The position numbers and the translations under genes are program-made. The notes below the pieces were generated by a model, which was not told where the DNA came from, did not search any database, and saw nothing but the letters and a program-made list of their open reading frames with translations. From Cryobacterium melibiosiphilum (GTDB lineage Bacteria; Actinomycetota; Actinomycetes; Actinomycetales; Microbacteriaceae), in assembly GCF_003602235.1 (NCBI RefSeq), contig NZ_QZVS01000085.1, positions 1 through 64,000 on the forward strand: a stretch of 64,000 nt of DNA, read 5' to 3'. Of this stretch, positions 1-64,000 are shown piece after piece (the stretch's first letter is position 1; the number at the start of each line of letters is the position of its first letter).

Positions 1-506
1 CCGCCGCCGACGCGATCCTGGTCGGCACCGGCACCGTGCTCGCCGACGACCCCGCACTCACCGCCCGCGACGCGGCCGGGGAGCTGCTGCCCAGCCAGCC
101 GATCCCCGTCGTCGTCGGCCGGCGGGCGACCCCGGACACGGCCGCGGTGCGGCGGCATCCGCGGGACGCGCATTTTTACGCGACCGACGACCTCGCCGCG
201 GTGCTCGCGGACCTGGCGGCCCGGGGCATCCGTCGCGTGTTCATCGAGGGCGGACCGACGCTCGCGAGCGCGTTCGTCGCCGCCGGCCTCGTCGACGAGT
301 ACCTCGTCTACCTCGCCCCGACGCTGCTCGGCGGGCCGCGAGTCGCCCTCGGCGACATCGGCGTGGAGACCATCACCGGGCAGCGACGCCTCGCCATCGA
401 CCACCTCGAGCAGCTCGGCGACGACGTGCTCATCGTGGCACGGCCGCGGCCCCTGAGCCCAATCTCCCCCAGTTCCAGTTCCACTCGCATCTCGAAGGGC
501 GCCTGA
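1..506 (+). CDS. ribD: RibD C-terminal part (5-amino-6-(5-phosphoribosylamino)uracil reductase domain), 5' truncated by window edge
   Basis: Only the 3' part is present; the open frame runs in from base 3 without a start. The visible part is the reductase half of the bifunctional deaminase/reductase, which catalyses the second and third steps of riboflavin synthesis. Supporting motifs are VGTGTVLADDPALTARD near the start and FIEGGPTLASAF, the conserved substrate-binding strand and loop of RibD/RibG reductases, followed by DEYLVYLAPTLLGG. The N-terminal zinc deaminase domain would lie upstream of the window. The stop codon directly abuts the ribE start, so the genes are one operon. The last ~17 residues are Ser/Pro-rich and probably an unstructured tail. 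Confidence 0.93.
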   Translation, partial: AADAILVGTGTVLADDPALTARDAAGELLPSQPIPVVVGRRATPDTAAVRRHPRDAHFYATDDLAAVLADLAARGIRRVFIEGGPTLASAFVAAGLVDEYLVYLAPTLLGGPRVALGDIGVETITGQRRLAIDHLEQLGDDVLIVARPRPLSPISPSSSSTRISKGA

Positions 507-1178
507 ATGTTCACCGGAATCATTGAAGAACTCGGCCGCATCGAACGCGTCGACCACACCAGCGACGCCGCCCGGCTCACCGTGCGCGGCCCGCTCGTCG
601 TCGACGGGGTCGGCCACGGCGACTCAATCGCCGTGAACGGCGTCTGCCTGACCGTCGTCGACCGCACCGACAGCACCTTCACGGCCGACGTGATGGCCCA
701 GACCCTGTCGATGTCGACCCTCTCCGACGCGATCGCCGGGTCGCCGGTCAACCTCGAACGCGCCGCCCTCGTCGGCGACCGCCTCGGCGGCCACATCGTG
801 CAGGGCCACATCGACGGCACCAGCGAGGTACTGAGCGTGACGCCCGGCGAAGCGTGGCGGGTGCTGCGGTTCAGCCTCAGCCCGGCATTGGCCCCGCTCG
901 TCGTGGGCAAGGGCTCGATCGCGATCGACGGCGTCTCCCTCACGGTGAGCAACATCAGCGCCGCGGATGCCCCCGCCCAGTGGTTCGAGGTCTCCCTGAT
1001 CCCCGAGACCCTCACCGCCACCACCCTCGGGGCCCTCATGCTCGGCGACCACGTCAACCTCGAGACCGATATTCTCGCCCGCCACGTCGAGCGGATGCTG
1101 GCCCTCGCCGCCGTACACGCTGTCCCCACCATCCCCACCGGCCCCACCATCCCTGCAACACCTAGGAGCGCATCATGA
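507..1178 (+). CDS. ribE: Riboflavin synthase, alpha subunit
   Basis: Converts two 6,7-dimethyl-8-ribityllumazine molecules into riboflavin plus the pyrimidine precursor. The 223-aa protein starts with the family signature MFTGIIEELG and has the two tandem lumazine-binding barrels (about residues 1-97 and 98-200); GGHIVQGHIDGT marks the end of the first. The C-terminal ~20 residues (PTIPTGPTIPATP) are a repetitive Pro/Thr tail beyond the usual length. The start follows the ribD stop directly. The gene ends in an ATGA overlap with ribBA, whose AGGAG ribosome site lies inside the ribE end. The symbol follows the Gram-positive/E. coli-mixed convention; ribC is an equivalent name. Confidence 0.97.
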   Translation: MFTGIIEELGRIERVDHTSDAARLTVRGPLVVDGVGHGDSIAVNGVCLTVVDRTDSTFTADVMAQTLSMSTLSDAIAGSPVNLERAALVGDRLGGHIVQGHIDGTSEVLSVTPGEAWRVLRFSLSPALAPLVVGKGSIAIDGVSLTVSNISAADAPAQWFEVSLIPETLTATTLGALMLGDHVNLETDILARHVERMLALAAVHAVPTIPTGPTIPATPRSAS

Positions 1179-2455
1179 GCCTCACCGACATCCCCACCGC
1201 ACTCGAGTCACTGCGGCTCGGCCGGCCGGTCATCGTCGCCGACGATGAGGGCCGCGAGAACGAGGGTGACGTGATCCTCAGCGCCCAGCTCGCCACCCAG
1301 GAATGGCTCGCCTGGACCATCCGCGTCTCCTCCGGCTTCGTCTGCGCCCCGATGACGAACGACATCGCCGACCAGCTCGATCTGCCGGTGATGGTGCTCG
1401 ACAACGAAGACCCTCTCGGCACCAACTACACGGTGAGCGTCGACGCCGCCGACCGGCTCTCGACCGGAATCAGCGCCGCCGACCGCGCCCACACCCTGCG
1501 GGTGCTGGCCAACCCGGAGTCGGTGCCGTCGAGCCTGCACCGGCCCGGCCACATCCTGCCGCTGCGCGCCCGCGACGGCGGCGTGCGCGAACGCAGCGGC
1601 CACACCGAAGCGGCCGTCGACCTGATGAAGCTCGCCGGCCTCGTGCCGGTCGCCGCGATCTGCGAGATCGTCGCTGACGACGGCGAGATGATGCGCCTGC
1701 CCGGCCTGCTCGAACTCGGCGAGCGCGAAGGCCTCGACGTGATCACCATCGCCGACCTGATCGTCTACCTGAACGAAAACCACGGCGACGAACCGCTGCC
1801 GTCCATCAGCCCGATCCAGGAGAGCCCGCGCGTCGACTTCGAGGTCGAAACCACCGTGCCCACCCGGCACGGCAGTTTTCAGGTGCGCGCCTACCGCGAC
1901 CGCATGACCGGCGCCGACCACGTCGCGCTCGTCTCCGGTACCCCGGTCAACGGCGCGCTCGTGCGGGTGCACTCGGAGTGCCTCACCGGCGAGGTCTTCG
2001 GCTCGCTCAAGTGCGAGTGCGGGCCGCAGCTCGACGCCTCCCTCGAGGCGATCCAGGCCGAGGGCGGCGTGGTCGTCTACCTGCGCGGCCAAGAGGGCCG
2101 CGGCATCGGTCTCATCAACAAGCTGCGCGCCTACGCCCTGCAGGAGGACGGCCTCGACACCCTCGACGCGAACCTCGCGCTCGGCCTGCCGGGCGACAAC
2201 CGCGACTACAGCGCGGCGACCAGCATCCTCGAAGACCTCGGCCTCTCAGAGGTGCGCCTGCTCACCAACAACCCCGAGAAGGTGCGCCAGCTCGAAGCCC
2301 GCGGCGTGAGCGTCACCGAACGAGTGCCGCTCATTGTCGGAGTCGGCAGCCATAATGAGGGCTATCTCGCCGCTAAACGGGACCGGATGGGTCACCACCT
2401 CGCCGCCGCAGACATACTTAAGGGCCAGGACAGCTTGAAAGGACAGACCGTATGA
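1175..2455 (+). CDS. ribBA: Bifunctional DHBP synthase / GTP cyclohydrolase II
   Basis: Supplies both precursors of riboflavin: the N-terminal domain makes 3,4-dihydroxy-2-butanone 4-phosphate from ribulose 5-phosphate, and the C-terminal domain opens GTP. Residues 1-205 show the DHBP synthase acid loop [10 protein letters not shown] and the [14 protein letters not shown] segment. Residues ~210-405 show the GTP cyclohydrolase II zinc cysteines in [18 protein letters not shown] and the active-site [13 protein letters not shown]. Length (426 aa) is normal for the fusion. It overlaps ribE and ribH by four bases at each end, consistent with tight translational coupling. The upstream FMN riboswitch, if present, would be outside the window. 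Confidence 0.97.
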
Positions 2456-2925
2456 GCGTTGAAGGCGTACCCGAGATTGAGGTGGACGGCACCGGACTCA
2501 CCGTGGTCATCGTCGCCGGAATGTGGCATGACGTGATCACCGACGGACTGATCGCCGGAGCGACCCGGGTGCTCGAGGCATCCGGTGCCCGATTCTCGCT
2601 CGTGCGGGTGCCGGGCAGCTTCGAGCTGCCGGTCGCCTGCAAGGTCGCCCTCGACAACGGGGCCGACGCGGTGGTGGCGCTCGGCGTCATCATTCGCGGC
2701 GGCACCCCGCACTTCGAGTACGTCTCGAGTGCGGCGACCGATGGCCTCACCCGCGTCGCCCTCGACGCCGGCAAGCCGGTCGGTTTCGGAGTGCTGACCC
2801 TCGACACCGAGCAGCAGGGCCTCGACCGCGCCGGCCTGCCCGGCTCGAAGGAAGACAAGGGCGCCGAAGCGGCGAGCGCGGCGCTTGCGACCGCCCGGGT
2901 GCTGCTCGGCCTCGCCGGGCACTAG
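2452..2925 (+). CDS. ribH: 6,7-dimethyl-8-ribityllumazine synthase
   Basis: Condenses the two RibBA-derived branches to lumazine, the substrate of RibE. The 157-aa length is standard. Visible family motifs are the phosphate-binding loop region [14 protein letters not shown] and the [14 protein letters not shown] segment; the histidine in this segment is the conserved proton-transfer residue of the family. An AAAGGA ribosome site lies 7-8 bases before the ATG, within the end of ribBA. This is the last gene of the rib operon in this window; the next gene begins 46 bases on. Confidence 0.97.
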
Positions 2926-2970
2926 CCCCGGCCGGTGCGCGGGGCTCCGCGGGGCCAATAGGCTGGCTGC

Positions 2971-3327
2971 ATGGAACTTTTGCGTCAGATTCTGCTCATT
3001 CTGCACTTCGTCGGCCTCGCCTCCCTGCTGGGCGGGTTCCTCGTACAGACGAAGGCGATCGCCGCCGGCAAGGGCACGATTGTGACCTCGATGTTCCACG
3101 GCGCCCTCACCCAGCTCGTGACGGGCATCGCCTTGGTCGGCGTGATCCAGATGGCGGCGCTCGGCTCGATCGACAACGGCAAGATCGGCGTGAAGCTGCT
3201 CGTGCTCATCGTCATCACCGCCCTCGTCATCGTGTACCGCAAGAAGGCGACGGTGCCGTCGTGGGCGTTGTGGTCGATCGGCGGCCTCACCCTGGCCAAC
3301 GTCGTGATCGCGGTGCTCTGGCGCTAA
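2971..3327 (+). CDS. Small four-helix integral membrane protein, function unknown
   Basis: 118 residues, nearly all hydrophobic, with about four membrane-spanning segments: residues ~5-25, ~38-62, ~72-90 and ~95-116. Short charged loops include GSIDNGKIG and YRKKATVPS. There is no enzyme motif. It lies 46 bases behind ribH on the same strand and may be co-transcribed. Such small membrane proteins are common in actinobacteria. A riboflavin-related role is only a guess from position. Confidence 0.75.
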   Translation: MELLRQILLILHFVGLASLLGGFLVQTKAIAAGKGTIVTSMFHGALTQLVTGIALVGVIQMAALGSIDNGKIGVKLLVLIVITALVIVYRKKATVPSWALWSIGGLTLANVVIAVLWR

Positions 3328-3358
3328 CCCGACCCACCGCATCCGCTTACCCGAATCT

Positions 3359-3418
3359 CGCGAGTGAGCAAAAAGTGCACTTCCCAGCCCCGGGAAGTGC
3401 AAAAACTGCTCACTCGCG
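3359..3418. repeat. Intergenic inverted repeat with symmetric A-rich internal loop
   Basis: Two outer arms, CGCGAGTGAGCA (3359-3370) and TGCTCACTCGCG (3407-3418), pair perfectly over 12 bp. Two inner arms, TGCACTTCCC and GGGAAGTGCA, pair over 10 bp around a 6-base loop. Between them both strands carry an unpaired A-rich 5-mer (AAAAG and AAAAC). It lies alone between the membrane protein and the symporter gene. It may be a terminator, but its size and internal symmetry look more like a dispersed palindromic element. Confidence 0.7.
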
Positions 3419-3581
3419 GGACGGTAACGGGGTCAGAGCTGTGTGCCGAGGGCGTAAGGTGCTGGAAGGCCTCCACAAGTGGCCGTCCATTTTCGCGTTC
3501 CACACCCCCAGCCTGTCTGTCTGATCGACGTTCGCATTCCGTGGCCCGCACCAGCGCACGCACACACGGAGTTGTGAGACC

Positions 3582-4964
3582 ATGTCATCCCCCACCACCT
3601 CGGCGACGACGCCGGGCTCCCCGACCGGCGCTGCCGGCGCCCCGGCCGCCCCCGTCAATCCGAAGAGCCGCGTCATCATGGCGAGCCTCATCGGCACGAC
3701 CATCGAGTTCTACGACTTCTACGTCTACGCGACCGCGGCCGTACTCGTCTTTCCGCACCTGTTCTTTCCGACCGGCAATGAGACCACCGCGCTGCTGGCC
3801 TCCTTCGCCGTCTTCGGTGCCGCGATGGTCGCCCGCCCGATCGGCGCGCTGTTCTTCGGCCACTTCGGTGACCGCAACGGCCGCAAGGCCACCCTTGTCG
3901 GTGCGCTGCTCACGATGGGCATCGCGACGTTCCTGATCGGCCTGCTGCCGACCTACCAGATGATCGGCTGGTGGGCCCCGTTCATGCTCGTCATCCTGCG
4001 CCTGGCCCAGGGCTTCGCCCTCGGCGGCGAGTGGAGCGGCGCGGCCCTCGTCGCGACCGAGAACGCCCCGGTCGGCAAGCGCGCCTGGTACGGCACCTTC
4101 CCGCAGGTCGGCGCCCCGCTCGGTTTCATCATCGCCAACGGACTGTTCCTCGGCCTCGCGCTCGCGTTGCCCTCGACCGACCCGACCCGCCCCTCCGAGG
4201 CGTTCCTCGAGTGGGCCTGGCGCATCCCGTTCCTGTTCTCCGCGGTCATGGTCATGGTCGGCCTCTGGGTGCGCCTGCGCCTCGTCGAGAGTGAAGCGTT
4301 CACCAAGGTCGTCAAGACCAAGCGCGTCGAAAAGCTGCCGCTCGCCGCCGTGTTCAAGTCCAACTGGCGCGAACTCATCCTCGGCACGTTCATCATGCTC
4401 GCGACCTACGTGCTGTTCTACCTGATGACCACCTTCACCCTCGGCTACGGCCGCGCGGCGACGGATGCCCCGGTGCCCGGCCTCGGATTCAGCTACAACA
4501 ACTTCATCCTGATGATGATCCTCGGCGTGGTGTTCTTCGGAATCTTCACCCTCGCCTCCGGCCCCTGGGCCGACAAGCACGGGCGCCGCAAGACGCTCAT
4601 CATCGTGACGATCGCCATCGTCGTCTTCGGCCTGCTCTTCGTGCCGCTGCTCGGCGCCGGTTTCTTCGGCGTGATGTTCTTCCTGATCCTCGGCTTCTCG
4701 TTGATGGGCATGACCTTCGGCCCGATGGGCGCCCTGCTGCCGGAGCTCTTCCCGACCAGCGTGCGCTACACCGGCTCCGCTTTCGCCTACAACATGAGCT
4801 CGATCCTCGGCGCAGCCGTCGCGCCGTTCATCGCGATCTGGCTGTGGACCCTCGGCGAGGGCAGCCCGTTCTGGGTCGGCGTGTACCTCTCGGTGATGGC
4901 CGTCATCACCCTGATCGCGCTGATCCTCAGCCGCGAGACCAAGGACCTCGACCTGCACCGCTAA
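3582..4964 (+). CDS. MFS transporter, metabolite:H+ symporter (MHS) family
   Basis: 460-aa, 12-helix secondary transporter expected to import a carboxylate or similar small metabolite with protons. After a ~25-residue Thr/Ala/Pro-rich cytoplasmic lead, the family start SLIGTTIEFYDFYVYATAA is clear. The MFS loop motif is present as GHFGDRNGRKATLVG, and the MHS signature RLAQGFALGGEWSGAAL follows, resembling ShiA/ProP-type carriers. TELFPTSVRYTG-like sequence (ELFPTSVRYTGSAFAYN) near residue 385 is also typical. Substrate cannot be told from sequence. It is a single-gene unit with a hairpin terminator directly after it. Confidence 0.92.
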   Translation: MSSPTTSATTPGSPTGAAGAPAAPVNPKSRVIMASLIGTTIEFYDFYVYATAAVLVFPHLFFPTGNETTALLASFAVFGAAMVARPIGALFFGHFGDRNGRKATLVGALLTMGIATFLIGLLPTYQMIGWWAPFMLVILRLAQGFALGGEWSGAALVATENAPVGKRAWYGTFPQVGAPLGFIIANGLFLGLALALPSTDPTRPSEAFLEWAWRIPFLFSAVMVMVGLWVRLRLVESEAFTKVVKTKRVEKLPLAAVFKSNWRELILGTFIMLATYVLFYLMTTFTLGYGRAATDAPVPGLGFSYNNFILMMILGVVFFGIFTLASGPWADKHGRRKTLIIVTIAIVVFGLLFVPLLGAGFFGVMFFLILGFSLMGMTFGPMGALLPELFPTSVRYTGSAFAYNMSSILGAAVAPFIAIWLWTLGEGSPFWVGVYLSVMAVITLIALILSRETKDLDLHR

Positions 4965-4985
4965 GGTTCCGCACCTGCAGCATCC

Positions 4986-5014
4986 GCTCCCCCTCGCCAT
5001 CTGCGAGGGGGAGC
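4986..5014 (+). terminator. Strong hairpin terminator after the MHS transporter
   Basis: Perfect 12-bp stem (GCTCCCCCTCGC / GCGAGGGGGAGC) with a 5-base loop, 21 bases after the stop codon. There is no T-run, as is common in high-GC actinobacteria. The next gene converges from the right, so it may work in both directions. Confidence 0.8.
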
Positions 5015-5036
5015 GTCTGCGTTCAGCCGAGAATCT

Positions 5037-5891
5037 TCAGTCCAGGAAAAGGGCGCGCAGCCGCCGGGTCGTGAAGACCAGCCCGATCACGATCATCACG
5101 GCGTAGTAGAGCACGTGCCAGAGCATGCCGAGGTCGACCATGCCGGTCGTCAGCCCGCGCACGAGCTCAACGCCGTGCCAGAGCGGCAGCGCCTGGATCA
5201 CCCACTGGATGCCCTGTGGGTAGACGCTGAGCGGATAGAACGTAGCCGAGAACAGGAACATCGGCAGCAGCACGAAGGTGATCCAGTCCATCTGCTGGAA
5301 CGTCTTCATGTAGCTCGTGACCGCCATGCCCACGCTCGCAAACCCGAACGCGATCAGCAGCACCGCCGGCAGCGCGAGCAACGCCCACCACGACAGGTTG
5401 AGGCCGAGCGCCTGCATCACCACCAAAAACCCGGTCGCGTAGAGGAGCCCGCGCAGGAGCGCGAGCGAGATCTCGCCGAGCGCGACATCCAACGGGCCGA
5501 GCGAAGTCGACAGCATGCCCTCGTAGAGCCTGGCGAATTGCATCTTGAAGAACACGTTCCAGGTCGAGTCGTAGATCGCCCCGTTCATCGCGGCGACCGC
5601 GAGCAGCGCCGGCGCGATGAAGGCCGCATAGGGCACGCTCTGGCCGTCGTCGGTCTGCACCTGGCCGATCAGCGCGCCGAGCCCGAGGCCCATCGACAGT
5701 AGGTAGAAGATCGGCTCGAAGAACCCGCTCACCACGACGAGCCAGTTGGTGCTGCGGGTCGCCCGCCAGCCTCGTGCCATCACGCTGCGCGCGTTGCCCG
5801 CGTAGAGACCGCCAAACGGGCGCGGGCCAGCCGATGCCGCCGCGCTCGATGGTGCCAGGCTCGGGTTCGTCGTGCGCTCGCCCGCGGTCAT
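5037..5891 (-). CDS. ABC-2 type exporter permease (DrrB-like), second permease
   Basis: 284-aa membrane subunit of a drug- or polymer-type exporter. A ~45-residue soluble N-terminus is followed by about six membrane segments, with the ABC-2 style stretch FVLLPMFLFSATFYPLSVYPQGIQWVIQALPLWHGVELVRGL near the C-terminus. That stretch is the hallmark of the DrrB/NodJ family. The frame stays open upstream, but the start at 5891 is favoured because it overlaps the stop of the upstream permease by ATGA and matches the family N-terminus. It forms an operon with the other permease and the ATPase. Confidence 0.9.
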   Translation of the reverse strand: MTAGERTTNPSLAPSSAAASAGPRPFGGLYAGNARSVMARGWRATRSTNWLVVVSGFFEPIFYLLSMGLGLGALIGQVQTDDGQSVPYAAFIAPALLAVAAMNGAIYDSTWNVFFKMQFARLYEGMLSTSLGPLDVALGEISLALLRGLLYATGFLVVMQALGLNLSWWALLALPAVLLIAFGFASVGMAVTSYMKTFQQMDWITFVLLPMFLFSATFYPLSVYPQGIQWVIQALPLWHGVELVRGLTTGMVDLGMLWHVLYYAVMIVIGLVFTTRRLRALFLD

Positions 5892-6808
5892 ATATTCAAC
5901 CGCCGCAGCGTCAGGCGGCGTGCCCAGATCCAGCCGGCCGCGAGCAGGACGACGAGGTAGACCACGTGCACCAGGCTCAACCAGATGGGCTCGGCCATGC
6001 CGTAGGCGAACACCCGCGACAGCTCGGTGCCGTGCCAGAGCGGGGAGATCCAGCCGATCCACTGCAGGTAGCCCGGCAGCACGTCGAGTGGAAAGAAGGT
6101 GCCCGAGAACAGGGTCATCGGCAGGATCACGAAGCGCTGCACCATGGCGAGCTGGCCGGTGTCGTTGGTCAGGGTCGCGGTGTACCCCATCAGCACGGCG
6201 CCGAAGGCGAGGCCGGTGAGCAGCGCGACGAACACCGCGACAAAACCGAGCGGCCCCGGAACCGCCCCGAACAGCAGCATGAATGCGTAGTAGATGGCGC
6301 AGGTCAGCAGCATGCGCGCGGCAACGGAGATGACGATTCCGTTGATGATCTGCCGGGGCTGGATCGAGCTGGCATTCATGCCGAAGAACACCGGGTTCCA
6401 CTTGAATCCGAGCATGATCGGATAGGTGAACTCTTCTGAGGCGACCGAGATGGCGCTGCTGGCCAACAGTGCCGGTGCGAGAAAGGCCAGGTAGCTGACC
6501 CCGTTGACGGCGTCGGCGCCGAGGTTGCCGTCGACGAGGGTCGCGAGCCCCACGCCCATCGCGTAGAGGTAGACGATCGGGTTGCCGATCGCGGTGAACA
6601 GCACGGTCTGCGCGTAGGAGCGCATGACCCGAAACCGGTGCTCGGCCACGTACCAGGAGCCGTAGCGGCGAGTGCGCGCGGCCTGCGCGACCGCCGCGGC
6701 CACGGTTTCGGACCGGGCAGCAGACGCGGCGGGCACACGGATGCCGTCGGCCGGCTCGGTCGCGTCGGCGCCGCCGGCCGCTCCTCCTGGCTCGGGCGCG
6801 CCGCTCAT
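5888..6808 (-). CDS. ABC-2 type exporter permease (DrrB-like), first permease
   Basis: 306-aa integral membrane protein with six predicted helices after a ~50-residue Ala/Gly-rich cytoplasmic lead. It carries the same FVILPMTLFSGTFFPLDVLPGYLQWIGWISPLWHGTELSR hallmark as its downstream paralogue, so the two probably pair as a heterodimer. Start and stop each overlap the neighbouring cistron by four bases. In characterised relatives such operons export antibiotics, lipids or glycans, but nothing here defines the cargo. Confidence 0.9.
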   Translation of the reverse strand: MSGAPEPGGAAGGADATEPADGIRVPAASAARSETVAAAVAQAARTRRYGSWYVAEHRFRVMRSYAQTVLFTAIGNPIVYLYAMGVGLATLVDGNLGADAVNGVSYLAFLAPALLASSAISVASEEFTYPIMLGFKWNPVFFGMNASSIQPRQIINGIVISVAARMLLTCAIYYAFMLLFGAVPGPLGFVAVFVALLTGLAFGAVLMGYTATLTNDTGQLAMVQRFVILPMTLFSGTFFPLDVLPGYLQWIGWISPLWHGTELSRVFAYGMAEPIWLSLVHVVYLVVLLAAGWIWARRLTLRRLNI

Positions 6809-7764
6809 TCGATCAGGTTTCTGCCGGTCAGGCGCAAAAACACGTCTTCGAGGCTGGAGCGGCGCACGAGGCTCGTGATCGGGTGCAGGCCGACCGCGGA
6901 CATCCGCTCGAGCTCGCGTTCCCCGCTGTCGCTGTAGACCAGGATGCGGTCGGGCAGCACCTCGACGCGTTCCCCGAACGCTGCGATGCGCTCGGCGACC
7001 TCGGCGTTCTGGGTGGAACCGAACCGAACCTCGAGCACCTCGCGGGAGGAATAGCGGCGAATCAGGTCCGCCGGCGATCCCTCGGCCATGATGCGGCCCT
7101 TGTCGACCACGACGAGGCGGTCGCAGAGCTGTTCGGCTTCGTCCATGTAGTGGGTGGTGACGAGCAGCGTGGTGCCCTGCTCCTTGAGGCGGAACAGGCG
7201 GTCCCAGAGAATATGGCGGGCCTGCGGGTCAAGTCCGGTCGTGGGCTCGTCGAGCAGCATCATGCGCGGCTCGTTGATGAGCGCCCGGGCGATGGTCAGC
7301 CGACGCTTCATGCCACCGGAGAGGTCGTCGACCTTCGCGTTCGCTTTGTCCTCGAGCTGGGCGAATTCGAGCAGTTCGTCGGCGCGGCGGGCGACCTGGG
7401 CGCGCGGCAGGCCGAAGTAGCGGCCGTAGACGAGCAGATTCTCGCGCACCTTCAGCTCGGTGTCGAGGTTGTTCTCCTGCGGCACGACGCCGAGTTGCGA
7501 GCGGATCTCCGGCCCGTACCGGTTGGGGTCGAGGCCGAGCACGCTGAGCTCGCCGCTCGTGCGGGTCGACACCGCGCCGATCATGCGCATGGTCGTGGAC
7601 TTGCCGGCTCCGTTCGGGCCGAGCAGCCCGAAGGACTCCCCGGCGGCAACCTCAAAGCTGATTCCGTCGACGGCCACGAAGTCCGTCGACCCTCTGGCGG
7701 CCTTCGACCCCGTGACGGCATAGCTCTTGACGAGATTCTGGGTGGCGATGACCGGCGCTGGCAC
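6805..7764 (-). CDS. ABC transporter ATP-binding protein (DrrA-like)
   Basis: 319-aa nucleotide-binding subunit of the exporter. The order is Walker A GPNGAGKST, Q-loop VVPQENNLD, signature LSGGMKRRL, Walker B MMLLDEPTTGLD and H-loop TTHYMDEAE. A ~90-residue C-terminal domain typical of DrrA/NodI proteins follows. Translation starts at GTG 7764. First gene of the three-gene leftward operon. It diverges from the next ABC gene across 79 bp, which probably holds both promoters. Confidence 0.93.
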   Translation of the reverse strand: MPAPVIATQNLVKSYAVTGSKAARGSTDFVAVDGISFEVAAGESFGLLGPNGAGKSTTMRMIGAVSTRTSGELSVLGLDPNRYGPEIRSQLGVVPQENNLDTELKVRENLLVYGRYFGLPRAQVARRADELLEFAQLEDKANAKVDDLSGGMKRRLTIARALINEPRMMLLDEPTTGLDPQARHILWDRLFRLKEQGTTLLVTTHYMDEAEQLCDRLVVVDKGRIMAEGSPADLIRRYSSREVLEVRFGSTQNAEVAERIAAFGERVEVLPDRILVYSDSGERELERMSAVGLHPITSLVRRSSLEDVFLRLTGRNLIE

Positions 7765-7843
7765 GGTTCTAACCTAGACCGCCCCACCGACTGTCGTGTT
7801 TCGGCCGCATCTCATCTCGGCTCCCGGCGGTTAAGATTGGGCA

Positions 7844-9865
7844 GTGACTACCGCTACCCGAAGCGCACGCGCTTCCGACGCATCCGCTGCCCCGACACCG
7901 CCGAAGCCGAAGCCGGCCCGCGGCGGGCGGCGCGGGCGCCCCGAACCCGTCGGCCCGCGCGCCACCTTCGGCCAACTGATGCCCTACCTGCTCGAGCACA
8001 AGAAGGTGCTCAGCGTCGTCATCGTGCTCAGCGTGCTCGGCGCGGCCGCGAGCCTCGCCCAGCCGCTGCTCGTCAGCCAGGTCATCACCCTCGTCGGCGA
8101 CGGCGACCCGCTCGGCTCCCTCGTCGGCGCCCTCATCGCGCTCGTCGTGATTTCCGGCCTGATCAGCGGATACCAGCACTACCTGCTGCAGCGCACCGGG
8201 GAGGGCGTGGTGCTCTCGAGCCGCCGCCGCCTCGTCGGCCGCCTGCTGCGCCTGCCGATCAGCGAGTTCGACACCCGCCGTACCGGTGATCTCGTCTCCC
8301 GCGTCGGCAGTGACACCACCCTGTTGCGCGCGGTGCTCACCCAGGGGCTCGTGGAGGCGATCGGCGGCAGCCTCACCTTCGTCGGCGCACTCATCGCGAT
8401 GCTCATCATCGACCCGCTGCTGCTCGGCCTGACCGTGCTCGTGATCGCCGTGTCGGTCGTGACAGTCACCCTGCTGTCCAAGCGCATTCGAGTGGCGAGC
8501 CTCGCCGCGCAGACCAAGGTCGGTGACCTCGCCGCGAGCGTCGAACGTGCCATCAGCGCCATTCGCACCGTGCGCGCGTCGAACGCGACGCAGCGTGAAG
8601 TCACGGTCATCGAAGAGGATGCCCGTGGCGCCTGGCGGATGGGCATCAAGGTCGCCAAGATCAGCGCCCTCGTCGTGCCGATCGCCGGCATCGCGATGCA
8701 GGTGTCGTTTCTCGTGGTGCTCGGCGTCGGCGGATTCCGCGTCGCGAGCGGCGCCATCGAGATCGCCGATCTGGTCGCGTTCATTTTGTTCCTGTTCATG
8801 ATGATCATGCCGCTCGGCCAGGCCTTCGGCGCGATCACCTCGGTCAACTCCGCGCTCGGCGCGCTCGGCCGCATCCAGGAGATCATCGATCTGCCCAGCG
8901 AAGACCAGTTCGACCGTGACATCCTGCCGCTCGCCATCACCGTCGGCGCCGCGAACGATGCCGTCAACCCCGAAGAACCGGCGATCGAGTTCGATGACGT
9001 GCACTTCGGGTACGCCGCCGCCGTGGCGCCCACTGCCGGAGCCGATACCGATGCCTCCGATACGACGACGGATGCCGCGGCCAGCTCCCGCGCGGCCGTC
9101 GCCACCGGTGCTGCTCCCGACTCGGCTGCTCCCGACTCCGCTGCTCCCGACTCGGCTGAGCCGGCCGATGAGCCCGCCGAGAGCCGCGCCGTGCTGCACG
9201 GCGTCTCGTTCAGTGCCCCGCGCGGCCTGCGCACCGCGCTCGTCGGCCCGTCGGGCGCCGGCAAGAGCACGATCCTGGCGCTGATTGAACGTTTCTACGA
9301 TGCCAGCGCCGGCACGGTGCGGCTCGGCGGGCTGGACATCCGCGCCCTCGACCGCACCGCGCTGCGCTCGCAGATCGGCTACGTCGAGCAGGATGCCCCG
9401 GTGCTCGCCGGCACGATCCGCGACAACCTCACCCTCGCCTCCCCCGACGCGACCGACGAGGAGTGCATCGCGGTTTTGCACGCGGTGAACCTCGGGGAGG
9501 TGCTCGAGCGCGATCCGGCCGGGCTCGGGGCATCCGTCGGCGAGCAGGGCGTGAAGCTCTCCGGTGGCGAACGCCAGCGGCTCGCGATCGCCCGGGCGTT
9601 GCTGTCGGCGCCGCCGATTCTGCTGCTCGACGAGAGCACCTCCAGCCTTGACGGGGCGAACGAGCAGCTGATGCGGGCCGCGATCGACGCCGTCGCCGAA
9701 AACCGCACCCTCATCGTCATCGCGCACCGGCTGTCGACCGTCGTCGACAGCGACCAGATCGTGGTGCTCGACCACGGCAAGGTCGTGGGAACCGGCACCC
9801 ACTCGGAGCTCGTCACGTCGACGCCGCTCTACCGGGACCTCGCCAAGCACCAGCTGCTCGTTTAA
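7844..9865 (+). CDS. ABC half-exporter: fused transmembrane and ATPase domains, with a low-complexity insert
   Basis: 673 residues, GTG start. Residues ~45-340 form a six-helix type IV transmembrane domain; the ATPase domain follows, with A-loop DDVHFGY, Walker A GPSGAGKST, Q-loop YVEQDAPVLAG, signature LSGGERQRL, Walker B ILLLDESTSSLD and H-loop IAHRLSTV. It should act as a dimer exporting lipids, peptides or drugs. An insert of about 60 residues rich in Ala, Asp, Pro and Ser, with PDSAA repeats, lies between the A-loop tyrosine and the next strand (VLHGVSFSAPRG). No partner gene is adjacent. Confidence 0.93.
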   Translation: MTTATRSARASDASAAPTPPKPKPARGGRRGRPEPVGPRATFGQLMPYLLEHKKVLSVVIVLSVLGAAASLAQPLLVSQVITLVGDGDPLGSLVGALIALVVISGLISGYQHYLLQRTGEGVVLSSRRRLVGRLLRLPISEFDTRRTGDLVSRVGSDTTLLRAVLTQGLVEAIGGSLTFVGALIAMLIIDPLLLGLTVLVIAVSVVTVTLLSKRIRVASLAAQTKVGDLAASVERAISAIRTVRASNATQREVTVIEEDARGAWRMGIKVAKISALVVPIAGIAMQVSFLVVLGVGGFRVASGAIEIADLVAFILFLFMMIMPLGQAFGAITSVNSALGALGRIQEIIDLPSEDQFDRDILPLAITVGAANDAVNPEEPAIEFDDVHFGYAAAVAPTAGADTDASDTTTDAAASSRAAVATGAAPDSAAPDSAAPDSAEPADEPAESRAVLHGVSFSAPRGLRTALVGPSGAGKSTILALIERFYDASAGTVRLGGLDIRALDRTALRSQIGYVEQDAPVLAGTIRDNLTLASPDATDEECIAVLHAVNLGEVLERDPAGLGASVGEQGVKLSGGERQRLAIARALLSAPPILLLDESTSSLDGANEQLMRAAIDAVAENRTLIVIAHRLSTVVDSDQIVVLDHGKVVGTGTHSELVTSTPLYRDLAKHQLLV

Positions 9866-10434
9866 GGGTGGGCCGGCTCGTTCTCGTCGAGCAACGCAAG
9901 CAGTTTCGTCGTCGTGCGCCAGTTGCGCACGGTCATCTGCGTGAACATGGGCATGCGCATAAGGCGGGTGATGCGGGTCTTGCCGGCCAGGGCCGCCACC
10001 CGGGAGAAGTAGATCACGCCGGGGCCGAGCGCCACCGAATCCACGCCCTCGCGGAGTTCGGGCAGATCGGCGAATGTCGCGTCGGCGTCCAGGGGAGCTT
10101 TAAGGAAGTAGGCGTCGCTGCGCAGTTCCGCGGACCCATGGTTGGCCGGCGCGGCGGCGATGATCGCCGCGAATTCGTCACGCGAGCGGATGATGACCAG
10201 GATCGGAATCTCGAACCGCTCCGTGAGCATCCGCTCGACGGCGTCTTCCAACCCCGCGCCGCGCACGGCATCCGCCGCACCAGCATCCGCCGTGAACAGC
10301 ACGTTACCGCTCTGGATGTAGGTGCGCACGCCGCGATACCCCGCGTCGCGGAAGCACTCGGCGAGAGCGGGCATGCCGATCAGGTTGCGGCCGCCCACGT
10401 TGATGCCGCGGAGCAGCGCCACGTACGCCGGCAT
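9862..10434 (-). CDS. DUF1697 family protein
   Basis: 190-aa soluble protein. The start MPAYVALLRGINVGGRNLIGM is the family signature, followed by TYIQSGNVLF and a C-terminal basic stretch (ARITRLMRM-like, TVRNWRTTTKLLALL). DUF1697 proteins are widespread and of unknown activity. Its last bases overlap the end of the convergent ABC exporter gene by four. Confidence 0.9.
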   Translation of the reverse strand: MPAYVALLRGINVGGRNLIGMPALAECFRDAGYRGVRTYIQSGNVLFTADAGAADAVRGAGLEDAVERMLTERFEIPILVIIRSRDEFAAIIAAAPANHGSAELRSDAYFLKAPLDADATFADLPELREGVDSVALGPGVIYFSRVAALAGKTRITRLMRMPMFTQMTVRNWRTTTKLLALLDENEPAHP

Positions 10435-10609
10435 CAGTGGCTCCGTTCGCGGGCGTGCCCGGCGGCCAGCAGCTCAGTCATGGACCAAGCCTACGTGGCA
10501 CCCTCCGCCGTGACTGCTTGCCTGTTTTCGGCCGAAACCGATGGTTACGAATTCTTGACGTCTCGGCGGGCTGCGTGAGCCCAGAGTGCAGCTGGGCTAC
10601 GTTGCCTGC

Positions 10610-10861
10610 ATGGGATCAGGGTTTCAGATCAGAAACGTACCGGAGGAGACGCATCGGATTCTGAAAGCCCGAGCCGCCGCGCGCAGAAAATCTCTCAACA
10701 CGTATCTGCTGGAGATCCTCGAGCGCGAGGTGGCGCGGCCGACGCTGGGCGAAATTCTCGACCGAGCTGCCCGCGAGGCCGTACTCGCCGAGGCCGCCGA
10801 GGCCGCCGAGGCCGCCGAGCGTGCAGGGGCCGCTGCGGTGGAAGCGCTCGACGAGGCCTAG
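10610..10861 (+). CDS. Ribbon-helix-helix (FitA-like) antitoxin-type protein, orphan
   Basis: 83 residues. The N-terminal SGFQIRNVPEETHRILKARAAARRKSLNTYLLEILEREV is a standard RHH DNA-binding fold of the FitA/VapB class. The C-terminal part is a helix ending in an AEAAEAAEAAE repeat encoded by a short tandem repeat. Antitoxins of this class normally sit just before a PIN-domain ribonuclease gene, but none follows here. A 12-bp perfect palindrome (TTTCGGCCGAAA, 10526-10537) lies about 75 bp upstream and could be its operator. The start at 10610 is preferred to 10586, because RHH proteins begin only a few residues before the beta-strand. Confidence 0.75.
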   Translation: MGSGFQIRNVPEETHRILKARAAARRKSLNTYLLEILEREVARPTLGEILDRAAREAVLAEAAEAAEAAERAGAAAVEALDEA

Positions 10862-10904
10862 GCAGGATCCCGAAGCCACCGGCCCAGGCGCAGGTCTTCA
10901 CGAT

Positions 10905-11273
10905 CAAGCCGCCGCATCATTCGTGCACGATCTTTCAGGCGCCCCCGCGTTGGGCGAGGTTGACGGTGATCCGATTCGTCATGGAGCGCAGCCGCTCACC
11001 GCGCGCGGAGTTCCCGGTAAAGGTCACGGCCGCATGTCCGAATGCGACGCCCGCACCGACGGATGCCTGCACGTCGGCAAACACCACCTCCACGGTGTCG
11101 CTGCCGAGGCCGCCGAACCAGCCGATCACCATCGCCCGCTAGGCGCCCTGTCCGGCGTATCCCCACTGTCCCCACGAGTCACAGACGATCACGTCGTCCT
11201 CATACAGCGCCACGAACGCGTCAACGTCCTGATCTGCGGCCGCCGCCACTAAGGCGTCGAACGCCCGCGTCAC
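10905..11273 (-). pseudogene. SnoaL/NTF2-like protein, broken by in-frame stops
   Basis: Reading leftward from GTG 11273, one frame encodes a SnoaL-like start (TRAFDALVAAAADQDVDAFVALYEDD) and continues past a TAG at 11139 into VIGWFGGLGSDTVEVVFADVQ and MTNRITVNLAQRGGA. There a TGA (10935) stands where the family has the Trp of GxWKIVHEH; KIVHE then follows and is cut by a further TGA. The protein is recognisable in a single frame but has three stops. It is therefore a decayed gene rather than two genes. Confidence 0.75.
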
Positions 11274-11397
11274 CGGGACCTGCAGGCACCTCCGTCGGTT
11301 CGCCACCCGTGCGCTCCCCCACACAGCGGATGCGCAGCGCGTCCGCAATTTCTACTCTGGTAGCAGGCACACAAATTGGAGAGTCGAGGACCGGACC

Positions 11398-11655
11398 ATG
11401 CGGAGCGAATTCCTGGCACAGATCTTTGGGGACAGAGTGGATCCCCGGCTCAGGCTCGAGAAGATATTCGGAGGTACGTCGACCGCCGCCGGGCCGCCGA
11501 CGCCCGCTCGCGCGTGGGCAGTCCGAATCCTCGATGAAGCGGGGATCGACCCCGCCCTCGACGAGCTCGCAGCCATCAGATGCCTCCTCGCTGCCGAGCC
11601 TCGTCTCACCCTGCGGCCGGCTGTCTACCTGGCGAAGGTCGCACGGACCAACTGA
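11398..11655 (+). CDS. Small hypothetical protein
   Basis: 85 residues, soluble, Arg/Ala/Leu-rich, probably helical (AWAVRILDEAGIDPALDELAAIRCLLAAEPRLTLRPAVYLAKVA). A GAGG ribosome site lies about eight bases before the ATG. No family recognised. Its end is 114 bp before the DUF222/HNH gene on the same strand. Confidence 0.55.
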   Translation: MRSEFLAQIFGDRVDPRLRLEKIFGGTSTAAGPPTPARAWAVRILDEAGIDPALDELAAIRCLLAAEPRLTLRPAVYLAKVARTN

Positions 11656-11769
11656 GTCCACAGCCACGTCACTCGCAAGCGATCCCTCCACAGGTAGGGT
11701 GCGGCACGGAGTTTCGCTGAAGCTGAGGTTTGCTCCGATAATGTCGGAGGTTGCTGAAACGCTGAGGTC

Positions 11770-13590
11770 ATGGACAACCTCGAAGCTACCTTCAGTGACA
11801 TGACTCGGTGTTTGGACCGGGCCGCGCTGTCGGCTGCGTCGTTCACGTCGCTCTCGAATGAGCAGTCCGAGCAGGCCCACCGGCTGATCGCCGGGTTCCA
11901 GCGCCGGGTCAATCTGATCGTGGCGCTCTCGGCGGCGAACATCGGCGCTCGTTCCGATTACACGCTCGGCCGCGAGGGCCTGGCCCGCCGGCACGGCTTC
12001 AACAGCCCGGAAGAGTTCGTGCAGAGCCTCGGTGGCGGCGGAGGCGGCACCAAAGCCGACGCCCGAAAGCTGATCGAGGCCGGCACACTCGCCGCCGCGA
12101 CCGAAACCGCCCGCGAGCGCCAGAAAGATGCCGACGCCCTGGCACTCGAGTTCCCTGACCTCCCGCCCGTCGAGGTTGACCAGCCGTGGTTCGCTCCGCT
12201 CGGCGAGGCCGTCGCGCAGGGCGTGTTCACGGTCGAGGCCGCCACGGCCATCCGGCGCGGCCTGGGCGAACCCGCGATCGGCGTCACCTCGGACATGCTT
12301 CGCGCAGCGCTGATCGTGCTGATCCCCGAATGCGCCAGCCTGAACGCCGACCGGGCCTCGCAAGCGGCCCGCCTCATGCGCGACCGCATCGACACCAACG
12401 GCATCGCCAGTCGCGCCGACGCCATGCGCGCCCGGCAATACCTGAGAGTCAACGACCGACCCGACGGCATGCTCCACGGCGAATTCCTCCTCGACCCCGA
12501 AAACGGCCAGTTCATGCGGTCATTCCTGCTTCAGGTCGTCGGCCCCCGCCTCGGCGGCCCCCGCTTCACCGAAGAAGGCGCCAAAGCCCGCGCGCAGAGC
12601 ATCATCGACGACCCCCGCTCCACCGACCAGATCGCCGCCGAGTCCCTGATCGAAGCCCTCGAAGTCGCCGCGAAAGCCGACCCCGGCACGGTCTTCGGAC
12701 CCGTCGGGCCCAGCGTCAAAGCCGTCTTCGTCGTCCCCGACGACGCTGACACCACAGCGGGCAACACGGACACGGCCCCCACCCCCGACACCGGCACCGG
12801 CACCGGCACCACCGGCATCCGCACCACCAGCACCAGCACCACCAAGAGCCCGGCCACCAACGAGACGGGCACCACCGACACCACCGACACCGCCGACACC
12901 GCCGACACCGCCGACACCGCCGACACCAATATCTCCGCTGTCGCAGACGCCACAGATCTCCCCAGGACCACCGCGGTCCCCACCACCACCGATACCGGCG
13001 GCACCCGCGCCGACAATGGACTGCTCTTACCCGGCGGCGGCACGTACTTTGCCAAAGACAAAGCGACGAGCAGCCAAAACCTCACCTGGGGACTGAATGA
13101 CGGGCTCCTCGAAGGCACCATCAACCCCGCACCCGAAGCCACCATCGCCCGACTCATCTGCATCGGCGGCTTCACCCCCATCCTCTTCACCACCACCGGC
13201 CAACCCCTCGACGTCGGCCGCACCCAACGACTCTTCACCGCCACCCAACGCGCCGCCCTCGCCATCCGCGACGGCGGCTGCATGATCCCCAACTGCCACA
13301 GGCCCCCCAGCTGGACAGAAACCCACCACCTCCACGGCTGGGCCGGCAACAACGGCCACACCAACATCGACGACGGCATCCTCCTCTGCAAACCCTGCCA
13401 CCTCCGCCTCCACAACGACGGCTGGACCATCACCCGCACCACCACCCCCGACGGAACCGGCCACGAATACTGGCTCATCCCACCCACACAAGCAGACCCC
13501 AACCACACCCCAATCCGACTGCTGAGCAAGACCGCACTCCACCTCACATCACCCTTCCAACGGGATCCCCTAGATCACCTAGATCACTGA
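11770..13590 (+). CDS. DUF222 / HNH endonuclease domain protein (13E12-type)
   Basis: 606 residues. The N-terminal ~320 residues match the helical DUF222 region found in actinobacterial 13E12-repeat proteins. The C-terminal HNH domain reads GGCMIPNCHRPPSWTETHHLHGWAGNNG...LLCKPCHLRLH, with two CxxC-like zinc pairs and the HH catalytic motif. Between them (about residues 330-415) lies a Thr/Asp-rich low-complexity tract with TDTAD repeats. These genes are often multicopy in Microbacteriaceae and Mycobacteriaceae, and their role is not established. The 3' end runs into a 9-bp tandem repeat that supplies the final LDHLDH codons. Confidence 0.88.
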   Translation: MDNLEATFSDMTRCLDRAALSAASFTSLSNEQSEQAHRLIAGFQRRVNLIVALSAANIGARSDYTLGREGLARRHGFNSPEEFVQSLGGGGGGTKADARKLIEAGTLAAATETARERQKDADALALEFPDLPPVEVDQPWFAPLGEAVAQGVFTVEAATAIRRGLGEPAIGVTSDMLRAALIVLIPECASLNADRASQAARLMRDRIDTNGIASRADAMRARQYLRVNDRPDGMLHGEFLLDPENGQFMRSFLLQVVGPRLGGPRFTEEGAKARAQSIIDDPRSTDQIAAESLIEALEVAAKADPGTVFGPVGPSVKAVFVVPDDADTTAGNTDTAPTPDTGTGTGTTGIRTTSTSTTKSPATNETGTTDTTDTADTADTADTADTNISAVADATDLPRTTAVPTTTDTGGTRADNGLLLPGGGTYFAKDKATSSQNLTWGLNDGLLEGTINPAPEATIARLICIGGFTPILFTTTGQPLDVGRTQRLFTATQRAALAIRDGGCMIPNCHRPPSWTETHHLHGWAGNNGHTNIDDGILLCKPCHLRLHNDGWTITRTTTPDGTGHEYWLIPPTQADPNHTPIRLLSKTALHLTSPFQRDPLDHLDH

Positions 13591-13633
13591 AATCACTGAA
13601 ATCACTGAAATCAGTGAAATCAGTGAAATCCCT
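13571..13633 (+). repeat. 9-bp tandem repeat over the end of the DUF222/HNH gene
   Basis: Seven diverged units of the type GAAATCACT (first two TAGATCACC and TAGATCACT). The stop codon of the upstream gene falls in the second unit, so copy-number change could shift the stop only within the last few codons. Confidence 0.85.
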
Positions 13634-14064
13634 GAGGCGATGTCCCGACAGAGCCCCGGCGGCGGCCGTCCCTCGTCCGCGGCAACGGCCATTTCGCCAC
13701 TGCCATCTCCTGCGTTACTGCCGTCTCCTGCGTTACTGCCGTCTCCTGCGCTACCGCCGCCACTGCCGCCGGCTGCCCTCCTGCCCTGTCGTATCTGCCG
13801 CACTTACCGCCGCCTGCTGCCGCCGCCGCCGCTTCCGCAGCTGCCGCATCTGCCGCCTCCCGCTTGGCAGACCCCCTGAGCTGCCGCCGCCTTCTTCGGC
13901 CGCCTTCTGCATCGCGCCGCATCTGCCATATCTGCTGCCTCTGCCGCCCCCTGCGCGGACTCTTTCGTCGCTACCGCTACTGCTGCCTGTGTTGCGCGTC
14001 CCCGCCGCCGCGTCTACGGCCGCCACCGCATCCGCCACAAAAGCTTAGGAAAGCTTCAGGGCTT
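13634..14064. repeat. Gene-free stretch of simple-sequence DNA
   Basis: No credible gene on either strand. The stretch is built from CTGC/CCGC-rich degenerate triplets, with three 18-bp tandem copies of a CTGCCGTCTCCTGCGTTA-type unit at 13700-13753. Open frames exist on both strands only because of the biased composition; they encode Pro/Arg/Leu or Ala/Gly/Arg runs and lack ribosome sites. It separates two convergent genes. Confidence 0.7.
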
Positions 14065-17000
14065 CTACGGCCGGTTTGCGCGGGGGTAGCGCAGGGTGAC
14101 GAGCTGGAAGGGGCGCAACTCGAGCGTGAGGTCGGCGCCCAGCTGGGCTTGGAGCGCGACCGGGCGGGGAAGCGGGCGTTCGAGCAGGTCGGTTTCGTGG
14201 GCATCCGCTGCCTCAAATGTGCGGGTGACCCGGGCCCGGGACCGTGAACCGTGCGCCTCGTAGAGCCGCACCACCACGTCGCCGCCGCCGTCTTCGGCGA
14301 GCTTGACCGCCTCGACGACGACGGCCGGGTTGTCGACCTGCAGCAGCGGCACAATCTCGGTGGAGCCGACGCCGGCGACCTCCCGCAGGGGCAAGTTGAG
14401 CCGGTAACCCTCAGCGACGGCATCCGCGATCGTCGCACCAATGCGCACCGCCACCCGAAACTCGTGCGCGCCCCGGTCGGCGCCCGGGTCGGGATAGAGC
14501 GGCGCGCGCAGGAGTGAGAGCTGCACCGTTGTCGTGGGTCGGGCATCCGGCTGCGGGGCCTGCGCCCGAAAGATCGAGTGCCCGTAGACGGCGTCGTTGG
14601 CGATCGACACCCCGTAGCCGGGCTCGCCGACGTGCACCCAGCGGTGCGCGACGGTCTCGAACCGGGCAGCGTCCCAGGAGGTGTTGACATGCGTGGGCCG
14701 AAACACGTGCCCGAACTGAATCTCACTCGCCGCCCGCTCGGCGAGCACGTCGAGCGGAAAGGTGAGCTTCAGCAGCTTCTGGCGCTCGTGCCAGTCGATC
14801 GCGAAGTGCAGGTCGACGGCACGGCTGTCGGCTTCGAGGGTCACCGTTTCGACGACGGTCGACTCCCCGAAGCGGCGGGTGATGCGCACGGCGGCGGCCA
14901 GTGGATGCCCCGTGTCGACCGGCTCGACGGACTCCGCGGCCGTGAGGTCGGTCACCGTGTGGCGGTAGTGGGCATCGATGTCCCACGCATCCCACTGGTT
15001 CGGGGTATCCCGATAGAGCTGCAGGACATTGCCGCGGGCACCTTCGGGGACGAGTTCGCGGTAAGCGTGCAGGTCGAGCAAGGAGGCGAACAACCCATCT
15101 GTGTCGATCGTGACGGCGACGTGGGCGTTGCGCAGAATGAGGCCAACCGGAGTGGACTCGATGGTGGCTGGCGGGTGCTGCGTCGTAGCCCCGTTGCCGC
15201 CACCGGCGGTGCTCGGGCCGTAGGCTGGGCCCGCGCCAGCGCGGGCACCATTGCCGGCCGAAACGCTGGTGCCGGCGGCGGCACCGAGCGCGGGCACCCC
15301 GTTCAACGGGTAAGGGCCGGAATTCAGCAGGGCCGTGCTCTGGCCGGTCCCGGCCAGGGCGCGCACGGCGTTCTCGATGAGGGGGGTGAGCATCCGCTCG
15401 ACGGCCGCGTACTGTCGCTCGGCCTCTTGGTGCACCCACGCGATCGACGAGCCCGGCAGGATGTCGTGGAATTGGCCGAGCAGCACGGTTTGCCACGCCC
15501 GCTCGAGCCCGTCGCGCGGGTACTCGGCGCCGGTGCGCACGGTCGCGGTCGCCGCCCAGAGTTCGGCCTCGCGCAGCAGATGTTCGCTACGGCGATGGCC
15601 CCGTTTGGTGCGGGCCTGGCCGCTGTAGGTTCCGCGGTGAAACTCAAGGTAGAGCTCCCCCGACCAGACCGGCGGATGCTCGTACTCGGCCTCCGCCGCC
15701 GTGAAGAACCGCTCCGGGCTCGACAACTGCACGGTCGGAGAGCCCTCGAGGTCGGCCGTACGGGCAGCCGCGGCGAGCATCTCCTCGGTCGGGCCTCCCC
15801 CGCCGTCGCCCCAGCCGAACGGCACGAGCGAGGTGTTCGCGTGGCCTTTCTCGGCGAACAGGCGCTCGGCCCGGGCCAGCTCAAGCCCGGACAGCTGGGC
15901 GTTGTAGTCGGCGACCGGTGGAAAATGCGTGAACAGTAGGGAGCCGTCGATACCTTCCCAAAGAAAGGTGTGGTGCGGAAACCGATTCGTGTCGTTCCAC
16001 GACAGTTTTTGGGTGAGAAACCAGTGCGAGCCGGCGGCCCGCACGATCTGCGGCAGCGCGGCCGAGTAGCCGAAGGAGTCGGGCAGCCAGACATCGAGCG
16101 GCTCGACACCGAACTCCCGCAGGAAGAATGCCTTGCCGTGGATGAACTGGCGGGCGAGGGATTCCCCGCCAGGCATGTTGGTGTCGGACTCGACCCACAT
16201 GCCTCCGGCCGGTACGAACACGCCGCTCGCGACGGCCGCTCGCACCCGCTCGAACAGGGTCGGGTAGTGCTCTTTCAGCCACGCGTACTGCTGCGCGGAC
16301 GAGGCCGCGAAGACGAACCCGGGATTGCTGTCGATGAGGGCGAGCACGTTGGAGAAGGTGCGGGCAACCTTCCGCACGGTCTCCCGGGTCGGCCAGAGCC
16401 AGGCGCTGTCAATGTGCGCGTGACCGACGGCGTGAACCCGGTGGGCGCTGCGACTCGCGGGGCTCGCGAGAACGTCGGCGAGGGCCGCCCGACCGGCGGG
16501 GGCCGTACCCGAGACGTCGTGCGGGTCGACCAGGTCGGCGCAGCGCTCGAGGGCGCGCAGCAGGTTCGCGCGCCGCGGCGAAGCCTTCGGCAGTTCGCGG
16601 CGCAGGCCGTCGAGGGTCCAGACATCCTGCAGCAGCTGCCACACCGGCACGTCGCGCAGGGCCACATCAGCCTGCCGCAGCACGTAGAGGGGCTCGTCGC
16701 CGGCGGTCGCCGGGTCGCCGAGAGCGGTCGGCGTGAAGCTGAAGTCCGCTGCGATGTTCGGGGTCGCGGCGGCCTCGACGTAGAGGTCGACTGTGCGGCC
16801 GGTGATCGGCACCGAACGATTGAGCGACTCGAGCCCCTTGATGATCGTGCCGTCGGCGGAATAGACCAGCCCCTCGGCCTGGAACCCCGGTGCTCCGAGG
16901 CTGAAACCGAGGTCGATCAGCACTTCCACGACGACTTCGGAAGCGGGCCCGGCATCGGCATCGGCATCGGCATCGGCATCGGCCAGTGCTGCCCATTCCT

Positions 17001-17247
17001 CGGGCACCGTTCCCGTGACGTGGAACCACACTGTTCCCCACGGGCGGCCCCACGACTCGCCCGCACCGAACGACGTGAACGGCTGGCGAACAGCCTCGGA
17101 GAAGGGAACCAGGGCATCCGTCACCGGGCCCGGAACGCCCCAGGCGGTGACGGTGAGGGGCACCGCGGCGCGGTGCACGGCCGGCACCAGCCGCTCCCGC
17201 ACGAACCGGATGAGACGGGCTTCTACGTTGACGCTGTCGTCATGCAT
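14065..17247 (-). CDS. Alpha-mannosidase, glycoside hydrolase family 38
   Basis: 1060 residues. After an N-terminal ~265-residue beta domain, the GH38 catalytic domain starts with VHAVGHAHIDSAWLWP; H276/H278/D280 fit the zinc-binding set. VWLPDSFGYSAALPQI follows, with D390 in the nucleophile position. The mid helical and C-terminal beta domains complete the family architecture. It should hydrolyse alpha-mannosides in the cytoplasm, as no signal peptide is seen. A DADADADADA run at residues ~90-99 comes from a 6-bp microsatellite (GGCATC x5, 16951-16980 on the plus strand). Single-gene unit. Confidence 0.93.
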   Translation of the reverse strand: MHDDSVNVEARLIRFVRERLVPAVHRAAVPLTVTAWGVPGPVTDALVPFSEAVRQPFTSFGAGESWGRPWGTVWFHVTGTVPEEWAALADADADADADAGPASEVVVEVLIDLGFSLGAPGFQAEGLVYSADGTIIKGLESLNRSVPITGRTVDLYVEAAATPNIAADFSFTPTALGDPATAGDEPLYVLRQADVALRDVPVWQLLQDVWTLDGLRRELPKASPRRANLLRALERCADLVDPHDVSGTAPAGRAALADVLASPASRSAHRVHAVGHAHIDSAWLWPTRETVRKVARTFSNVLALIDSNPGFVFAASSAQQYAWLKEHYPTLFERVRAAVASGVFVPAGGMWVESDTNMPGGESLARQFIHGKAFFLREFGVEPLDVWLPDSFGYSAALPQIVRAAGSHWFLTQKLSWNDTNRFPHHTFLWEGIDGSLLFTHFPPVADYNAQLSGLELARAERLFAEKGHANTSLVPFGWGDGGGGPTEEMLAAAARTADLEGSPTVQLSSPERFFTAAEAEYEHPPVWSGELYLEFHRGTYSGQARTKRGHRRSEHLLREAELWAATATVRTGAEYPRDGLERAWQTVLLGQFHDILPGSSIAWVHQEAERQYAAVERMLTPLIENAVRALAGTGQSTALLNSGPYPLNGVPALGAAAGTSVSAGNGARAGAGPAYGPSTAGGGNGATTQHPPATIESTPVGLILRNAHVAVTIDTDGLFASLLDLHAYRELVPEGARGNVLQLYRDTPNQWDAWDIDAHYRHTVTDLTAAESVEPVDTGHPLAAAVRITRRFGESTVVETVTLEADSRAVDLHFAIDWHERQKLLKLTFPLDVLAERAASEIQFGHVFRPTHVNTSWDAARFETVAHRWVHVGEPGYGVSIANDAVYGHSIFRAQAPQPDARPTTTVQLSLLRAPLYPDPGADRGAHEFRVAVRIGATIADAVAEGYRLNLPLREVAGVGSTEIVPLLQVDNPAVVVEAVKLAEDGGGDVVVRLYEAHGSRSRARVTRTFEAADAHETDLLERPLPRPVALQAQLGADLTLELRPFQLVTLRYPRANRP

Positions 17248-17405
17248 GCCAGCATCCTACGGCCCGCCTCCGCCGCGCACACCACACGCAAGCGACCCCG
17301 CCACGGGAGGTGACGGGGTCGCTGTGGTGCTGTCGTGCGCTGCCCGGATAGTGCCGGGCAGGTGGAGCAGAGGGAGAGCGGGTCGTTCCCGGCGCGGCCT
17401 CGGCG

Positions 17406-19256
17406 TTAGTCCTTGAGGTGGTAGCGCACGCTGGCCAGCTCGGCGAGCAGGGCCGGCGGCACACGGTCGCCGAACTTGTTGAAGTATTCCTCGGTGAGGT
17501 CGCACTCGGCGAGCCAGGACGCGGGATCGATCGCGAAGAGCTGCTCGAGGTCCTTCTCGGAGAGGTCGAGACCCTCGACGTTCAGGCCATCAGCGGTCGG
17601 CAGCAGGCCGATCGGGGTGTCGCGGGCTTCGGCCTGGCCTTCGAGGCGGCGCACCATCCACTCGAGAACACGAGAGTTCTCGCCGAATCCGGGCCAGATG
17701 AAGCTGCCGTCTTCGTCTTTACGGAACCAGTTGACCTGGAAGATCGCGGGAGCCTTCGTGCCGAGGGACTTGCCCACCGCGAGCCAGTGCGCCCAGTAGT
17801 CGGCCATGTTGTAGCCGCAGAAGGGCAGCATCGCGAACGGGTCGCGGCGCAGCTCGCCGACGGTTCCTTCGGCGGCGGCGGTCTTCTCGGAGCTGATCGT
17901 AGCTCCCATGAAGACGCCGTGCTTCCAGTTGCGGGCCTGGGCGACGAGCGGCACGTTCGTCGCGCGGCGTCCACCGAAGATGATGGCGTCGATCGGCACT
18001 CCGCCGGCCGCTTCCCAGTCGTCGGCAATCGACGGGCACTGGGCGGCAGCGACGGTGAAGCGGGAGTTCGGGTGGGCGGCGGGGCGGCCGGACGCGGGCG
18101 TCCAGTCCTTGCCCTGCCAGTCGATGAGGTGTGCGGGGGGCGTGTCGGTCAGCCCTTCCCACCAGACGTCTCCGTCGTCGCGCAGGGCGACGTTGGTGAA
18201 GATGGTGTTGCCCCACATGGTGGCGACGGCGGTCGGGTTGGTGGTCTCACCGGTTCCGGGGGCGACTCCGAAGAAGCCGGCCTCGGGGTTGATGGCCCAG
18301 AGACGTCCATCTTCACCCTGGCGCAGCCAGGCGATGTCGTCACCGATGGTCTCGACCTTCCAGCCCGGGATGGTCGGCTGCAGCATCGACAGGTTCGTCT
18401 TGCCGCACGCGCTCGGGAACGCCGCAGAGACGTGGAACACCTTGCCCTCGGGTGAGATCAGCTTGATGAGCAGCATGTGCTCGGCAAGCCAGCCCTCGTC
18501 GCGGCCCATGACGGATGCGATGCGCAGCGCGAAGGACTTCTTCGAGAGCAGCGCGTTTCCGCCGTAGCCGGAGCCGTAGGACCAGACCTCACGGGTGTCG
18601 GGGAACTGCACGATGTACTTGGTGTCGTTGCAGGGCCATTCCACGTCGTCGCGCTTGACGCCGTTGGCGTCGACGAGCGGGTAGCCGATGCTGTGCACGG
18701 TGTGCACCCACGGGTCGCCGGCTTCGATCATGGTGAGGATCTGCTCGCCCATGCGGGTCATGATGCCCATGTTGAGCACGACGTAGGGGGAATCGGTGAT
18801 CTCGACACCGAGCTGCGAAATCGGGCCGCCGAGCGGGCCCATCGAGAACGGCACGACGTAGAGCGTGCGGCCGCGCATGCTGCCGGCGAAGACACCCTGG
18901 AGTTCTTCGCGCATCGCGGTCGGTTCGGCCCAGTTGTTGGTGGGGCCGGCATCCGCTTCATCGTTGCTGCAGATGAAGGTGCGGTCTTCGACGCGGGCGA
19001 CGTCTTTCGGGTTGGTGCGGGCGAGGAAGCTGTTGGGGCGCCATTCCGGGTTGAGGCGGATGAGCTTGCCTTCGGCGACCAGCTGGCGGCTGAGGATGCT
19101 CGCTTCACGCGGCGACCCGTCGCACCAGACGACTGCGTCCGGCTGCGTCAGGCGGGCGATTTCATCGACCCAGGCCTGCAGGTTCGGGTCGGTACTGCCC
19201 GTGCGCTTCGGGCTCAGGGTCTCGGGGGTGTGTACGGGGGGATTCGTGAGGGTCAT
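17406..19256 (-). CDS. pckG: Phosphoenolpyruvate carboxykinase (GTP)
   Basis: 616-aa enzyme interconverting oxaloacetate + GTP and phosphoenolpyruvate, the entry step of gluconeogenesis. Motifs are the P-loop [10 protein letters not shown], the R-loop region [12 protein letters not shown] and the guanine/PEP-site [25 protein letters not shown]. The frame is open up to 19388, but the start at 19256 is chosen because AAAAGG lies seven bases before it and the family N-terminus begins there. It diverges from a RamB-like acetate/propionate-type regulator, a likely control relationship. Confidence 0.96.
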
Positions 19257-19402
19257 GTTGGGACCTTTTCTGCCGCTCGGCTTCGATGGAGACGCGGGGT
19301 CTACGTACGCTGAAGTTGCTGTACTGAAGTTGCTGGTGACCGTAATTTCTTGCGGTAAGACCAGAATGCTCCCCCCAGCACGGGTCAACCCTCGAATTCC
19401 AT

Positions 19403-19441
19403 AGTTAAGAATGGCAATTCTTTAGATAAAGTTAAGGAATG
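19403..19441. promoter_or_regulatory. Cluster of operator-like repeats between pckG and the RamB-like gene
   Basis: In a 182-bp divergent intergenic region, the 40 bp next to the regulator start hold three elements. They are AAGAAT-ggca-ATTCTT (19407-19422), the perfect palindrome CTTTAGATAAAG (19420-19431), and the direct repeat AGTTAAGAATG (19403) / AGTTAAGGAATG (19430). The AT-rich cluster contrasts with its surroundings and could be an autoregulatory site. AAGGA abuts the ATG with no spacing, so the regulator mRNA may be leaderless. Confidence 0.55.
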
Positions 19442-20881
19442 ACGCCTCAAGCCTCCGATCTCATGACACTGGGTCATCGCATCCGTCACTTTCGTACGGA
19501 GAAGGGCCTGACCCTCGACCAGCTCGGCAGCGAGTCTGGCCTCGCCGGCAGCCAGTTGTCGCTGATCGAGAACGGGCGTCGCGAGCCGAAACTGTCACTG
19601 TTGCAAGACCTGGCGGCGGCGCTCGGCGTGGAGCTCGGCGAGCTGCTCAGCCGCGAACCCCCGAACAAGCGCGCAGCTTTGGAGATCGAACTGGCCCGCG
19701 CGCAGAAGAACCCGCTCTACGGCGCACTCGGCCTGCCGATCGTCAAGGTCACCAAGGGCATGCCGCTGCCGGCGATCGAGTCCCTGCTCGGCCTGCACCG
19801 CGAACTGTCCCGGCGGGCGAGCGAAGCGATCGCGACCCCGGAAGAGGCACGGCGGGCCAACACCGAGCTGCGTGAGCGGATGAGGGACGAGGGCAACTAC
19901 CTGCCGGCGATCGAGCAGCTCGCCGAGGACCGGGTGCGGGCATCCGGTCACACCGTCGGCGCCCTCACGCACCGCGAGGTGAGCGTGATGGCCGAGCAGC
20001 TCGGCTTCAGCCTGATCTACGTGAACGACCTGCCGCACTCGACCAGGTCGGTGACCGACCTCGTGAACGGGCGCATCTACCTGCCGCCGGCGTCCATTCC
20101 GGGCGGGCACGGCCTGCGGTCGATGGCGCTGCAGGCGATCGGGCACAGGCTGCTGCAGCACGAACGTCCGGGCAGCTACGCCGAATTTCTGTGGCAGCGG
20201 CTGGAGATCAACTACTTCGCCGCCGCCGCACTCATGCCCCGGGATGCCTCGCTCGCTTTTCTCTCGAACGCGAAACGCGAACGGGAGCTCTCGGTCGAAG
20301 ACTTTCGCGACGCCTTCGGTGTCACCCACGAGGCCGCCGCGCTGCGGCTGACCAACCTCGCCACCAGCCACCTCGACATGACGCTGCATTTTCTGCGGGT
20401 GAACGGTGACGGCGCCCTGCAGAAGGGGTACGAGAACGACGGCCTGCCGCTGCCGGTCGACGTGACCGGGTCGATCGAGGGCCAGTACGTCTGCAAGCAG
20501 TGGAGCGCCCGCAGCGCGTTCACGCACACCAACCGCACCACCGAGTTCTACCAGTACACCGACACGCCTGCGGGCACGTTCTGGTCGGCGACGCAGACCG
20601 GCGCGACGCCGGCCGGCGAGTTCTCGATCAGCGTCGGGGTGCCGTTCGCGCAGGCGAAGTGGTTTCGCGGCCGGGAGACGACGCAGCGGTCGGTGTCGAC
20701 CTGTCCCGACGAGTCGTGCTGCCGCCGTCCCGACGGTGCCATGGCATCGCGCTGGGCCGGGCGGGCGTGGCCGAGCGCGCGGCTGCACGCGCACGTGCTG
20801 TCGCCGCTGCCGAGCGGCACGTTCCCGGGCGTGGACGACACCGAGGTCTACGAGTTTCTGGAGGCCCACGCGCAGGAGTAG
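19439..20881 (+). CDS. XRE-family regulator, RamB/ScfR type (short-chain fatty acyl metabolism regulator)
   Basis: 480 residues. HTH at ~10-68 (LGHRIRHFRTEKGLTLDQLGSESGLAGSQLSLIENG), an IrrE/ImmA-like middle with a degenerate metallopeptidase motif (AIGHRLLQHE instead of HExxH), and a C-terminal domain with CPDESCCRRPDGAMASRW, typical of RamB/PrpR relatives. In Corynebacterium and Mycobacterium these proteins control acetate or propionate genes. Placement opposite pckG fits a carbon-source switch. Which acid it senses cannot be read here. Confidence 0.87.
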   Translation: MTPQASDLMTLGHRIRHFRTEKGLTLDQLGSESGLAGSQLSLIENGRREPKLSLLQDLAAALGVELGELLSREPPNKRAALEIELARAQKNPLYGALGLPIVKVTKGMPLPAIESLLGLHRELSRRASEAIATPEEARRANTELRERMRDEGNYLPAIEQLAEDRVRASGHTVGALTHREVSVMAEQLGFSLIYVNDLPHSTRSVTDLVNGRIYLPPASIPGGHGLRSMALQAIGHRLLQHERPGSYAEFLWQRLEINYFAAAALMPRDASLAFLSNAKRERELSVEDFRDAFGVTHEAAALRLTNLATSHLDMTLHFLRVNGDGALQKGYENDGLPLPVDVTGSIEGQYVCKQWSARSAFTHTNRTTEFYQYTDTPAGTFWSATQTGATPAGEFSISVGVPFAQAKWFRGRETTQRSVSTCPDESCCRRPDGAMASRWAGRAWPSARLHAHVLSPLPSGTFPGVDDTEVYEFLEAHAQE

Positions 20882-21048
20882 CGCGCGGCCCCGGCCCCTC
20901 CCCGTGACCGGTGGATACCCAGCCTCCAGCACTACGCTCAAACAAGTTGGCGCCTTTTCGTTGTCCTTTCGGACCACGCGTCAACGTATGTGAACACCCT
21001 GAATGGAAGTACATGAGCGCCCCCGGTGACGCCCTTGTCCGTTTCGTG

Positions 21049-21062
21049 ATGCCTTCGGGCAT
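21049..21062 (+). other. Small UUCG-capped hairpin before the CorC-like gene
   Basis: ATGCC/GGCAT stem closed by a TTCG tetraloop, 28 bp before the start codon, in the 208-bp leader region. Possible leader structure; no known riboswitch consensus recognised. Confidence 0.35.
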
Positions 21063-21089
21063 GACCAACACCGCTCGGGGGGTGAAGTG

Positions 21090-22493
21090 ATGGAAATTCT
21101 CGCTCTCATCATCGGCGTGATCCTGATCGCAGCCTGTGGGGCCTTCGTCGCGGCCGAGTTCTCGCTGATCACGGTGAACCGCAACGACGCTGAGGCCGCT
21201 GCCGAAGGCGGTGACAAGCGCTCGCAGGGCGTGCTCAAGGCCATGAAGACCATGTCGACGCAGCTCTCCGGAGCCCAGCTCGGCATCACCGTCACCAACC
21301 TCGGAATCGGTTTTCTCGCCGAGCCGGCCATCGCGAACATTGTCGACGGCCCGCTGCTCAGCCTGGGGCTGTCCGAAGCCGGCGCCACCACCGTCTCGGT
21401 GACGATCGCCCTCGTGCTCGCAACCGCGCTCACGATGATCTTCGGTGAGCTGATCCCGAAGAACCTCGCCATCGCCCGGCCCCTCGCCACCGCCCGCGCG
21501 GTGCAGGGCTTCCAACGGGGCTTCACCACGAGCACGGCCTACCTGATCCGCCTTTTCAACGGCACCGCCAACCGCGTCGTGCGCCTGCTCGGCTTCGAGC
21601 CGCAGGAGGAACTCGCCTCGGCCCGCTCCCCCGAAGAGCTGCTCGGCTTGGTGCGGCACTCCGCCCGACAGGGCGCCCTCGCCGTCGACACTGCCGAACT
21701 CGTCGAGCGCTCCTTCGCCTTCGGCGACCGCCGCGCCAACGACGTCATGACCCCTCGCGGCCAGATCCTCAGCCTCGACCCCGACGACTCGGTGCATGAA
21801 CTGCTCATTCGCGCCAAGGCGACCGGACATTCCCGGTTCCCGATCATCGGCGGCGACGGCGAAGGCACCGTGCTCGGCCTCGTGCACGTGCGCCATGCCC
21901 TCGCCGTGCCCTACCTCGACCGCGACCGGGTCACCGTCGGCCAGGTCATGGGCCCCGTCACGACCGTGCCCGACACCGTCGAACTTGACGGCCTGATGGA
22001 CACGCTCCGCCACGGCGGCCTGCAGATGGCCGTGCTCATCGACGAGTTCGGTGACACCGCCGGACTCGTCACCCTCGAAGACCTCGTCGAAGAACTCGTC
22101 GGCGAAGTCCGCGACGAGCACGACCCCGTTCAGGAGACGATCACCAGCGACGCCGACGGCGCCTGGGACCTCGAAGCGTCCCTGCGCCCCGACGAAGCGA
22201 GCCAACACCTCGGCGTGCTCGTGCCCGAGCATGAAGAGTACGACACCCTCGCCGGGCTCGTCACCCTCGAACTCGGGCGCCTCGCCCGGGTCGGCGACAC
22301 GATCGAGATCACGAGCGCGGATGTCCCCGGGGAGCCGGCGAGCCGCATCCGCTTCGACGTGACCGCGATGGATGACCACCGCATCGACCGGGTGCGCATC
22401 CTGGTGCACACGATCGACCCTGACGAAGACCCCGACCACGAACACGGCCCCACAGCGGCCTCGACCCTCGAACGAACGGAGCGCCACTCATGA
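21090..22493 (+). CDS. CorC/HlyC-family membrane protein (CNNM-CBS-CorC_C), first of pair
   Basis: 467 residues. DUF21/CNNM membrane domain ~1-190 (AAEFSLITVNRNDAEAAAEGG, FGELIPKNLAIARPL), two CBS motifs ~205-325 (VMTPRGQILSLDPDDSV; VMGPVTTVPDTVELDGLMD), then the acidic CorC_C domain (DEFGDTAGLVTLEDLVEELVGEVRDEHD). Family members handle Mg2+ or Co2+ transport or membrane integrity. ATG 21090 is chosen over the overlapping GTG three bases earlier, because GGGGGTG gives better spacing. It overlaps its paralogue by ATGA. Confidence 0.9.
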   Translation: MEILALIIGVILIAACGAFVAAEFSLITVNRNDAEAAAEGGDKRSQGVLKAMKTMSTQLSGAQLGITVTNLGIGFLAEPAIANIVDGPLLSLGLSEAGATTVSVTIALVLATALTMIFGELIPKNLAIARPLATARAVQGFQRGFTTSTAYLIRLFNGTANRVVRLLGFEPQEELASARSPEELLGLVRHSARQGALAVDTAELVERSFAFGDRRANDVMTPRGQILSLDPDDSVHELLIRAKATGHSRFPIIGGDGEGTVLGLVHVRHALAVPYLDRDRVTVGQVMGPVTTVPDTVELDGLMDTLRHGGLQMAVLIDEFGDTAGLVTLEDLVEELVGEVRDEHDPVQETITSDADGAWDLEASLRPDEASQHLGVLVPEHEEYDTLAGLVTLELGRLARVGDTIEITSADVPGEPASRIRFDVTAMDDHRIDRVRILVHTIDPDEDPDHEHGPTAASTLERTERHS

Positions 22494-23536
22494 GCACCAC
22501 TGCAGGCTTGCTCCTGACCGTCGGGCTGTTGCTCGTCAATGCCTTCTTCGTCGGCGCGGAATTCGCGCTCATCTCCGCCCGCCGCACGATCGTCGAACCG
22601 AAGGCCCTCGCCGGCTCCCGCGCCGCGAAGATCACCCTCAGGGCCATGGAAAACGTGTCCCTCATGATGGCGGGCGCTCAGCTCGGCATCACCATCTGTT
22701 CGCTCGCCCTCGGCGCGCTCAGCGAGCCGGCCATAGCGAGCCTGCTCGAGGGCCCGTTCGCCGCGATGGGTGTTCCGGAGGCTTTCGTGCACCCGATCGC
22801 CTTCGCGATCGCCCTGTCGCTCGTGACCTACCTGCACGTCGTGTTCGGTGAGATGGTGCCCAAGAACATCGCCCTCGCCGGCCCCGAGCGCATGGCCATG
22901 CTGCTGGCGCCGCCACTCGTGGCCATCGTGACCGTTCTCTTTCCGCTCCTGTGGGTCATGAACGCCATCGCGAACGCGTTCCTGCGTCTGATGAAGGTCG
23001 AACCAAAGAACGAGGTGACCAGCGTCTTCACCCGCGACGAGGTTGCCGCGCTCGTGGAGGAATCCCGCCACGGCGGCATGCTCGACGTCAACGACGAGAA
23101 GCTGCTGCTCGGCGCCCTCACCTTTGAGGAGCGTGACGTGTCGAGCGTCCTGATTCCGCTGCTCTCGCTCACGACGCTTTCGGCGGATGTCACGCCCGCC
23201 CAGGCGGAGGCCGTCGCGATCGGCGGGTTCTCCCGTTTCCCGGTGCGTGCGGAGGACGGAAGTCTCGTCGGCTACGTCCACATCAAGGACCTGCTCGAGA
23301 TCGAGGCCGAGCGCCGCGAGCTGCCGATGGATCCCGCTCTGATGCGCTCACTGCCGGATGTGCACATGCACACGCCGCTGCGCCAAGCGCTCACCGCGAT
23401 GCAGGGGTCAGGCGCACACCTCGCGCGCGCGATCGACGCGGACGGCGTCACCCTCGGCATCCTGACCCTGGAAGACGTGCTCGAAGAGCTCGTCGGCCAG
23501 ATTCGCGACGACAGCCGCAGCCTGAAGCTCGGCTAG
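22490..23536 (+). CDS. CorC/HlyC-family membrane protein, second of pair (lacks CorC_C domain)
   Basis: 348-aa paralogue of the upstream gene: CNNM domain (GAEFALISARRTIVEPKALAGSRAAK, FGEMVPKNIALAGPERMA) plus two CBS motifs ending in LGILTLEDVLEELVGQIRDD. It stops just after the CBS pair, without the ~80-residue CorC_C domain of its neighbour. The four-base overlap suggests fixed stoichiometry, and a heterodimer is plausible. Confidence 0.9.
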   Translation: MSTTAGLLLTVGLLLVNAFFVGAEFALISARRTIVEPKALAGSRAAKITLRAMENVSLMMAGAQLGITICSLALGALSEPAIASLLEGPFAAMGVPEAFVHPIAFAIALSLVTYLHVVFGEMVPKNIALAGPERMAMLLAPPLVAIVTVLFPLLWVMNAIANAFLRLMKVEPKNEVTSVFTRDEVAALVEESRHGGMLDVNDEKLLLGALTFEERDVSSVLIPLLSLTTLSADVTPAQAEAVAIGGFSRFPVRAEDGSLVGYVHIKDLLEIEAERRELPMDPALMRSLPDVHMHTPLRQALTAMQGSGAHLARAIDADGVTLGILTLEDVLEELVGQIRDDSRSLKLG

Positions 23537-23880
23537 GCGCCTCGGCCGGTCGGCCCTGCGGGGTCGGCCGGGATCCGGCCGCCGTGCGGCCCAGCCAGGT
23601 TGTGATTGTGCCGGACGATCAGAAGGGTCAGAGCCGCCACGGGGATCAGCACCAGCAGCAGGCTCCACCGGCCGGCGACAGCAATGGTCTGGCCATGCCC
23701 GAACGTCAACAGGGCCAGACCGAACAACCGAAGCGCGACGCTGCCCCGCGGCGCATGAGCCGCAGTACTCCAGAACGGGATGCGGATGCCTCGGTTGAGT
23801 CGACTCGTGCGCTGCAGCCCGTAGGCGAGAACCGCGCTCCCCGCCACGATCAGGAGCACTCCGCCGATGAACCCATTCAC
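23533..23880 (-). CDS. Small membrane protein, function unknown
   Basis: 115 residues, GTG start. About three hydrophobic segments: FIGGVLLIVAGSAVLAYGL, VALRLFGLALLTFG and WSLLLVLIPVAALTLLIV. The C-terminus is a His/Pro/Gly-rich tail. It converges with the CorC-like gene with a 4-bp overlap. No family recognised. A palindrome just upstream may be its operator. Confidence 0.6.
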   Translation of the reverse strand: MNGFIGGVLLIVAGSAVLAYGLQRTSRLNRGIRIPFWSTAAHAPRGSVALRLFGLALLTFGHGQTIAVAGRWSLLLVLIPVAALTLLIVRHNHNLAGPHGGRIPADPAGPTGRGA

Positions 23881-23933
23881 TGCGTGCCCCCTGAACCCGA
23901 TCCCGTTTGCCCGGTTTGCGTAATGTCCAGCCT

Positions 23934-23956
23934 ACAACCCAACCGGTTGGATTGTT
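23934..23956. promoter_or_regulatory. Near-perfect palindrome, TetR/MarR-operator-like
   Basis: CCAACCGGTTGG (23939-23950) is a perfect 12-bp palindrome, and the symmetry extends outward to ACAAC...ATTGT with one mismatch (about 22 bp in all). It lies ~55-75 bp upstream of the small membrane protein start, where a promoter is expected. No regulator gene is adjacent. Confidence 0.5.
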
Positions 23957-24008
23957 AAGCGAGCACGTGAACCGGCACGAGGGCGGACCCGTGTTAGTTA
24001 TGGCCCGG

Positions 24009-24626
24009 TCAGGGCGTGTCGGGGGCAAACTGGGCGATGGACGCGGCGACAGCCGCCGAGAGCTCGATGGCGCTGGCCGTCTCGGACCGCTCCACCGCCA
24101 CCGCCCAGGCGTCGATCGACAGCCGGGCGAAGCGCTGCATGCCGGGCGACGCCTCCCAGTGGACCGGATCCTCGACGAAATCCCCGGCGAGGAACAGGCC
24201 CAGCCCCACGACGCTCATCTCCCAGGCCGGTGCCACAGAGAGCGCCCCGGCGCCGCTGCCGGCCATCGTCAGCGGCACGGTGTGCTCGAACGTCAGCGTG
24301 GTGCCGCCGTTCACGCCCGGGTCGAGCCGGGCTACGACCACGCTGCTCGGGCCGCCATAGCTCACCCGCAGCACCCGACCGGGCACGCAGGCGAGCACCG
24401 CGCCGCCCGCATTGCCCGCGAGCTGGAAGGTGCCACCCACCTGCAGGTCACCGGTGACGGGGAGGAACCAGCGGGCCAGGGCGGCAGGGTCGGTGAGGGC
24501 GGCCCAGACATCCGCCGGTAGCGCCGTGTAGTGGTGCACGAGCCGCACCTGCACGGCGGGCTCGCCGCTTCCCGGTGCCACAGCGACCGTGCGCTGGGTT
24601 TCGTTGAGCTGGATGTCGGGTGACAT
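24009..24626 (-). CDS. SRPBCC/AHSA1-domain protein
   Basis: 205 residues with the Bet v1-like fold pattern: VQVRLVHHYTALPADVWAALTDPAALARWFLPVTGDLQVGGTFQL, then WxxSxVGLGLFLAGDF-type helix (AWEMSVVGLGLFLAGDFV). Such proteins bind hydrophobic ligands or act as stress cofactors, often alone. GGAGAGACC precedes the ATG. It lies 8 bp after the SDR gene on the same strand, so it ends a thiolase-SDR-SRPBCC run. Confidence 0.85.
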   Translation of the reverse strand: MSPDIQLNETQRTVAVAPGSGEPAVQVRLVHHYTALPADVWAALTDPAALARWFLPVTGDLQVGGTFQLAGNAGGAVLACVPGRVLRVSYGGPSSVVVARLDPGVNGGTTLTFEHTVPLTMAGSGAGALSVAPAWEMSVVGLGLFLAGDFVEDPVHWEASPGMQRFARLSIDAWAVAVERSETASAIELSAAVAASIAQFAPDTP

Positions 24627-24634
24627 GGTCTCTC

Positions 24635-25519
24635 CTACTTCGGTTGCATGCGAATGGCGCCGTCGAGTCGAATGGTTTCCCCGTTGAGCATGGGATTGTC
24701 GACGATATGCCGCACGAGGGATGCGTATTCGGCGGGGTCGCCCAGACGCGACGGATGAGGCACCTGAGCCCCCAGGGAGTCCCGCACCGCGGTCGGCAGC
24801 CCCTGCAGCATGGGGGTGTCAAAGGTTCCCGGTGCGATGGTCATCACCCGAATGAAGGACGGCGCAAACTCCCGGGCCAGGGGCAGGGTCATCGCGGCGA
24901 CTCCGCCCTTGGACGCGGCGTAGGCAGCCTGGCCAATCTGCCCGTCGAAGGCGGCGACGGATGCCGTATTCACGATCACGCCGCGTTCGGCGGCTCCCTG
25001 CCGGGCCGGGTCACCGACCGGTGCGGTTTTCATCATGGCCGCGGCGGCAAGTCGGGTCACGTTGAAGGTGCCGACGAGGTTGATGCGGATCGCCCGGTCG
25101 AAGTCGGCGAGCGGCATTGGTCCGTCGCGGCCCACCGTGCGGGCTCCCGGAGCGATGCCGGCACAGTTGACGACGATGCGCAGCGGCCCGAGCAGCACGG
25201 CGGCGTCGACGGCGGCCTGCACGTCGCCGGCGCTCGTGACATCGCCGGGCACGAACTGGGCGCGGGGGTGGCTGGTGCCGGGGTTAATGGGTGCCGCGGG
25301 GTCGCGCGGCACCACCGTGGTGCTCGCGCTGGATCCCGCGGGGACGTGCGCGGCGGCGCCGGCACCGGCGTTGAGCCGGTCCGCAATGGCCTCACCGGGG
25401 GCGCCGGGCAGGTCGAGCAGCACCACGTGGGCGCCGGCGGCGTGCAGTGCGGTCGCGGTGGCCAGGCCGAGGCCGGAGGCGCCCCCGGTGACCAGGGCGG
25501 AGCATCCGTTGATGATCAT
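24635..25519 (-). CDS. Short-chain dehydrogenase, 3-hydroxyacyl-CoA dehydrogenase type II-like
   Basis: 294 residues. NAD-binding TGGASGLG near residue 11, NCAG-type strand (VVNCAGIAPGA), catalytic Ser in NTASVAAFDGQ and YAASK. The C-terminal GDPAEYASLVRHIVDNPMLNGETIRLDGAIRM is typical of the HSD17B10-like acyl-CoA dehydrogenases. An extra ~25-residue Ser/Pro-rich segment lies between the second and third strands. The start overlaps the thiolase stop by ATGA, supporting a joint beta-oxidation function. Confidence 0.9.
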   Translation of the reverse strand: MIINGCSALVTGGASGLGLATATALHAAGAHVVLLDLPGAPGEAIADRLNAGAGAAAHVPAGSSASTTVVPRDPAAPINPGTSHPRAQFVPGDVTSAGDVQAAVDAAVLLGPLRIVVNCAGIAPGARTVGRDGPMPLADFDRAIRINLVGTFNVTRLAAAAMMKTAPVGDPARQGAAERGVIVNTASVAAFDGQIGQAAYAASKGGVAAMTLPLAREFAPSFIRVMTIAPGTFDTPMLQGLPTAVRDSLGAQVPHPSRLGDPAEYASLVRHIVDNPMLNGETIRLDGAIRMQPK

Positions 25520-26718
25520 GAGAGCCTTTCGATCAGCGTCGCGTTGGCCATGCCGCCGCCCTCGCACATGGTTTGCAGACCCCAGCGGCCGTCGGTTGCT
25601 TCGAGCTGGCCGAGCAGGGTGGTGAGCAGGCGGGTTCCGGAGGATCCGAGGGCGTGGCCGAGCGCGATGGCGCCGCCGCGCGGGTTGAGCCGGGCGGGGT
25701 CGGCGTCGAGTTCCTGCTGCCAGACCAGAGGCACGCAGGCGAAAGCCTCGTTGACCTCGTAGGCGTCGATGTCGTCAATGCTGAGGCCGGCGCGGGAGAG
25801 GATGCGCCGGGTGACGGGAATGACCCCGGTCAGCATGAAGAGCGGATCACTGCCGGTGACCGCGAAGCCGTGAAACCGGGCCCGCGGGGTGAGTCCGAGT
25901 TCGGCGGCCCGGGTGGCGCTCATGATCAGCGTCGCCGAGGCGCCGTCGGTCAGCGGAGACGAGTTGCCGGCTGTGGTGTGCCAAGCCAGATCGGGGTAGC
26001 GCTCGGCGAGCCGCTCGGTGCGAAAGGCGGGTGACAGCCCGGACAGGCTCGCGTGCGACGTCGCCGGGCGGATGGTCTCGTCGTCTTCGATCGGTCGGCC
26101 GTCGGGCGCGTCGACGGGCACGATCTCGGCGGCGAAGTCCCCGCGTTCGGTCGCGGCGGCGGCGAGCCGGTGTGACCGGGCGGCGAAGGCGTCAAGCTCG
26201 TCGCGGCCCAAATGCCAGTGGTCGTTGATGAGCTCGGCGGATACGCCCTGATTGACAAGGCCGTCTGGGTAACGATCGCGCATCCGCTGCCCGGCGGGGT
26301 CCTGTTCCCCGGTGCCGTAGCCCGAGATCGACGATCCTAGCGGTACCCGGCTCATCGACTCCACACCGCAGGCGATGACCACGTCGTAGCTGCCGGCCAT
26401 CACCCCCTGCGCCGCGAACGCCACGGCCTGCTGGCTGGAACCGCACTGGCGGTCGATGGTGATGCCCGGCACGCTGTCGGGAAACCCCGCACTCAGCAGC
26501 GCGGTGCGGGTGAGGTTGTAGCCCTGCTCGCCGACCTGGCTGACGCAGCCGCCGATCACGTCGTCGATCAGCGCCGGATCGAGGTCGTTGCGGGCGACGA
26601 GTTCGCGCAGCACGGTGGCGAGCAGATCGGCCGGGTGAATGCCGCTGAGGGCACCGCCGGGCTTGCCGCGCCCACTCGGGGTGCGCAGAACGTCGATGAT
26701 GACAGCCTCATTGCTCAT
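25516..26718 (-). CDS. Acetyl-CoA acyltransferase (thiolase)
   Basis: 400 residues. Nucleophile cysteine in DRQCGSSQQAV, HTTAGNSSPLTDGAS, EVNEAFACVPL, active-site His in GGAIALGHALGSSGTRLL and the second Cys in MCEGGGMANATLI, all in the expected order. Degradative type by length and motifs: it cleaves 3-ketoacyl-CoA. First gene of a three-gene leftward run. Confidence 0.94.
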   Translation of the reverse strand: MSNEAVIIDVLRTPSGRGKPGGALSGIHPADLLATVLRELVARNDLDPALIDDVIGGCVSQVGEQGYNLTRTALLSAGFPDSVPGITIDRQCGSSQQAVAFAAQGVMAGSYDVVIACGVESMSRVPLGSSISGYGTGEQDPAGQRMRDRYPDGLVNQGVSAELINDHWHLGRDELDAFAARSHRLAAAATERGDFAAEIVPVDAPDGRPIEDDETIRPATSHASLSGLSPAFRTERLAERYPDLAWHTTAGNSSPLTDGASATLIMSATRAAELGLTPRARFHGFAVTGSDPLFMLTGVIPVTRRILSRAGLSIDDIDAYEVNEAFACVPLVWQQELDADPARLNPRGGAIALGHALGSSGTRLLTTLLGQLEATDGRWGLQTMCEGGGMANATLIERLS

Positions 26719-26828
26719 GACTCCACCCTACGGCGATCCCCTGACTATGCCCAGAAACCGCCGGAATCAGCCGGAGCCGCGGGCGCGTCAGACGAGCGAA
26801 CAGCCCGCCAGAACAGCCGGTCTGATCA

Positions 26829-26848
26829 GCCGGGCTCTTCAGCCCGGC
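26829..26848 (-). terminator. Hairpin terminator after the TrmH gene
   Basis: GCCGGGCT/AGCCCGGC 8-bp stem with a 4-base loop, 25 bases beyond the leftward gene's stop; no T-run. Confidence 0.6.
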
Positions 26849-26872
26849 TCTTCGGCCCGCACGTTCAGCCCT

Positions 26873-27679
26873 TCAGGAGGACAGCGCCCACATCGCCACC
26901 GCGCTCGCGGCGGCGACGTTGAGGGAGTCGATGCCGTGCTTCATCGGAATCTGCACCACGCTGTCGCTCGCTTCGAGGGCCTCGGGGGTCAGGCCTTCTC
27001 CCTCGGCGCCGAGCAGCAAGGCGAGTTTCTCGTGGTCGTGGGCGGTGAAATCACGCAGGCTCACGGCATCCGCTGACAGGGCGAGGGCGGCGACATGAAA
27101 ACCATGCCGTGTGAGCAGCGCGCGTGTTGACGTCCAATCACCGACCCGAGTCCAGGGCACCTGCAGCACGGTACCCATCGACACCCGAATCGCGCGCCGG
27201 TAGAACGGGTCGGAGCAGCGCGGAGTCACGAGAATCGCGTCAGCGCCGATCGCGCCGGCGGAGCGAAAGATGGCTCCGACATTTGTCGGGTCGGCGACGT
27301 TTTCGAGAATCACGATGCGGGTGGCCGTGCTGAGCAGCGCGTCGGCGTCGGGCAGTTCGGGCCGGTGCATCGACGCGATCAGGCCACGGTGCAGAATGTA
27401 GCCGGTCAGTTCGGCAAGCAGCTCGCCCGGTCCCACGAACACCGGAATGTCGGCCGCGTCGGGCCCGAGCACACGCAGGGCTTCCTCGGCCGTGCCGCCG
27501 AGCGCCAGCACCGACCGCGGGCGGTGCCCGGCGCGCAGTGCCCGCTCGAGCACGAGCGCGGATTCGGCGATGTAGAGGCCGTGCTCGGTGCCGCGGGCCT
27601 TCTTGAGGGCGACATCCGTGAGGTGGGCGTAGTCGACCAGGCGCGGGTCACTGAGGTCGGTGATGGTGATGACGGGCAT
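26873..27679 (-). CDS. TrmH/SpoU-family RNA 2'-O-methyltransferase
   Basis: 268 residues. N-terminal L30e-like substrate domain, then the knotted SPOUT domain with motif 1 NVADPTNVGAIFRSAGAIGA, motif 2 LLLGAEGEGLTPEAL and motif 3 IPMKHGIDSLNVAAASAVAMW. It methylates ribose in tRNA or rRNA using SAM; the target nucleotide is not evident. Single-gene unit. Confidence 0.92.
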   Translation of the reverse strand: MPVITITDLSDPRLVDYAHLTDVALKKARGTEHGLYIAESALVLERALRAGHRPRSVLALGGTAEEALRVLGPDAADIPVFVGPGELLAELTGYILHRGLIASMHRPELPDADALLSTATRIVILENVADPTNVGAIFRSAGAIGADAILVTPRCSDPFYRRAIRVSMGTVLQVPWTRVGDWTSTRALLTRHGFHVAALALSADAVSLRDFTAHDHEKLALLLGAEGEGLTPEALEASDSVVQIPMKHGIDSLNVAAASAVAMWALSS

Positions 27680-27760
27680 CCGTTCAGCTTAGTTCCGGGC
27701 CCACACCGTGACCCGGCCGGGGTGTCGGGCCGGGGTGTCGGGCCGGAGAGGCAGCTGACT

Positions 27761-27866
27761 CACCGGCATAACTCCTGCAACCCGGCCGACGGATGCCGCG
27801 GGTCGCCCGTCTTTCCGGGCCACCCGCGGTTGCCGTGCCGCGAAGTGCAGGAGTTATGCGCCGGTG
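27761..27866. repeat. Long imperfect inverted repeat between TrmH and DUF4397 genes
   Basis: Arms CACCGGCATAACTCCTGCA (27761-27779) and TGCAGGAGTTATGCGCCGGTG (27846-27866, given here as read on the plus strand) pair apart from a 2-base bulge. The 66-bp middle contains a second stem around CCGCGGGT/ACCCGCGG. The gap 27680-27970 otherwise holds only a short 9-bp GTGAGGCCG-type tandem repeat near 27925-27965. Confidence 0.7.
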
Positions 27867-27970
27867 CCTGCCGCCCCCGACTCGCCGTGAGGCCGGAGGG
27901 CTCTGCGGCCGTGCGGCCGGCGAGGCCCGTGAGGCCGGTGAGGCCGGTGAGGCCCGTAAGGCCGGTGAGG

Positions 27971-28735
27971 CTAGTGGTGGTGGCTGTGATTCTTGTGGTG
28001 GCCACGGTAGCCGTGGCCGCGGTGGCCGTTCTTCTGCTTGTCGGTGGCGACCGTCTGCACCGCGAGGTTCAGGCTGTCGTCGCTGAGGCTGCCCCAGGCG
28101 TAGACGATGGTGTTGGTGCGCTTGGCCACGTCGACGTCGGCCGGGCCGATCAGGGGCTCGGTGGTTCCCGCGGCGGCGACGGCTGCCGAAATCACCCCGG
28201 CCGGCAGCGCCAGCACGGCTTCGTGCGGGTTGACCAGGCCGGAGACGGCGGCGGCGCCGCCGGCAAGCACGTCGACGGCCGGGGCCGCGGCGATGTGACG
28301 CACGGTGAGGCGGCCCTCGCCGCGCTTCAGCCGCGAGGTGTCATTGGTGAACAGCGTGGCGGTGGGGGCGCCGGCCTCGGTGAGGTGGGCGGCGACGGTG
28401 TAGTCGGTGCCGGCGGTGAGGGTGAGGTCGACCGGGCCGATGGCCGGGGCGCTGGCGTCGGCGGCATCCGCTGCCGTGATGGCGACGGTGTAGGTGCCGG
28501 CCGGCAGGTCGAGGGGGCCGGCGAAACTGCCGGGTTCGAAGTCATCGAGGGTGAGTTCGTTGTTGACGTAGACGTCGACGACGAGGCCCGGCACGCCGTG
28601 GAACACCGAGAGCTGGGCCTCCGGTCCGTGCTGTCGGGGGCCATCGTGGGCCTGGGCGGGGGCGAAGCCGGCCAGGCCGACGAGGACTCCGGCGGTGAGA
28701 CCGAGTGCGAGGGTCTTCGGGAGGGTGTTCTTCAT
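27971..28735 (-). CDS. Secreted DUF4397-domain protein with His-rich tail
   Basis: 254 residues. Signal peptide 1-~31 (KTLALGLTAGVLVGLAGFAPAQA), then two DUF4397-type beta repeats (LSVFHGVPGLVVDVYVNN and LTVRHIAAAPAVDVLAGG). The C-terminal ~20 residues are Gly/His-rich, ending HHKNHSHHH, and could bind metal. The start is set by GGAGATCCC before the ATG. Secreted, probably wall-associated; biochemical role unknown. Confidence 0.88.
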   Translation of the reverse strand: MKNTLPKTLALGLTAGVLVGLAGFAPAQAHDGPRQHGPEAQLSVFHGVPGLVVDVYVNNELTLDDFEPGSFAGPLDLPAGTYTVAITAADAADASAPAIGPVDLTLTAGTDYTVAAHLTEAGAPTATLFTNDTSRLKRGEGRLTVRHIAAAPAVDVLAGGAAAVSGLVNPHEAVLALPAGVISAAVAAAGTTEPLIGPADVDVAKRTNTIVYAWGSLSDDSLNLAVQTVATDKQKNGHRGHGYRGHHKNHSHHH

Positions 28736-28863
28736 GGGATCTCCAAAGGTCGAAATCGATGAACGAGCGGGTCGAAAGAACCACTCACCCACTGACTTCG
28801 CGCCCCGGGCTGGTTTCGGATGCACCACGGAGAATGTTTCCTGATTATTTCTCAAGAGTTGGG

Positions 28864-29862
28864 CTAGTGCAGCCGGTGGTCGACAAAACTCAGCCGCGGC
28901 CCGCGGCGGGGCTTCAGGGTAGCCCCGCCCGCCTCGAGCAGTCGGACAACGCGGTATCGATGCGGCTGCCATTTCTGCATCGCGACGATCATCTCGGTGT
29001 CGGTCATATCCCGACCGAACAGGGAATGCCCGATCATGTTGGACAGGTGGAAGTCGCCCACGGACAGCGCGTCGGCGTCACCGAGGGCCCGCTGGGCGAC
29101 CTCCGCGGCCGTCCAAACCCCGACTCCGGGCACGGTGCGCAGCCGTGCGGCCGCCTCCGCCGGGCTGAGGTTGACCCCCGACTGCAACTGCCGTGCCACT
29201 TGGAGGGCCAGCATCACCGTGCGGGACCGCCGCGGATCAACCCCGGCCCGGTGCCATTCCCACGACGGAATGAGTTGCCAGGCCCGGTTCGACGGACCCA
29301 CAACCATGTTGGCGGGCGTCGGACCGGGTGCCGGCGTGCCGTGCGCGCGCACGAGGGCTCGCCACGACGCGGTCGCCTGCACGCTGATCACTTTCTGCTC
29401 GAGAATGGCGGGAATCAGCGACTCCAGCACGAGCCCGGTACGGGGAATGCGCAGGCCCGGAAACCGGCGGTGGGCATCGTGCAGCCGCGGATGATCGGCG
29501 ACGAACCCGGTCGGGTCGTCGGCTTCTCCCACCAGGGCGGATGCCGCAGCGACCGCCGCGTGAGCTCCCTCGCCCCAGGCTTCACATCTGAGGGTATGCA
29601 GGTCGTGCTGCGTGAACCGCATCGAGGCCGGTCCTTCGACCGTGAGCGTCGTGCGCCAGACGGCGCCGTCGGCCGCGACCTGGTGGGTCGGGTCGGTGGC
29701 CCCGCGGCCGAGCCGCGACAGCGTCAACTGCATGTCGGTGGCAAACGCCGGATGCCACGTGGTGGCGGCATCCGGCGTCGCCCCAGCCTCACTCGGCGCC
29801 GCCCGGGCTCCGGCGCCGGAGCGGGCGAAGCCGCCCGCACCGGAACTGAGCTGTTCGGTCAT
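28864..29862 (-). CDS. DNA-3-methyladenine glycosylase, HhH-GPD (AlkA-like)
   Basis: 332 residues. EQKVISVQATASWRALV matches the glycosylase helix bundle, and the helix-hairpin-helix LRTVPGVGVWTAAEVAQRALGDADALSVGDFHL carries the catalytic Asp after VG. Base-excision repair of alkylated or otherwise damaged purines is expected. The N-terminal ~35 residues are Ala/Gly-rich and probably disordered. Single gene. Confidence 0.88.
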   Translation of the reverse strand: MTEQLSSGAGGFARSGAGARAAPSEAGATPDAATTWHPAFATDMQLTLSRLGRGATDPTHQVAADGAVWRTTLTVEGPASMRFTQHDLHTLRCEAWGEGAHAAVAAASALVGEADDPTGFVADHPRLHDAHRRFPGLRIPRTGLVLESLIPAILEQKVISVQATASWRALVRAHGTPAPGPTPANMVVGPSNRAWQLIPSWEWHRAGVDPRRSRTVMLALQVARQLQSGVNLSPAEAAARLRTVPGVGVWTAAEVAQRALGDADALSVGDFHLSNMIGHSLFGRDMTDTEMIVAMQKWQPHRYRVVRLLEAGGATLKPRRGPRLSFVDHRLH

Positions 29863-29905
29863 GGTTTGTCTGCTGCGCGTGGGTATCGCGTGCTGCCCGT
29901 CGCGG

Positions 29906-31420
29906 CTAGACCGTGGCGGGGTCGGGCGTCAGGGTGTACTTCGTCGAGAGGTACTCGCGAATGCCTTCGAGTCCGCCCTCGCGGCCGAGTCCGGACTGCT
30001 TAACTCCGCCGAACGGGGCAGCGGCGTTGGAGACGACGCCGGTGTTCAGGCCCATCATGCCGGTCTGCAGCCGATCGATCATGCGCTGTCCCCGAGCGAG
30101 ATCGGTTGTGAACACGTAGCTGATCAGGCCGAACTCGGTGTCGTTGGCGATGCGCACGGCATCCGCTTCGTCGGTGAAGGTCGTGATCGCCAGCACCGGG
30201 CCGAAGATCTCCTGGGCGAGGATGTCACTGCCGGCGGTGACCCCGCTCACGACGGTCGGGGCGTAGAACGTGCCGGGGCGCTCGAGCGCCTGCCCGCCGG
30301 TGAGGATCTCGGCGCCGCGGGCGACGGCATCCGTCACGAGGGCGTGCGCCTTCGCGACGGCGGCGTCGTTGATGAGCGGGCCGATGTTCACTCCGGTTTC
30401 GGTGCCGCGGCCGACCTGGAACGTCTTCACCCGCTGGGTGACCCGGCGGCCGAATTCGGCGGCGATCGACTCCTCGACGATGAACCGGTTCGCGGCCGTG
30501 CAGGCCTGGCCGATGTTGCGGAACTTGGCGATGATCGCGCCGTCGACGGCCTTGTCAAGGTCGGCATCGGCGAAGACGACGAAGGGGGCGTTGCCGCCGA
30601 GTTCCATCGAGGTGCGCAGCACGTTCTCGGCGCTCTGCTTGATCAGCAGCTTGCCGACCGGGGTCGAGCCGGTGAAGCTGAGCTTGCGCAGCCTGGGGTC
30701 GGCGATGATCGGGGCCGAGACCGCGCCGGACTCCGACGTGGTGATGACGTTGACGACGCCCTTGGGCAGGCCGACCTCTTCGAGCAGGGCGACGAAGGCG
30801 AGGGTGGTGAGCGGGGTCAGCTCGGCGGGCTTGACGACCACCGTGCAGCCGGCGGCGAGCGCCGGGGCGATCTTTCGGGTTGCCATGGCGAGCGGAAAAT
30901 TCCACGGCGTGATCAGGTAGCAGGGGCCGACCGGGTGCTGGCTGATGATCATGCGGCCGGTGCCCTCGGGGTTGGCGCCGTAGCGGCCGCTGATGCGTAC
31001 GGCCTCCTCGCTGAACCAGCGCAGGAATTCGGCGCCGTAGGCGACCTCGCCGAGCGCTTCGGGCAGGGGCTTGCCCATCTCGAGGGTCATCAGCAGTGCG
31101 AAGTCGTTCTTGCGCTCGGTGAGCAGGTCGAAGGCACGGCGTAGCAGTTCGGCGCGCACGCGCGGCGGTGTCTGAGCCCAGTCGTCCTGCGCGGCGACGG
31201 CGGCGTCGAGGGCGGCCGTGCCGTCGGCGACGCTCGCGTCGGCGACGCTCGCGAGCACGGTGCCGGTCGCCGGGTCGATCACGTCGAGGGTACGGCCGGC
31301 GGATGCCGCCACCCACTCTCCTCCGATGAACAGCCCGCTCGGGACCCGTTTCAGCAAGGCAGCCTCGGCGGCCTGCGCCGTGGTCACGTTGTTCGTTTCT
31401 GCGCCTGTTATCGCTGTCAT
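29906..31420 (-). CDS. gabD: NAD(P)-dependent succinate-semialdehyde dehydrogenase
   Basis: 504 residues of the ALDH superfamily. ITPWNFPLAMATRKIAPALAAGCTVVVKPAE, FTGSTPVGKLL, the Glu motif MELGGNAPFVVF and the nucleophile in NIGQACTAANRF are all SSADH-like, as is the C-terminal FGGVKQSGLGREGG. It oxidises succinate semialdehyde to succinate in GABA breakdown. GGGAG sits before the ATG. A 10-bp palindrome GTGTCGACAC (31460-31469) lies 40 bp upstream in an otherwise gene-free 204 bp. No GABA aminotransferase or permease is adjacent. Confidence 0.85.
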   Translation of the reverse strand: MTAITGAETNNVTTAQAAEAALLKRVPSGLFIGGEWVAASAGRTLDVIDPATGTVLASVADASVADGTAALDAAVAAQDDWAQTPPRVRAELLRRAFDLLTERKNDFALLMTLEMGKPLPEALGEVAYGAEFLRWFSEEAVRISGRYGANPEGTGRMIISQHPVGPCYLITPWNFPLAMATRKIAPALAAGCTVVVKPAELTPLTTLAFVALLEEVGLPKGVVNVITTSESGAVSAPIIADPRLRKLSFTGSTPVGKLLIKQSAENVLRTSMELGGNAPFVVFADADLDKAVDGAIIAKFRNIGQACTAANRFIVEESIAAEFGRRVTQRVKTFQVGRGTETGVNIGPLINDAAVAKAHALVTDAVARGAEILTGGQALERPGTFYAPTVVSGVTAGSDILAQEIFGPVLAITTFTDEADAVRIANDTEFGLISYVFTTDLARGQRMIDRLQTGMMGLNTGVVSNAAAPFGGVKQSGLGREGGLEGIREYLSTKYTLTPDPATV

Positions 31421-31624
31421 GTGGACTCCCTACCGTTGCCTGCGCAAACTTCGCCGCACGTGTCGACACACCAGTCGGCGCACGTTTCGACGCGCGTTTC
31501 GATTCGACGGGCACACCGCCCGTCTCGTTGACGCTAACAGCCTAACCGGCACCACCGACATCGCCCGCCTGTCGCCGCAGGCGCACGGATTTCGCCGCCC
31601 CGGCGATCCCGAGGCACGTCCGGG

Positions 31625-32563
31625 TCAGCTGGCAACCGCACGCGGGACAAGCTCGCCGCGCACGATCGAGTCCCCGGAGTGCGCCGGGTCCCCATCGCTC
31701 GCCTCTGCGGAGACGTCGACAACCGAAAACTCGGCGAGATCGACGGCATCGGGAACCACGAACCGGCCGGTGTCACCGGTCAGCAGGCCGAGGCTGACAA
31801 GACCCGAGGCGTCGGGGGTGAGCAGCCAGACCTCCCGCAGCGGTTCGTCGCCCGGAGTCGCCGACGGCGCGCCGACGCTGAGCGTGACGGTCACCTCCCG
31901 CGGCCCGTCGGCTGATCGGGCGACGGATGCCTCCCCACTCGCCGTCCAGCCCGGCAGCGGGTCGAGCGTCCCCTGTGCGAGCAGTTGCTCGCGGGGAGCC
32001 GGCCACCACAGGGAGGCGGAAAGGCCGACGGCGAGGCCGACCGCTGCCGCTGCGGCCACCGGAACCCAGCGAAGCCGGTGCTGCCGCGCGGGCCGACCAT
32101 CAGTGAGAGCGGTCACGGGCGCGTCGATGGGCGCGACGACAGGCCCGAGGGCACTGTGTCCGGGGTCACCAAGTATGGGTAGAACCCCCACGGGTTCACC
32201 CAATCCGGGCACAACCGGTACGGGCGCACCCGGTCTGGGGGCGACCGGTCCGAGGGCGTCCGGTCCGGGGGCAACTGCTCCGGCGGCCTCCGGTCCGGCG
32301 GTGGCCGGTCCGGGCACCGCTGCCACGGAGGCGGACAGCCCGAGTTCGGCGTGGATCCCCGCCCAGACCGTGGGGCTCGGTGTGAGGAGGTCAAGCGGAA
32401 TGGTGCGACCGAGGTCTACCGTTCGGCGCAGTTCGGCGAGCTCACGGGCACAGTCCGGGCACTCCGCGAGGTGGGACGAGACATTCGCGCCAGCCGGAGC
32501 ATCCGTCGCCCCGGTGCCGGACAGCGCGATCAGCGCGAGGTCGTCGGGATCAATGTGCGCCAT
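31625..32563 (-). CDS. Anti-sigma factor, RskA-like, membrane-anchored
   Basis: 312 residues. N-terminal zinc anti-sigma domain (SSHLAECPDCARELAELRRTVDLG, HxxxCxxC), a long repetitive Pro/Gly/Val linker (~95-155, GPVAPGPDALGPVAP), one membrane helix (WVPVAAAAAVGLAVGLSASLWW) and an extracytoplasmic RskA-type domain. It should hold the adjacent sigma factor inactive until cleaved. It starts within the sigma gene (14-bp overlap), preceded by GGAGGGGACC. Confidence 0.87.
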   Translation of the reverse strand: MAHIDPDDLALIALSGTGATDAPAGANVSSHLAECPDCARELAELRRTVDLGRTIPLDLLTPSPTVWAGIHAELGLSASVAAVPGPATAGPEAAGAVAPGPDALGPVAPRPGAPVPVVPGLGEPVGVLPILGDPGHSALGPVVAPIDAPVTALTDGRPARQHRLRWVPVAAAAAVGLAVGLSASLWWPAPREQLLAQGTLDPLPGWTASGEASVARSADGPREVTVTLSVGAPSATPGDEPLREVWLLTPDASGLVSLGLLTGDTGRFVVPDAVDLAEFSVVDVSAEASDGDPAHSGDSIVRGELVPRAVAS

Positions 32564-33197
32564 CGGTCCCCTCCAATCGGGTGCGCAGATGGTGCAGGCT
32601 GCGGCGAATATGGCTCTTGACGGTGCCGAGCGGCAACCCGAGGCTGTCGGCGATCTGCACCTGGGTGAGGTCGTCGTAGAAGGCGAGGCGCATGACCTGC
32701 TGCGGAATCGGCTCAAGCCGCTCCAGGGCCTCGCCCATCATGACGCGGTCCGCCACCTGGTCGCAATCGTCGGGGCTGGTGAGGTTCACGTGTATGGCGA
32801 CCGCGTTCTCGACGCGGCGCTGACGGGCCCGGCCGGCGTGGGCATCCGCGATCGCGTGCCGCGTGATACCGACCAGCCAGGCCGGCAGCCGCGACCGGCC
32901 GGGGTCGAAGCCGGCCCGCCCCCGCCATGCCGCGATGAAGACCTTCTGGGTGACGTCTTCGGCGTCGGTGACGTCGCCGAGGGAGCGCAGCGCGAGAGTG
33001 AAGACGAGGGCCGACCAGCGACGGTATGCCTCGGCGAGGGCCCGCTCGTCGCCGTCACGGAACCCTGCGAACAGGCGGGCATCGTCGTCGGTCTCGTCGG
33101 CACGGGTCACGGCGGGCGGTGTCCTCCGGGTTGGGATTCGTGGCGCGGCTGTTCGCACCGTTTGTGACCGGGCGGCAAGACTCGCGTCGCTCAGCAT
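32550..33197 (-). CDS. ECF sigma factor (SigK-like)
   Basis: 215 residues. Region 2 reads SALVFTLALRSLGDVTDAEDVTQKVFIAAWRG; region 4 reads LTQVQIADSLGLPLGTVKSHIRRSLHHLR. There is a ~40-residue basic lead before region 2. GGGAGGAACTCACT gives a good ribosome site for ATG 33197. It forms an operon with its RskA-like anti-sigma factor, as for mycobacterial SigK/RskA. Confidence 0.92.
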   Translation of the reverse strand: MLSDASLAARSQTVRTAAPRIPTRRTPPAVTRADETDDDARLFAGFRDGDERALAEAYRRWSALVFTLALRSLGDVTDAEDVTQKVFIAAWRGRAGFDPGRSRLPAWLVGITRHAIADAHAGRARQRRVENAVAIHVNLTSPDDCDQVADRVMMGEALERLEPIPQQVMRLAFYDDLTQVQIADSLGLPLGTVKSHIRRSLHHLRTRLEGTDGAH

Positions 33198-33308
33198 AGT
33201 GAGTTCCTCCCTTCCCTACCCCTGCTTCGCCGCATCTGCCTCATTCGGAGGCACCCGCCCGGGCAATTTTGCCAGCGAGAGAGCTTTCCACCGAGAAGGT
33301 GAGGGGCT

Positions 33309-34259
33309 TCAGGCGAGAAAGGTCAGCGCGGCATGCTTGAACTCGCGCGCGGTGAGCGCGTTGATGTGCGTGCGGCCGGGCAATTCGAGGTAATCGGCGC
33401 CGCGCGCGGCGGCGAGCTCGGCGGCTCCGACCGGGATCGCATCCGCTCCCCCGGCCACGAACAGCTGGCGGATGCCCTCGGGCACGTCGAGCGTCGCGCC
33501 CGCGACTCCCTGCACGCACGCGATGAGAGCCTGCCGGTCGGCGCCCGCCGCGATGGCGGCGCCGAGCACGGCGGCGATCGTGGGGTCCTCGGCACCGGGC
33601 CTCAGCTCTCCGTGGGTTGCGAACCGGTTGACGGCATCGAGATCCCAGGTTTCGAAGAGTTCCAGCGGGCCGGCACCACCGAGCACGAGTGCGCCGACCC
33701 GATCGGGCGCGAGCCGGGCCAGGGCCGCCGCGACGCGGGATCCCATCGAATACGCGATCACGTCGGCCTGCTGCAGTTCGAGGTCGTCGAGCACCGCGAC
33801 GAGGTCGGCCGCAAGCTGCCGGGGCGCGTAGTCCTCGCCGCGATGCGGTTTGTCACTGCGGCCGTGGCCGCGCAGGTCGGGGGTGATCACGCCGCGCCCG
33901 GCCGCGGTCAGCGCACGCACCCAGCCGGGCGTGTGCCAGGTGACGGATGCCGTCGTCGCGAAACCGTGAACCAGAAGGATCGGGCGCTCCCCGGCGACAA
34001 AGTCGTAGGCGATGCGCACACCGTCCAGCCGCCGCACAACGCTCCCGGAGCCCCCAGTCGTGGCCGCAGCGGGGGTGGCCGCGGCGGGGGTGGCCGCAGC
34101 GGCGTCGCGCGCTGCGACGGTGCCTGCGGCAATATCCGCACCCGCACCCGCACCCGCGGCAGTACCACCCTCACCCGCAGCGGCACCCGCCCCCGCACGC
34201 GCAGCACGACTCGCCGGCGGGGCGCCGGCGTTCGGGATGCCCGCTGCGACCGCCGTCAT
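33309..34259 (-). CDS. Alpha/beta hydrolase with Ala-rich N-terminal extension
   Basis: 316 residues. After ~75 residues of Ala/Gly-rich low complexity (AAAATPAAATPAAAT), a standard alpha/beta hydrolase follows: LLVHGFATT oxyanion loop, DLRGHGRSDKP, nucleophile elbow AYSMGSR (Ser) and a C-terminal catalytic His in LPGRTHINAL. Substrate unknown. The start at 34259 overlaps the pncA stop by ATGA. The family domain itself begins only near residue 75, so a later start is possible. Confidence 0.85.
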   Translation of the reverse strand: MTAVAAGIPNAGAPPASRAARAGAGAAAGEGGTAAGAGAGADIAAGTVAARDAAAATPAAATPAAATTGGSGSVVRRLDGVRIAYDFVAGERPILLVHGFATTASVTWHTPGWVRALTAAGRGVITPDLRGHGRSDKPHRGEDYAPRQLAADLVAVLDDLELQQADVIAYSMGSRVAAALARLAPDRVGALVLGGAGPLELFETWDLDAVNRFATHGELRPGAEDPTIAAVLGAAIAAGADRQALIACVQGVAGATLDVPEGIRQLFVAGGADAIPVGAAELAAARGADYLELPGRTHINALTAREFKHAALTFLA

Positions 34260-35035
34260 TCCGTGTCGGCGGCTGTGTCGGCGGCTGTGTCGGCGGCTGT
34301 GTCGGCGGACATTTGGGATGATGTTCCGGTCGAGCTCGCCCCCGATCCGCCCGCCGCCGAGCTGCCCGTCGAGTTGTCGTGCGCGCTCGCGGACGTGTCG
34401 GTCGCGGCGCCCGCGGGGCCGCCCGCCGCGGTATCCGCTGTCGACGGGCCGAGCACGTCGGAGCTGGCGAAGACGGCCCCGGCATGGGCCATCTCGGCGA
34501 GCGCCGTCGCGGTCGATTCTGCCGCGACCCCGGCGACCAGGTCGGTGAAGACGCGCACGTGCTGGCCGTGTTCGAGGGCATCCAGCGTCGATGCACGCAC
34601 GCAATAATCGGTGGCGAGGCCGACGATGTCGATCTCGGCGACCCCGTTTTCGCTGAGCAGCGTGGTGACCGTCTGCCCCGCTTCCGTGATGCCCTCGAAG
34701 ATCGAGTACGCGGGTTTGCCCTGGCCCTTGCGAATGTGGAAGGTCACGGCATCCGTCGCCAGGGCCGGGTGGTACTCGGCGCCGCCGGTGCCGGCGACAC
34801 AGTGCACGGGCCAGGTCGTCGCAAAATCGGGCGCGGTATCGCGGGCGAAGTGGCCGCCGTTGTCGTTGCCGATGTCGTGCCAGTCGCGGCTCGCGAACAC
34901 GAAACGATACTCCTGCGGATGCGCGCGCAGCAGCGCCGTGATGCCCGCGGCAACCGCCGCACCGCCGTCGACGCCGAGCACGCCGCCCTCGGTGAAGTCG
35001 TTCTGAACGTCAATGATGAACAGGGCCCGAGTCAT
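34256..35035 (-). CDS. pncA: Nicotinamidase with repetitive C-terminal tail
   Basis: Converts nicotinamide to nicotinic acid for NAD salvage. Catalytic Asp in FIIDVQNDF, metal ligands in SRDWHDIGNDNGGHF, Lys in FHIRKGQ and the nucleophile Cys in GLATDYCVRAS. The catalytic core ends near residue 195, the usual length. About 65 further residues are Ser/Ala/Thr/Gly-rich and end in ADTAADTAADTAADTE, encoded by a 12-bp tandem repeat. The following hydrolase overlaps it by four bases. Confidence 0.92.
   Translation of the reverse strand: MTRALFIIDVQNDFTEGGVLGVDGGAAVAAGITALLRAHPQEYRFVFASRDWHDIGNDNGGHFARDTAPDFATTWPVHCVAGTGGAEYHPALATDAVTFHIRKGQGKPAYSIFEGITEAGQTVTTLLSENGVAEIDIVGLATDYCVRASTLDALEHGQHVRVFTDLVAGVAAESTATALAEMAHAGAVFASSDVLGPSTADTAAGGPAGAATDTSASAHDNSTGSSAAGGSGASSTGTSSQMSADTAADTAADTAADTE
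34263..34308. repeat. 12-bp coding tandem repeat at the 3' end of pncA
   Basis: Three exact copies of GTGTCGGCGGCT plus a 10-bp partial. The unit is a multiple of three, so copy number alters only the TAAD repeats of the tail. Confidence 0.9.
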
Positions 35036-35110
35036 GGCACTCCTTCAGTCGTGAACGGTCGCGGTCGTGAACAACGTGCAGTCGTGAACATCGCTGGTTC
35101 TGCGATACCG

Positions 35111-36688
35111 CTAGTTGTTGGACAGGTTATCGCCGCAACGGTAGAAGCCGGCGGTAATCGTGTCGATCGCCTGCTTCGCAGTGTCGCTCACGTCGCCGAG
35201 CGCGTACACCGCGAACGTCAACGCGGTGCCGTCGGCGGCGTGCACGATGCCGGCGAGGGTGTAGCCGGTGGTGATCCAGCCGGTCTTGGCGAAGACCGCC
35301 CCGTCGGCGACGCCATTGTCGCCGGCGAACCGGTCGCTGTAGGAGAGCGATCCGCTCGGGCCGCCGGCCACCGGCAGCCCGTCAAAGATCACCCCGAGGT
35401 CTCCCGCGCGGGCGTCGATCTGCTGGAACAGCTCGGTCAGGTAGGCCGGCGGCACGGCGTTCGCGGGGCTGAGGCCCGATCCGTCGGCGATGACGAGGCC
35501 GGTGGTGTCGATCCCGTAGGGTGCGAGGCCGCCGACGATGCCCTGCTGTAGCGCCGCGAACGTGGTGCCGGCGCCGGACTGCACGGCGACGAGTCGGGCA
35601 AGCATCTCGGCAATCGTGTTGTCGGAGACGATGAGCGACTGTTGGACCAGTGTGGACACCGGCTGCGATTCGGCGCTCGCGAGCGGCGCCGCCCCGACCG
35701 GCGCGGCCGCGCGGGTCACGCTGAGGCCGGCGCTGGCGCCCGCGCTGGTGAGTGCGTCGGAGAACGCCTGCCCGGCGCGCGCGATCGGGTCTTCGCTGCG
35801 CGGGGAGGTGCTGCGGGCCGGGTTCTCGCGGTCGCCGTCGACCTGCAGGGCGGTGATCTCGGGCATGTAGCCGAGGGCGAGTTCGCTGCGGGCCCAGCCG
35901 GCATCCCAGCCCGGGCCGTCGAACAGGGTCGAGTCGAGCACGAGGGAGGTGATCGGCGTTCCGGCGCGCGCCGGGTCGGCGTTCCACGCGGCGACGGTCG
36001 CGCTCGCGAGGGTGTCGAGGTGCGCGGCCCCGGTGTAGAAGGGTTCCTGACCGCTCGGCAGCCGGGTGAGGGTGAGGTCTCCGCCGCCGACGAGCACGAC
36101 CTGGCCGGGTTCGGCCCCGACCATCACGGTCGTCGTGGCGCGGTAGTCGGGCCCGAGCACACTGAGTGCGGCGGCACTGGTCAGCACCTTCATTACGCTC
36201 GCGGTCGCCCCGGGCGTGGACCCGCCGCGGTCGAAGAGCACCTCGCCGGTCGCGGCGTTGCGCACCTGGCCTTGAAAGTTCGCGAGCCGCGAGTCGGTGG
36301 CGAGGTTTGCGACGGAGCAGGTGCGCAGGCGGCTCGCGGTCGTCGCCGCGGCGGGCACCGGACGTGCGGGCGCTGGGGTGACTGTGGGCGTGGGCGTCGA
36401 GGTGTCACCGGCGGATGCCGCCCCCGGCTCCCCGGAATCAGCCGCGCCCGCGGTCGCCGCGCCCCCGACGGCTGCGCCCCCGACCACTGCGCCGGTCGCC
36501 AGCAGCGCGAACACGGTGGCCGCGGCGGCGATCACCCAGCCGCGACGGTGGCGTCGAAAGTGTGCTGCACGGGACTTCTGCGATGGCGATGTCCTGGGCT
36601 GCAGAGGCTTGCCGGGCGGCGCGGCGGACGGTGTCGAGGCCGCTGGGGGCGGAAAACTGGGGTCGCGCGGGGGTTCCAATTCGGGCAC
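35111..36688 (-). CDS. dacB: D-alanyl-D-alanine carboxypeptidase/endopeptidase (PBP4, peptidase S13)
   Basis: 525 residues, GTG start. A basic cytoplasmic lead with SRAAHFRRHRRGW, an uncleaved-type signal or anchor helix (VIAAAATVFALLATGAVVGGAAVGG), a Pro/Thr linker, then the S13 domain with SVMK (SxxK nucleophile), SDN (SxN) and KTGW (KTG) in the right order. It trims peptidoglycan stem peptides at the cell surface. Confidence 0.92.
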   Translation of the reverse strand: MPELEPPRDPSFPPPAASTPSAAPPGKPLQPRTSPSQKSRAAHFRRHRRGWVIAAAATVFALLATGAVVGGAAVGGAATAGAADSGEPGAASAGDTSTPTPTVTPAPARPVPAAATTASRLRTCSVANLATDSRLANFQGQVRNAATGEVLFDRGGSTPGATASVMKVLTSAAALSVLGPDYRATTTVMVGAEPGQVVLVGGGDLTLTRLPSGQEPFYTGAAHLDTLASATVAAWNADPARAGTPITSLVLDSTLFDGPGWDAGWARSELALGYMPEITALQVDGDRENPARSTSPRSEDPIARAGQAFSDALTSAGASAGLSVTRAAAPVGAAPLASAESQPVSTLVQQSLIVSDNTIAEMLARLVAVQSGAGTTFAALQQGIVGGLAPYGIDTTGLVIADGSGLSPANAVPPAYLTELFQQIDARAGDLGVIFDGLPVAGGPSGSLSYSDRFAGDNGVADGAVFAKTGWITTGYTLAGIVHAADGTALTFAVYALGDVSDTAKQAIDTITAGFYRCGDNLSNN

Positions 36689-36730
36689 CCAAGTATTTTA
36701 CCTGCCCGCGGCATCCGCTGCCTGAGAGAC

Positions 36731-37732
36731 CTACTCCCCCGGATACCGCAGCCCGATCTGCGCCCGCACGGCGTCGAGGCCCTGCATAATCGTCACCGAT
36801 TCCTCGGGCGGCATAACCACGCTCGAGACCGAACCGGCTCGGATCAGGCGCTCGATTTCCTGCGCCTCACAGTACATGCCCCGCCCGGTCAGCTCCCCCG
36901 TGACGAACGTTTCGAGCAGGTCGCCCGTCGCCGAGTAGACCCGAAACGTGGTGGGCGAATACCAGACCGCGTCGATCTCGATGCGCCCGAGGCTGCCGAT
37001 GATCACGGCCGTGTTCGGCCCGACGCTGTCGCTCACCGAGACCGTCGACGCGATCGCCCCGCCCGGGTAGCGAAAGAGCGTGGCGACGTGGGCATCCGCG
37101 CCGGTCGGCTTAAACGTCGCCGTCGCCAGAATAGACTCAGGAACCCCGAACAACGACGACGCGAACGAGAGCGGGTAGATTCCCAGATCGAGCAGCGCGC
37201 CTCCGCCCAGCTCGAGGGCGTTGAGCCGGTGCCCAGGGTCGGCGGGCAGGCTTTGGCAGTGGTCGGCGATGAGCGTGTGCACCTCACCGATGGTTCCGGC
37301 GGCGAGGATCTCGCGGATGCGCACCATGTGCGGCAGAAACCGGGTCCACATCGCCTCCATGACGAGCAGGTTCCTGCCCGTTGCGAGATCGACGATCGCC
37401 CGGGCCTGCTGCGCGTTCAGCGCGAAGGGCTTCTCGATCAGCACGTGTTTGCCGGCGTTCAGCGCGAGGCGGGCATTGGCCTCATGAAACGGATGCGGCG
37501 TCGCCACGTAGACGACGTCGACCTGCGGGTCCGCCACCAGCGCCTCGTAACTGGCGTGCGCGGTGGGAATGCCGAACTCGTCGGCGAAGGCGGCCGCGGC
37601 ACCGGGGGTGCGCGACCCGACGGCCTGCACGGTGTGCCCGTTTTTCACGAGGTCGTCGGTGAAGGCGTGGGCGATGCCGCCCGTGGCCAGGATTCCCCAG
37701 CGAATCTGTGTGCTGCTGTTCGGCTCAGTCAT
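36731..37732 (-). CDS. Gfo/Idh/MocA-family oxidoreductase
   Basis: 333 residues. N-terminal Rossmann start (IRWGILATGGIAHAFTDDLV), the family EKPFALNAQQARAIVD motif near residue 95-100, and a C-terminal alpha/beta domain. Expected to oxidise or reduce a sugar or cyclitol with NAD(P). Substrate unknown. Its start is 10 bp from the stop of the DHA2 transporter gene, so the two are probably co-transcribed. Confidence 0.9.
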   Translation of the reverse strand: MTEPNSSTQIRWGILATGGIAHAFTDDLVKNGHTVQAVGSRTPGAAAAFADEFGIPTAHASYEALVADPQVDVVYVATPHPFHEANARLALNAGKHVLIEKPFALNAQQARAIVDLATGRNLLVMEAMWTRFLPHMVRIREILAAGTIGEVHTLIADHCQSLPADPGHRLNALELGGGALLDLGIYPLSFASSLFGVPESILATATFKPTGADAHVATLFRYPGGAIASTVSVSDSVGPNTAVIIGSLGRIEIDAVWYSPTTFRVYSATGDLLETFVTGELTGRGMYCEAQEIERLIRAGSVSSVVMPPEESVTIMQGLDAVRAQIGLRYPGE

Positions 37733-37741
37733 GACGTGAGC

Positions 37742-39154
37742 CTACCCACTCACACCGGTCTCTCTCGCGGCCTTGACGACAGGCGCTCGGGGCGGGTTCA
37801 CGATGCCGAAGCCCGACACCACGCCGCCGAGCATGAGCAGCACCCCGGTGACGATCACGGCCCGGTGCAGGCCGTCGAGGTCGAGCTCGGCGCCCACGAT
37901 GACGCTCGCCGACGCGATCGCAATGAGGCCGGCAACCCGCGACACCGCGTTGTTGACCGCGGAGGCGATGCCCGCCCGGCCCGGGTCGATGGCGCCGAGA
38001 ATCGCGCTGGTCAGTGGGGCAACCGTGATCGTGAGACCGAGGCCGAAGATCACGACCCCCGGAAATACCTCGGACCAGTAGAGCGCGTCCGGTCCGATCC
38101 GCAGCATCACGATGAAGCCGGTGCCGGCGATGATCGGGCCGATCGTCATGAACAGGCGCGGGCCGATGCGCCCGGCGAGGGTGCCGAAGAGGCCCGCAAG
38201 CAGAATGCTGAAGATCGTCACCGGCAGCAGCGCCAGCCCGGCGAGCGTCGCGGAGTAGCCTCCGACCTGCTGCAGAAACACGGCCAATACGAAACTGCCC
38301 AGGGAGAGCGCGCTGTAGATGAAGGTCGTCGCGACGTTGCCGACCCAGAAGTTGCGCACCGAGAACAACCCGAGCGGCATCATCGGCTGCGGCGCCCGGC
38401 GTTCCCAGAACAGAAACCCGACAAACGCGGCGACCCCGACGATCGCCGGCGCGAGGATCACCGGACTGGCCCAGCCGAAGTTCGCCTGCTCGATGAGCGC
38501 GAAGACGGGCAGCCCGAGGCCGAGCACCCCGAGAACCGCGCCGACCACGTCGACGCGAGCGCCGGCATCCGGTGCCCGGTCCTTTGGCAACCGGGCGAGC
38601 AGCAGAAGCGTGACCGCAATCGGCAGCACGTTGATGGCGAACACCAGCCGCCAGGAGGCGAGGTCGACGAGCAACCCGCCGATCAGTGGCCCGGCGAGGA
38701 ACGCGGTGCTGGTGAACGCGGTCCAGGAGCCGATCGCCTTCGCCTGTGCGGCACCGCTGAACGTCGACAGGATCAGCGCGAGCGAGCTCGGCACGAGCAG
38801 GGCGCCGGCGACTCCCTGAAGCCCCCGAGCCACGATCAAGACGGATGCCGTGGGCGCCGCCGCGCACAGCACGCTCGTCACGAGAAACCCGACGAGGCCC
38901 CAGAACAGCACCCGCTTGCGGCCGAACGCGTCGGACAGCGACCCCGCGAGCAGGATGATTGCGCCGAGGGTGATCAGATAGGCGTCGACAACCCACTGTT
39001 GGGTAGCGATACCGCCGCCAAGGTCACGCGTGATGGCCGGCAAAGCCACGTTGATGACCGTGCCGTCGAGAAACGCGATGAACGAGGCCAGCACCGCGAC
39101 ACCCAGCACCAGCCGCTGGGCGCTGCTCGGCGCGGAACCATGGGATGTCGTCAT
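37742..39154 (-). CDS. MFS drug exporter, DHA2 (EmrB/QacA) family
   Basis: 470 residues, about 14 helices. Family motifs FLDGTVINVALPAI, WVVDAYLITLGAIILLAGSLSDAFGRKR and GVAGALLVPSSLALI (motif C-type region) are evident. Proton-driven efflux of hydrophobic compounds is expected. Followed closely by the oxidoreductase. Confidence 0.92.
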   Translation of the reverse strand: MTTSHGSAPSSAQRLVLGVAVLASFIAFLDGTVINVALPAITRDLGGGIATQQWVVDAYLITLGAIILLAGSLSDAFGRKRVLFWGLVGFLVTSVLCAAAPTASVLIVARGLQGVAGALLVPSSLALILSTFSGAAQAKAIGSWTAFTSTAFLAGPLIGGLLVDLASWRLVFAINVLPIAVTLLLLARLPKDRAPDAGARVDVVGAVLGVLGLGLPVFALIEQANFGWASPVILAPAIVGVAAFVGFLFWERRAPQPMMPLGLFSVRNFWVGNVATTFIYSALSLGSFVLAVFLQQVGGYSATLAGLALLPVTIFSILLAGLFGTLAGRIGPRLFMTIGPIIAGTGFIVMLRIGPDALYWSEVFPGVVIFGLGLTITVAPLTSAILGAIDPGRAGIASAVNNAVSRVAGLIAIASASVIVGAELDLDGLHRAVIVTGVLLMLGGVVSGFGIVNPPRAPVVKAARETGVSG

Positions 39155-39211
39155 GTCCCCAGCTAACCCCGGTTTGGGCTCCGCCGCACCCGATACCGAC
39201 TTCCTCGACGG

Positions 39212-39269
39212 GGCGCTGCCGGCTGAGTGGTGCTGCGGCTCAGAGGCGCTGCCGGCTTAGTGGTGCTGC
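39212..39269. repeat. 25-bp direct repeat, 33-bp period, spanning a stop codon
   Basis: Copies at 39212-39236 and 39245-39269 differ by one base (GAG versus TAG in the plus strand). The right copy contains the TAA stop and last codons of the three-helix gene. This is a recent tandem duplication. Confidence 0.85.
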
Positions 39270-39466
39270 ACGCCGGAGGCGTTCAGGCGCAGGCGGGCGG
39301 CGCGCTGAACGAGCACGGACACATAGGCGCGAATCGGACGACCCTCGAAGCGCACGTGTTCGTCGTGCACGACCTGTTCGATCTCGGCGCGCGGGCGTCG
39401 GGGAAACTTCTCGGCGAGGGTGTTGACGACCTGAGCGATGGCACCTTTTTCATCGATTTGTTTCAT
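39257..39466 (-). CDS. Three-helix bundle dimerisation-domain protein
   Basis: 69 residues: KGAIAQVVNTLAEKFPRRPRAEIEQVVHDEHVRFEGRPIRAYVSVLVQRAARLRLNA. This matches the pattern of a small actinobacterial family annotated as three-helix bundle dimerisation domain. Its role is not known. The stop codon lies inside the second copy of a 25-bp direct repeat. Confidence 0.75.
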   Translation of the reverse strand: MKQIDEKGAIAQVVNTLAEKFPRRPRAEIEQVVHDEHVRFEGRPIRAYVSVLVQRAARLRLNASGVQHH

Positions 39467-39565
39467 ATTTGATTGTGTCCTTTAAGTCCCGTTGCGGGCA
39501 AGCCGACTCCCGCGTGTCGTCCACCCCCAGTTGGGGTTGACCTCGCCCTGCTCAGACCACACGCC

Positions 39566-42064
39566 TCACACCAGGTGGTGGGTGCGTTCGAGGGCAGCGC
39601 CCTCGACGTCGACGTTCGGCAGGAGCCGGTCGAGCCAGCGCGGCAGCCACCACGCGGCCTCACCGAGCAGGTGCATGAGGGCCGGCATCAGCAGCATCCG
39701 CACCACGAAAGCATCGAGCAGCACGCCAACGGCCAGGCCGAAACCAAGCGAGCGGATGATCGTCGATTCAGAGAAGATGAACCCCCCGAACACGGCCACC
39801 ATGATCAGGCAGGCAGCGATCACGACCGAGCGCCCGGACCGGAAGCCCTGCGCCACCGCGAGCCGTGCCGGCGCTCCGTGCACGAACGCTTCCCTCATCC
39901 CCGAGGCCAGGAACAATTGGTAGTCCATCGCGAGCCCGAACAGGATGCCGACGAGGATGATCGGCAGGAAGCTCAGGATCGGCCCCGCCTGAATGCCGAG
40001 CAGCTCGGCGCCCCAGCCCCACTGGAACACCGCGACGGTGGCGCCGTAGGTCGCGAACAGCGACAGGATGAACCCGCCGGTCGCGATCAGCGGCACCAGC
40101 AGCGAGCGGAACACCAGGATCATGATCAGCAGCGAGAGGGTCACGACGACCACGAGGTAGAGCGGCAGCACGTCGGCGAGGGACTCCGAGATGTCGATGT
40201 TGCTGGCCGCCTGACCGGCAACGCCGAGCTCGATATCGCTGTCCGAGCCGATGCCGCCGGTGCTGATCGGCGGCAGGTCCCGTAGCTCACGCACGAGGGT
40301 TTCGGTCGAGACGCTGTTCGGACCCTCCTCCGGCTGCACCACGAAGGCGGCGAGCTGCTGGTCCTCGGAGACCGCGATCGGGGCGACGGCCGCGACATCC
40401 GCCTGGGCGCCCAGAGTGCGCGCCACGAGGGCCTGCAGCTCGAGCTCCTCGTTCGCGGACAGGTCGCCCGGCAGGGCGGCGGTCACGAGCAGCGGGCCGT
40501 TGGCACCGGCACCGAACTGCTGCTCTGTCACCGTGAAGGCTTCCTGCGAGAGCGATCCGGCGGGTTCGGAGGCACCGTCGGGCAGTCCGAGGCGCAGCGA
40601 GAGCGACGGGATGGCGATCGTGAGCAGTGCTGCGACGGCGAGCACGATCGTGACCACGGACCGCGTCGTGGACATCGCCTTCACGGGCTTGGTCGTCAGG
40701 GCGGGCAGGCCGATGCGGGTGCGAGCCTTGCGGCCGAGTAGGCGACGCCCGAGCAGGCCGAGGATCGCGGGCGTGAGGGTGACCGCAATGAGCACGGCGA
40801 CGAAAACGCTCACGGCGCCGGCGGTTCCCATCAGCGCCAGGAACGGCACACCGGTCACGTTGAGGGCCAGCAGCGCCACGACCACGGTCGCACCGGCGAA
40901 GACCACGGCGTTGCCGGCGGTTCCGTTGGCGAGCCCGATCGATTCCTTCGGGTCGGCGCCCTGCAGGAGCTGCTTGCGATGGCGGTTGATGATGAAGAGC
41001 GAGTAGTCGATGCCGACGGCGAGCCCGAGCATGACGCCGAGAATCGGGGTGACGGATGCCATCTGCACCAGCCCCGAGAAGGAGAGCACGGCCATGGCGC
41101 CGACTCCGACGCCGAACAGCGCCGTGACGATCGGCAGGGCGGCCGCGATCACGGAGCCGAGCATGACCAGCAGCACGATCGCCGCGATGATCACGCCGAT
41201 CAGCTCGCCGATCCCGAGGAGTTCAGGCACGCCCTGCGCGATGTCGGTGGAGAATGAGACACTCACTCCGTCGATCGGTTCGGACTGGAAGTATTCGAGC
41301 ACCGCGTTCTTGCTCTCCTGCGCGAGCTCGAGGCGCGGCTCGGAGAAGGCCAGGCTCACGAGCGCGGTGGAGCCATCCGCTGACACCTGGCCGATGCCGG
41401 ACGCCAGGTCGAGCAGTTCGGCGCCGAATGATGCGGTGGTCGCCTGGGCCTCGAGGTCGGTGAGGGAATCGGTCAGGACGGTCTGCTGCGCGTCGATTTC
41501 GGCGAGGCCGGCGTCGAGCTGAGCCTGCTGGGCGTCGAGCTGGTCGGTGGGGAAACCGGCCTCAACGGCCTGGGCGCGGCCCTGGTCGAGCTGCGCCTGG
41601 GATGCCTCGAGCGCGGTGCGGCCAGCGTCGAGCTGGGCCTGTCCCGCGTCGATCTGGGCGCGGCCGGCCGCGATCTGGGCCTCGCCGTCAGCGAGCTGGG
41701 CGGTCTGGTCGGCACGCTGCTGCTCGCTCGTGAACGGGTCGGTGATGGTGGCGATGTCCGGAAGGGTGCTGCCGCCCGCGGCGAGCGCGCTGATGCCGGC
41801 GCGCTGGGTCGCGGAGAACTCTGAGCCGTCGGTCGTCGTGAAGACGACGGTTCCGGAGGCGCCGCTGGTGTCGGGGAGCTTGTCGGCGAGCTGTTCGGTG
41901 ACGGCGCCGGAGGCGGTGCCGGGGATGTCGAAACTCGAGCTGAGTCCGCCGAAGCCGACCAGGAACCCGCCGACCGTCAACGCCAGCACGGCGATCCAGG
42001 CCGCGATGACCGTCCACGCGCGCCGCGCCGCGAACATGCCTAGTTTGTACAGCAGCTCAGCCAT
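39566..42064 (-). CDS. MMPL/RND-family transporter
   Basis: 832 residues, two repeats of six helices, each preceded by a large extracytoplasmic loop. RND/MMPL traits are VGIDYSLFIINRHRK in the first half and LAMDYQLFLASGMRE in the second, with Asp-Tyr pairs for proton relay. The first loop holds a ~80-residue heptad-like repeat (AQIAAGRAQIDAGQAQLDAGR), predicted coiled coil. It is divergent from a TetR regulator, so probably repressed by it; export of lipids or drugs. Confidence 0.92.
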   Translation of the reverse strand: MAELLYKLGMFAARRAWTVIAAWIAVLALTVGGFLVGFGGLSSSFDIPGTASGAVTEQLADKLPDTSGASGTVVFTTTDGSEFSATQRAGISALAAGGSTLPDIATITDPFTSEQQRADQTAQLADGEAQIAAGRAQIDAGQAQLDAGRTALEASQAQLDQGRAQAVEAGFPTDQLDAQQAQLDAGLAEIDAQQTVLTDSLTDLEAQATTASFGAELLDLASGIGQVSADGSTALVSLAFSEPRLELAQESKNAVLEYFQSEPIDGVSVSFSTDIAQGVPELLGIGELIGVIIAAIVLLVMLGSVIAAALPIVTALFGVGVGAMAVLSFSGLVQMASVTPILGVMLGLAVGIDYSLFIINRHRKQLLQGADPKESIGLANGTAGNAVVFAGATVVVALLALNVTGVPFLALMGTAGAVSVFVAVLIAVTLTPAILGLLGRRLLGRKARTRIGLPALTTKPVKAMSTTRSVVTIVLAVAALLTIAIPSLSLRLGLPDGASEPAGSLSQEAFTVTEQQFGAGANGPLLVTAALPGDLSANEELELQALVARTLGAQADVAAVAPIAVSEDQQLAAFVVQPEEGPNSVSTETLVRELRDLPPISTGGIGSDSDIELGVAGQAASNIDISESLADVLPLYLVVVVTLSLLIMILVFRSLLVPLIATGGFILSLFATYGATVAVFQWGWGAELLGIQAGPILSFLPIILVGILFGLAMDYQLFLASGMREAFVHGAPARLAVAQGFRSGRSVVIAACLIMVAVFGGFIFSESTIIRSLGFGLAVGVLLDAFVVRMLLMPALMHLLGEAAWWLPRWLDRLLPNVDVEGAALERTHHLV

Positions 42065-42137
42065 CTGGGTGATCCCTTCGATCCGTCTCCTAGAGAATAC
42101 GCTACGTCTCGTCTAGTCCGTGACCTAGGATGACATT

Positions 42138-42725
42138 ATGTCTGCACATCGTCAGGGTCCCGTGCGCAGCGAAGCAGCCCGGGTCGCCATCCTCCAGGCC
42201 ACGGCCCGACTCTTTGCGGCCCGCGGCTACGACCACCTCACGATGGAGGGGATCGCCGGCGAGGCCGGCGTCGGCAAGCAGACCATCTATCGGTGGTGGC
42301 CCTCGAAGGGCGCCGTGGTCGCGGACTGCCTGCTCGACGGCCTGCTTTTTCCCGAACAATTCGCGCTGCCGAACACGGGCGAACTGCGCGAGGACCTCGC
42401 CACCTGGCTGCGCAACATCTTCGGAGTGCTCGAACATCCGTCGGGTGAGATGCTGATGCGCTCGCTCATCGCCGCGGCCGCCGAGAACGCGGACGTTGGG
42501 CTGCGGCTCTACGACAGCCTCGGCACCGGATCGACGCTGAACGCCCGACTGCACGAGGCGGTTAGCCGCGCCGAGCTGGAGGGCGACACGCCCGTCGAGC
42601 AGGTCGGCGACGCACTGGTGGGAGCGGTCGTGATGCGTGCCCTCAGCCGCCTGCCAACCCCCGCCGGGCTGCCCGAACAGCTCGTGGACGCGGTGCTCGG
42701 TCGTTCGGCGACCCTGCGGCCCTGA
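42138..42725 (+). CDS. TetR/AcrR-family regulator
   Basis: 195 residues. N-terminal HTH AILQATARLFAARGYDHLTMEGIAGEAGVGKQTIYRWWPSKGAVV, then a helical ligand domain of the TetR_C type. The 73-bp gap to the MMPL gene should hold the shared operator; I see no clean palindrome there, only weak TAGA/TCTA symmetry. Confidence 0.92.
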   Translation: MSAHRQGPVRSEAARVAILQATARLFAARGYDHLTMEGIAGEAGVGKQTIYRWWPSKGAVVADCLLDGLLFPEQFALPNTGELREDLATWLRNIFGVLEHPSGEMLMRSLIAAAAENADVGLRLYDSLGTGSTLNARLHEAVSRAELEGDTPVEQVGDALVGAVVMRALSRLPTPAGLPEQLVDAVLGRSATLRP

Positions 42726-42793
42726 CCTCAGGCCGGAATGTTGGGCGCCCGGCCGATGGGGTGCCCAGCAGGGTGCAGGCATGAAAAAAGGAC

Positions 42794-42810
42794 CGGGGCC
42801 AGAGGCCCCG
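42794..42810 (-). terminator. Rho-independent terminator of the leftward tRNA-Thr
   Basis: Read leftward: a CGGGGCC/GGCCCCG 7-bp stem with a 3-base loop, followed by GTCCTTTTTT. It lies 25 bp beyond the tRNA 3' end and marks undisturbed host sequence. Confidence 0.85.
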
Positions 42811-42834
42811 ATCCCGGTGATTCCGATGATTGCG

Positions 42835-42880
42835 TGGAGCCGCCTGTCAGAATCGAACTGACGACCTTCTCATTACGAGT
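42835..42880 (-). other. attL: 3' half of tRNA-Thr(CGT), prophage attachment scar
   Basis: Leftward sequence contains the tRNA loop CTCGTAA (anticodon CGT, 42875-42877), variable region GGTC, T-arm GTCAG-TTCGATT-CTGAC, acceptor AGGCGGC, discriminator T and encoded CCA. To the right there is no D-arm or 5' acceptor (GCCGCCT expected), only phage DNA. Since the gene reads leftward and phage DNA lies to its right, this is the original 3' end. The phage-borne copy should rebuild an intact tRNA at the far junction. Confidence 0.85.
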
Positions 42881-42951
42881 GGTGAGTTCCGTATTTACGA
42901 ACCCCCTAGTTGCCCGGAATTACGCGGCCAAGCCCCACACAGATACCCACT

Positions 42952-42994
42952 GATATTGCATGCAATATCTAACAATGGCTACCCAATGGCTACC
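42952..42994. promoter_or_regulatory. Palindrome and tandem direct repeats next to attL (likely integrase/excisionase arm sites)
   Basis: GATATTGCATGCAATATC (42952-42969) is a perfect 18-bp palindrome. Immediately after it come two adjoining exact copies of CAATGGCTACC (42973-42983 and 42984-42994). The location, 70-115 bp from the crossover and upstream of int, fits recombinase arm binding. Confidence 0.5.
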
Positions 42995-43018
42995 AAAGTG
43001 CTAGGTTTCAGACGTACC

Positions 43019-43058
43019 AAAAAAACGAGGCCGCCAGGGATGCAACCCTGACAGCCTC
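43019..43058 (-). terminator. Leftward terminator at the prophage left end
   Basis: Nested stem GAGGC...CAGGG-loop-CCCTG...GCCTC with an A-run on its left, i.e. a T-run after the hairpin for leftward transcripts. It would stop leftward (repressor-strand) transcription before it reaches the host. Confidence 0.6.
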
Positions 43059-43095
43059 AGCCCCACCCCGAATTCCACTACAGGGAAGGAACACC

Positions 43096-43254
43096 ATGAA
43101 CTTTACCGCTACTCGCACAGTCCGTCGCGGTTCGGTCACCAGAAGACTTGAGGCAACGGGGCGCGCGGCTACATGCCGCCGCAACATCTCTCTCGGGAAA
43201 CTGACCACTGCTGAATGGACTGCTCATTCAAGAAGAAGACCGCACGCCGGATGA
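43096..43254 (+). CDS. Small Arg-rich ORF upstream of integrase
   Basis: 52 residues, starting 5 bp after a GGGAAGGA ribosome site. Sequence is Arg/Thr-rich (ATRTVRRGSVTRRLEATGRAATCRRN) with no recognised fold. It ends 19 bp before int. Could be a short leader peptide or a small DNA-binding protein. Confidence 0.4.
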   Translation: MNFTATRTVRRGSVTRRLEATGRAATCRRNISLGKLTTAEWTAHSRRRPHAG

Positions 43255-43273
43255 CCGGCACGAACGGGGAACG

Positions 43274-44551
43274 ATGGCACCGCCGCAAGGACCAAACCGT
43301 CACGCAAAAGGGGAGGGGACAACATATCGAGTCCCCAAGGACCCGAAGCTGCCGCTCAAGTACTGGGTAGCGGCGATCGAGCTCCCCTCCCCCGACGGCG
43401 CACCCCGCAACCGCGTCACCCGCAAGCGCAAGACCGAGGGGCTCGCGAAAGAGCAGCTCACCAAACTCAAGCGCGAAAAACTGAAACACGGCACGATCAG
43501 CACTTCGACCATGACCGTCGCCGAATGGCTCGCGGAATGGCAGGAAGAATGGATGGATGTACGCCCAAAGACTGCGGCCGGGTATCGGTCGAGCATCAAG
43601 GCCCACATCATCCCGAGCATCGGCAAGAAACGGCTCGACCAGTTGACGCACAACGACGTACGGAAACTGCACCGCGACATCATCGCGAAGGGCCGCGTCT
43701 CATCGACGGCGCTCTACGCGCACAATGTTCTCTCGTCCGTGCTGAAGGATGCCGCGCGCGCCGGAAAGGTCACTGAAGTTGCTACCGACCTCGCGAAAAA
43801 ACCTCGTGTCACGGCTTCGTCGCTGAGCGTGATGAGTGTCGAGGATGCGATCGCCGTTCTGCGGGCCACACAGTACGACCGGCTCGGCGCCCGTTGGTGG
43901 GCCGCACTGTTCACAGGAGCGCGACAGGGCGAAGTTATCGGCCTTGAGATCGACCGTGTGCTGCCCAACGCGCTCGACCTCTCCTGGCAGCTTCAGCGGC
44001 TCTCGTGGCTGCACGGGTGCGACGGCGACTGCGGCAGGAAACGAGGCACTGACTGCCCTGCTCGCACCCTAAAAGCGCCCGCAGACTGGGAGCACCGCCA
44101 CGTGACAGGTGGGCTCTGGCTTGCGCGGCCCAAAAGTGACGCCGGCAAACGAATGCTGCCGCTTGTGGAGCCGCTGCGAACCATCATCATGCAACGCCTC
44201 GTGGCATCCTCTGGCGAGCCGAACCCCCACGGGCTAGTCTGGACCGCCGAACCCAAGCGCGACCGCCACAGCCGCGAGCTGCCTCTCGACGGCGCACCGC
44301 TTGATCCTGGCCCCGACTCAAAGGCATGGGATGCTCTGCTCAAGCGCGTGGGAGTTGCCGACGTGCGCCTGCACGACGCCCGCCACGTGACCGCCTCGCT
44401 GCTCAACCGCGCCGGGGTGAATCAGGCTGCCCGCATGGCGATCCTCGGGCACAGCTCGCCCGCCATGACACAGCACTACACCGACGTGGATATGCAGCAG
44501 CTCAGCGCAGGCATGACCTCTATGTCAGCTTTTCTTTCTCTGGACGCTTAG
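43274..44551 (+). CDS. int: Phage integrase, tyrosine recombinase
   Basis: 425 residues. AP2-like arm-binding N-terminus (~1-75), core-binding domain (~80-175) and catalytic domain with Arg217 (TGARQGE), His367-x-x-Arg370 (LHDARHV), His393 (LGHSSPAM) and Tyr402 (HYTDVD). A Cys-rich insert (HGCDGDCGRKRGTDC) lies at ~248-261. It should recombine at the tRNA-Thr site 0.4 kb to its left. GGGGA precedes the ATG. Confidence 0.96.
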   Translation: MAPPQGPNRHAKGEGTTYRVPKDPKLPLKYWVAAIELPSPDGAPRNRVTRKRKTEGLAKEQLTKLKREKLKHGTISTSTMTVAEWLAEWQEEWMDVRPKTAAGYRSSIKAHIIPSIGKKRLDQLTHNDVRKLHRDIIAKGRVSSTALYAHNVLSSVLKDAARAGKVTEVATDLAKKPRVTASSLSVMSVEDAIAVLRATQYDRLGARWWAALFTGARQGEVIGLEIDRVLPNALDLSWQLQRLSWLHGCDGDCGRKRGTDCPARTLKAPADWEHRHVTGGLWLARPKSDAGKRMLPLVEPLRTIIMQRLVASSGEPNPHGLVWTAEPKRDRHSRELPLDGAPLDPGPDSKAWDALLKRVGVADVRLHDARHVTASLLNRAGVNQAARMAILGHSSPAMTQHYTDVDMQQLSAGMTSMSAFLSLDA

Positions 44552-44629
44552 CTATGTCCGACCCTCGACGTAGGGTGAACGTATGTTCGAGTAATCCGCT
44601 CGACTGGTTTCATTCAAAGGGGAAATTCC

Positions 44630-44806
44630 GTGTCGAAGATTGGTTATACCATCACTCAAGCCGCAGATGCCGCCGGCGTCACTGTCCGGATGATCGAAGT
44701 CGCTGTGCGCGCAAAGCAATTGAAGGCCCACAGAGTTGAAGGTCAAGCGGTGATGCTCAAAGATGACATCACCACATGGCTGCGCGGCTTCCCTAGCTGG
44801 GATTAG
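44630..44806 (+). CDS. Excisionase-like small HTH protein
   Basis: 58 residues from GTG 44630, seven bases after AAAGGGG. KIGYTITQAADAAGVTVRMIEVAVRAKQLKAHRVEGQAVMLKDDITTWLRGFPSW is a winged-helix/AlpA-MerR-type fold: HTH, then a strand-turn-strand ending in an xxWL segment. The place directly after int suggests a recombination directionality factor. Its end overlaps the convergent repressor gene by four bases. Confidence 0.7.
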   Translation: MSKIGYTITQAADAAGVTVRMIEVAVRAKQLKAHRVEGQAVMLKDDITTWLRGFPSWD

Positions 44807-45102
44807 AGCGGCTTCACGTCCCACTCAGGCTCGACGTGACGGCTCGCAGTCGCCGCGTCGGCCTGGGCTAGGGTTGCGAGGAAGTCGAGCCCGAGGGCCC
44901 AGCAGATGCGCTCTAGGTCTTCCATGTCAATCTGCTTTGTGCCGGCTTTGATCTTCTGCACCTGAGGTCGTGATATCCGCCCTTCGCCGATCGCCCGCGA
45001 AAGCGCGAGGTCGTTAATCTTCATGCGCGCCATCCTCTCTCGAATGATCGTCGCTATCTCTTGTGTGAGCGGCCCAGGCGCGCTCTTAGATCCACCAGCC
45101 AT
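44803..45102 (-). CDS. XRE-type prophage repressor
   Basis: 99 residues. The HTH spans about residues 20-60 (IRERMARMKINDLALSRAIGEGRISRPQVQKIKAGTKQIDMEDLERICWALGL). There is no peptidase domain, so it would not self-cleave like LexA/cI. It is the only leftward gene of the lysogeny block and faces a Cro-like gene. ATG 45102 is chosen; a -10-like GACAAT (45114-45109) lies 7 bp before it, so its mRNA may be leaderless. Confidence 0.85.
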   Translation of the reverse strand: MAGGSKSAPGPLTQEIATIIRERMARMKINDLALSRAIGEGRISRPQVQKIKAGTKQIDMEDLERICWALGLDFLATLAQADAATASRHVEPEWDVKPL

Positions 45103-45108
45103 AACCGG

Positions 45109-45172
45109 ATTGTCGCACAGATAGAGCGAATACTGCACAAGTTGTGCGCTCTGCTCCAAAAGTGTGTAGTGT
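45109..45172. promoter_or_regulatory. Divergent repressor/Cro promoter-operator
   Basis: Centre GCACAA-G-TTGTGC (45135-45147) is a perfect 13-bp palindrome flanked by GAGCG (45124) and CGCTC (45147). Each half reads TTGTGC outward and could serve as a -35; -10-like GACAAT (leftward) and TAGTGT (rightward, 45167-45172) each end about 7 bp from a start codon. Spacers of 19-20 bp are long, so the exact promoters are uncertain. Confidence 0.55.
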
Positions 45173-45179
45173 GTTCCAC

Positions 45180-45428
45180 ATGGAGCAAATACAGCACGAC
45201 CCAAGCCTCAGAAGAGCGAGGATAGCGGCCGAGGTTCGGTCGGAGCTCGCCATCCAGAAGAAGACACGCGCGGCCCTTTCGCTGGCTGTCACCATGTCCA
45301 CCTACACCCTACGCAGACGCCTAGATGGGATCCAGCCGTTCACAATGGACGAGCTGGACTCCACTACGCGGTTCCTCGGGATCTCACTCGCCGACTTCGT
45401 GGCACGAACCGAAGCGGTCGCATCGTGA
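45180..45428 (+). CDS. Cro-like small DNA-binding protein
   Basis: 82 residues: RARIAAEVRSELAIQKKTRAALSLAVTMSTYTLRRRLDGIQPFTMDELDSTTRFLGISLADFVAR, an XRE-like HTH with a Cro-type layout. ATG 45180 follows a TAGTGT element at 7 bp with no ribosome site, suggesting a leaderless message. It overlaps the next gene by four bases. Confidence 0.75.
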   Translation: MEQIQHDPSLRRARIAAEVRSELAIQKKTRAALSLAVTMSTYTLRRRLDGIQPFTMDELDSTTRFLGISLADFVARTEAVAS

Positions 45429-45649
45429 GCCACATTCCCTTTGGCCCGTCCAACAGTTCCCCGGCCCCGGTGGCCTACAGCATCCTCGACGCAGCTTCGG
45501 CCGTTGGAATGAGCGCGCCGTCGTTCAAGCGAATCCTTGCAGCCGGCGACATCACTCGCCGCTACCCGAACTCGACCCCGATCATCTCGCATGCCGAGCT
45601 TGTCGACTGGGTTAAGTCGCTGCCGGTCGATAAGCCGGTGCGCTCATGA
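45425..45649 (+). CDS. HTH DNA-binding protein (excisionase/MerR-like)
   Basis: 74 residues. YSILDAASAVGMSAPSFKRILAAGDITRRYPNSTPIISHAELVDWVKSLP has the helix-turn-helix-wing plan of small phage regulators. GTG start with four-base overlaps at both ends, within the rightward lysogeny operon. Confidence 0.7.
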   Translation: MSHIPFGPSNSSPAPVAYSILDAASAVGMSAPSFKRILAAGDITRRYPNSTPIISHAELVDWVKSLPVDKPVRS

Positions 45650-46431
45650 CCGCCCTCGACATCTTCACCAGCGGCGACACGCTCGTCATCTCATCCGAGA
45701 CAATCGCGGATGGGTCCGGCGTCCAGCACAAGAACGTGCTCGATCTTATCGACGCCAACCGGGCCGACTTCGAGGACTTCGGCTTGGTCGCGTTTGAAAC
45801 GCGAGCAAGATCAGCGGGCCAGCACGGCGGTGGCGTCACGCGCATCGCTCTCCTGAACGAGCAGCAGGCGACCTTGCTGATGACGTTCCAGAGAAACACC
45901 GAGTTGGTTCGCGGATTCAAGAAGGCTCTCGTTCGGGCATTCTTTGACATGGCGCGGCAGACGGTTGTGGCGCCGGCTGAACTCACTCGGATGCAGATTC
46001 TTGAGCTGGCGATGGAGTCGGAGCAGCGGGCGATCGCAGCTACCGCTCGCGCCGAGGTCGCGGAAACGTTCAAGGAAGCGATCGAGCGCAATGACGGACT
46101 TGTGCCGCGCGAGTTCCACAAGCACTACTTTCCCGACGTGAACGAGAAAGCATTCTTCGACCTTCTCTACACCCGCAGCCTGTTGATCAACCAGCTCGGT
46201 AAGGGTACGCGTCGTGAGAACGGCACTTGGCGTGACGGCTCCCAGCACGGACACCCCGGATATCAGGGCAAACGATTCTTCTACCTCGATAGCGGAGTCA
46301 ATCAGAAGACTGGTTACCGGTACGAGCAGACCCGCGTTCGCCCTGGCGACCCTGAGGTTGAGCTTGTCCAGTACCTCACCAAATTGGGGCTCGTTCCTCA
46401 GACCGTTTCTAAGGAGCTTGCCCGTGTCTAA
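45646..46431 (+). CDS. Rha-type phage antirepressor
   Basis: 261 residues. N-terminal Rha/pRha domain (VISSETIADGSGVQHKNVLDLIDANRADFEDFGLVAFETRARSAGQHGG, LNEQQATLLMTFQRNTELVRGFKKALVRAFFDMARQ), then a helical stretch and a C-terminal DNA-binding-like domain (FPDVNEKAFFDLLYTRSLLINQLGKGTRRENG...HPGYQGKRFFYLDSG). Such proteins modulate lysogeny or host range in temperate phages. Confidence 0.82.
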   Translation: MTALDIFTSGDTLVISSETIADGSGVQHKNVLDLIDANRADFEDFGLVAFETRARSAGQHGGGVTRIALLNEQQATLLMTFQRNTELVRGFKKALVRAFFDMARQTVVAPAELTRMQILELAMESEQRAIAATARAEVAETFKEAIERNDGLVPREFHKHYFPDVNEKAFFDLLYTRSLLINQLGKGTRRENGTWRDGSQHGHPGYQGKRFFYLDSGVNQKTGYRYEQTRVRPGDPEVELVQYLTKLGLVPQTVSKELARV

Positions 46432-46768
46432 GCCCGTCTTTCTGTTCCGTGCCGTCACAGCGCGGCCCCTCCTCATCGAGCACGACGGCGTTGAAGATGT
46501 GCTTGCGCCGGGTTTTGTGATCGGTCGCCAGTCCGGCTACCTGTCGCGCTCGTCCGCGAAGGCTGTTGCTTTCCGTAACCACTTCGCCTTCGACGAGTTC
46601 GAAGTCATCCAATCTGAGCCGGTCCGATTCTTGACCGCCGCCGAGAAGACCGAGAAGCGCATCGCCGAGCTTGAGGCTGAGCTGGCCTCGCTGCGAGTGC
46701 CAGAGAATCACGGTCGCTCAATCCGCGATGACGTCGATGCGAGACAAGCGGGCATCTGGCCCATCTAG
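46424..46768 (+). CDS. Small phage protein with C-terminal coiled coil
   Basis: 114 residues, GTG 46424, with AAGGAG eight bases upstream inside the preceding gene. Beta-rich N-terminus (PVFLFRAVTARPLLIEHDGVEDVLAPGFVIGR), helix AEKTEKRIAELEAELASLR, then a short tail. No family recognised. The frame stays open upstream, but the SD favours this start. Confidence 0.6.
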   Translation: MSKPVFLFRAVTARPLLIEHDGVEDVLAPGFVIGRQSGYLSRSSAKAVAFRNHFAFDEFEVIQSEPVRFLTAAEKTEKRIAELEAELASLRVPENHGRSIRDDVDARQAGIWPI

Positions 46769-47082
46769 CCAGCCCGTAACACCCCCATTTCTTGGCCGTC
46801 CCCGGATGGCCTAACCACTGGCGTGCCCGAACGCCACCAGCTAGAGCATCGCACGCGCGGATTTCGCTAAGCGTGCGACCGACGGGTTTGAGAACACGAG
46901 CACGCCCAAGCCAGGGCCTGCGCCACATAGTGAGCCGGATTGAAAGCTAAGTCGCTGTAGGACCGGTTGAACGCTGAACGCCACCGCACTCGCTCACCGA
47001 CCCTCTCAAGGGCAGCGAGTACGGCAACGCGCACACTCCCGGTTCGGTCCGGGGTGCGCGGCCTGTCTCACGACGGGCACAT
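46769..47082. other. 314-bp non-coding stretch with stable hairpins
   Basis: No gene on either strand. It holds a TCGCACGC/GCGTGCGA stem (46849-46856 / 46871-46878) with an inner GCG/CGC pair, and CTGGCGT-GCCCGA-ACGCCA (46818-46840 area). It may be the terminator of the lysogeny operon, a regulatory RNA, or a leader for the tRNA-like gene that follows. Confidence 0.5.
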
Positions 47083-47153
47083 GGACGGGTAGCCCAACGG
47101 TAGAGGCGAGCTGATAAGGCACCGAAGTGCAGGTTCGAATCCTGCCCCGTCCA
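47083..47153 (+). tRNA. tRNA-like gene with non-canonical anticodon arm
   Basis: 71 nt. Acceptor GGACGGG/CCCGTCC pairs fully, the T-arm GCAGG-TTCGAAT-CCTGC is perfect, and the D-arm (GCC...GGC with AACGGTAG loop) is good. No CCA is encoded (A then CTC). The anticodon region GAGCTGATAAGGCACC contains CTGATAA, which would give GAT (Ile), but its flanks do not pair as a 5-bp stem. It is either a decayed phage tRNA or a tRNA mimic. Confidence 0.5.
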
Positions 47154-47176
47154 CTCACCAACAGAAGGAGAAACAC

Positions 47177-47395
47177 ATGATCGAAGAGCACGTCTACAAC
47201 GAGAACATCCGAATCGCCGCCGAGAAGCTGCGTGAAGCGGCCGACACGATTGACCCGCCCGAAGCGTCACTTACGGACAAGCTCATCGCATTCCACGCCG
47301 ACCTGATCACGGGCGGCATCCCCGAAAACGTCGCGGCGACCTTGACGAGTCAGCTGCTCGCGGGCTACCTCAACGACCAGATCGAACTGGCATGA
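47177..47395 (+). CDS. Small helical phage protein
   Basis: 72 residues with AAGGAGAAACAC before the ATG. Fully helical and acidic (YNENIRIAAEKLREAADTIDPPEASLTDKLIAFHADLITGGIPENVAATLTSQLLAGYL). First gene of the early rightward operon; unknown function. Confidence 0.7.
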   Translation: MIEEHVYNENIRIAAEKLREAADTIDPPEASLTDKLIAFHADLITGGIPENVAATLTSQLLAGYLNDQIELA

Positions 47396-47559
47396 ACGTC
47401 TTCGCCTGGATCGCGGTCGCGTGGCTTGCATACGTGGGCCTCGTGGCCGTCGCGAACGTGGGCAAGCCGAAGGATGTCACCACTCCCGGTGTTGCGGTCG
47501 GCGGAGTCATCGTGCAGGCAGCGGTCATCACGCTGATCGTGCTCGCCACGACCACCTAG
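47392..47559 (+). CDS. Small two-helix membrane protein
   Basis: 55 residues, ATGA-overlapped with the previous gene. Two hydrophobic helices (FAWIAVAWLAYVGLVAVANVG and GVAVGGVIVQAAVITLIVLATT) around a KPKD turn. Could be an inner-membrane phage accessory (e.g. exclusion) protein, but there is no direct evidence. Confidence 0.65.
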   Translation: MNVFAWIAVAWLAYVGLVAVANVGKPKDVTTPGVAVGGVIVQAAVITLIVLATTT

Positions 47560-47810
47560 CCCCACCCGGGGACTGGCCCGCATAACCCAGTCAGCGGCGC
47601 GTCCGTTATAGGAGTGTCCGGGTGGACAGATACACAGCAATCCCGGCGTCGCACTTAACCGCGGGATCGGTGGGGTCAGGGATCACGGCAGCAGGACGGG
47701 GCAGGACCTCGACACCGGATGGAGAGCCGCCACGAGGGTACTCCGGACCTCACCCTCATCCCCGATTCGGCGGGACAAACCCACCAAAGAATGTCACGAA
47801 AGGACATCGC

Positions 47811-48119
47811 ATGTCAGACAAGAAGATCAGCCCCCGCAAGACCCGCAACACGGCGGCGAATCAGGCACAGCACGCGGCCAACGTGGCACTGGTCGCCGCG
47901 CTGGGCATCCCCGCAGCAACCAGCGAGCACATCAAACTGCGCCGCGACGGCAAGGGCAACAGCTACCAGGTGACGACGACGAAGCGGGTTCGTGAGTCGA
48001 AGCTGCTTCGCAAAGCAGAACGCGAGCGGCAGCGAACTGCGGAATCGATTGTCCGGGAGGTCAAGGCGCGAGCAGAAGACGCCGCGACTGAAGCCGAACT
48101 CGTTGCGACGGTGCGCTGA
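47811..48119 (+). CDS. Small basic phage protein
   Basis: 102 residues; AAAGGA eight bases before the ATG. Basic, helical C-terminus (KRVRESKLLRKAERERQRTAESIVREVKARAEDAATEAELV). The 250 bp before it contain no gene. Unknown function. Confidence 0.65.
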   Translation: MSDKKISPRKTRNTAANQAQHAANVALVAALGIPAATSEHIKLRRDGKGNSYQVTTTKRVRESKLLRKAERERQRTAESIVREVKARAEDAATEAELVATVR

Positions 48120-48286
48120 TGCCTAGCGATGACTTTGGGCATGCGAGCATCCTGCCCTACCGCGTCCGAGTCGCTGGCAGCACGGTCGCCGCGTTCGACA
48201 ACTTCGCCGATGCCGCCGCATTCGCCCAGCCGCTGGTGCGCGATCACGGAGCCGCCGAGATCGTGTTCAGCCTGACGGCGATCTGA
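48119..48286 (+). CDS. Small phage protein
   Basis: 55 residues, start overlapping the previous stop (TGATG). ASILPYRVRVAGSTVAAFDNFADAAAFAQPLVRDHGAAEIVFSL: a strand-helix-strand mini-domain, unrecognised. Confidence 0.6.
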   Translation: MPSDDFGHASILPYRVRVAGSTVAAFDNFADAAAFAQPLVRDHGAAEIVFSLTAI

Positions 48287-48456
48287 TGCCGACGAGCTTT
48301 CCCACCAGCGATGACAAGGCGATGACCGACGCCGTGAAGGCAATCGCGGCGATTGGTGCCGACGTGACGATGCAGACCACCGAGTTCAAGGGCTCAGTGG
48401 CTCGCACGGTGACGATCACCTGGATCACCCACACGACACAAGGCCGAATCCTCTAA
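48286..48456 (+). CDS. Small phage protein
   Basis: 56 residues, one-base overlap (TGATG) with the previous gene. DKAMTDAVKAIAAIGADVTMQTTEFKGSVARTVTITWITHTTQGRIL, alpha-beta, unrecognised. Ends the first small-gene cluster; 53 bp follow before the next start. Confidence 0.6.
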   Translation: MPTSFPTSDDKAMTDAVKAIAAIGADVTMQTTEFKGSVARTVTITWITHTTQGRIL

Positions 48457-48509
48457 CGAAAAAGCCCACCCGCACGAACGGATGGGGCACAACACAGAAA
48501 CGAGATCCA

Positions 48510-48878
48510 ATGCCCAATCAGACTACCGGCCGGCACGATTGCATAGGCCAGCGCATGAGCACCATGTACGACGCAACCCCGCCCGCCCCGTGGCAGCTTG
48601 ACCAGGACCGCGGCGAACTGCACGGCCTCGACCGTCTCGAGGCTTACGGTTCCGCCGAGTACGCGCAGCATCACCGGGCCACTTACCCGCCGATCACTCG
48701 CCGACCGGTTCAGCCCCACCAGCCGATCATCGCGATTCAGCCGGCGCCCGAGTTGCCCTCGGATCGGGTCGCCGCTCGCCGTCACCGTTCCCTGTTCAAC
48801 CTGCTGACCGTCTCTTTCCTGTTCGCCGTCACTGTCGGCCTCGCCGTCCTCTTCATGGTCGGGATGGTGCGCTCATGA
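48510..48878 (+). CDS. Tail-anchored small membrane protein
   Basis: 122 residues. Pro-rich soluble N-terminus (~90 aa), then one C-terminal helix FNLLTVSFLFAVTVGLAVLFMVGMV. Topology suggests a tail anchor. A start at residue 16 (MSTMYDATPPAPWQL) is possible. Unknown role. Confidence 0.6.
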   Translation: MPNQTTGRHDCIGQRMSTMYDATPPAPWQLDQDRGELHGLDRLEAYGSAEYAQHHRATYPPITRRPVQPHQPIIAIQPAPELPSDRVAARRHRSLFNLLTVSFLFAVTVGLAVLFMVGMVRS

Positions 48879-49249
48879 CCGCCGTAATCCGTCACCCGCG
48901 CCCCACGCATTGTGCTGGGTGTGGCCGTCGTGCACGAGGCGGCAAGCAGCTGCTCAAGGATCACCCCGGGACCGTCGCGCTGACCTCTTCGACCGAGTGC
49001 GCACGCTGCCGGTACCGCCAGGCACACCCGGCCCGACCGGTCATAGCGGTCATCGCAGGCCCGAAGCCGAAGACGCTCGATGAGCGGCGCGCAGATCAGC
49101 GCAAGGGTCGCAAGTCCTCTACTGACGCCTTGGCTATCAGCTATCTCTTGAATCCTGCGACTCCTGAGGAATACGCCAAGGTCGCGCCGTGGACCGCACT
49201 ATTCGCCAAGCCCGGGTCCGACGTCGCCGCGATGCTGGGTGCCGCATGA
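48875..49249 (+). CDS. Phage zinc-ribbon protein
   Basis: 124 residues. Two CxxC pairs (HCAGCG and ECARCRY) about 28 residues apart form a likely zinc ribbon, followed by a basic linker and a helical tail (DALAISYLLNPATPEEYAKVAPWTALFAKPGSDVAAML). ATGA overlaps at both ends. Confidence 0.65.
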   Translation: MTAVIRHPRPTHCAGCGRRARGGKQLLKDHPGTVALTSSTECARCRYRQAHPARPVIAVIAGPKPKTLDERRADQRKGRKSSTDALAISYLLNPATPEEYAKVAPWTALFAKPGSDVAAMLGAA

Positions 49250-49665
49250 GTGCCGTTGACGCCAAGCACCTTTGGGAGTTCGATCACCCCTATTACTGCT
49301 CACAGGGCTGCTACTACACCAAGGGCACCGACTGGGAAGAGGTGCACCGCGACTGGGAAACATGGGCAGACTTCGCGGAATCGTGGGGCGACAGCGACGA
49401 AGACTACAACCTGCTGTTCCGCTGGGACTGGAAACGTTCAGACCCGGACCACTACGCCTTTGAGCGTACTGAAGACCCGGCGTTTGAGATGCCCGCCGAC
49501 CATCTCGAACTCTTCTACATGCTTCAGCGGAAGGCCAAACCGTTCAGTCACATAATCACGGTGACCGAGACCGACGAGCCTGCCGTGCGCGAGTGGCTGA
49601 CCAAGAAAGCCGAGCACATGCGCAAGGTCTGGGAGCCGCTTCTGAACGCAGGGTGCGCCGCATGA
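49246..49665 (+). CDS. Acidic Trp-rich phage protein
   Basis: 139 residues starting MSAVDAKHLWEFDHPYYCSQGCYYT. Unusually rich in Trp, Tyr, Asp and Glu (WEEVHRDWETWADFAESWGDSDEDYNLLFRWDWK). It is strongly acidic with aromatic clusters and could be a DNA mimic or protein-binding inhibitor. No homologue recalled by name. Confidence 0.65.
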   Translation: MSAVDAKHLWEFDHPYYCSQGCYYTKGTDWEEVHRDWETWADFAESWGDSDEDYNLLFRWDWKRSDPDHYAFERTEDPAFEMPADHLELFYMLQRKAKPFSHIITVTETDEPAVREWLTKKAEHMRKVWEPLLNAGCAA

Positions 49666-50027
49666 GTGCCGTTGAGGAGATCCAGGCGGCGATTGAGAAA
49701 CTGACGGCAATCAGGCGTGACTCCGGTCTTGTTGTGCAGTGCTCTGATCCCGAAGACGTGTGCTTTCGAACGGATGATGACACTGACGCGGACGGCAACG
49801 GGTTCTCATTCGGCGTCATCGTGGGGATTGATGATACGGACATAGCAGAAGGCATCGTCACCCTGCACCGCACCATCGACGCGCAACTGGCGATCCTCAA
49901 AGACCTGCTAGCCGAGGCTGTGGAGGGCGATGCGACACTTGGTGGCTCGCTACAGGCAGACGACTTCATTGGGTCTACGTCGGCAGCAATGATGGCACTC
50001 GCCCGCGCAATCAACGGGGCCGCCTAA
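49662..50027 (+). CDS. Acidic small phage protein
   Basis: 121 residues. N-terminal helix (AVEEIQAAIEKLTAIRRDSGLVV), acidic middle (DPEDVCFRTDDDTDADGN), and helices with Ala (TIDAQLAILKDLLAEAVEGDA). The start is set by an ATGA overlap. Unknown function. Confidence 0.6.
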   Translation: MSAVEEIQAAIEKLTAIRRDSGLVVQCSDPEDVCFRTDDDTDADGNGFSFGVIVGIDDTDIAEGIVTLHRTIDAQLAILKDLLAEAVEGDATLGGSLQADDFIGSTSAAMMALARAINGAA

Positions 50028-50227
50028 TGGGCAGCATCTTGTCCACGAAGCCATGGGTAAACGAATCCACGGGGAAAGTCGGACGCGCAATTTACTGGGA
50101 GCTGACATGCGATCTATGTGGCGGATTCATATCTGCCTACATCGCTAAATCGAAATCCCTTGTCTGCCCAAATCGGGCAACAGACGAAGCCTTTCATCGA
50201 TTCAACTGCGCCGGACCCGCCGAATGA
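50027..50227 (+). CDS. Small Cys-containing phage protein
   Basis: 66 residues, TAATG overlap with the preceding stop. CDLCGGF plus later VCPN and FNC residues suggest a zinc site. Unrecognised. Confidence 0.6.
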   Translation: MGSILSTKPWVNESTGKVGRAIYWELTCDLCGGFISAYIAKSKSLVCPNRATDEAFHRFNCAGPAE

Positions 50228-50373
50228 GCGCCCTCGTGTACGCGACCCCTGCAGTCGGCTGGTCCTGCTATTCCTGCGGCGCTCACGGCGAACTGAGGGC
50301 CGCACAGCACCGGGCCGCGGTCGATGCTGAGGCGGCAACTCACGTGTGCCAGCCATCCGAGCCGCCGTGCTAA
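50224..50373 (+). CDS. Very small zinc-ribbon-like protein
   Basis: 49 residues, ATGA overlap. SCYSCGAHGEL near the N-terminus and HVCQPSEPPC at the end give a CxxC plus distal H/C pattern. Unrecognised. Confidence 0.55.
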   Translation: MSALVYATPAVGWSCYSCGAHGELRAAQHRAAVDAEAATHVCQPSEPPC

Positions 50374-50642
50374 ATCGCCCTCAACCCCTCCCAGTCGCAA
50401 CTCCCGGCGATCTCGTCATGGTCTGGGGGCTGTATCCCAGCCGTGAGGAATGGGAACGCACCGGGTGGCTCATCCGCTCCGATCCCGCCTATGTGGTGAT
50501 CGCCTCCCATCCCGACGACGACGGCAGAGCGGGCCACTTGAACCGTCCTGACGACTGGCTCAGAGACACATGGCGGGCCGAAAAAGTAAGCGTCATCCGC
50601 ATGACCGAACGCACCGCACCTACAGAGAAGAGAAACGCATGA
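50346..50642 (+). CDS. Small phage protein
   Basis: 98 residues from GTG 50346, overlapping the previous gene by 28 bp; ATG at 50418 is an alternative start. TPGDLVMVWGLYPSREEWERTGWLIRSDPAYVVIASHPDD looks like a small beta-barrel. Unknown role. Confidence 0.5.
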   Translation: MPAIRAAVLNRPQPLPVATPGDLVMVWGLYPSREEWERTGWLIRSDPAYVVIASHPDDDGRAGHLNRPDDWLRDTWRAEKVSVIRMTERTAPTEKRNA

Positions 50643-51274
50643 CGAATTCATTCACCATGACCCGAGTGGATGCGAAGCGACTGGCGCAAATCGCCTTGTC
50701 GGCGGCATCCAAAGATGATGTCACCCCGGTAATTTGCGGGGCGCTCCTGACCGTATCGAATGGTGCCCTCCGCACGACATCGACCGACCGTTACCGCGTG
50801 CACACGGCGCTAATCGACATCGAGGGGAAATCCGAAGATCACGAGTTCATTATTTCCCGGTCCTCCCTCGAATGGCTGGACAAAAACGTCGGCACGTTCG
50901 GATCATTTCAGGCGCACAGGCAGCGCGTCACGATCACCACGAACCTCGATGCGCTGAACATCACGGTGCGCGCGTCCGACCTTCCCGAAGCTGAATCGGT
51001 TTCATGGAGTGGGCGCACGACGAAGGGCAACTTCCCGCCCGTTATCCGGCTGATTGAGAAGGCTAGAGAATCCGAGCCCATCTCCGCCGAAGCCTCATTC
51101 AGGCTCGAATACCTCGCCAAGGCCAAGGTGCTCTCCCATCTCGGAGACGCCCCGCTCATTCGATTCACGGTCTCCGAGAATCCGAACAAGCCCGGCCCCG
51201 TCTACTTCGCATTCTCATCGGCAGGCAAGGTCTACGCCGAAGCCATCATTCAGCCCAACCTCAACCTTTCCTAA
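50639..51274 (+). CDS. Phage DNA sliding clamp (DnaN-like), short form
   Basis: 211 residues. TPVICGALLTVSNGALRTTSTDRYRVHTALID reproduces the clamp strand-turn-strand with TDxYR, which aligns with ATDGHRLA of DnaN. The C-terminus GPVYFAFSSAGKVYAEAIIQPNLNL resembles the beta-clamp end. The length is ~55% of a bacterial clamp, so a two-domain subunit assembling as a trimer is likely, as for T4 gp45. It tethers polymerase to DNA. The start overlaps the previous gene by four bases. Confidence 0.75.
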   Translation: MTNSFTMTRVDAKRLAQIALSAASKDDVTPVICGALLTVSNGALRTTSTDRYRVHTALIDIEGKSEDHEFIISRSSLEWLDKNVGTFGSFQAHRQRVTITTNLDALNITVRASDLPEAESVSWSGRTTKGNFPPVIRLIEKARESEPISAEASFRLEYLAKAKVLSHLGDAPLIRFTVSENPNKPGPVYFAFSSAGKVYAEAIIQPNLNLS

Positions 51275-51292
51275 GACAGAGAAGAGCAGCAC

Positions 51293-52567
51293 ATGACACA
51301 AACATTCAAGGCCACCAACTTCAAGCGACTTATCGGGGAGGCCACCATCACCCCGAGCGGCAATGAACTCGTGGTGCTCGCCGGGAAGAACAAGGCGGGC
51401 AAATCGAGCTTTCGGGAAGCGATGCAGTCGCTCCTGAAGTACGCGTCCAAGCTCATCCCCGACCCGATCCACGAGGGCGAGACCGAATCCCGCGCCGAGT
51501 TCATCGACACCGAGTTGGGCGTGAGACTCCTGCGGGTGTGGAAGCGCAAGGCAGACGGCACGATCACCTCGACCTTCAGCGCCTACGCCCTCGACGGCGC
51601 CAAGTACCCTTCAGCGGTCGCCCTGGTCGCCGAACTCACGGGCGGCATCCTGCTCGACCCGAGCGAGTTCGTGAACTTCGATGAAAAGAAGCAGCGGGAG
51701 GAGCTGCTGCGACAGGTTAAACTGCCGTTCGACATCGACAAGCTCGCCGCCGAACGCAAGGGCATCTTCGACGGCCGCACCGACAAGAATAATGAGGTCA
51801 AGCGACTCGCCGCGCAGCTCAAGGGATTCGCTGCCCTCGACGCGAACGTGCCGACCGAGCAGCTTTCGGCCGTGACGCTGTACGCCGAGATGGACGCGAT
51901 CCGCACGAACAACGAGCACGTGGAGCAACTGCTCGGCGCGCACGAGGTCGCCGTCAACGCCCTCGAAGCCGCCACGCACGCAGGCCGCGCAGCATCCGCC
52001 GCGCTCGACAAGGCACGCGCCGACCACACGGCCGCACTCGCCGCCGAGAAAGCAGCCAGTGAGGCCAGCGCGCAGGGCCAGATCCAGTCGACGGATGCCG
52101 TCACCGCGCAACTCGCCAGTATCGATGAGACGAACGAGAAGGTGCGCGAACAGATCGCCCGCGCCGCACTCGCCGACGAACTCGACACCAGCACGGCACA
52201 GGCTGACGGGCTCACCTCGAAGCTCAACGCGATCGACAAGCGCAAGACAGACGGACTTGCCGCGGCGAAGTTCCCCGTCGAAGGCCTGAGCGTCGATGAG
52301 AACGGGATCACGGTCAACGGCCTCTCGTTCCTGTCGCTCTCGGAAAGTGAGCAGCTGTGGGTGGCGCTCCGAATCGCGACGGCTGGCAACCCGAAGCTGA
52401 AGCTGATCTTCCTGAAGAACGGCGATGCATTCGATGACGAGACCCTGGCGAAGGTTCAGGAGTACGCCGCCGAAAAGGGTTGGACGATCATCGCCGACCG
52501 GGGCCGCGACAATTCCAACGACTTCGGCATCGTGTTCGAAGAGGGCATTCTGGCGGTGTCCAAGTGA
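51293..52567 (+). CDS. SMC/RecF-like AAA ATPase
   Basis: 424 residues. Walker A AGKNKAGKSSF near residue 28-36, a long Ala/Glu/Lys coiled coil (~180-330), then a signature-like LSLSESEQLWVALRIAT. The Walker B position reads LKLIFLKNGDAFDDETL, where the usual hhhhDE is replaced by a loop with later acidic residues. Probably a recombination or replication ATPase. It lies 18 bp behind the clamp gene. Confidence 0.75.
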   Translation: MTQTFKATNFKRLIGEATITPSGNELVVLAGKNKAGKSSFREAMQSLLKYASKLIPDPIHEGETESRAEFIDTELGVRLLRVWKRKADGTITSTFSAYALDGAKYPSAVALVAELTGGILLDPSEFVNFDEKKQREELLRQVKLPFDIDKLAAERKGIFDGRTDKNNEVKRLAAQLKGFAALDANVPTEQLSAVTLYAEMDAIRTNNEHVEQLLGAHEVAVNALEAATHAGRAASAALDKARADHTAALAAEKAASEASAQGQIQSTDAVTAQLASIDETNEKVREQIARAALADELDTSTAQADGLTSKLNAIDKRKTDGLAAAKFPVEGLSVDENGITVNGLSFLSLSESEQLWVALRIATAGNPKLKLIFLKNGDAFDDETLAKVQEYAAEKGWTIIADRGRDNSNDFGIVFEEGILAVSK

Positions 52568-53046
52568 CCGCCACGAGAACCTCGATCCTGCCCGCCTATA
52601 TCCGTAAGGGCGACTTGATCCGCAAGGAATACACAGAGCCGTATTGTGCGACTCACGCCCTCGAATACGTGGCCGCTTGGAACGAGGACGACAGGCCACC
52701 GAGCGACAATCTCGCTCTCGCCTCATTCTTCCTGCTCTCCCGCCCGGTGTCGCCCGTGGTGCTGCCGACTGTGCCGGGGATTTACGTGGACAAGGATGGC
52801 TGCCCGTGGGTACTGCATAGGGAGATCCCGAACATGCCGCAGCACTGGACTGAGGACAGGGAATTCATGGCAGATTCGGAAGCCCTGTATCTCGCCCCCT
52901 TTACCCGCCTGCGCCCCGAGTCCGACGTCGCCGCCGAGGTTTTCAGCACCCTGAGTGCCGAGTTCGCTTGGCTCTTTGGCGATGACGCACTCGGAACCCG
53001 CAAGATCCGCTTCGAAGAACTCGCCGCAAAGTGGGCCACCAAGTGA
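52564..53046 (+). CDS. Hypothetical phage protein
   Basis: 160 residues, GTGA overlap with the ATPase stop. Mixed alpha-beta with VPGIYVDKDGCPWVLHREIPNMPQHW and an acidic C-terminus. No family recognised. Confidence 0.65.
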   Translation: MTATRTSILPAYIRKGDLIRKEYTEPYCATHALEYVAAWNEDDRPPSDNLALASFFLLSRPVSPVVLPTVPGIYVDKDGCPWVLHREIPNMPQHWTEDREFMADSEALYLAPFTRLRPESDVAAEVFSTLSAEFAWLFGDDALGTRKIRFEELAAKWATK

Positions 53047-53132
53047 CCCTCCGCGTATCCGACACCATCCCAGCGCTGGTGTTCCTCGCGCCCCCTGCAC
53101 CCCGCAAGAACGACGAGACGGAGACCGAATGA
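53043..53132 (+). CDS. Tiny coupled ORF
   Basis: 29 residues, GTGA overlap before and ATGA after, so it fits the coupling pattern of the operon. VTLRVSDTIPALVFLAPPAPRKNDETETE. May be a coupling spacer rather than a functional protein. Confidence 0.4.
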   Translation: MTLRVSDTIPALVFLAPPAPRKNDETETE

Positions 53133-53371
53133 CTGACCCGCTTCACGAAGCCCGCGACCAGATCGAAACGGTCAAGGGGATGAGCGACTACATCACGACA
53201 GCCGACAGACTCGCGATCGCACAGGCACTCGCCACGATCGCAGTTGCCGAGGCTGCACGGGATCAAGTCGCCGCGACAACCGGTATGGCAGAAAACGTCG
53301 GCCGGCTGGGTGACCTGCTCGCCATGATCGTCAGCAATGAAGCAGTCATCAGAACCGAGAGTGCCTCGTGA
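53129..53371 (+). CDS. Small helical phage protein
   Basis: 80 residues. Almost all helix (LHEARDQIETVKGMSDYITTADRLAIAQALATIAVAEAARDQVAATTGMAENVGRLGDLLAMI). GAGAC site and ATGA overlap set the start. Unknown function. Confidence 0.6.
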   Translation: MTDPLHEARDQIETVKGMSDYITTADRLAIAQALATIAVAEAARDQVAATTGMAENVGRLGDLLAMIVSNEAVIRTESAS

Positions 53372-53811
53372 CGCTCGGCAGCATGGAGGGGATGGGGGCG
53401 GCGACTTATGCGGTCGACGCCGGCGAAGTGCTCATGCGCTTCACGATCCCCGGCAACCCGCGCCCGAAGGAACGCCCACGGCAGGGCAAGGGTCGCACCT
53501 ACACGCCCGCAGGGACCGTGATCGCCGAACAGTCCGTGCTTGCCGCTTTCGACGCCGCATATCCCAACTGGGAGCCGGTCGCGAAGGTAATCAAGCTCGA
53601 CCTGAAAGCAAGCTTCTACCGCGACTCACACCGACTCGTGGACGTGGACAACCTCGCCAAGCTCATCCAGGACGCGCTCAACAAAAGAGCGTTCGTGGAT
53701 GACTCGCAGGTGTTCGACCTGCACGGGCACAAGTGGTTCACGACGAAAGACCGCGCACGTACTGAGGTCGTAATCACCCGCGTGGACAGCGACCGGATCG
53801 AGGCCGCGTGA
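53368..53811 (+). CDS. rusA: RusA-type Holliday junction resolvase
   Basis: 147 residues. FTIPGNPRPKERPR then RLVDVDNLAKLIQDALNKRAFVDDSQVFDLHGHKW: Asp92, Asp94 and Asp111/112 fit the catalytic aspartates of RusA. It cuts four-way junctions made during phage recombination and replication. GTG start overlapping the upstream stop. Confidence 0.9.
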   Translation: MTLGSMEGMGAATYAVDAGEVLMRFTIPGNPRPKERPRQGKGRTYTPAGTVIAEQSVLAAFDAAYPNWEPVAKVIKLDLKASFYRDSHRLVDVDNLAKLIQDALNKRAFVDDSQVFDLHGHKWFTTKDRARTEVVITRVDSDRIEAA

Positions 53812-53978
53812 ACGTCGGCACCCGCGTCAAGTTCACCAACCACATGCCCAACCGGCCCGGCGCTGAATACGACGGGCAACAGGCAACCATCACCATCGGC
53901 AACCACGGCGAGTACGTCATCCGTTTCGATGACGGCAAGTCGATCTATGCCATGCACAGAGAACTGGAGCCCGCGTGA
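53808..53978 (+). CDS. Small beta-rich phage protein
   Basis: 56 residues, GTGA overlaps on both sides. VGTRVKFTNHMPNRPGAEYDGQQATITIGNHGEYVIRFDDGKSIYAMHRELEP, a KOW/SH3-like barrel pattern. Confidence 0.6.
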   Translation: MNVGTRVKFTNHMPNRPGAEYDGQQATITIGNHGEYVIRFDDGKSIYAMHRELEPA

Positions 53979-54673
53979 TCATACTCGGTCGGTGGGCTCC
54001 TCTGGGCGGCACGTTCAAGATCGGCGTGCCGAGTCCTGGCGACCTCATCGCAATCAACTTCCGCACCCTGAGGCACAAGGCGTGGAGGGTCGCAGAGGTC
54101 TCTCCGCACGAAGACAATCGGGCCCGCGTCATCTTGCGGCCCAATGGCCCCACGTTCGACTACGCGCAGTACAACGTGCTGATGGATATGGGCAAGCACG
54201 CCACCTACTACGAACTCACCGATCATTACCCGGTGTGCGTGAAGTGTGGCGACCTGTGCCCCTGCTCTGATCAGTGGTCGGAGTCGCAAGCAGCGGGCGA
54301 AATGAAGCGGGCAGAGCGCTACGAAGTCGCCGGCGTCTGCCCTGCCTGCCAGCAGCCGGTGTCATCCCGGCAAAAACACATCACGTTCGACCTGAACGTG
54401 GTCAGCCCGATCGGCCCGCCCGTCACATTCCACATGAAGAACAGTTGCTGGCGCTCAGCGATCGACTACGACAAAGCGGTGGCGAAAGCGACGGACACCA
54501 AGCCGAAACTCTCGTGCACCGGGCATCTCATCCAGCACCACGACGACAGCTATTCGTGCTCAGAGATGGTCGAGTGCCCGGGATCTGAAATGAGCCACGG
54601 CCACTACGCGCGCTGCTACGTGTCCGGCATTGCGTGCAATCACCTCCCATGCATCGAAAGGAACAACCGATGA
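53975..54673 (+). CDS. Cys-rich phage protein with multiple zinc-like knuckles
   Basis: 232 residues. CVKCGDLCPC, CPACQQ and several later Cys/His pairs (SCTGHLIQHH, YSCSEMVECPG, HGHYARCYVSGIACNHLPC) indicate two or three zinc modules. Unrecognised. Confidence 0.6.
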   Translation: MIILGRWAPLGGTFKIGVPSPGDLIAINFRTLRHKAWRVAEVSPHEDNRARVILRPNGPTFDYAQYNVLMDMGKHATYYELTDHYPVCVKCGDLCPCSDQWSESQAAGEMKRAERYEVAGVCPACQQPVSSRQKHITFDLNVVSPIGPPVTFHMKNSCWRSAIDYDKAVAKATDTKPKLSCTGHLIQHHDDSYSCSEMVECPGSEMSHGHYARCYVSGIACNHLPCIERNNR

Positions 54674-55593
54674 CTCCAAACCCCACCCAAGAAGCACCCA
54701 CTACCCCCGCTGAGATTGACTTGCAGCGGGGGTTCGCAATTGGCGGCGACTCAGGGCCCCGAATCGTCTACGACATGCCCGAGACGCCGTACCACGCACA
54801 CCCGGCGCTGTCATCGACTCAGGCGCGACTACTGCTCGACTCGCCCGCCAGATTCCACTACTCGAAGACCCATCCGCAAGGGCACAAGGATGCTTTCGAT
54901 CTCGGCACGGCGGTGCACACGAAAGTGCTGGGGGTCGGCAGTCAGGCAATCGCCTACCCCGACGAGCATCTGACCCCTTCGGGCATGGTGTCATCGAAGG
55001 CCGCAACGATCGAATGGGTCGCCGAGCAGCGCGCGAACGGGCTCATCGTCCTCAGCGCCGACAAGCTCGCCGAGGTGAACGCGATGAGCGAGGCGGTTCT
55101 CGCGCATCCCACGGCAAAGATCCTGTTCGAGCAGGACGGCAATTCCGAAGCGTCGATCTTCGCCACGGACCCGGAGACGGGCGTGGAGTTGCGCGCCCGG
55201 TTCGACTTCCTGCCGAACCTCGCGAACAACCACCCGATCGCGGTCGACCTCAAGACGACGGGCAAGTCGGCATCCCGTGAAGGGTTCGAGAAGTCGGTCG
55301 CATCGTTCGGCTACGACGTGCAGCAGGGTCACTACCTGCCGACGCTCGAGCTTGTGGTCGGACGCGAACTGCCCATGGTGTTCGTCGTCGTGGAGACCGC
55401 CGCGCCTCACCTGGTCGCAGTGCACCAACTCGACCAGCTCTGGCACGAGATGGGCATGACGAAGGCCCGCAAGGCTCGCGAAATATTCGCCGAGTGCACC
55501 GCGAATAACGAATGGCCCGGATACCCAACGGGCGTTGAACTCATCTCGCCGCCGACGTGGGCGGTCTACCAGCACGAGGAGAAATACGCATGA
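54670..55593 (+). CDS. PD-(D/E)XK exonuclease, RecE/Cas4-like (DUF3799)
   Basis: 307 residues. YHAHPALSSTQARLLLDSPARFHY, FDLGTAVHTKVLG, then the nuclease core PIAVDLKTTGKSASREGFEKSVASFGYDVQQGHYL, with D-x-K and a downstream Gln-Tyr motif typical of RecE/Cas4 relatives. It would resect DNA 5' ends for single-strand annealing. A probable annealing partner is encoded two genes on. Confidence 0.82.
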   Translation: MTPNPTQEAPTTPAEIDLQRGFAIGGDSGPRIVYDMPETPYHAHPALSSTQARLLLDSPARFHYSKTHPQGHKDAFDLGTAVHTKVLGVGSQAIAYPDEHLTPSGMVSSKAATIEWVAEQRANGLIVLSADKLAEVNAMSEAVLAHPTAKILFEQDGNSEASIFATDPETGVELRARFDFLPNLANNHPIAVDLKTTGKSASREGFEKSVASFGYDVQQGHYLPTLELVVGRELPMVFVVVETAAPHLVAVHQLDQLWHEMGMTKARKAREIFAECTANNEWPGYPTGVELISPPTWAVYQHEEKYA

Positions 55594-55748
55594 GAAGTGA
55601 GAAGGAAATCCGCGACGCGATCGAGGCACTGGAGGGCGACCGGCAGGCGCTCCTCGACTTGCCGGATGACGCGTTGCATGCACGCCGAATGATCAGCGTG
55701 ACGAGCCGAATTGATGAACTCAAATGGACACTTGGAGACAAAGAATGA
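55590..55748 (+). CDS. Small helical protein between the recombination genes
   Basis: 52 residues, ATGA overlaps on both sides. Two helices (EKEIRDAIEALEGDRQALLDL; RRMISVTSRIDELKWTLG). Unknown. Confidence 0.6.
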   Translation: MRSEKEIRDAIEALEGDRQALLDLPDDALHARRMISVTSRIDELKWTLGDKE

Positions 55749-56602
55749 GCGACATCGCCCTACCCAACCAGTCCCGCCCCGCATCCCAGGGAACGGTCAT
55801 CGAGCAGACACGAGCCGCCGCGGAAGTCGCAGCAGCGGTCAGTGTGGCCCGGAACTTCCCGCGGGCCGCCACTGCTGCCACGGAGCAGATGCGAGAGCTG
55901 TGCAGCCGCCTGAGCGTCGCGAATCGTGCTTTCTACGAGGTGCCGAACCGTGGCGCTGGTATGTCGGTGCACATCGCCCGCGAACTCGCCCGAATCTGGG
56001 GCAACCTCGACTACGGAGTTCGCGAACTGGGCCGCGACGACGCAAGCGGCATGTCCGAAATGCAGGTGTGGGCGTGGGACGTGGAAGCCAACGTCAGATC
56101 CACCCGCTCATTTTTGCAGCCACACGCAAAGTCGCTCAAAGGTGGCAAGCGTCAGGCACTCACCGATCTGAACGACATCTACCTGAACAACCAGAACACC
56201 GGCGCTCGCGCGGTCCGGGAGTGCCTGTTCACGGTCCTCCCCGGCTGGTTCATGGCCGACGCCGAAGCGATCCTCCGCAAGACGTTGGAGCACGGCGACG
56301 GCAAGCCGATCGAGGAGCGCCGCGCCGACGTGATCAACGCGTTCGTAGGGCTGAATGTCAGCCAGAAGAAACTCGAGACCCGGCTACGCGCCCCGCTCGC
56401 GAAATGGTCACCGAGTCACATCGCTGAGCTTGGCCGGGTGTACCAGTCGATCACTCAGGACGGCATCCCCGCCCGCGAATTCTTCCCCGAGGAAGCGGTC
56501 GCGGTCATGGCCGCTCCGGCCGTGGCTGAACCATCCGAGTCGCCCGCCGACCCCATGCAGCGCACCCCGGAGGAGCAGGCCGAAGACGCGGTGGCCTCAT
56601 GA
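55745..56602 (+). CDS. Probable phage recombination (single-strand annealing) protein
   Basis: 285 residues. Distinct conserved-looking core: MSVHIARELARIWGNLDYGVRELGRDDASGMSEMQVWAWDVEANVRSTRSFLQPHAKS, then GARAVRECLFTVLPGWFMADAEAILRKTL. Similar proteins accompany RecE-like nucleases in actinophages. I infer the annealing role from that placement, not from a fold I can prove. Confidence 0.6.
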   Translation: MSDIALPNQSRPASQGTVIEQTRAAAEVAAAVSVARNFPRAATAATEQMRELCSRLSVANRAFYEVPNRGAGMSVHIARELARIWGNLDYGVRELGRDDASGMSEMQVWAWDVEANVRSTRSFLQPHAKSLKGGKRQALTDLNDIYLNNQNTGARAVRECLFTVLPGWFMADAEAILRKTLEHGDGKPIEERRADVINAFVGLNVSQKKLETRLRAPLAKWSPSHIAELGRVYQSITQDGIPAREFFPEEAVAVMAAPAVAEPSESPADPMQRTPEEQAEDAVAS

Positions 56603-56808
56603 AGCCGCTGAATGAGGTGGTCAGCAACGTCCGTATCAGCTGGAACGGTGGCCGCAACGGCTGGCATTCGTTCTTGATCGGGGCGGCAATCATCCCGCAT
56701 CGTGACTATTCGGCTGGGAAGCGGCTCGACACGACGCTCCACCTGTACTTGGGCCTGTGGGTGCTCGCTGCAACCGTGAAAACCAAGTACGGCAGGAAAG
56801 TCGCATGA
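56599..56808 (+). CDS. Small phage protein
   Basis: 69 residues, ATGA overlap. NVRISWNGGRNGWHSFLIGAAIIPHRDYSAGKRLDTTLHLYLGLWVLAATV; beta-rich, no family recognised. Confidence 0.6.
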   Translation: MKPLNEVVSNVRISWNGGRNGWHSFLIGAAIIPHRDYSAGKRLDTTLHLYLGLWVLAATVKTKYGRKVA

Positions 56809-56912
56809 CCGCCCCCACGATCACAGTCGACCCCGCAACCCTCACCCCGCACGAGGCTGTCAACCTCGCGTCGAAGCTGCTGCAATTCGCGACGCAGGCG
56901 AGAGTGACGTGA
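56805..56912 (+). CDS. Tiny phage ORF
   Basis: 35 residues, ATGA overlap before and GTGA after. TITVDPATLTPHEAVNLASKLLQFATQ, one helix. Coupling pattern supports translation. Confidence 0.5.
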   Translation: MTAPTITVDPATLTPHEAVNLASKLLQFATQARVT

Positions 56913-57424
56913 GGCGCCGAACCATCCTCCCGAAGTCCCCGAAGACCGCCCCGAAGACGTTCACCAATACGGCCCGCGCAAAGCTGCACCGTCGGCAGGG
57001 CGCTATGTGCCCGTGGTGCGGTCACGGCCTCGACATCGAAGACATGCACGCCCATCACCGGCTGCTCCGAGGCCAGGGCGGTACCTGGGATCTCGCGAAC
57101 ATCGTCGGGCTTCACGCGGCGTGTCATGACCTGCAGCCGGGGTCGGTGCATCAGGAGCCGGCGAAGGCGTACCGGCTGGGATTCATGATCCGCACGAAGC
57201 TGCTCACGCCCGCACAGATACCGATCTACTCGGCGGCAACTGCGGGATGGCTGCTCGCTGACGGCGACCTCTATCAGGACGCGCTGCGGGCCGAAGCTGC
57301 CGAACTGATCGCGCTGGCGGGGGTGGCGCCGCGATTGACCGCGCCGCCCTACTCGCCCACATCAAGAAACGCGCGGACGCTCAGGGCTCACTGCCCGCGG
57401 CTGCCGTGCTCGACGCGCTCGTGA
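56909..57424 (+). CDS. HNH endonuclease, C-terminus possibly frame-shifted
   Basis: 171 residues. AKLHRRQGAMCPWCGHGLDIEDMHAHHRLLRGQGGTWDLANIVGLHAACHD is a clear HNH domain (CxxC, HHR). After about residue 140 the product becomes junk-like (SPTSRNARTLRAHCPRLPC), whereas the +2 frame after GGGGG (57319-57323) reads DRAALLAHIKKRADAQGSLPAAAVLDALVTAIVRGDFDKSKGG, a convincing protein end. The frame shift may be programmed, or this may be a separate gene with a non-ATG start. Confidence 0.75.
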   Translation: MRRRTILPKSPKTAPKTFTNTARAKLHRRQGAMCPWCGHGLDIEDMHAHHRLLRGQGGTWDLANIVGLHAACHDLQPGSVHQEPAKAYRLGFMIRTKLLTPAQIPIYSAATAGWLLADGDLYQDALRAEAAELIALAGVAPRLTAPPYSPTSRNARTLRAHCPRLPCSTRS

Positions 57425-57469
57425 CGGCCATCGTCCGGGGCGACTTCGACAAATCGAAAGGAGGTGAAA

Positions 57470-58294
57470 GTGGCAAAAACACGGATGCTCAAGCACGACC
57501 TGAGAACGTCCGAGAAGGTCGCATCATGGCCGATTGAGATCAGGTTCTTCTGGGTGCTGCTCTGGGGCTACGTAGACGACCACGGCAAGGGAAAGGACAA
57601 TCCGCTACTCGTCAAGGCCGACTGTTTCCCACTGAACCCCGAGATCACGGCGGAGGTCGTGGACGGGTGGCTGTGGCGACTATCGGCCGAGGATGTCGTG
57701 GCGCGATATTCGGCAGGCGGCACGGATTATCTGGCCGTCGTCAACTGGAAAGAGCACCAGAAACCACCGCATCCGACCAAGGATATTCTGCCCGGTCTCA
57801 ACGATCCAGACTCCACCCGGAGAGAGCTTCATGCACCATGCATGAAGGATGCAGGAAAGGTTCATGCATCACTCACCCATGGGTTGGGTTTAACTGGGTC
57901 TGGGTTTGGGTCTGGGTTTGAGCAGGAGTCATCACCTGCGGCGATGGTGAGAGTGAAGCTGAGGCTGTCGGAAATCTTCGATGACGCCTACTCGCACTGG
58001 CCGAAGAAGACCGAGCGCAAAGCCGCTTTCGAGAAGTTCGAGACTGCCTCGAAGCGGATGCCACCCGACGAGCTCGCAGCGCACATCATGCGATTCGGTG
58101 ACGCCTACCTCGCGACCACGGAGAAGAAATACACCCCGGCGCTCGGGGTCTGGATCGGTCATGAGCGATGGACCGACGAACTACCGACGCGCGCCGAGCC
58201 TGACCGCAAGCCGACCCGCAGCGACGAGAACCTGGCATACGTCCAGAGCCTCTACCGCGACGACCAACCCGGCCAGATGGAGATCGAACAATGA
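57470..58294 (+). CDS. Phage replication initiator-like protein (DnaD/gp-type)
   Basis: 274 residues. GTG 57470 is chosen because a perfect GGAGG lies 5 bases before it; the GTG at 57464 overlaps that site. LRTSEKVASWPIEIRFFWVLLWGYVDDHGKGKDNPLLVKADCFPL and LAVVNWKEHQKPPHPTKDILP are typical of actinophage replication-initiation winged-helix proteins. A linker with two 12-bp repeats (GSGFGSGF, 57896-57919) leads to a second helical domain. It probably marks the origin region. Confidence 0.7.
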   Translation: MAKTRMLKHDLRTSEKVASWPIEIRFFWVLLWGYVDDHGKGKDNPLLVKADCFPLNPEITAEVVDGWLWRLSAEDVVARYSAGGTDYLAVVNWKEHQKPPHPTKDILPGLNDPDSTRRELHAPCMKDAGKVHASLTHGLGLTGSGFGSGFEQESSPAAMVRVKLRLSEIFDDAYSHWPKKTERKAAFEKFETASKRMPPDELAAHIMRFGDAYLATTEKKYTPALGVWIGHERWTDELPTRAEPDRKPTRSDENLAYVQSLYRDDQPGQMEIEQ

Positions 58295-58734
58295 TGACGA
58301 AAAAGGAGATCGGCCACCTGCTGCTTCTGGCGAGTGGCCTAGATCGGTTCGTGATCGTCAATGACGTGACCACGGATGCGTGGCTGCGGGCATTGCAGGA
58401 TGTCGACGTGAACCTCGAGCAGGCCAAACAGGCTTGCGTGAATCACTACACCGGCCCGGATGCTGGTCGCCAGTTCACCGTGGCGCATGTCGTCGCGCTG
58501 GTCACGGTCGACAACCGCTCGAACCTGAACGCGATCGAGGCCGACGTGAGATCGGCCAAGGCGCGCGGGCTCATCGAGAAGTCATGGCCGAGCCGCAACC
58601 TGCTGCCGCCTGACATCCGTGACGCGCTGTTCACGCTGCGGGAGTTCGAGCGGCGGGCGGCGACTGACCGGCTGGCACTCGATGAGGGCGACGGGGTGCC
58701 GGCTGATGTCGGGACCGTGGGGAGGTCGTTGTGA
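58291..58734 (+). CDS. Probable helicase-loading/replication accessory protein
   Basis: 147 residues, overlapping the initiator stop. KKEIGHLLLLASGLDRFVIVNDVTTDAWLRALQDVDVNLEQAKQACVNHYTGPDAGRQFTVAHVVALV resembles the small replicative-helicase loader or inhibitor proteins that follow phage initiators. Inference from sequence style and place. Confidence 0.55.
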   Translation: MMTKKEIGHLLLLASGLDRFVIVNDVTTDAWLRALQDVDVNLEQAKQACVNHYTGPDAGRQFTVAHVVALVTVDNRSNLNAIEADVRSAKARGLIEKSWPSRNLLPPDIRDALFTLREFERRAATDRLALDEGDGVPADVGTVGRSL

Positions 58735-59003
58735 CCGACACCCTGGCGAACTTCCTGGACAACGTGACCCGGGCCAGCGCGGAGGCCGAGCGTTTCCCGC
58801 CCCTGGATGTCGTCCGCCGTGAGCGGTTCTCGGGCGCCGATCATCGGGCGATGCTCGCGGTCCACGATCTGGAAACTGCGAAGTTCGCGGTGGCTTTGCG
58901 CCGGTCGTGGGTGGCTGCGGGCCCAACTTCTGCGGTCATGGCATCCCGTCGGGCTGCCCACGGAATCAACGAGAAAGGAAACCATGACCGCCAGAGTGCT
59001 TGA
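58731..59003 (+). CDS. Small phage protein
   Basis: 90 residues, GTGA overlap. Helical (TLANFLDNVTRASAEAERFPPLDVV; HRAMLAVHDLETAKFAVALRRSWVAAG). The 3' end overlaps the next gene by 20 bp. Unknown. Confidence 0.6.
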   Translation: MTDTLANFLDNVTRASAEAERFPPLDVVRRERFSGADHRAMLAVHDLETAKFAVALRRSWVAAGPTSAVMASRRAAHGINEKGNHDRQSA

Positions 59004-59208
59004 AACCAAGAACGGCCTGAACGAGATCGGCTGCAACGACTGCCCGGAGTTCGCGGATGTCGCGCGGGGCCAGTCGTCAACGATCGACGCATGTCGCCAT
59101 CACGACCGCTGTTTCCACCCGCAGATCGGCAATGCGAAGGGCGGGCCGAAGACTCGGAGTCTCACGGATGCGGGCTGGCTGGCCTCAGTACGCCCGCCAG
59201 CCGCGTAG
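58984..59208 (+). CDS. Small Cys/His-rich phage protein
   Basis: 74 residues; GAAAGGAAACC before the ATG. GCNDCPEFADVARGQSSTIDACRHHDRCFHP supplies a dense Cys/His set for a zinc site. Unrecognised. Confidence 0.65.
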   Translation: MTARVLETKNGLNEIGCNDCPEFADVARGQSSTIDACRHHDRCFHPQIGNAKGGPKTRSLTDAGWLASVRPPAA

Positions 59209-59300
59209 CAGCACAAAAGCACACGAGTGCCCGCCCTGACAATTTGAGCGCGTCAGTCGGGCGCACAGCGATTCACAACGAACAAGAAACGAGCACCTAA

Positions 59301-59426
59301 ATGGCCGCCGACTACACCCCCAAGCTCGGAACGATCCTGATTCCCGGCACCCCCGAGTACGACGCCGCAGTCGCAAAAATCCAGGCTGCCGCGAACACGA
59401 TCACCAACAACGAAAAGAGCATCTAG
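59301..59426 (+). CDS. Very small phage protein
   Basis: 41 residues: LGTILIPGTPEYDAAVAKIQAAANTITNNEKSI. No strong ribosome site. It ends 3 bp before the SSB start. Confidence 0.45.
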   Translation: MAADYTPKLGTILIPGTPEYDAAVAKIQAAANTITNNEKSI

Positions 59427-59429
59427 ATC

Positions 59430-59837
59430 ATGGCAATCATCAAGATTCAGGGCACCGTCGGCAGCATCTTTCAGGACGGCAAGTGCGTGAAGCTCATCGA
59501 GAAATCGACCAGCGGTGACAAGGAATACACGAGCCGGTACACGGCGTGGTTCGACCAGTCGCCGGGGCTGTCCGAGGGCGATCACGTCAACGTCTCCGGC
59601 TTCTTTTCTGTCAAGCAGGGCAAGCCGTGGCAGGACCGCGACGGTAACGAACGCCAGTCCATCGACGTGAACGTGAACAAGGCGCGAGTCGACACGGGCA
59701 AGGGTGAGGAATCGCAGCAGAACACGCAGCAGAGCACGCAGCAGTCGCCGCCCGCGGATGACCCGTGGCCCGCGACTCAGCCCGCATCGAGCCCCGCGAC
59801 TGAGCCCGACTGGATCTCCCAGTCCACGCCTTTCTAG
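59430..59837 (+). CDS. Phage single-stranded DNA-binding protein
   Basis: 135 residues. OB-fold pattern (MAIIKIQGTVGSIFQDGKCVKLIEKST, EGDHVNVSGFFSVKQGKPWQDRDGNERQSIDVNVNKA), a Gln/Pro/Ser/Thr-rich linker and a tail ending PDWISQSTPF, which resembles the SSB partner-binding tip but with fewer acids. It protects single strands in phage replication. The next gene starts 4 bp later. Confidence 0.75.
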   Translation: MAIIKIQGTVGSIFQDGKCVKLIEKSTSGDKEYTSRYTAWFDQSPGLSEGDHVNVSGFFSVKQGKPWQDRDGNERQSIDVNVNKARVDTGKGEESQQNTQQSTQQSPPADDPWPATQPASSPATEPDWISQSTPF

Positions 59838-59840
59838 CCC

Positions 59841-60080
59841 ATGACCACCGAATGGCGTTCCAAAGCCAACTGTCTCGGCACCGACCCGGAGCTGTTCTTC
59901 CCGACCGACAGTCGGGCTGAGAATCGCCTGGAAGTCGCCGACATCTGCGGCAACTGCACCGTTTCGGCCGAGTGTCGGGGATTCGCAGACCAGAGTCAGC
60001 CGACCCGCGCTCACGGAATCTGGGGCGGGTTGAGCGTGGAGGAAAGAAAGCGATTGAGAGAGACGAAAGGGACAGCATGA
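59841..60080 (+). CDS. WhiB-family regulator, phage-borne
   Basis: 79 residues. Cys11, Cys36, Cys39 and Cys45 form the C-x-C-x2-C-x5-C iron-sulfur set, and GIWGG at 59-63 with SVEERKRLRE completes the family signature. Phage WhiB proteins such as that of TM4 interfere with host WhiB2-type control of division. It overlaps the next start by four bases. Confidence 0.92.
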   Translation: MTTEWRSKANCLGTDPELFFPTDSRAENRLEVADICGNCTVSAECRGFADQSQPTRAHGIWGGLSVEERKRLRETKGTA

Positions 60081-60928
60081 CCATCACCAGCTATGACGAT
60101 TTCCTGAGAGAGAAAGTCAACTTCGATAAGTCGTTCGGGTTCGAGATCGACCGCGACGAGATCGTTCAGGTATCAACTAGCGATTCAGTTAACTGCCTGA
60201 TCGGCGATAGAATTAGAGCGACCCCAAACCGAGTGCTTCAACACTCGCCGGGGCCTAACCCTGAATCAATTCGACTTGATTGGAGGGCTACCGTGAATGG
60301 TACCCGAAACGACATCCCCGCCCCTCGATTAAACAACAGTGGGCGGCAGAAGAACCCTCTCGATTCCGACCGCTACGGGCGGTTGGCCGTTGTGGAATCC
60401 GTTGTGGGCGGCTGGCTTTGCAAGTGTGATTGCGGGAGCGCCGTGATCGTCACGGGATGGCGACTCCAGAACGGCAAAGTCGTCTCGTGCGGATGCTTTC
60501 ATCGCGAGCGTCAGCATGAAACAGCCCGGACCCACGGCATGAAAAACACGCAGGTCTACACCGCCTGGATCAACATGCGCCAGCGGTGCTCGAATCAGAA
60601 CAGGCCAGATTGGGCCAACTATGGCGGGCGCGGCATTCGAGTATGCACGGCTTGGCAAGATTCGTTCGAAGCCTTCCTGGCCGACATGGGCGAGCCCAAA
60701 ACGGGTGAGTCAATCGACCGTATCGACGCCAATGGGAACTACGAGCTGGGCAACTGCCGATGGGCAACGGCTACCCAGCAATCCCGAAATAAGCGGTCAA
60801 ATCGGATGCTCACAATCAACGGTGAGGCACGAACGCTAGTCGAGTGGTGTGAGCTGCGCGACGTTCCATATTTTACGGCACATGCCCGACTAAGGCGCGG
60901 CGCGACAGCAGAAGAGGCCATCGCATGA
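60077..60928 (+). CDS. HNH homing-type endonuclease fused behind a copy of the next gene's first ~28 codons
   Basis: 283 residues. Residues 1-28 (DDFLREKVNFDKSFGFEI) repeat the start of the downstream helicase-methyltransferase at both protein and DNA level. From ~73 a self-standing nuclease begins: WLCKCDCGS and VVSCGCFH zinc cysteines, YTAWINMRQRCSNQ, YGGRGIRVCTAWQDSFEAFLADMGEP, SIDRIDANGNYELGNCRWATATQQSRNKRSN, and an eWC...Rl..GataeeAi tail as in phage HNH endonucleases. An internal GTG (60293) has its own GGAGGG. Residues 29-72 match neither part. Confidence 0.8.
   Translation: MTITSYDDFLREKVNFDKSFGFEIDRDEIVQVSTSDSVNCLIGDRIRATPNRVLQHSPGPNPESIRLDWRATVNGTRNDIPAPRLNNSGRQKNPLDSDRYGRLAVVESVVGGWLCKCDCGSAVIVTGWRLQNGKVVSCGCFHRERQHETARTHGMKNTQVYTAWINMRQRCSNQNRPDWANYGGRGIRVCTAWQDSFEAFLADMGEPKTGESIDRIDANGNYELGNCRWATATQQSRNKRSNRMLTINGEARTLVEWCELRDVPYFTAHARLRRGATAEEAIA
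60282..60295 (+). promoter_or_regulatory. Internal ribosome site and GTG start of the endonuclease
   Basis: GGAGGG (60282-60287) five bases before GTG 60293, in frame with the larger ORF. It suggests that the nuclease was a free-standing gene (60293-60928, 211 aa) that can still be made alone. Confidence 0.65.
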
Positions 60929-63513
60929 AGTCCATCGACTATGAAGACTTCCTCAGGGAGAAAGTCAATTTTGATCGATCGTTCGGGTTCGAAATCACGG
61001 AGTCCGAGATGAACCCGATCCTCTTTCCGCATCAGAAAATGATCGTTCAGTGGGCCGTAAAGGGCGGCCGGCGTGCGATCTTTGCAGCATTCGGCCTGGG
61101 CAAGTCGTTCATGCAGATCGAGACGCTGCGGCTGATCACGAAGCACAAGGGCGGCCGGGCCCTGATCGTCGCGCCCCTCGGGATGCGGCACGAGTTCATC
61201 GGTGACGGCGCCAAGCTCGGCGTTGACGTGACGTTCATCAAGACGGCGGCGTTCGGACTGCCTGAGACGGGCATGTTTGTCACCAACTACGAGAGCGTGC
61301 GTGACGGCAAGATCGACCCGAACCTGTTCACGGCGACCAGCCTGGACGAGGCTAGCGTGCTGCGCGACTACGGGAGCAAGACGTTTCAGACGTTCCTGCA
61401 GCTGTTCAAGGACATCGCGTTTCGGTTCGTGGCTACGGCGACCCCGAGCCCAAACCGGTTCAAGGAGCTGTCGCACTACGCGGCCTACCTCGGCATCATG
61501 GACTCGGGGCAGATCCTCACCCGGTTCTTCCAACGCGATTCATCTTCGGCCGGCAACCTGACCCTGCACCCGCACAAGGAGCGCGAGTTCTGGCTTTGGC
61601 TGAACACCTGGGCGTGCTTCATCCAGAAGCCCAGCGACCTCGGCTACTCGGATGACGGTTACGAGCTGCCCGAGCTCGACGTGCGATTCCACCGTGTCGA
61701 GATCAAGGGCGGCGAGGTGCGCATGGACGGCGACGGGCAGGCGGTTCTGTTCGCGAACGGCGCGCTGGGACTATCGGGAGCCGCGACCGAGAAGCGAAAC
61801 AGTCTCTCGGCGCGGATCGAGAAGCTGGCCGAGCTGGTCGACGAATCGCCGGATGATCATTTCGTGCTCTGGCACACGTTGGAGGATGAGCGCCGCGCGA
61901 TCAAGAAAGCCGTTCCCGAGGCCGTCGAAGTGTTCGGCGCGCTGGACTTGGACGAGCGTGAAGAGCGGGTCGTGAAGTTCTCGAACGGTGAGTCGCGGAT
62001 ACTCGCGACGAAGCCGAGTCTTTCCGGGTCGGGGTCGAACTTCCAGCGTCATTGCCACCGGGCCATTTACGCCGGGATCGACTTCAAGTTCAACGACTTC
62101 ATTCAGTCGGTCCACCGCTTGCACCGATTCCTACAGAAGGAGCAGGTGCGCATCGATGTGATCCTGGCCGAGTCCGAAGAGTCTGTGATCGAGATCCTGC
62201 TGGCCAAGTGGGAGCAGCACAAAAAGCTGACCTCGAGCATGAGTGACATTCTGCGGGAGTTCGGCCTGGACGCTGGCGCGATCTCGCAGGCGCTCACCCG
62301 CTCGATGGGTGTTGAACGTGTTGAGGTCGCCGGCGAGGGCTGGCAGTTCGCGCTGAACGATTGCGTTCTCGAGACTCGGGACCACATGGAGACCGATTCG
62401 GTGGACATGATCCTGTCAAGCATCCCGTTCGGCACCCAGTATGAGTACTCGCCCAGCTACAACGACTTCGGTCACACGGATGACAACCTCCATTTCTGGG
62501 AACAGATGGACTACCTGACGCCGAATCTGCTGCGGGTGCTCAAGCCGGGCCGAGTCGCCGCCATCCACGTGAAGGACCGCATCCTGTTCGGCAACGTCAT
62601 GGGCACCGGCAACCCGACCGTAGAGCCGTTCCACGCGGAGACGCTGGCCCACTTCCGCAAGCACGGGTTCGACTACCTGGGCATGCACACCATCGTTACC
62701 GACGTGGTGCGCGAGAACAACCAGACCTACCGCCTCGGCTACACGAAGATGCGCGCTGACGCATCAAGTATGGGCATGGGGATGCCGGAATACGTGCTGC
62801 TGTTCCGCAAGCCGCAGACGGACCGGTCGAAGGGCTGGGGCGACGTGCGGGTGACGAAGGACATTTACGATCCGACGAAGCCGGTGAGCTGGGAGGATGA
62901 CGAGCCTGAGGCTGAGACGCCGCCGAACAACCCGGTCGATGGGTACTCGCTGGCACGCTGGCAGATCGACGCGCACGCGTTCTGGCGCTCGTCGGGTGAC
63001 CGGCACCTCACCCCTGAGGAGCTGTCGCAGCTCAAGCCTGAGGACATGTCGCGGCTGTTCACGGCGCAGACGGCCAATAGCGTCTATGACTACGAGAGCC
63101 ACGTCAAGACCGGCGAGCTGCTGGCCGGTCGAAAGCGGCTGCCGTCGACGTTCATGTCACTCGCCCCGGCGTCCTGGCATCCCGATGTGTGGCACGACGT
63201 CAACCGCATGCTCACCCTGAACGGTGAGCAGTCGCGGCGAAACCTCGTCATGCACACGTGCCCGCTGCAGTTCGACATCGTGGACAGGCTCATCACCGAG
63301 AAGAGCAACCCGGGCGATCTGATCTACGACCCGTTCGGCGGGCTGGGAACGGTCCCGCTGCGGGCGCTCAAGCTTGGGCGTCGCGGCCGTGCTGCCGAGC
63401 TGAACCCGGTCAGCTACTACGACGGAGTGAAGTACCTCGAAGCCGAATCGGCCGAACAGGACATGCCGACGTTGTTCGACCTGATCGACCTTGCTCAAGA
63501 TGATGCCGCATGA
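60925..63513 (+). CDS. Helicase-DNA methyltransferase fusion, phage-type
   Basis: 862 residues. Residues 1-440 form an SNF2/SF2 helicase: Walker A AAFGLGKS (54-61), motif II LDEAS (140-144), motif III TATP, and a C-terminal QSVHRLHR (motif VI-like). Residues ~465-850 form a beta-class DNA methyltransferase: motif IV as SSIPF (498-502), then RENNQTYRLG, WQIDAHAFWRSSG and motif I DPFGGLGT (802-809) with AAELNP. Order IV-before-I fits beta-class enzymes. SSIPF departs from the usual S/D-PPY. Possible role: modification of phage DNA against host restriction. Confidence 0.88.
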   Translation: MKSIDYEDFLREKVNFDRSFGFEITESEMNPILFPHQKMIVQWAVKGGRRAIFAAFGLGKSFMQIETLRLITKHKGGRALIVAPLGMRHEFIGDGAKLGVDVTFIKTAAFGLPETGMFVTNYESVRDGKIDPNLFTATSLDEASVLRDYGSKTFQTFLQLFKDIAFRFVATATPSPNRFKELSHYAAYLGIMDSGQILTRFFQRDSSSAGNLTLHPHKEREFWLWLNTWACFIQKPSDLGYSDDGYELPELDVRFHRVEIKGGEVRMDGDGQAVLFANGALGLSGAATEKRNSLSARIEKLAELVDESPDDHFVLWHTLEDERRAIKKAVPEAVEVFGALDLDEREERVVKFSNGESRILATKPSLSGSGSNFQRHCHRAIYAGIDFKFNDFIQSVHRLHRFLQKEQVRIDVILAESEESVIEILLAKWEQHKKLTSSMSDILREFGLDAGAISQALTRSMGVERVEVAGEGWQFALNDCVLETRDHMETDSVDMILSSIPFGTQYEYSPSYNDFGHTDDNLHFWEQMDYLTPNLLRVLKPGRVAAIHVKDRILFGNVMGTGNPTVEPFHAETLAHFRKHGFDYLGMHTIVTDVVRENNQTYRLGYTKMRADASSMGMGMPEYVLLFRKPQTDRSKGWGDVRVTKDIYDPTKPVSWEDDEPEAETPPNNPVDGYSLARWQIDAHAFWRSSGDRHLTPEELSQLKPEDMSRLFTAQTANSVYDYESHVKTGELLAGRKRLPSTFMSLAPASWHPDVWHDVNRMLTLNGEQSRRNLVMHTCPLQFDIVDRLITEKSNPGDLIYDPFGGLGTVPLRALKLGRRGRAAELNPVSYYDGVKYLEAESAEQDMPTLFDLIDLAQDDAA

Positions 63514-63651
63514 CTATTTCGGGTAGCGACGCAGAAACCGCAGGATGGCGTCTGTCACGGTCTCACCGCGTCTCTCCGCTTCCGCTTGCGCAGCTTTCCA
63601 AACGTCATCTGGAACTCGCACGGAGCGGGGCGGGGTGTGCGATGTCTTCAT
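63514..63651 (-). CDS. Ribbon-helix-helix protein, very small
   Basis: 45 residues: RSVRVPDDVWKAAQAEAERRGETVTDAILRFLRRYPK, a complete Arc/CopG-type RHH with strand and two helices. The start overlaps the stop of the 67-aa gene by ATGA. It ends 1 bp after the convergent methyltransferase stop. Likely an autoregulator or antitoxin. Confidence 0.75.
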   Translation of the reverse strand: MKTSHTPPRSVRVPDDVWKAAQAEAERRGETVTDAILRFLRRYPK

Positions 63652-63851
63652 GCGAGCTCCAATTCCGCGAGGCGATCGGAGAACCACATGCTGATGGCGT
63701 CGTGCATGTCGGTTCCCCAGTGCTTGTCAATCTGGAATTCGGCGGCGCGCACGAGCTCGGCGCTTTCAGCTCGGTTATAGGCGCGGTTCATGAGGGGATC
63801 TTCGCCGAGTGCGCGGGCTATTCGGTTGAGGGTGTTTGTGATTTTCGACAT
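63648..63851 (-). CDS. Small helical protein, partner of the RHH protein
   Basis: 67 residues: MSKITNTLNRIARALGEDPLMNRAYNRAESAELVRAAEFQIDKHWGTDMHDAISMWFSDRLAELELA, wholly helical, no family recognised. First gene of a two-gene leftward operon with its own promoter. The order unknown-then-RHH could be a toxin-antitoxin pair, but no toxin motif is visible. Confidence 0.65.
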   Translation of the reverse strand: MSKITNTLNRIARALGEDPLMNRAYNRAESAELVRAAEFQIDKHWGTDMHDAISMWFSDRLAELELA

Positions 63852-63857
63852 GCCTCA

Positions 63858-63886
63858 ACCCTAGTGCGCGTAAATACACGTGTCAA
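63858..63886 (-). promoter_or_regulatory. Consensus promoter of the leftward small operon; leaderless
   Basis: Read leftward: TTGACA (63886-63881), a 17-bp spacer, then TAGGGT (63863-63858). The expected start of transcription, about 7 bases on, falls on the A of ATG 63851. The palindrome ACACGTGT (63876-63883) and two AATACACG direct repeats overlap the -35 and could bind the RHH protein. Confidence 0.7.
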
Positions 63887-63889
63887 TAC

Positions 63890-63950
63890 ACGGGGAACGC
63901 TATTTGACCTGATCGACATCGAGGCGGAGTCAGAGACTGTAGCCGTCTAA
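63890..63950 (+). pseudogene. Possible 3' remnant of a second helicase-methyltransferase copy
   Basis: The rightward frame ends GTLFDLIDIEAESETVAV-stop. TLFDLID is shared with the tail of the intact methyltransferase (PTLFDLIDLAQDDAA), and TTTGACCTGATCGAC matches at DNA level apart from one base. It is short, so chance or a conserved clamp-binding-like peptide are alternatives. The last 50 bp of the window hold nothing I can recognise. Confidence 0.35.
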
Positions 63951-64000
63951 CCCACCCCCGCTATTCACCCTGTAGCGCGCACTACCCAGGCACCTATCGA

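Follow-up and report, generated by a model that had tools for sequence, protein, structure and literature searches.

The window, that is, the whole stretch of 64,000 nt of Cryobacterium melibiosiphilum DNA that was analysed, contains within a prophage of the bacterial genome a locus with one complete helicase-DNA methyltransferase gene and two separate pieces resembling its ends. From 5′ to 3′ on the forward strand, the locus consists of 29 codons read as the stranded native 5′ end of the resident gene (60077–60163), a junction (60164–60206), a structured leader of about 96 nt predicted to be an RNA element (60207–60302), an HNH endonuclease gene (60293–60928), and the complete methyltransferase gene (60925–63513; 862 aa), whose ends appear chimeric; the HNH stop and the methyltransferase start overlap as ATGA. 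Two genes on the reverse strand follow, namely an Arc-like ribbon-helix-helix (RHH) gene (63514–63651; 45 aa from its ATG) and, with another ATGA overlap, a 67-aa gene of unassigned function (63648–63851). The last element, again on the forward strand, is a piece of 17 codons plus stop read as the stranded native 3′ end (63897–63950). An earlier note on this DNA had described a two-gene leftward operon behind the intact gene, as is found here, and a methyltransferase 5′ end occurring twice, at 60077 and 60925, with the HNH gene in between; the latter also stands, except that the lead measures about 29 rather than about 28 codons.

Aligning the two copies of each end, as the earlier note had suggested, gave 77% ungapped identity over 74 nt for the 5′ repeat (60075–60148 versus 60923–60996; by blastn, 82.8% over 58 nt, E = 5.6e-8) and 18 identical positions out of 21 for the 3′ repeat (ACGCTATTTGACCTGATCGAC at 63897 versus ACGTTGTTCGACCTGATCGAC at 63469), where all three differences are synonymous. 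The 21-nt repeat is by itself too short to exclude chance. When the window was scanned with the last 54 nt of the gene in three relatives (L008, L009, and L010), the top site was 63897 every time, with 37, 40, and 41 identical nt, respectively; the best site outside the locus reached 31/54. The frame ending in TLFDLID was thus rightly likened to the gene's own C-terminus, and 3′ of it lies a stretch like the relatives' terminator. The 5′ piece has the native start and ribosome-site context of the uninterrupted relatives, and AGACGAAAGGGACA-CATGAC upstream of it is common to L010. Over 75 nt it shares 61 identities with L010, 57 with L009, 54 with L008, and 53 with the inner copy. At sites distinguishing it from the inner copy, the piece is closer to L010 (14 versus 4, p = 0.03); the same comparison gave 9 versus 6 for L008 and 12 versus 6 for L009, neither of which is significant, and the evidence on 5′ ancestry is moderate. 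The relatives' gene is not continued past codon 29 into the junction, for which no significant match was found elsewhere in the window or in L196. Judged from these alignments, both outer pieces come from the resident gene itself and are its original ends.

The 862-aa protein matches phrog_16 (DNA helicase; E = 5.3e-116) and Pfam N6_N4_Mtase (E = 1.9e-11). Uninterrupted homologues, for which the earlier note had proposed a search, were found in L008–L011, and their ends match the stranded pieces; this agrees with its proposal that an endonuclease invaded one methyltransferase gene and left the old ends outside. The body of the window's gene resembles the same relatives as the remnants do, and its first 40 or so codons and last 20 or so nt are divergent. 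Against L008, divergence is 0.36 before and 0.09 after position 61051 (0 of 2000 permutations); against L009, the 5′ break lies at 61042; against L010, it lies at 61216, where L008 and L010 also break when compared with each other, so that this part of the gene recombines anyway. The 3′ break is about 20 nt from the end (0, 3, and 0 of 2000 permutations for L008, L009, and L010). The putative replacement 5′ end thereby covers about 39–42 codons (60925–61050), and the divergent 3′ end covers the last 20–22 nt before the stop (63489–63513). Because the body is like the remnants' relatives and the breaks, at 61042–61051 and about 20 nt from the 3′ end, lie near both ends, replaced ends would suffice; the second complete allele that had been supposed to move with the operon as one unit is not needed, although a donor allele as a whole is still conceivable. 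The HNH gene is sporadic in its occurrence, as befits a homing endonuclease: the site is empty in the close relatives L008–L011, and among the best 80 of 351 IMG/VR relatives a fragment or HNH was found only in L007, which is the same prophage. The 3′ similarity is significant, and no relative was found to carry the HNH gene with the same lead and without a methyltransferase. A search of the phage collection with the N-terminus could miss a short diverged fragment.

The reading frame of the HNH gene is open from 60077, giving a 283-aa fusion in which the HNH part shares its frame with the stranded start. This frame matches phrog_374 (HNH endonuclease; E = 3.6e-56), through which the nuclease domain was assigned; the HNH protein had no Pfam family at 0.001 and no NCBIfam or PADLOC match. 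It resembles Tiff81 gp70 (58.8%), and its DNA is 71% identical to a segment of Pacc40 gene 60 over 179 nt. The coding sequence is most likely that of 211 aa from the GTG at 60293, with its own Shine-Dalgarno sequence, and it ends before the separate, complete methyltransferase gene. A fragment of the helicase-methyltransferase 5′ end begins four of the 120 listed HNH homologues (P0001, which is that of the window, P0008, P0044, and P0075), with 22.5–48.5 bits and E from 6e-7 to 4.6e-15; the next homologue reached 7.0 bits, and none of 2400 shuffled controls exceeded 5.9 bits. The helicase start breaks at a different residue in each of P0008, P0044, and P0075. That the lead and the HNH part form one ordinary fused gene was rejected, since only these three among the 119 other listed homologues have a recognisable helicase start. 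They are proteins alone, without genomic context, so that a restored gene downstream would not be visible there; P0044-like proteins occurred in two of 396 genomes, being its own genome and a partial match. The HNH-methyltransferase order with an ATGA overlap recurs in Tiff81 and L216, where the HNH genes have no leader. In 80 loci from a four-protein alignment and 16 further loci, the helicase gene is present in three, namely L215 and L300 (the window's prophage) and L216, whose gene is only distantly related (34%) and seems to be interrupted.

The leader contains a −10-like element of a predicted promoter, TAGAAT (60208–60213), and three hairpins. Hairpin 1 (60222–60253; CCCC/GGGG outside and CGAGTG/CACTCG inside) is found in the window's own minimum-energy fold and is supported by covariation. 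Hairpin 2 (60259–60287), whose 3′ arm includes the Shine-Dalgarno sequence GGAGG (60282–60286), is supported by covariation and by the fold of a second copy, and is absent from the window's minimum-energy fold. Hairpin 3 (60285–60305), which excludes hairpin 2 and holds the GTG start codon in its loop, is present in the window's fold, and in a test on 26 copies pairing was better between own arms than after swapping (0 of 5000 permutations; L213, L214, L238, L248, L253, L254, L259, and L262 left out). One of five covariation measures on alignment A1 was matched by 25 of 500 shuffles; the 37 rows of A2 include two half-copies whose full versions are also in the alignment. The model R1 gave the window's leader 99.4 bits, the window copy being among its 22 source sequences. 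TANNNT stands just 5′ of hairpin 1 in 20 of 22 copies, as against 2.6% of random 26-mers from the same loci. The second copy is 85% identical (G000:C94:77891–77978). A nuclease gene, belonging to one of several families, lies 3′ of the leader in 24 of 32 scanned copies; this count leaves out the scanned low-scoring L255, L263, L264, and L268, which have no nuclease, and the second copy in L234 and the low-scoring L256, L261, L265–L267, L269, and L270 were outside the scan. L241, L242, L246, and L247 were dropped before the leader alignment, having the same leader and start as others, and L235 before the PHROG count, its gene running off the contig. The leader was rejected as a part of the HNH coding frame, since its stems covary and the genes behind it belong to different families. 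It had no match in Rfam 15 (59800–64000 at E up to 1, 4227 covariance models), and eight leader loci gave nothing but two tRNAs at the gathering scores; the RNA is apparently undescribed so far. By prediction, the ribosome site and the start codon are hidden in the leader, and production of the endonuclease would have to wait until the hairpins open.

A second HNH cassette (HNH2) of the same prophage, in G000:C94, strands the 3′ end of another gene in a mirror-image layout and without an operon. The tail behind HNH2 is identical at 52 of 54 positions to the native gene end of L274 and continues with 35 identical nt. The gene's present end shares only 38 of 54 nt with L274 (p = 0.0005 versus the stranded tail) and keeps 14 of 17 residues. 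The present body is identical to L274 at 218 of 261 positions: the drop from body to present end is weak (p = 0.03), and body and stranded tail differ at p = 0.01. On these figures the whole gene, and not just its end, may be donor-derived at the second locus. Stranded native ends thus lie beside the nuclease at both loci, and the evidence that the replacement is of other ancestry is moderate at both. A targeted protein-level search found stranded ends at two of the 24 complete leader-nuclease loci, both in the window's prophage, and detected none at the other 22; the runner-up, L258, scored 39 in both tests, where seven and nine of 552 null pairs were as high, and was not counted. A DNA-level search of the 24 loci found the window alone, with chance-level matches in L252 and L258, and missed the second cassette. 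The first protein-level search also brought up the second cassette; its matches in L245 and others were discarded by eye as low-complexity and out of frame. A third leader copy (G000:C94:99958) has no stranded end.

We consider one-sided homing the probable way in which the HNH gene with its leader reached the 5′ end of the methyltransferase gene. In the donor phage, the HNH gene would have stood immediately 5′ of the phage's own methyltransferase gene, in the order seen in Tiff81 and L216, and the HNH protein would cut the uninvaded gene near codons 27–44. Homology on the long, gene-body side would let the donor copy serve in repair of the break, with a crossover near codons 39–42, and the short side would be closed by illegitimate joining, which would leave the resident gene end outside. 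The cut site would be lost through the insertion and the divergent new end, and the methyltransferase frame would stay open. The regulator pair on the 3′ side would have entered separately, and it looks like a separate insertion. A longer frame of the RHH gene (63514–63687) matches phrog_6506 (E = 2.1e-11), and GMA1, which carries the nearest RHH relative, has no methyltransferase annotated in the 3.1 kb of sequence around it; the 67-aa protein has no family match and, in the phages and viral_contigs searches, no relative except in the same prophage. Of the description 'regulatory or toxin-like', the latter part is unsupported: by family match one protein is an Arc-like repressor, and the other has no family. 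A role in defence or as a toxin-antitoxin pair was rejected, neither protein having a PADLOC or NCBIfam match.

Another explanation is one compound insertion, with deletion of the resident interior, that brought in the HNH gene together with the leftward operon and a full methyltransferase allele from a donor; both stranded ends would then stem from one event, and the body could derive from a related donor, as the contrast of body and tail (p = 0.01) would fit at the second locus. However, the body at the first locus groups with the remnants' relatives and breaks near both ends, HNH-methyltransferase pairs exist without the operon in Tiff81 and L216, and no operon accompanies the gene end stranded by the second cassette; we regard this explanation as unlikely. 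If the HNH gene were a bystander, the locus could stem from mosaic recombination of the ordinary kind or from a tandem duplication, in accord with the break between L008 and L010, which marks a part of the gene where relatives recombine anyway. This is made improbable by three other proteins in which a member of the same HNH family is joined to the 5′ end of the same gene, and by the second stranded end, which is also marked by an HNH cassette.

Self-splicing introns and inteins are common hosts of homing endonucleases, and Radiance has an insertion in its helicase-methyltransferase gene near residue 779; the HNH gene could have lain inside such an element, the duplicated 5′ end being an exon remnant. 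This was rejected, with hardly any probability left to it, on the Rfam result, in which no group I or II core appeared, and on the layout: the HNH reading frame has its own start and stop, and the 5′ sequence occurs twice, which goes beyond an interruption. Finally, the replacement end might belong to the mobile unit as a component under selection that resists cutting, and not be a by-product of conversion, which would make the unit a natural home-and-rescue element. The 14 of 17 residues kept at only 38/54 nt identity and the open frames of both genes would suit this idea, and by analogy engineered home-and-rescue drives, as far as the available accounts describe them, follow the same logic; yet any diverged donor allele would look alike, and 22 of the 24 leader-nuclease loci have no detected stranded end, which leaves it a slim chance.

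One-sided homing, our preferred reading, has partial counterparts in known systems. The accessible text of Arsenault et al. (2025; PMC11855218) describes Pacc40 gp60 as a helicase plus methylase closest to the Tiff81 and Sashimi genes with an HNH-like gene directly upstream, and the ShiLan domain and Pacc40 gp60 as cases of hidden HNH insertions in phage methylases. The target is of the same kind as here; but those HNH sequences are described as out of frame in a read-through host gene, with unduplicated ends and an undetectable ribosome site, whereas that of the window is a separate gene that has a Shine-Dalgarno sequence and a structured leader and is accompanied by a stranded gene end. The mobile endonuclease reading frames of fungal mitochondria (Glomus and Allomyces; PMC3630166), as portrayed in the consulted sections, likewise combine an endonuclease frame, a replacement end of other ancestry, and a native end stranded beyond; they differ in being mitochondrial, of the LAGLIDADG/GIY-YIG families, and at C-terminal ends, while the window has a phage HNH family and both a 5′ and a 3′ end. 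For free-standing T4-type homing endonucleases (I-TevI, mobE, and segB), excerpts of PMC2988022 and PMC3014915 report hairpin-controlled translation, that is, RNA structure hiding the ribosome site, as is predicted here, and co-conversion of flanks in homing. Those hairpins are described gene by gene, whereas one covarying leader precedes several nuclease families in many phages here. The SAS/ESAS elements of cluster K mycobacteriophages (GGGATAGGAGCCC before gene starts; PMC3203893) are, like the leader, conserved directly before the starts of different gene families, about half with inverted repeats; compared by eye, their sequence differs from the leader consensus around the Shine-Dalgarno sequence, GATTGGAGGGCT, and the passages available describe no tie to nucleases.

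From the sequences compared, we tentatively raise, as a doubtful but conceivable extension, that these features belong to a new phage homing module: a transplantable promoter-plus-riboregulator leader driving several nuclease families, combined with the module's own cut-resistant replacement of gene ends, which would make it a natural home-and-rescue drive with the stranded ends as its footprint. Stranded gene ends would be a trace by which homing into a gene can be recognised in sequence, and would point to the likely cut region without biochemistry; the two cassettes in one prophage and the three fusion proteins suggest that this footprint can be searched for across phage genomes. With the leader as a guide, homing nucleases of different families could be sought in actinobacterial phages, and it becomes possible to test by what means phages put up with self-spreading nucleases and what makes the switch open. 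If the predicted cutting holds true, the second cassette would be a natural example of the logic of an engineered home-and-rescue drive.

The window covers the initial 64 kb of a contig of 118 kb (genome, 4.7 Mb), and a 53-kb IMG/VR prophage is identical to it across all 7,924 nt compared. The helicase and N6/N4 DNA methyltransferase gene occupies 60925-63513. Its closest named relative comes from Cryobacterium sp. Y11, where the best segment reaches 90%, so that the host would probably belong to Cryobacterium or a group close to it. As the earlier note claimed, the 5' end of this gene occurs twice, with about 29 codons found both from 60077 and at 60925, and an HNH endonuclease gene lies between the copies. 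The open HNH frame reaches back to 60077 (283 aa), but a GTG start at 60293, with GGAGG six nt ahead, yields a 211-aa product. The HNH stop and the methyltransferase start share an ATGA overlap. A WhiB-like regulator gene (59841-60080) is located immediately 5' and overlaps the stranded start, also through ATGA. On the 3' side of the methyltransferase gene, two mutually overlapping leftward genes, encoding an RHH protein and a 67-aa protein, are followed by a frame ending TLFDLIDIEAESETVAV.

The uninterrupted homologue that the earlier note proposed to search for was found in L008, L009, L010 and L011, in each of which the gene is single. The start context of L010, AGACGAAAGGGACACCATGAC, resembles the sequence ahead of 60077, not that ahead of 60925. 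The resemblance of the downstream frame to the C-terminus of the gene was likewise confirmed: the gene ends of the relatives (EPVAV, stop and then a terminator-like stretch) match the window from 63897 on. When the last 54 nt of L008, L009 and L010 were scanned along the window, 63897 was the top site (37, 40 and 41 of 54), and the best site outside the methyltransferase locus scored 31. From the start context and the 3' matches, we take the outer pieces to be the native ends of the resident gene. In the coding sequence, the 5' remnant (60077-60163) agrees with L010 at 61 of 75 positions and the inner copy at 51 of 75. At the 22 sites where the two differ, L010 agrees with the remnant at 14 and with the inner copy at 4 (p 0.03); the counts with L008 (9 versus 6) and L009 (12 versus 6) were not significant. 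Judged on coding sequence alone, the case for the 5' remnant as the native end is thus moderate.

The inner gene was profiled over alignment codons 60-869, in 27 windows of 30 codons against three relatives (81 comparisons). Identity was 82-97% in 69 comparisons and 62-81% in the remaining 12, and several of the low windows are also low between the relatives themselves. The maximum-chi-square method placed a 5' break at 61051 against L008 and at 61042 against L009 (0 of 2000 permutations each), with a divergence of 36-38% ahead of the break and 9-13% beyond. Against L010 the break falls at 61216, which is not special to this prophage because L008 and L010 also differ there. On the 3' side, the break falls 20-22 nt short of the gene end (0, 3 and 0 of 2000 permutations for L008, L009 and L010). 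Between the relatives, no significant 5' break was found in L008-L009 or L009-L010 and no 3' break in L008-L010 or L009-L010; in L008-L009 a 3' break does occur, 255 nt short of the end. The simplest reading is replaced ends on a resident-like body, the less likely alternative being that a whole second methyltransferase allele was brought in. Of the earlier proposal, the invaded gene with its old ends outside is supported, since the uninterrupted relatives match the outer pieces; the whole second allele arriving with the operon is not needed if the ends were replaced, and the leftward pair is treated as a separate insertion. This last assignment is the least certain part. No nuclease accompanies the pair, which stands between the methyltransferase gene and the native end of that gene, and no relatives of the 67-aa gene beyond this prophage were found in the phages and viral_contigs searches. 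By eye, TTGACA and repeated GTGTATT/ACAC half-sites precede the pair (63852-63896), a layout that would suit a self-regulated RHH operon.

A predicted structured leader (60207-60302) precedes the HNH gene, and it recurs in the same prophage at G000:C94:77891-77978, 85% identical, ahead of another HNH gene (HNH2). This second cassette lies outside the window (G000:C94:77890-77985 and L196:17585-18563), within the 3' end of a gene (L196:17585-17899) whose phage relatives are annotated as HNH endonuclease. The tail right behind HNH2 is identical at 52 of 54 positions to the native last 54 nt of the uninterrupted relative L274, and the 35 nt after this tail are identical to L274. The present end of the gene matches at 38 of 54 positions, with 14 of 17 residues kept; the tail and the present end differ in their likeness to L274 with p 0.0005. 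The gene body is itself only 218/261 identical to L274, so that identity falls off just weakly towards the end (p 0.03), and at this locus the entire gene may be donor-derived. The second cassette is the mirror image of the methyltransferase locus. One prophage holds two cases in which an HNH gene separates a stranded native-type end on the outer side from a divergent gene end on the inner side. When 24 complete leader-nuclease loci were scored for the stranded-end signature, only these two exceeded the null pairs (82 and 101, with null maxima of 52 and 45; 0 of 552 each). A third, weaker leader copy (G000:C94:99958-100050, L259) precedes another HNH gene, with the stranded end absent. In another phage, a relative of the HNH gene at the second locus is followed, after about 600 nt, by a strong copy (L284:2361-2449, 58.9 bits).

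Among the best 80 of 351 IMG/VR relatives, the remnant or the HNH gene was found only in L007, the same prophage. A search with the methyltransferase N-terminus matched 300 phage records at one place each, although a short diverged fragment could escape it. We also scored the first 70 residues of the best 120 of 7,685 HNH homologues with a profile of helicase-methyltransferase N-termini. Besides the window's own protein, three further fusions (P0008, P0044 and P0075) show this start; the four score 22.5-48.5 bits, against 7.0 bits for the next homologue and 5.9 bits for the best of 2400 shuffled controls. The matches stop at residues 27, 30, 36 and 44, and these differing end points suggest that the fusions arose independently, close to one place. 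In Tiff81, the phage with the closest HNH gene in the phage collection, and in L216, the HNH gene lies directly ahead of the methyltransferase gene with the same ATGA overlap. No stranded start was found in either, and this order is the layout that would be expected of a donor. The helicase of L216 is only distantly related (34%) and seems to be interrupted. Separately, at L006 (Radiance) 4771-5744 the same helicase-methyltransferase gene carries an in-frame insertion near residue 779, and one Thermoplasmata archaeon MAG contig holds two copies of a relative (L119, L120).

Further leader copies were gathered by three pattern scans of IMG/VR. The alignment of 22 sequences supports two hairpins: 94.7% of cells pair in the drawn structure, against at most 50% in slid versions, and both sides changed in 9 of 22 pairs (9 of 19 with RNAalifold alone). 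On four of five measures, none of 500 shuffles equalled the alignment; on the fifth, further pair types, 25 did. In the alignment of 37 matches, both sides changed in 16 of 22 pairs, but this alignment leans towards the model because it was fitted to it. For hairpin 3, which carries the start codon in its loop, the arms of 26 copies averaged -9.0 kcal/mol with their own partner and -7.0 with swapped ones (0 of 5000), although linked ancestry of the arms may contribute to this difference. Minimum-energy folds contain hairpins 1 and 3 in the window leader and hairpins 1 and 2 in the second copy; given their composition, the two folds show no exceptional stability (z -1.56 each). Ahead of hairpin 1, 20 of 22 copies carry a TANNNT box, as compared with 2.6% of random 26-mers. 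Rfam 15 gave no match to the leader. Whole-genome searches with the model gave matches in 8 of 398 genomes from the family and in 12 of 396 from the phylum, the genome studied here being counted in both; by eye, the weakest matches resemble plain GC-rich hairpins. Of 32 scanned copies, 24, including two on the window's own contig, are followed by a gene that matches HNH, endonuclease or endonuclease VII families; in the others the gene matches replication initiators (3), a DNA-repair family (1) or nothing informative (4). Leader copies ahead of phage replication initiator genes occur in L198, L203 and L254; the first two retain a short MQST-type start, which may be the scar of a lost nuclease. 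The leader is absent from the Tiff81 and L216 HNH genes, so leader and nuclease appear to reassort.

We propose that the HNH enzyme would cut the uninvaded gene near codons 27-44, that repair would use homology on the gene-body side and illegitimate joining on the other, and that the cut site would be lost after insertion. The leader is predicted to control translation of the endonuclease. This mechanism would work like T4-type homing with co-conversion, as presented in the available text of PMC2988022, and like the fungal endonuclease ORFs of PMC3630166, which, in the corresponding text, supply the gene with a foreign end and leave its native end stranded. A methylase as an HNH target is already known from PMC11855218, whose accessible part describes hidden HNH insertions as well as the gene order of Tiff81; stranded ends and a leader do not appear in that part. 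The region upstream of the terminase is given as a hot spot for homing-type nucleases in the accessible part of PMC10448857. A description of the leader was not found in the open-access literature searched, which is no proof that none exists. Of these features, the shared leader has the best chance of being new, and the stranded ends are a new form of known homing biology; the finding is more general than the window alone could reveal.
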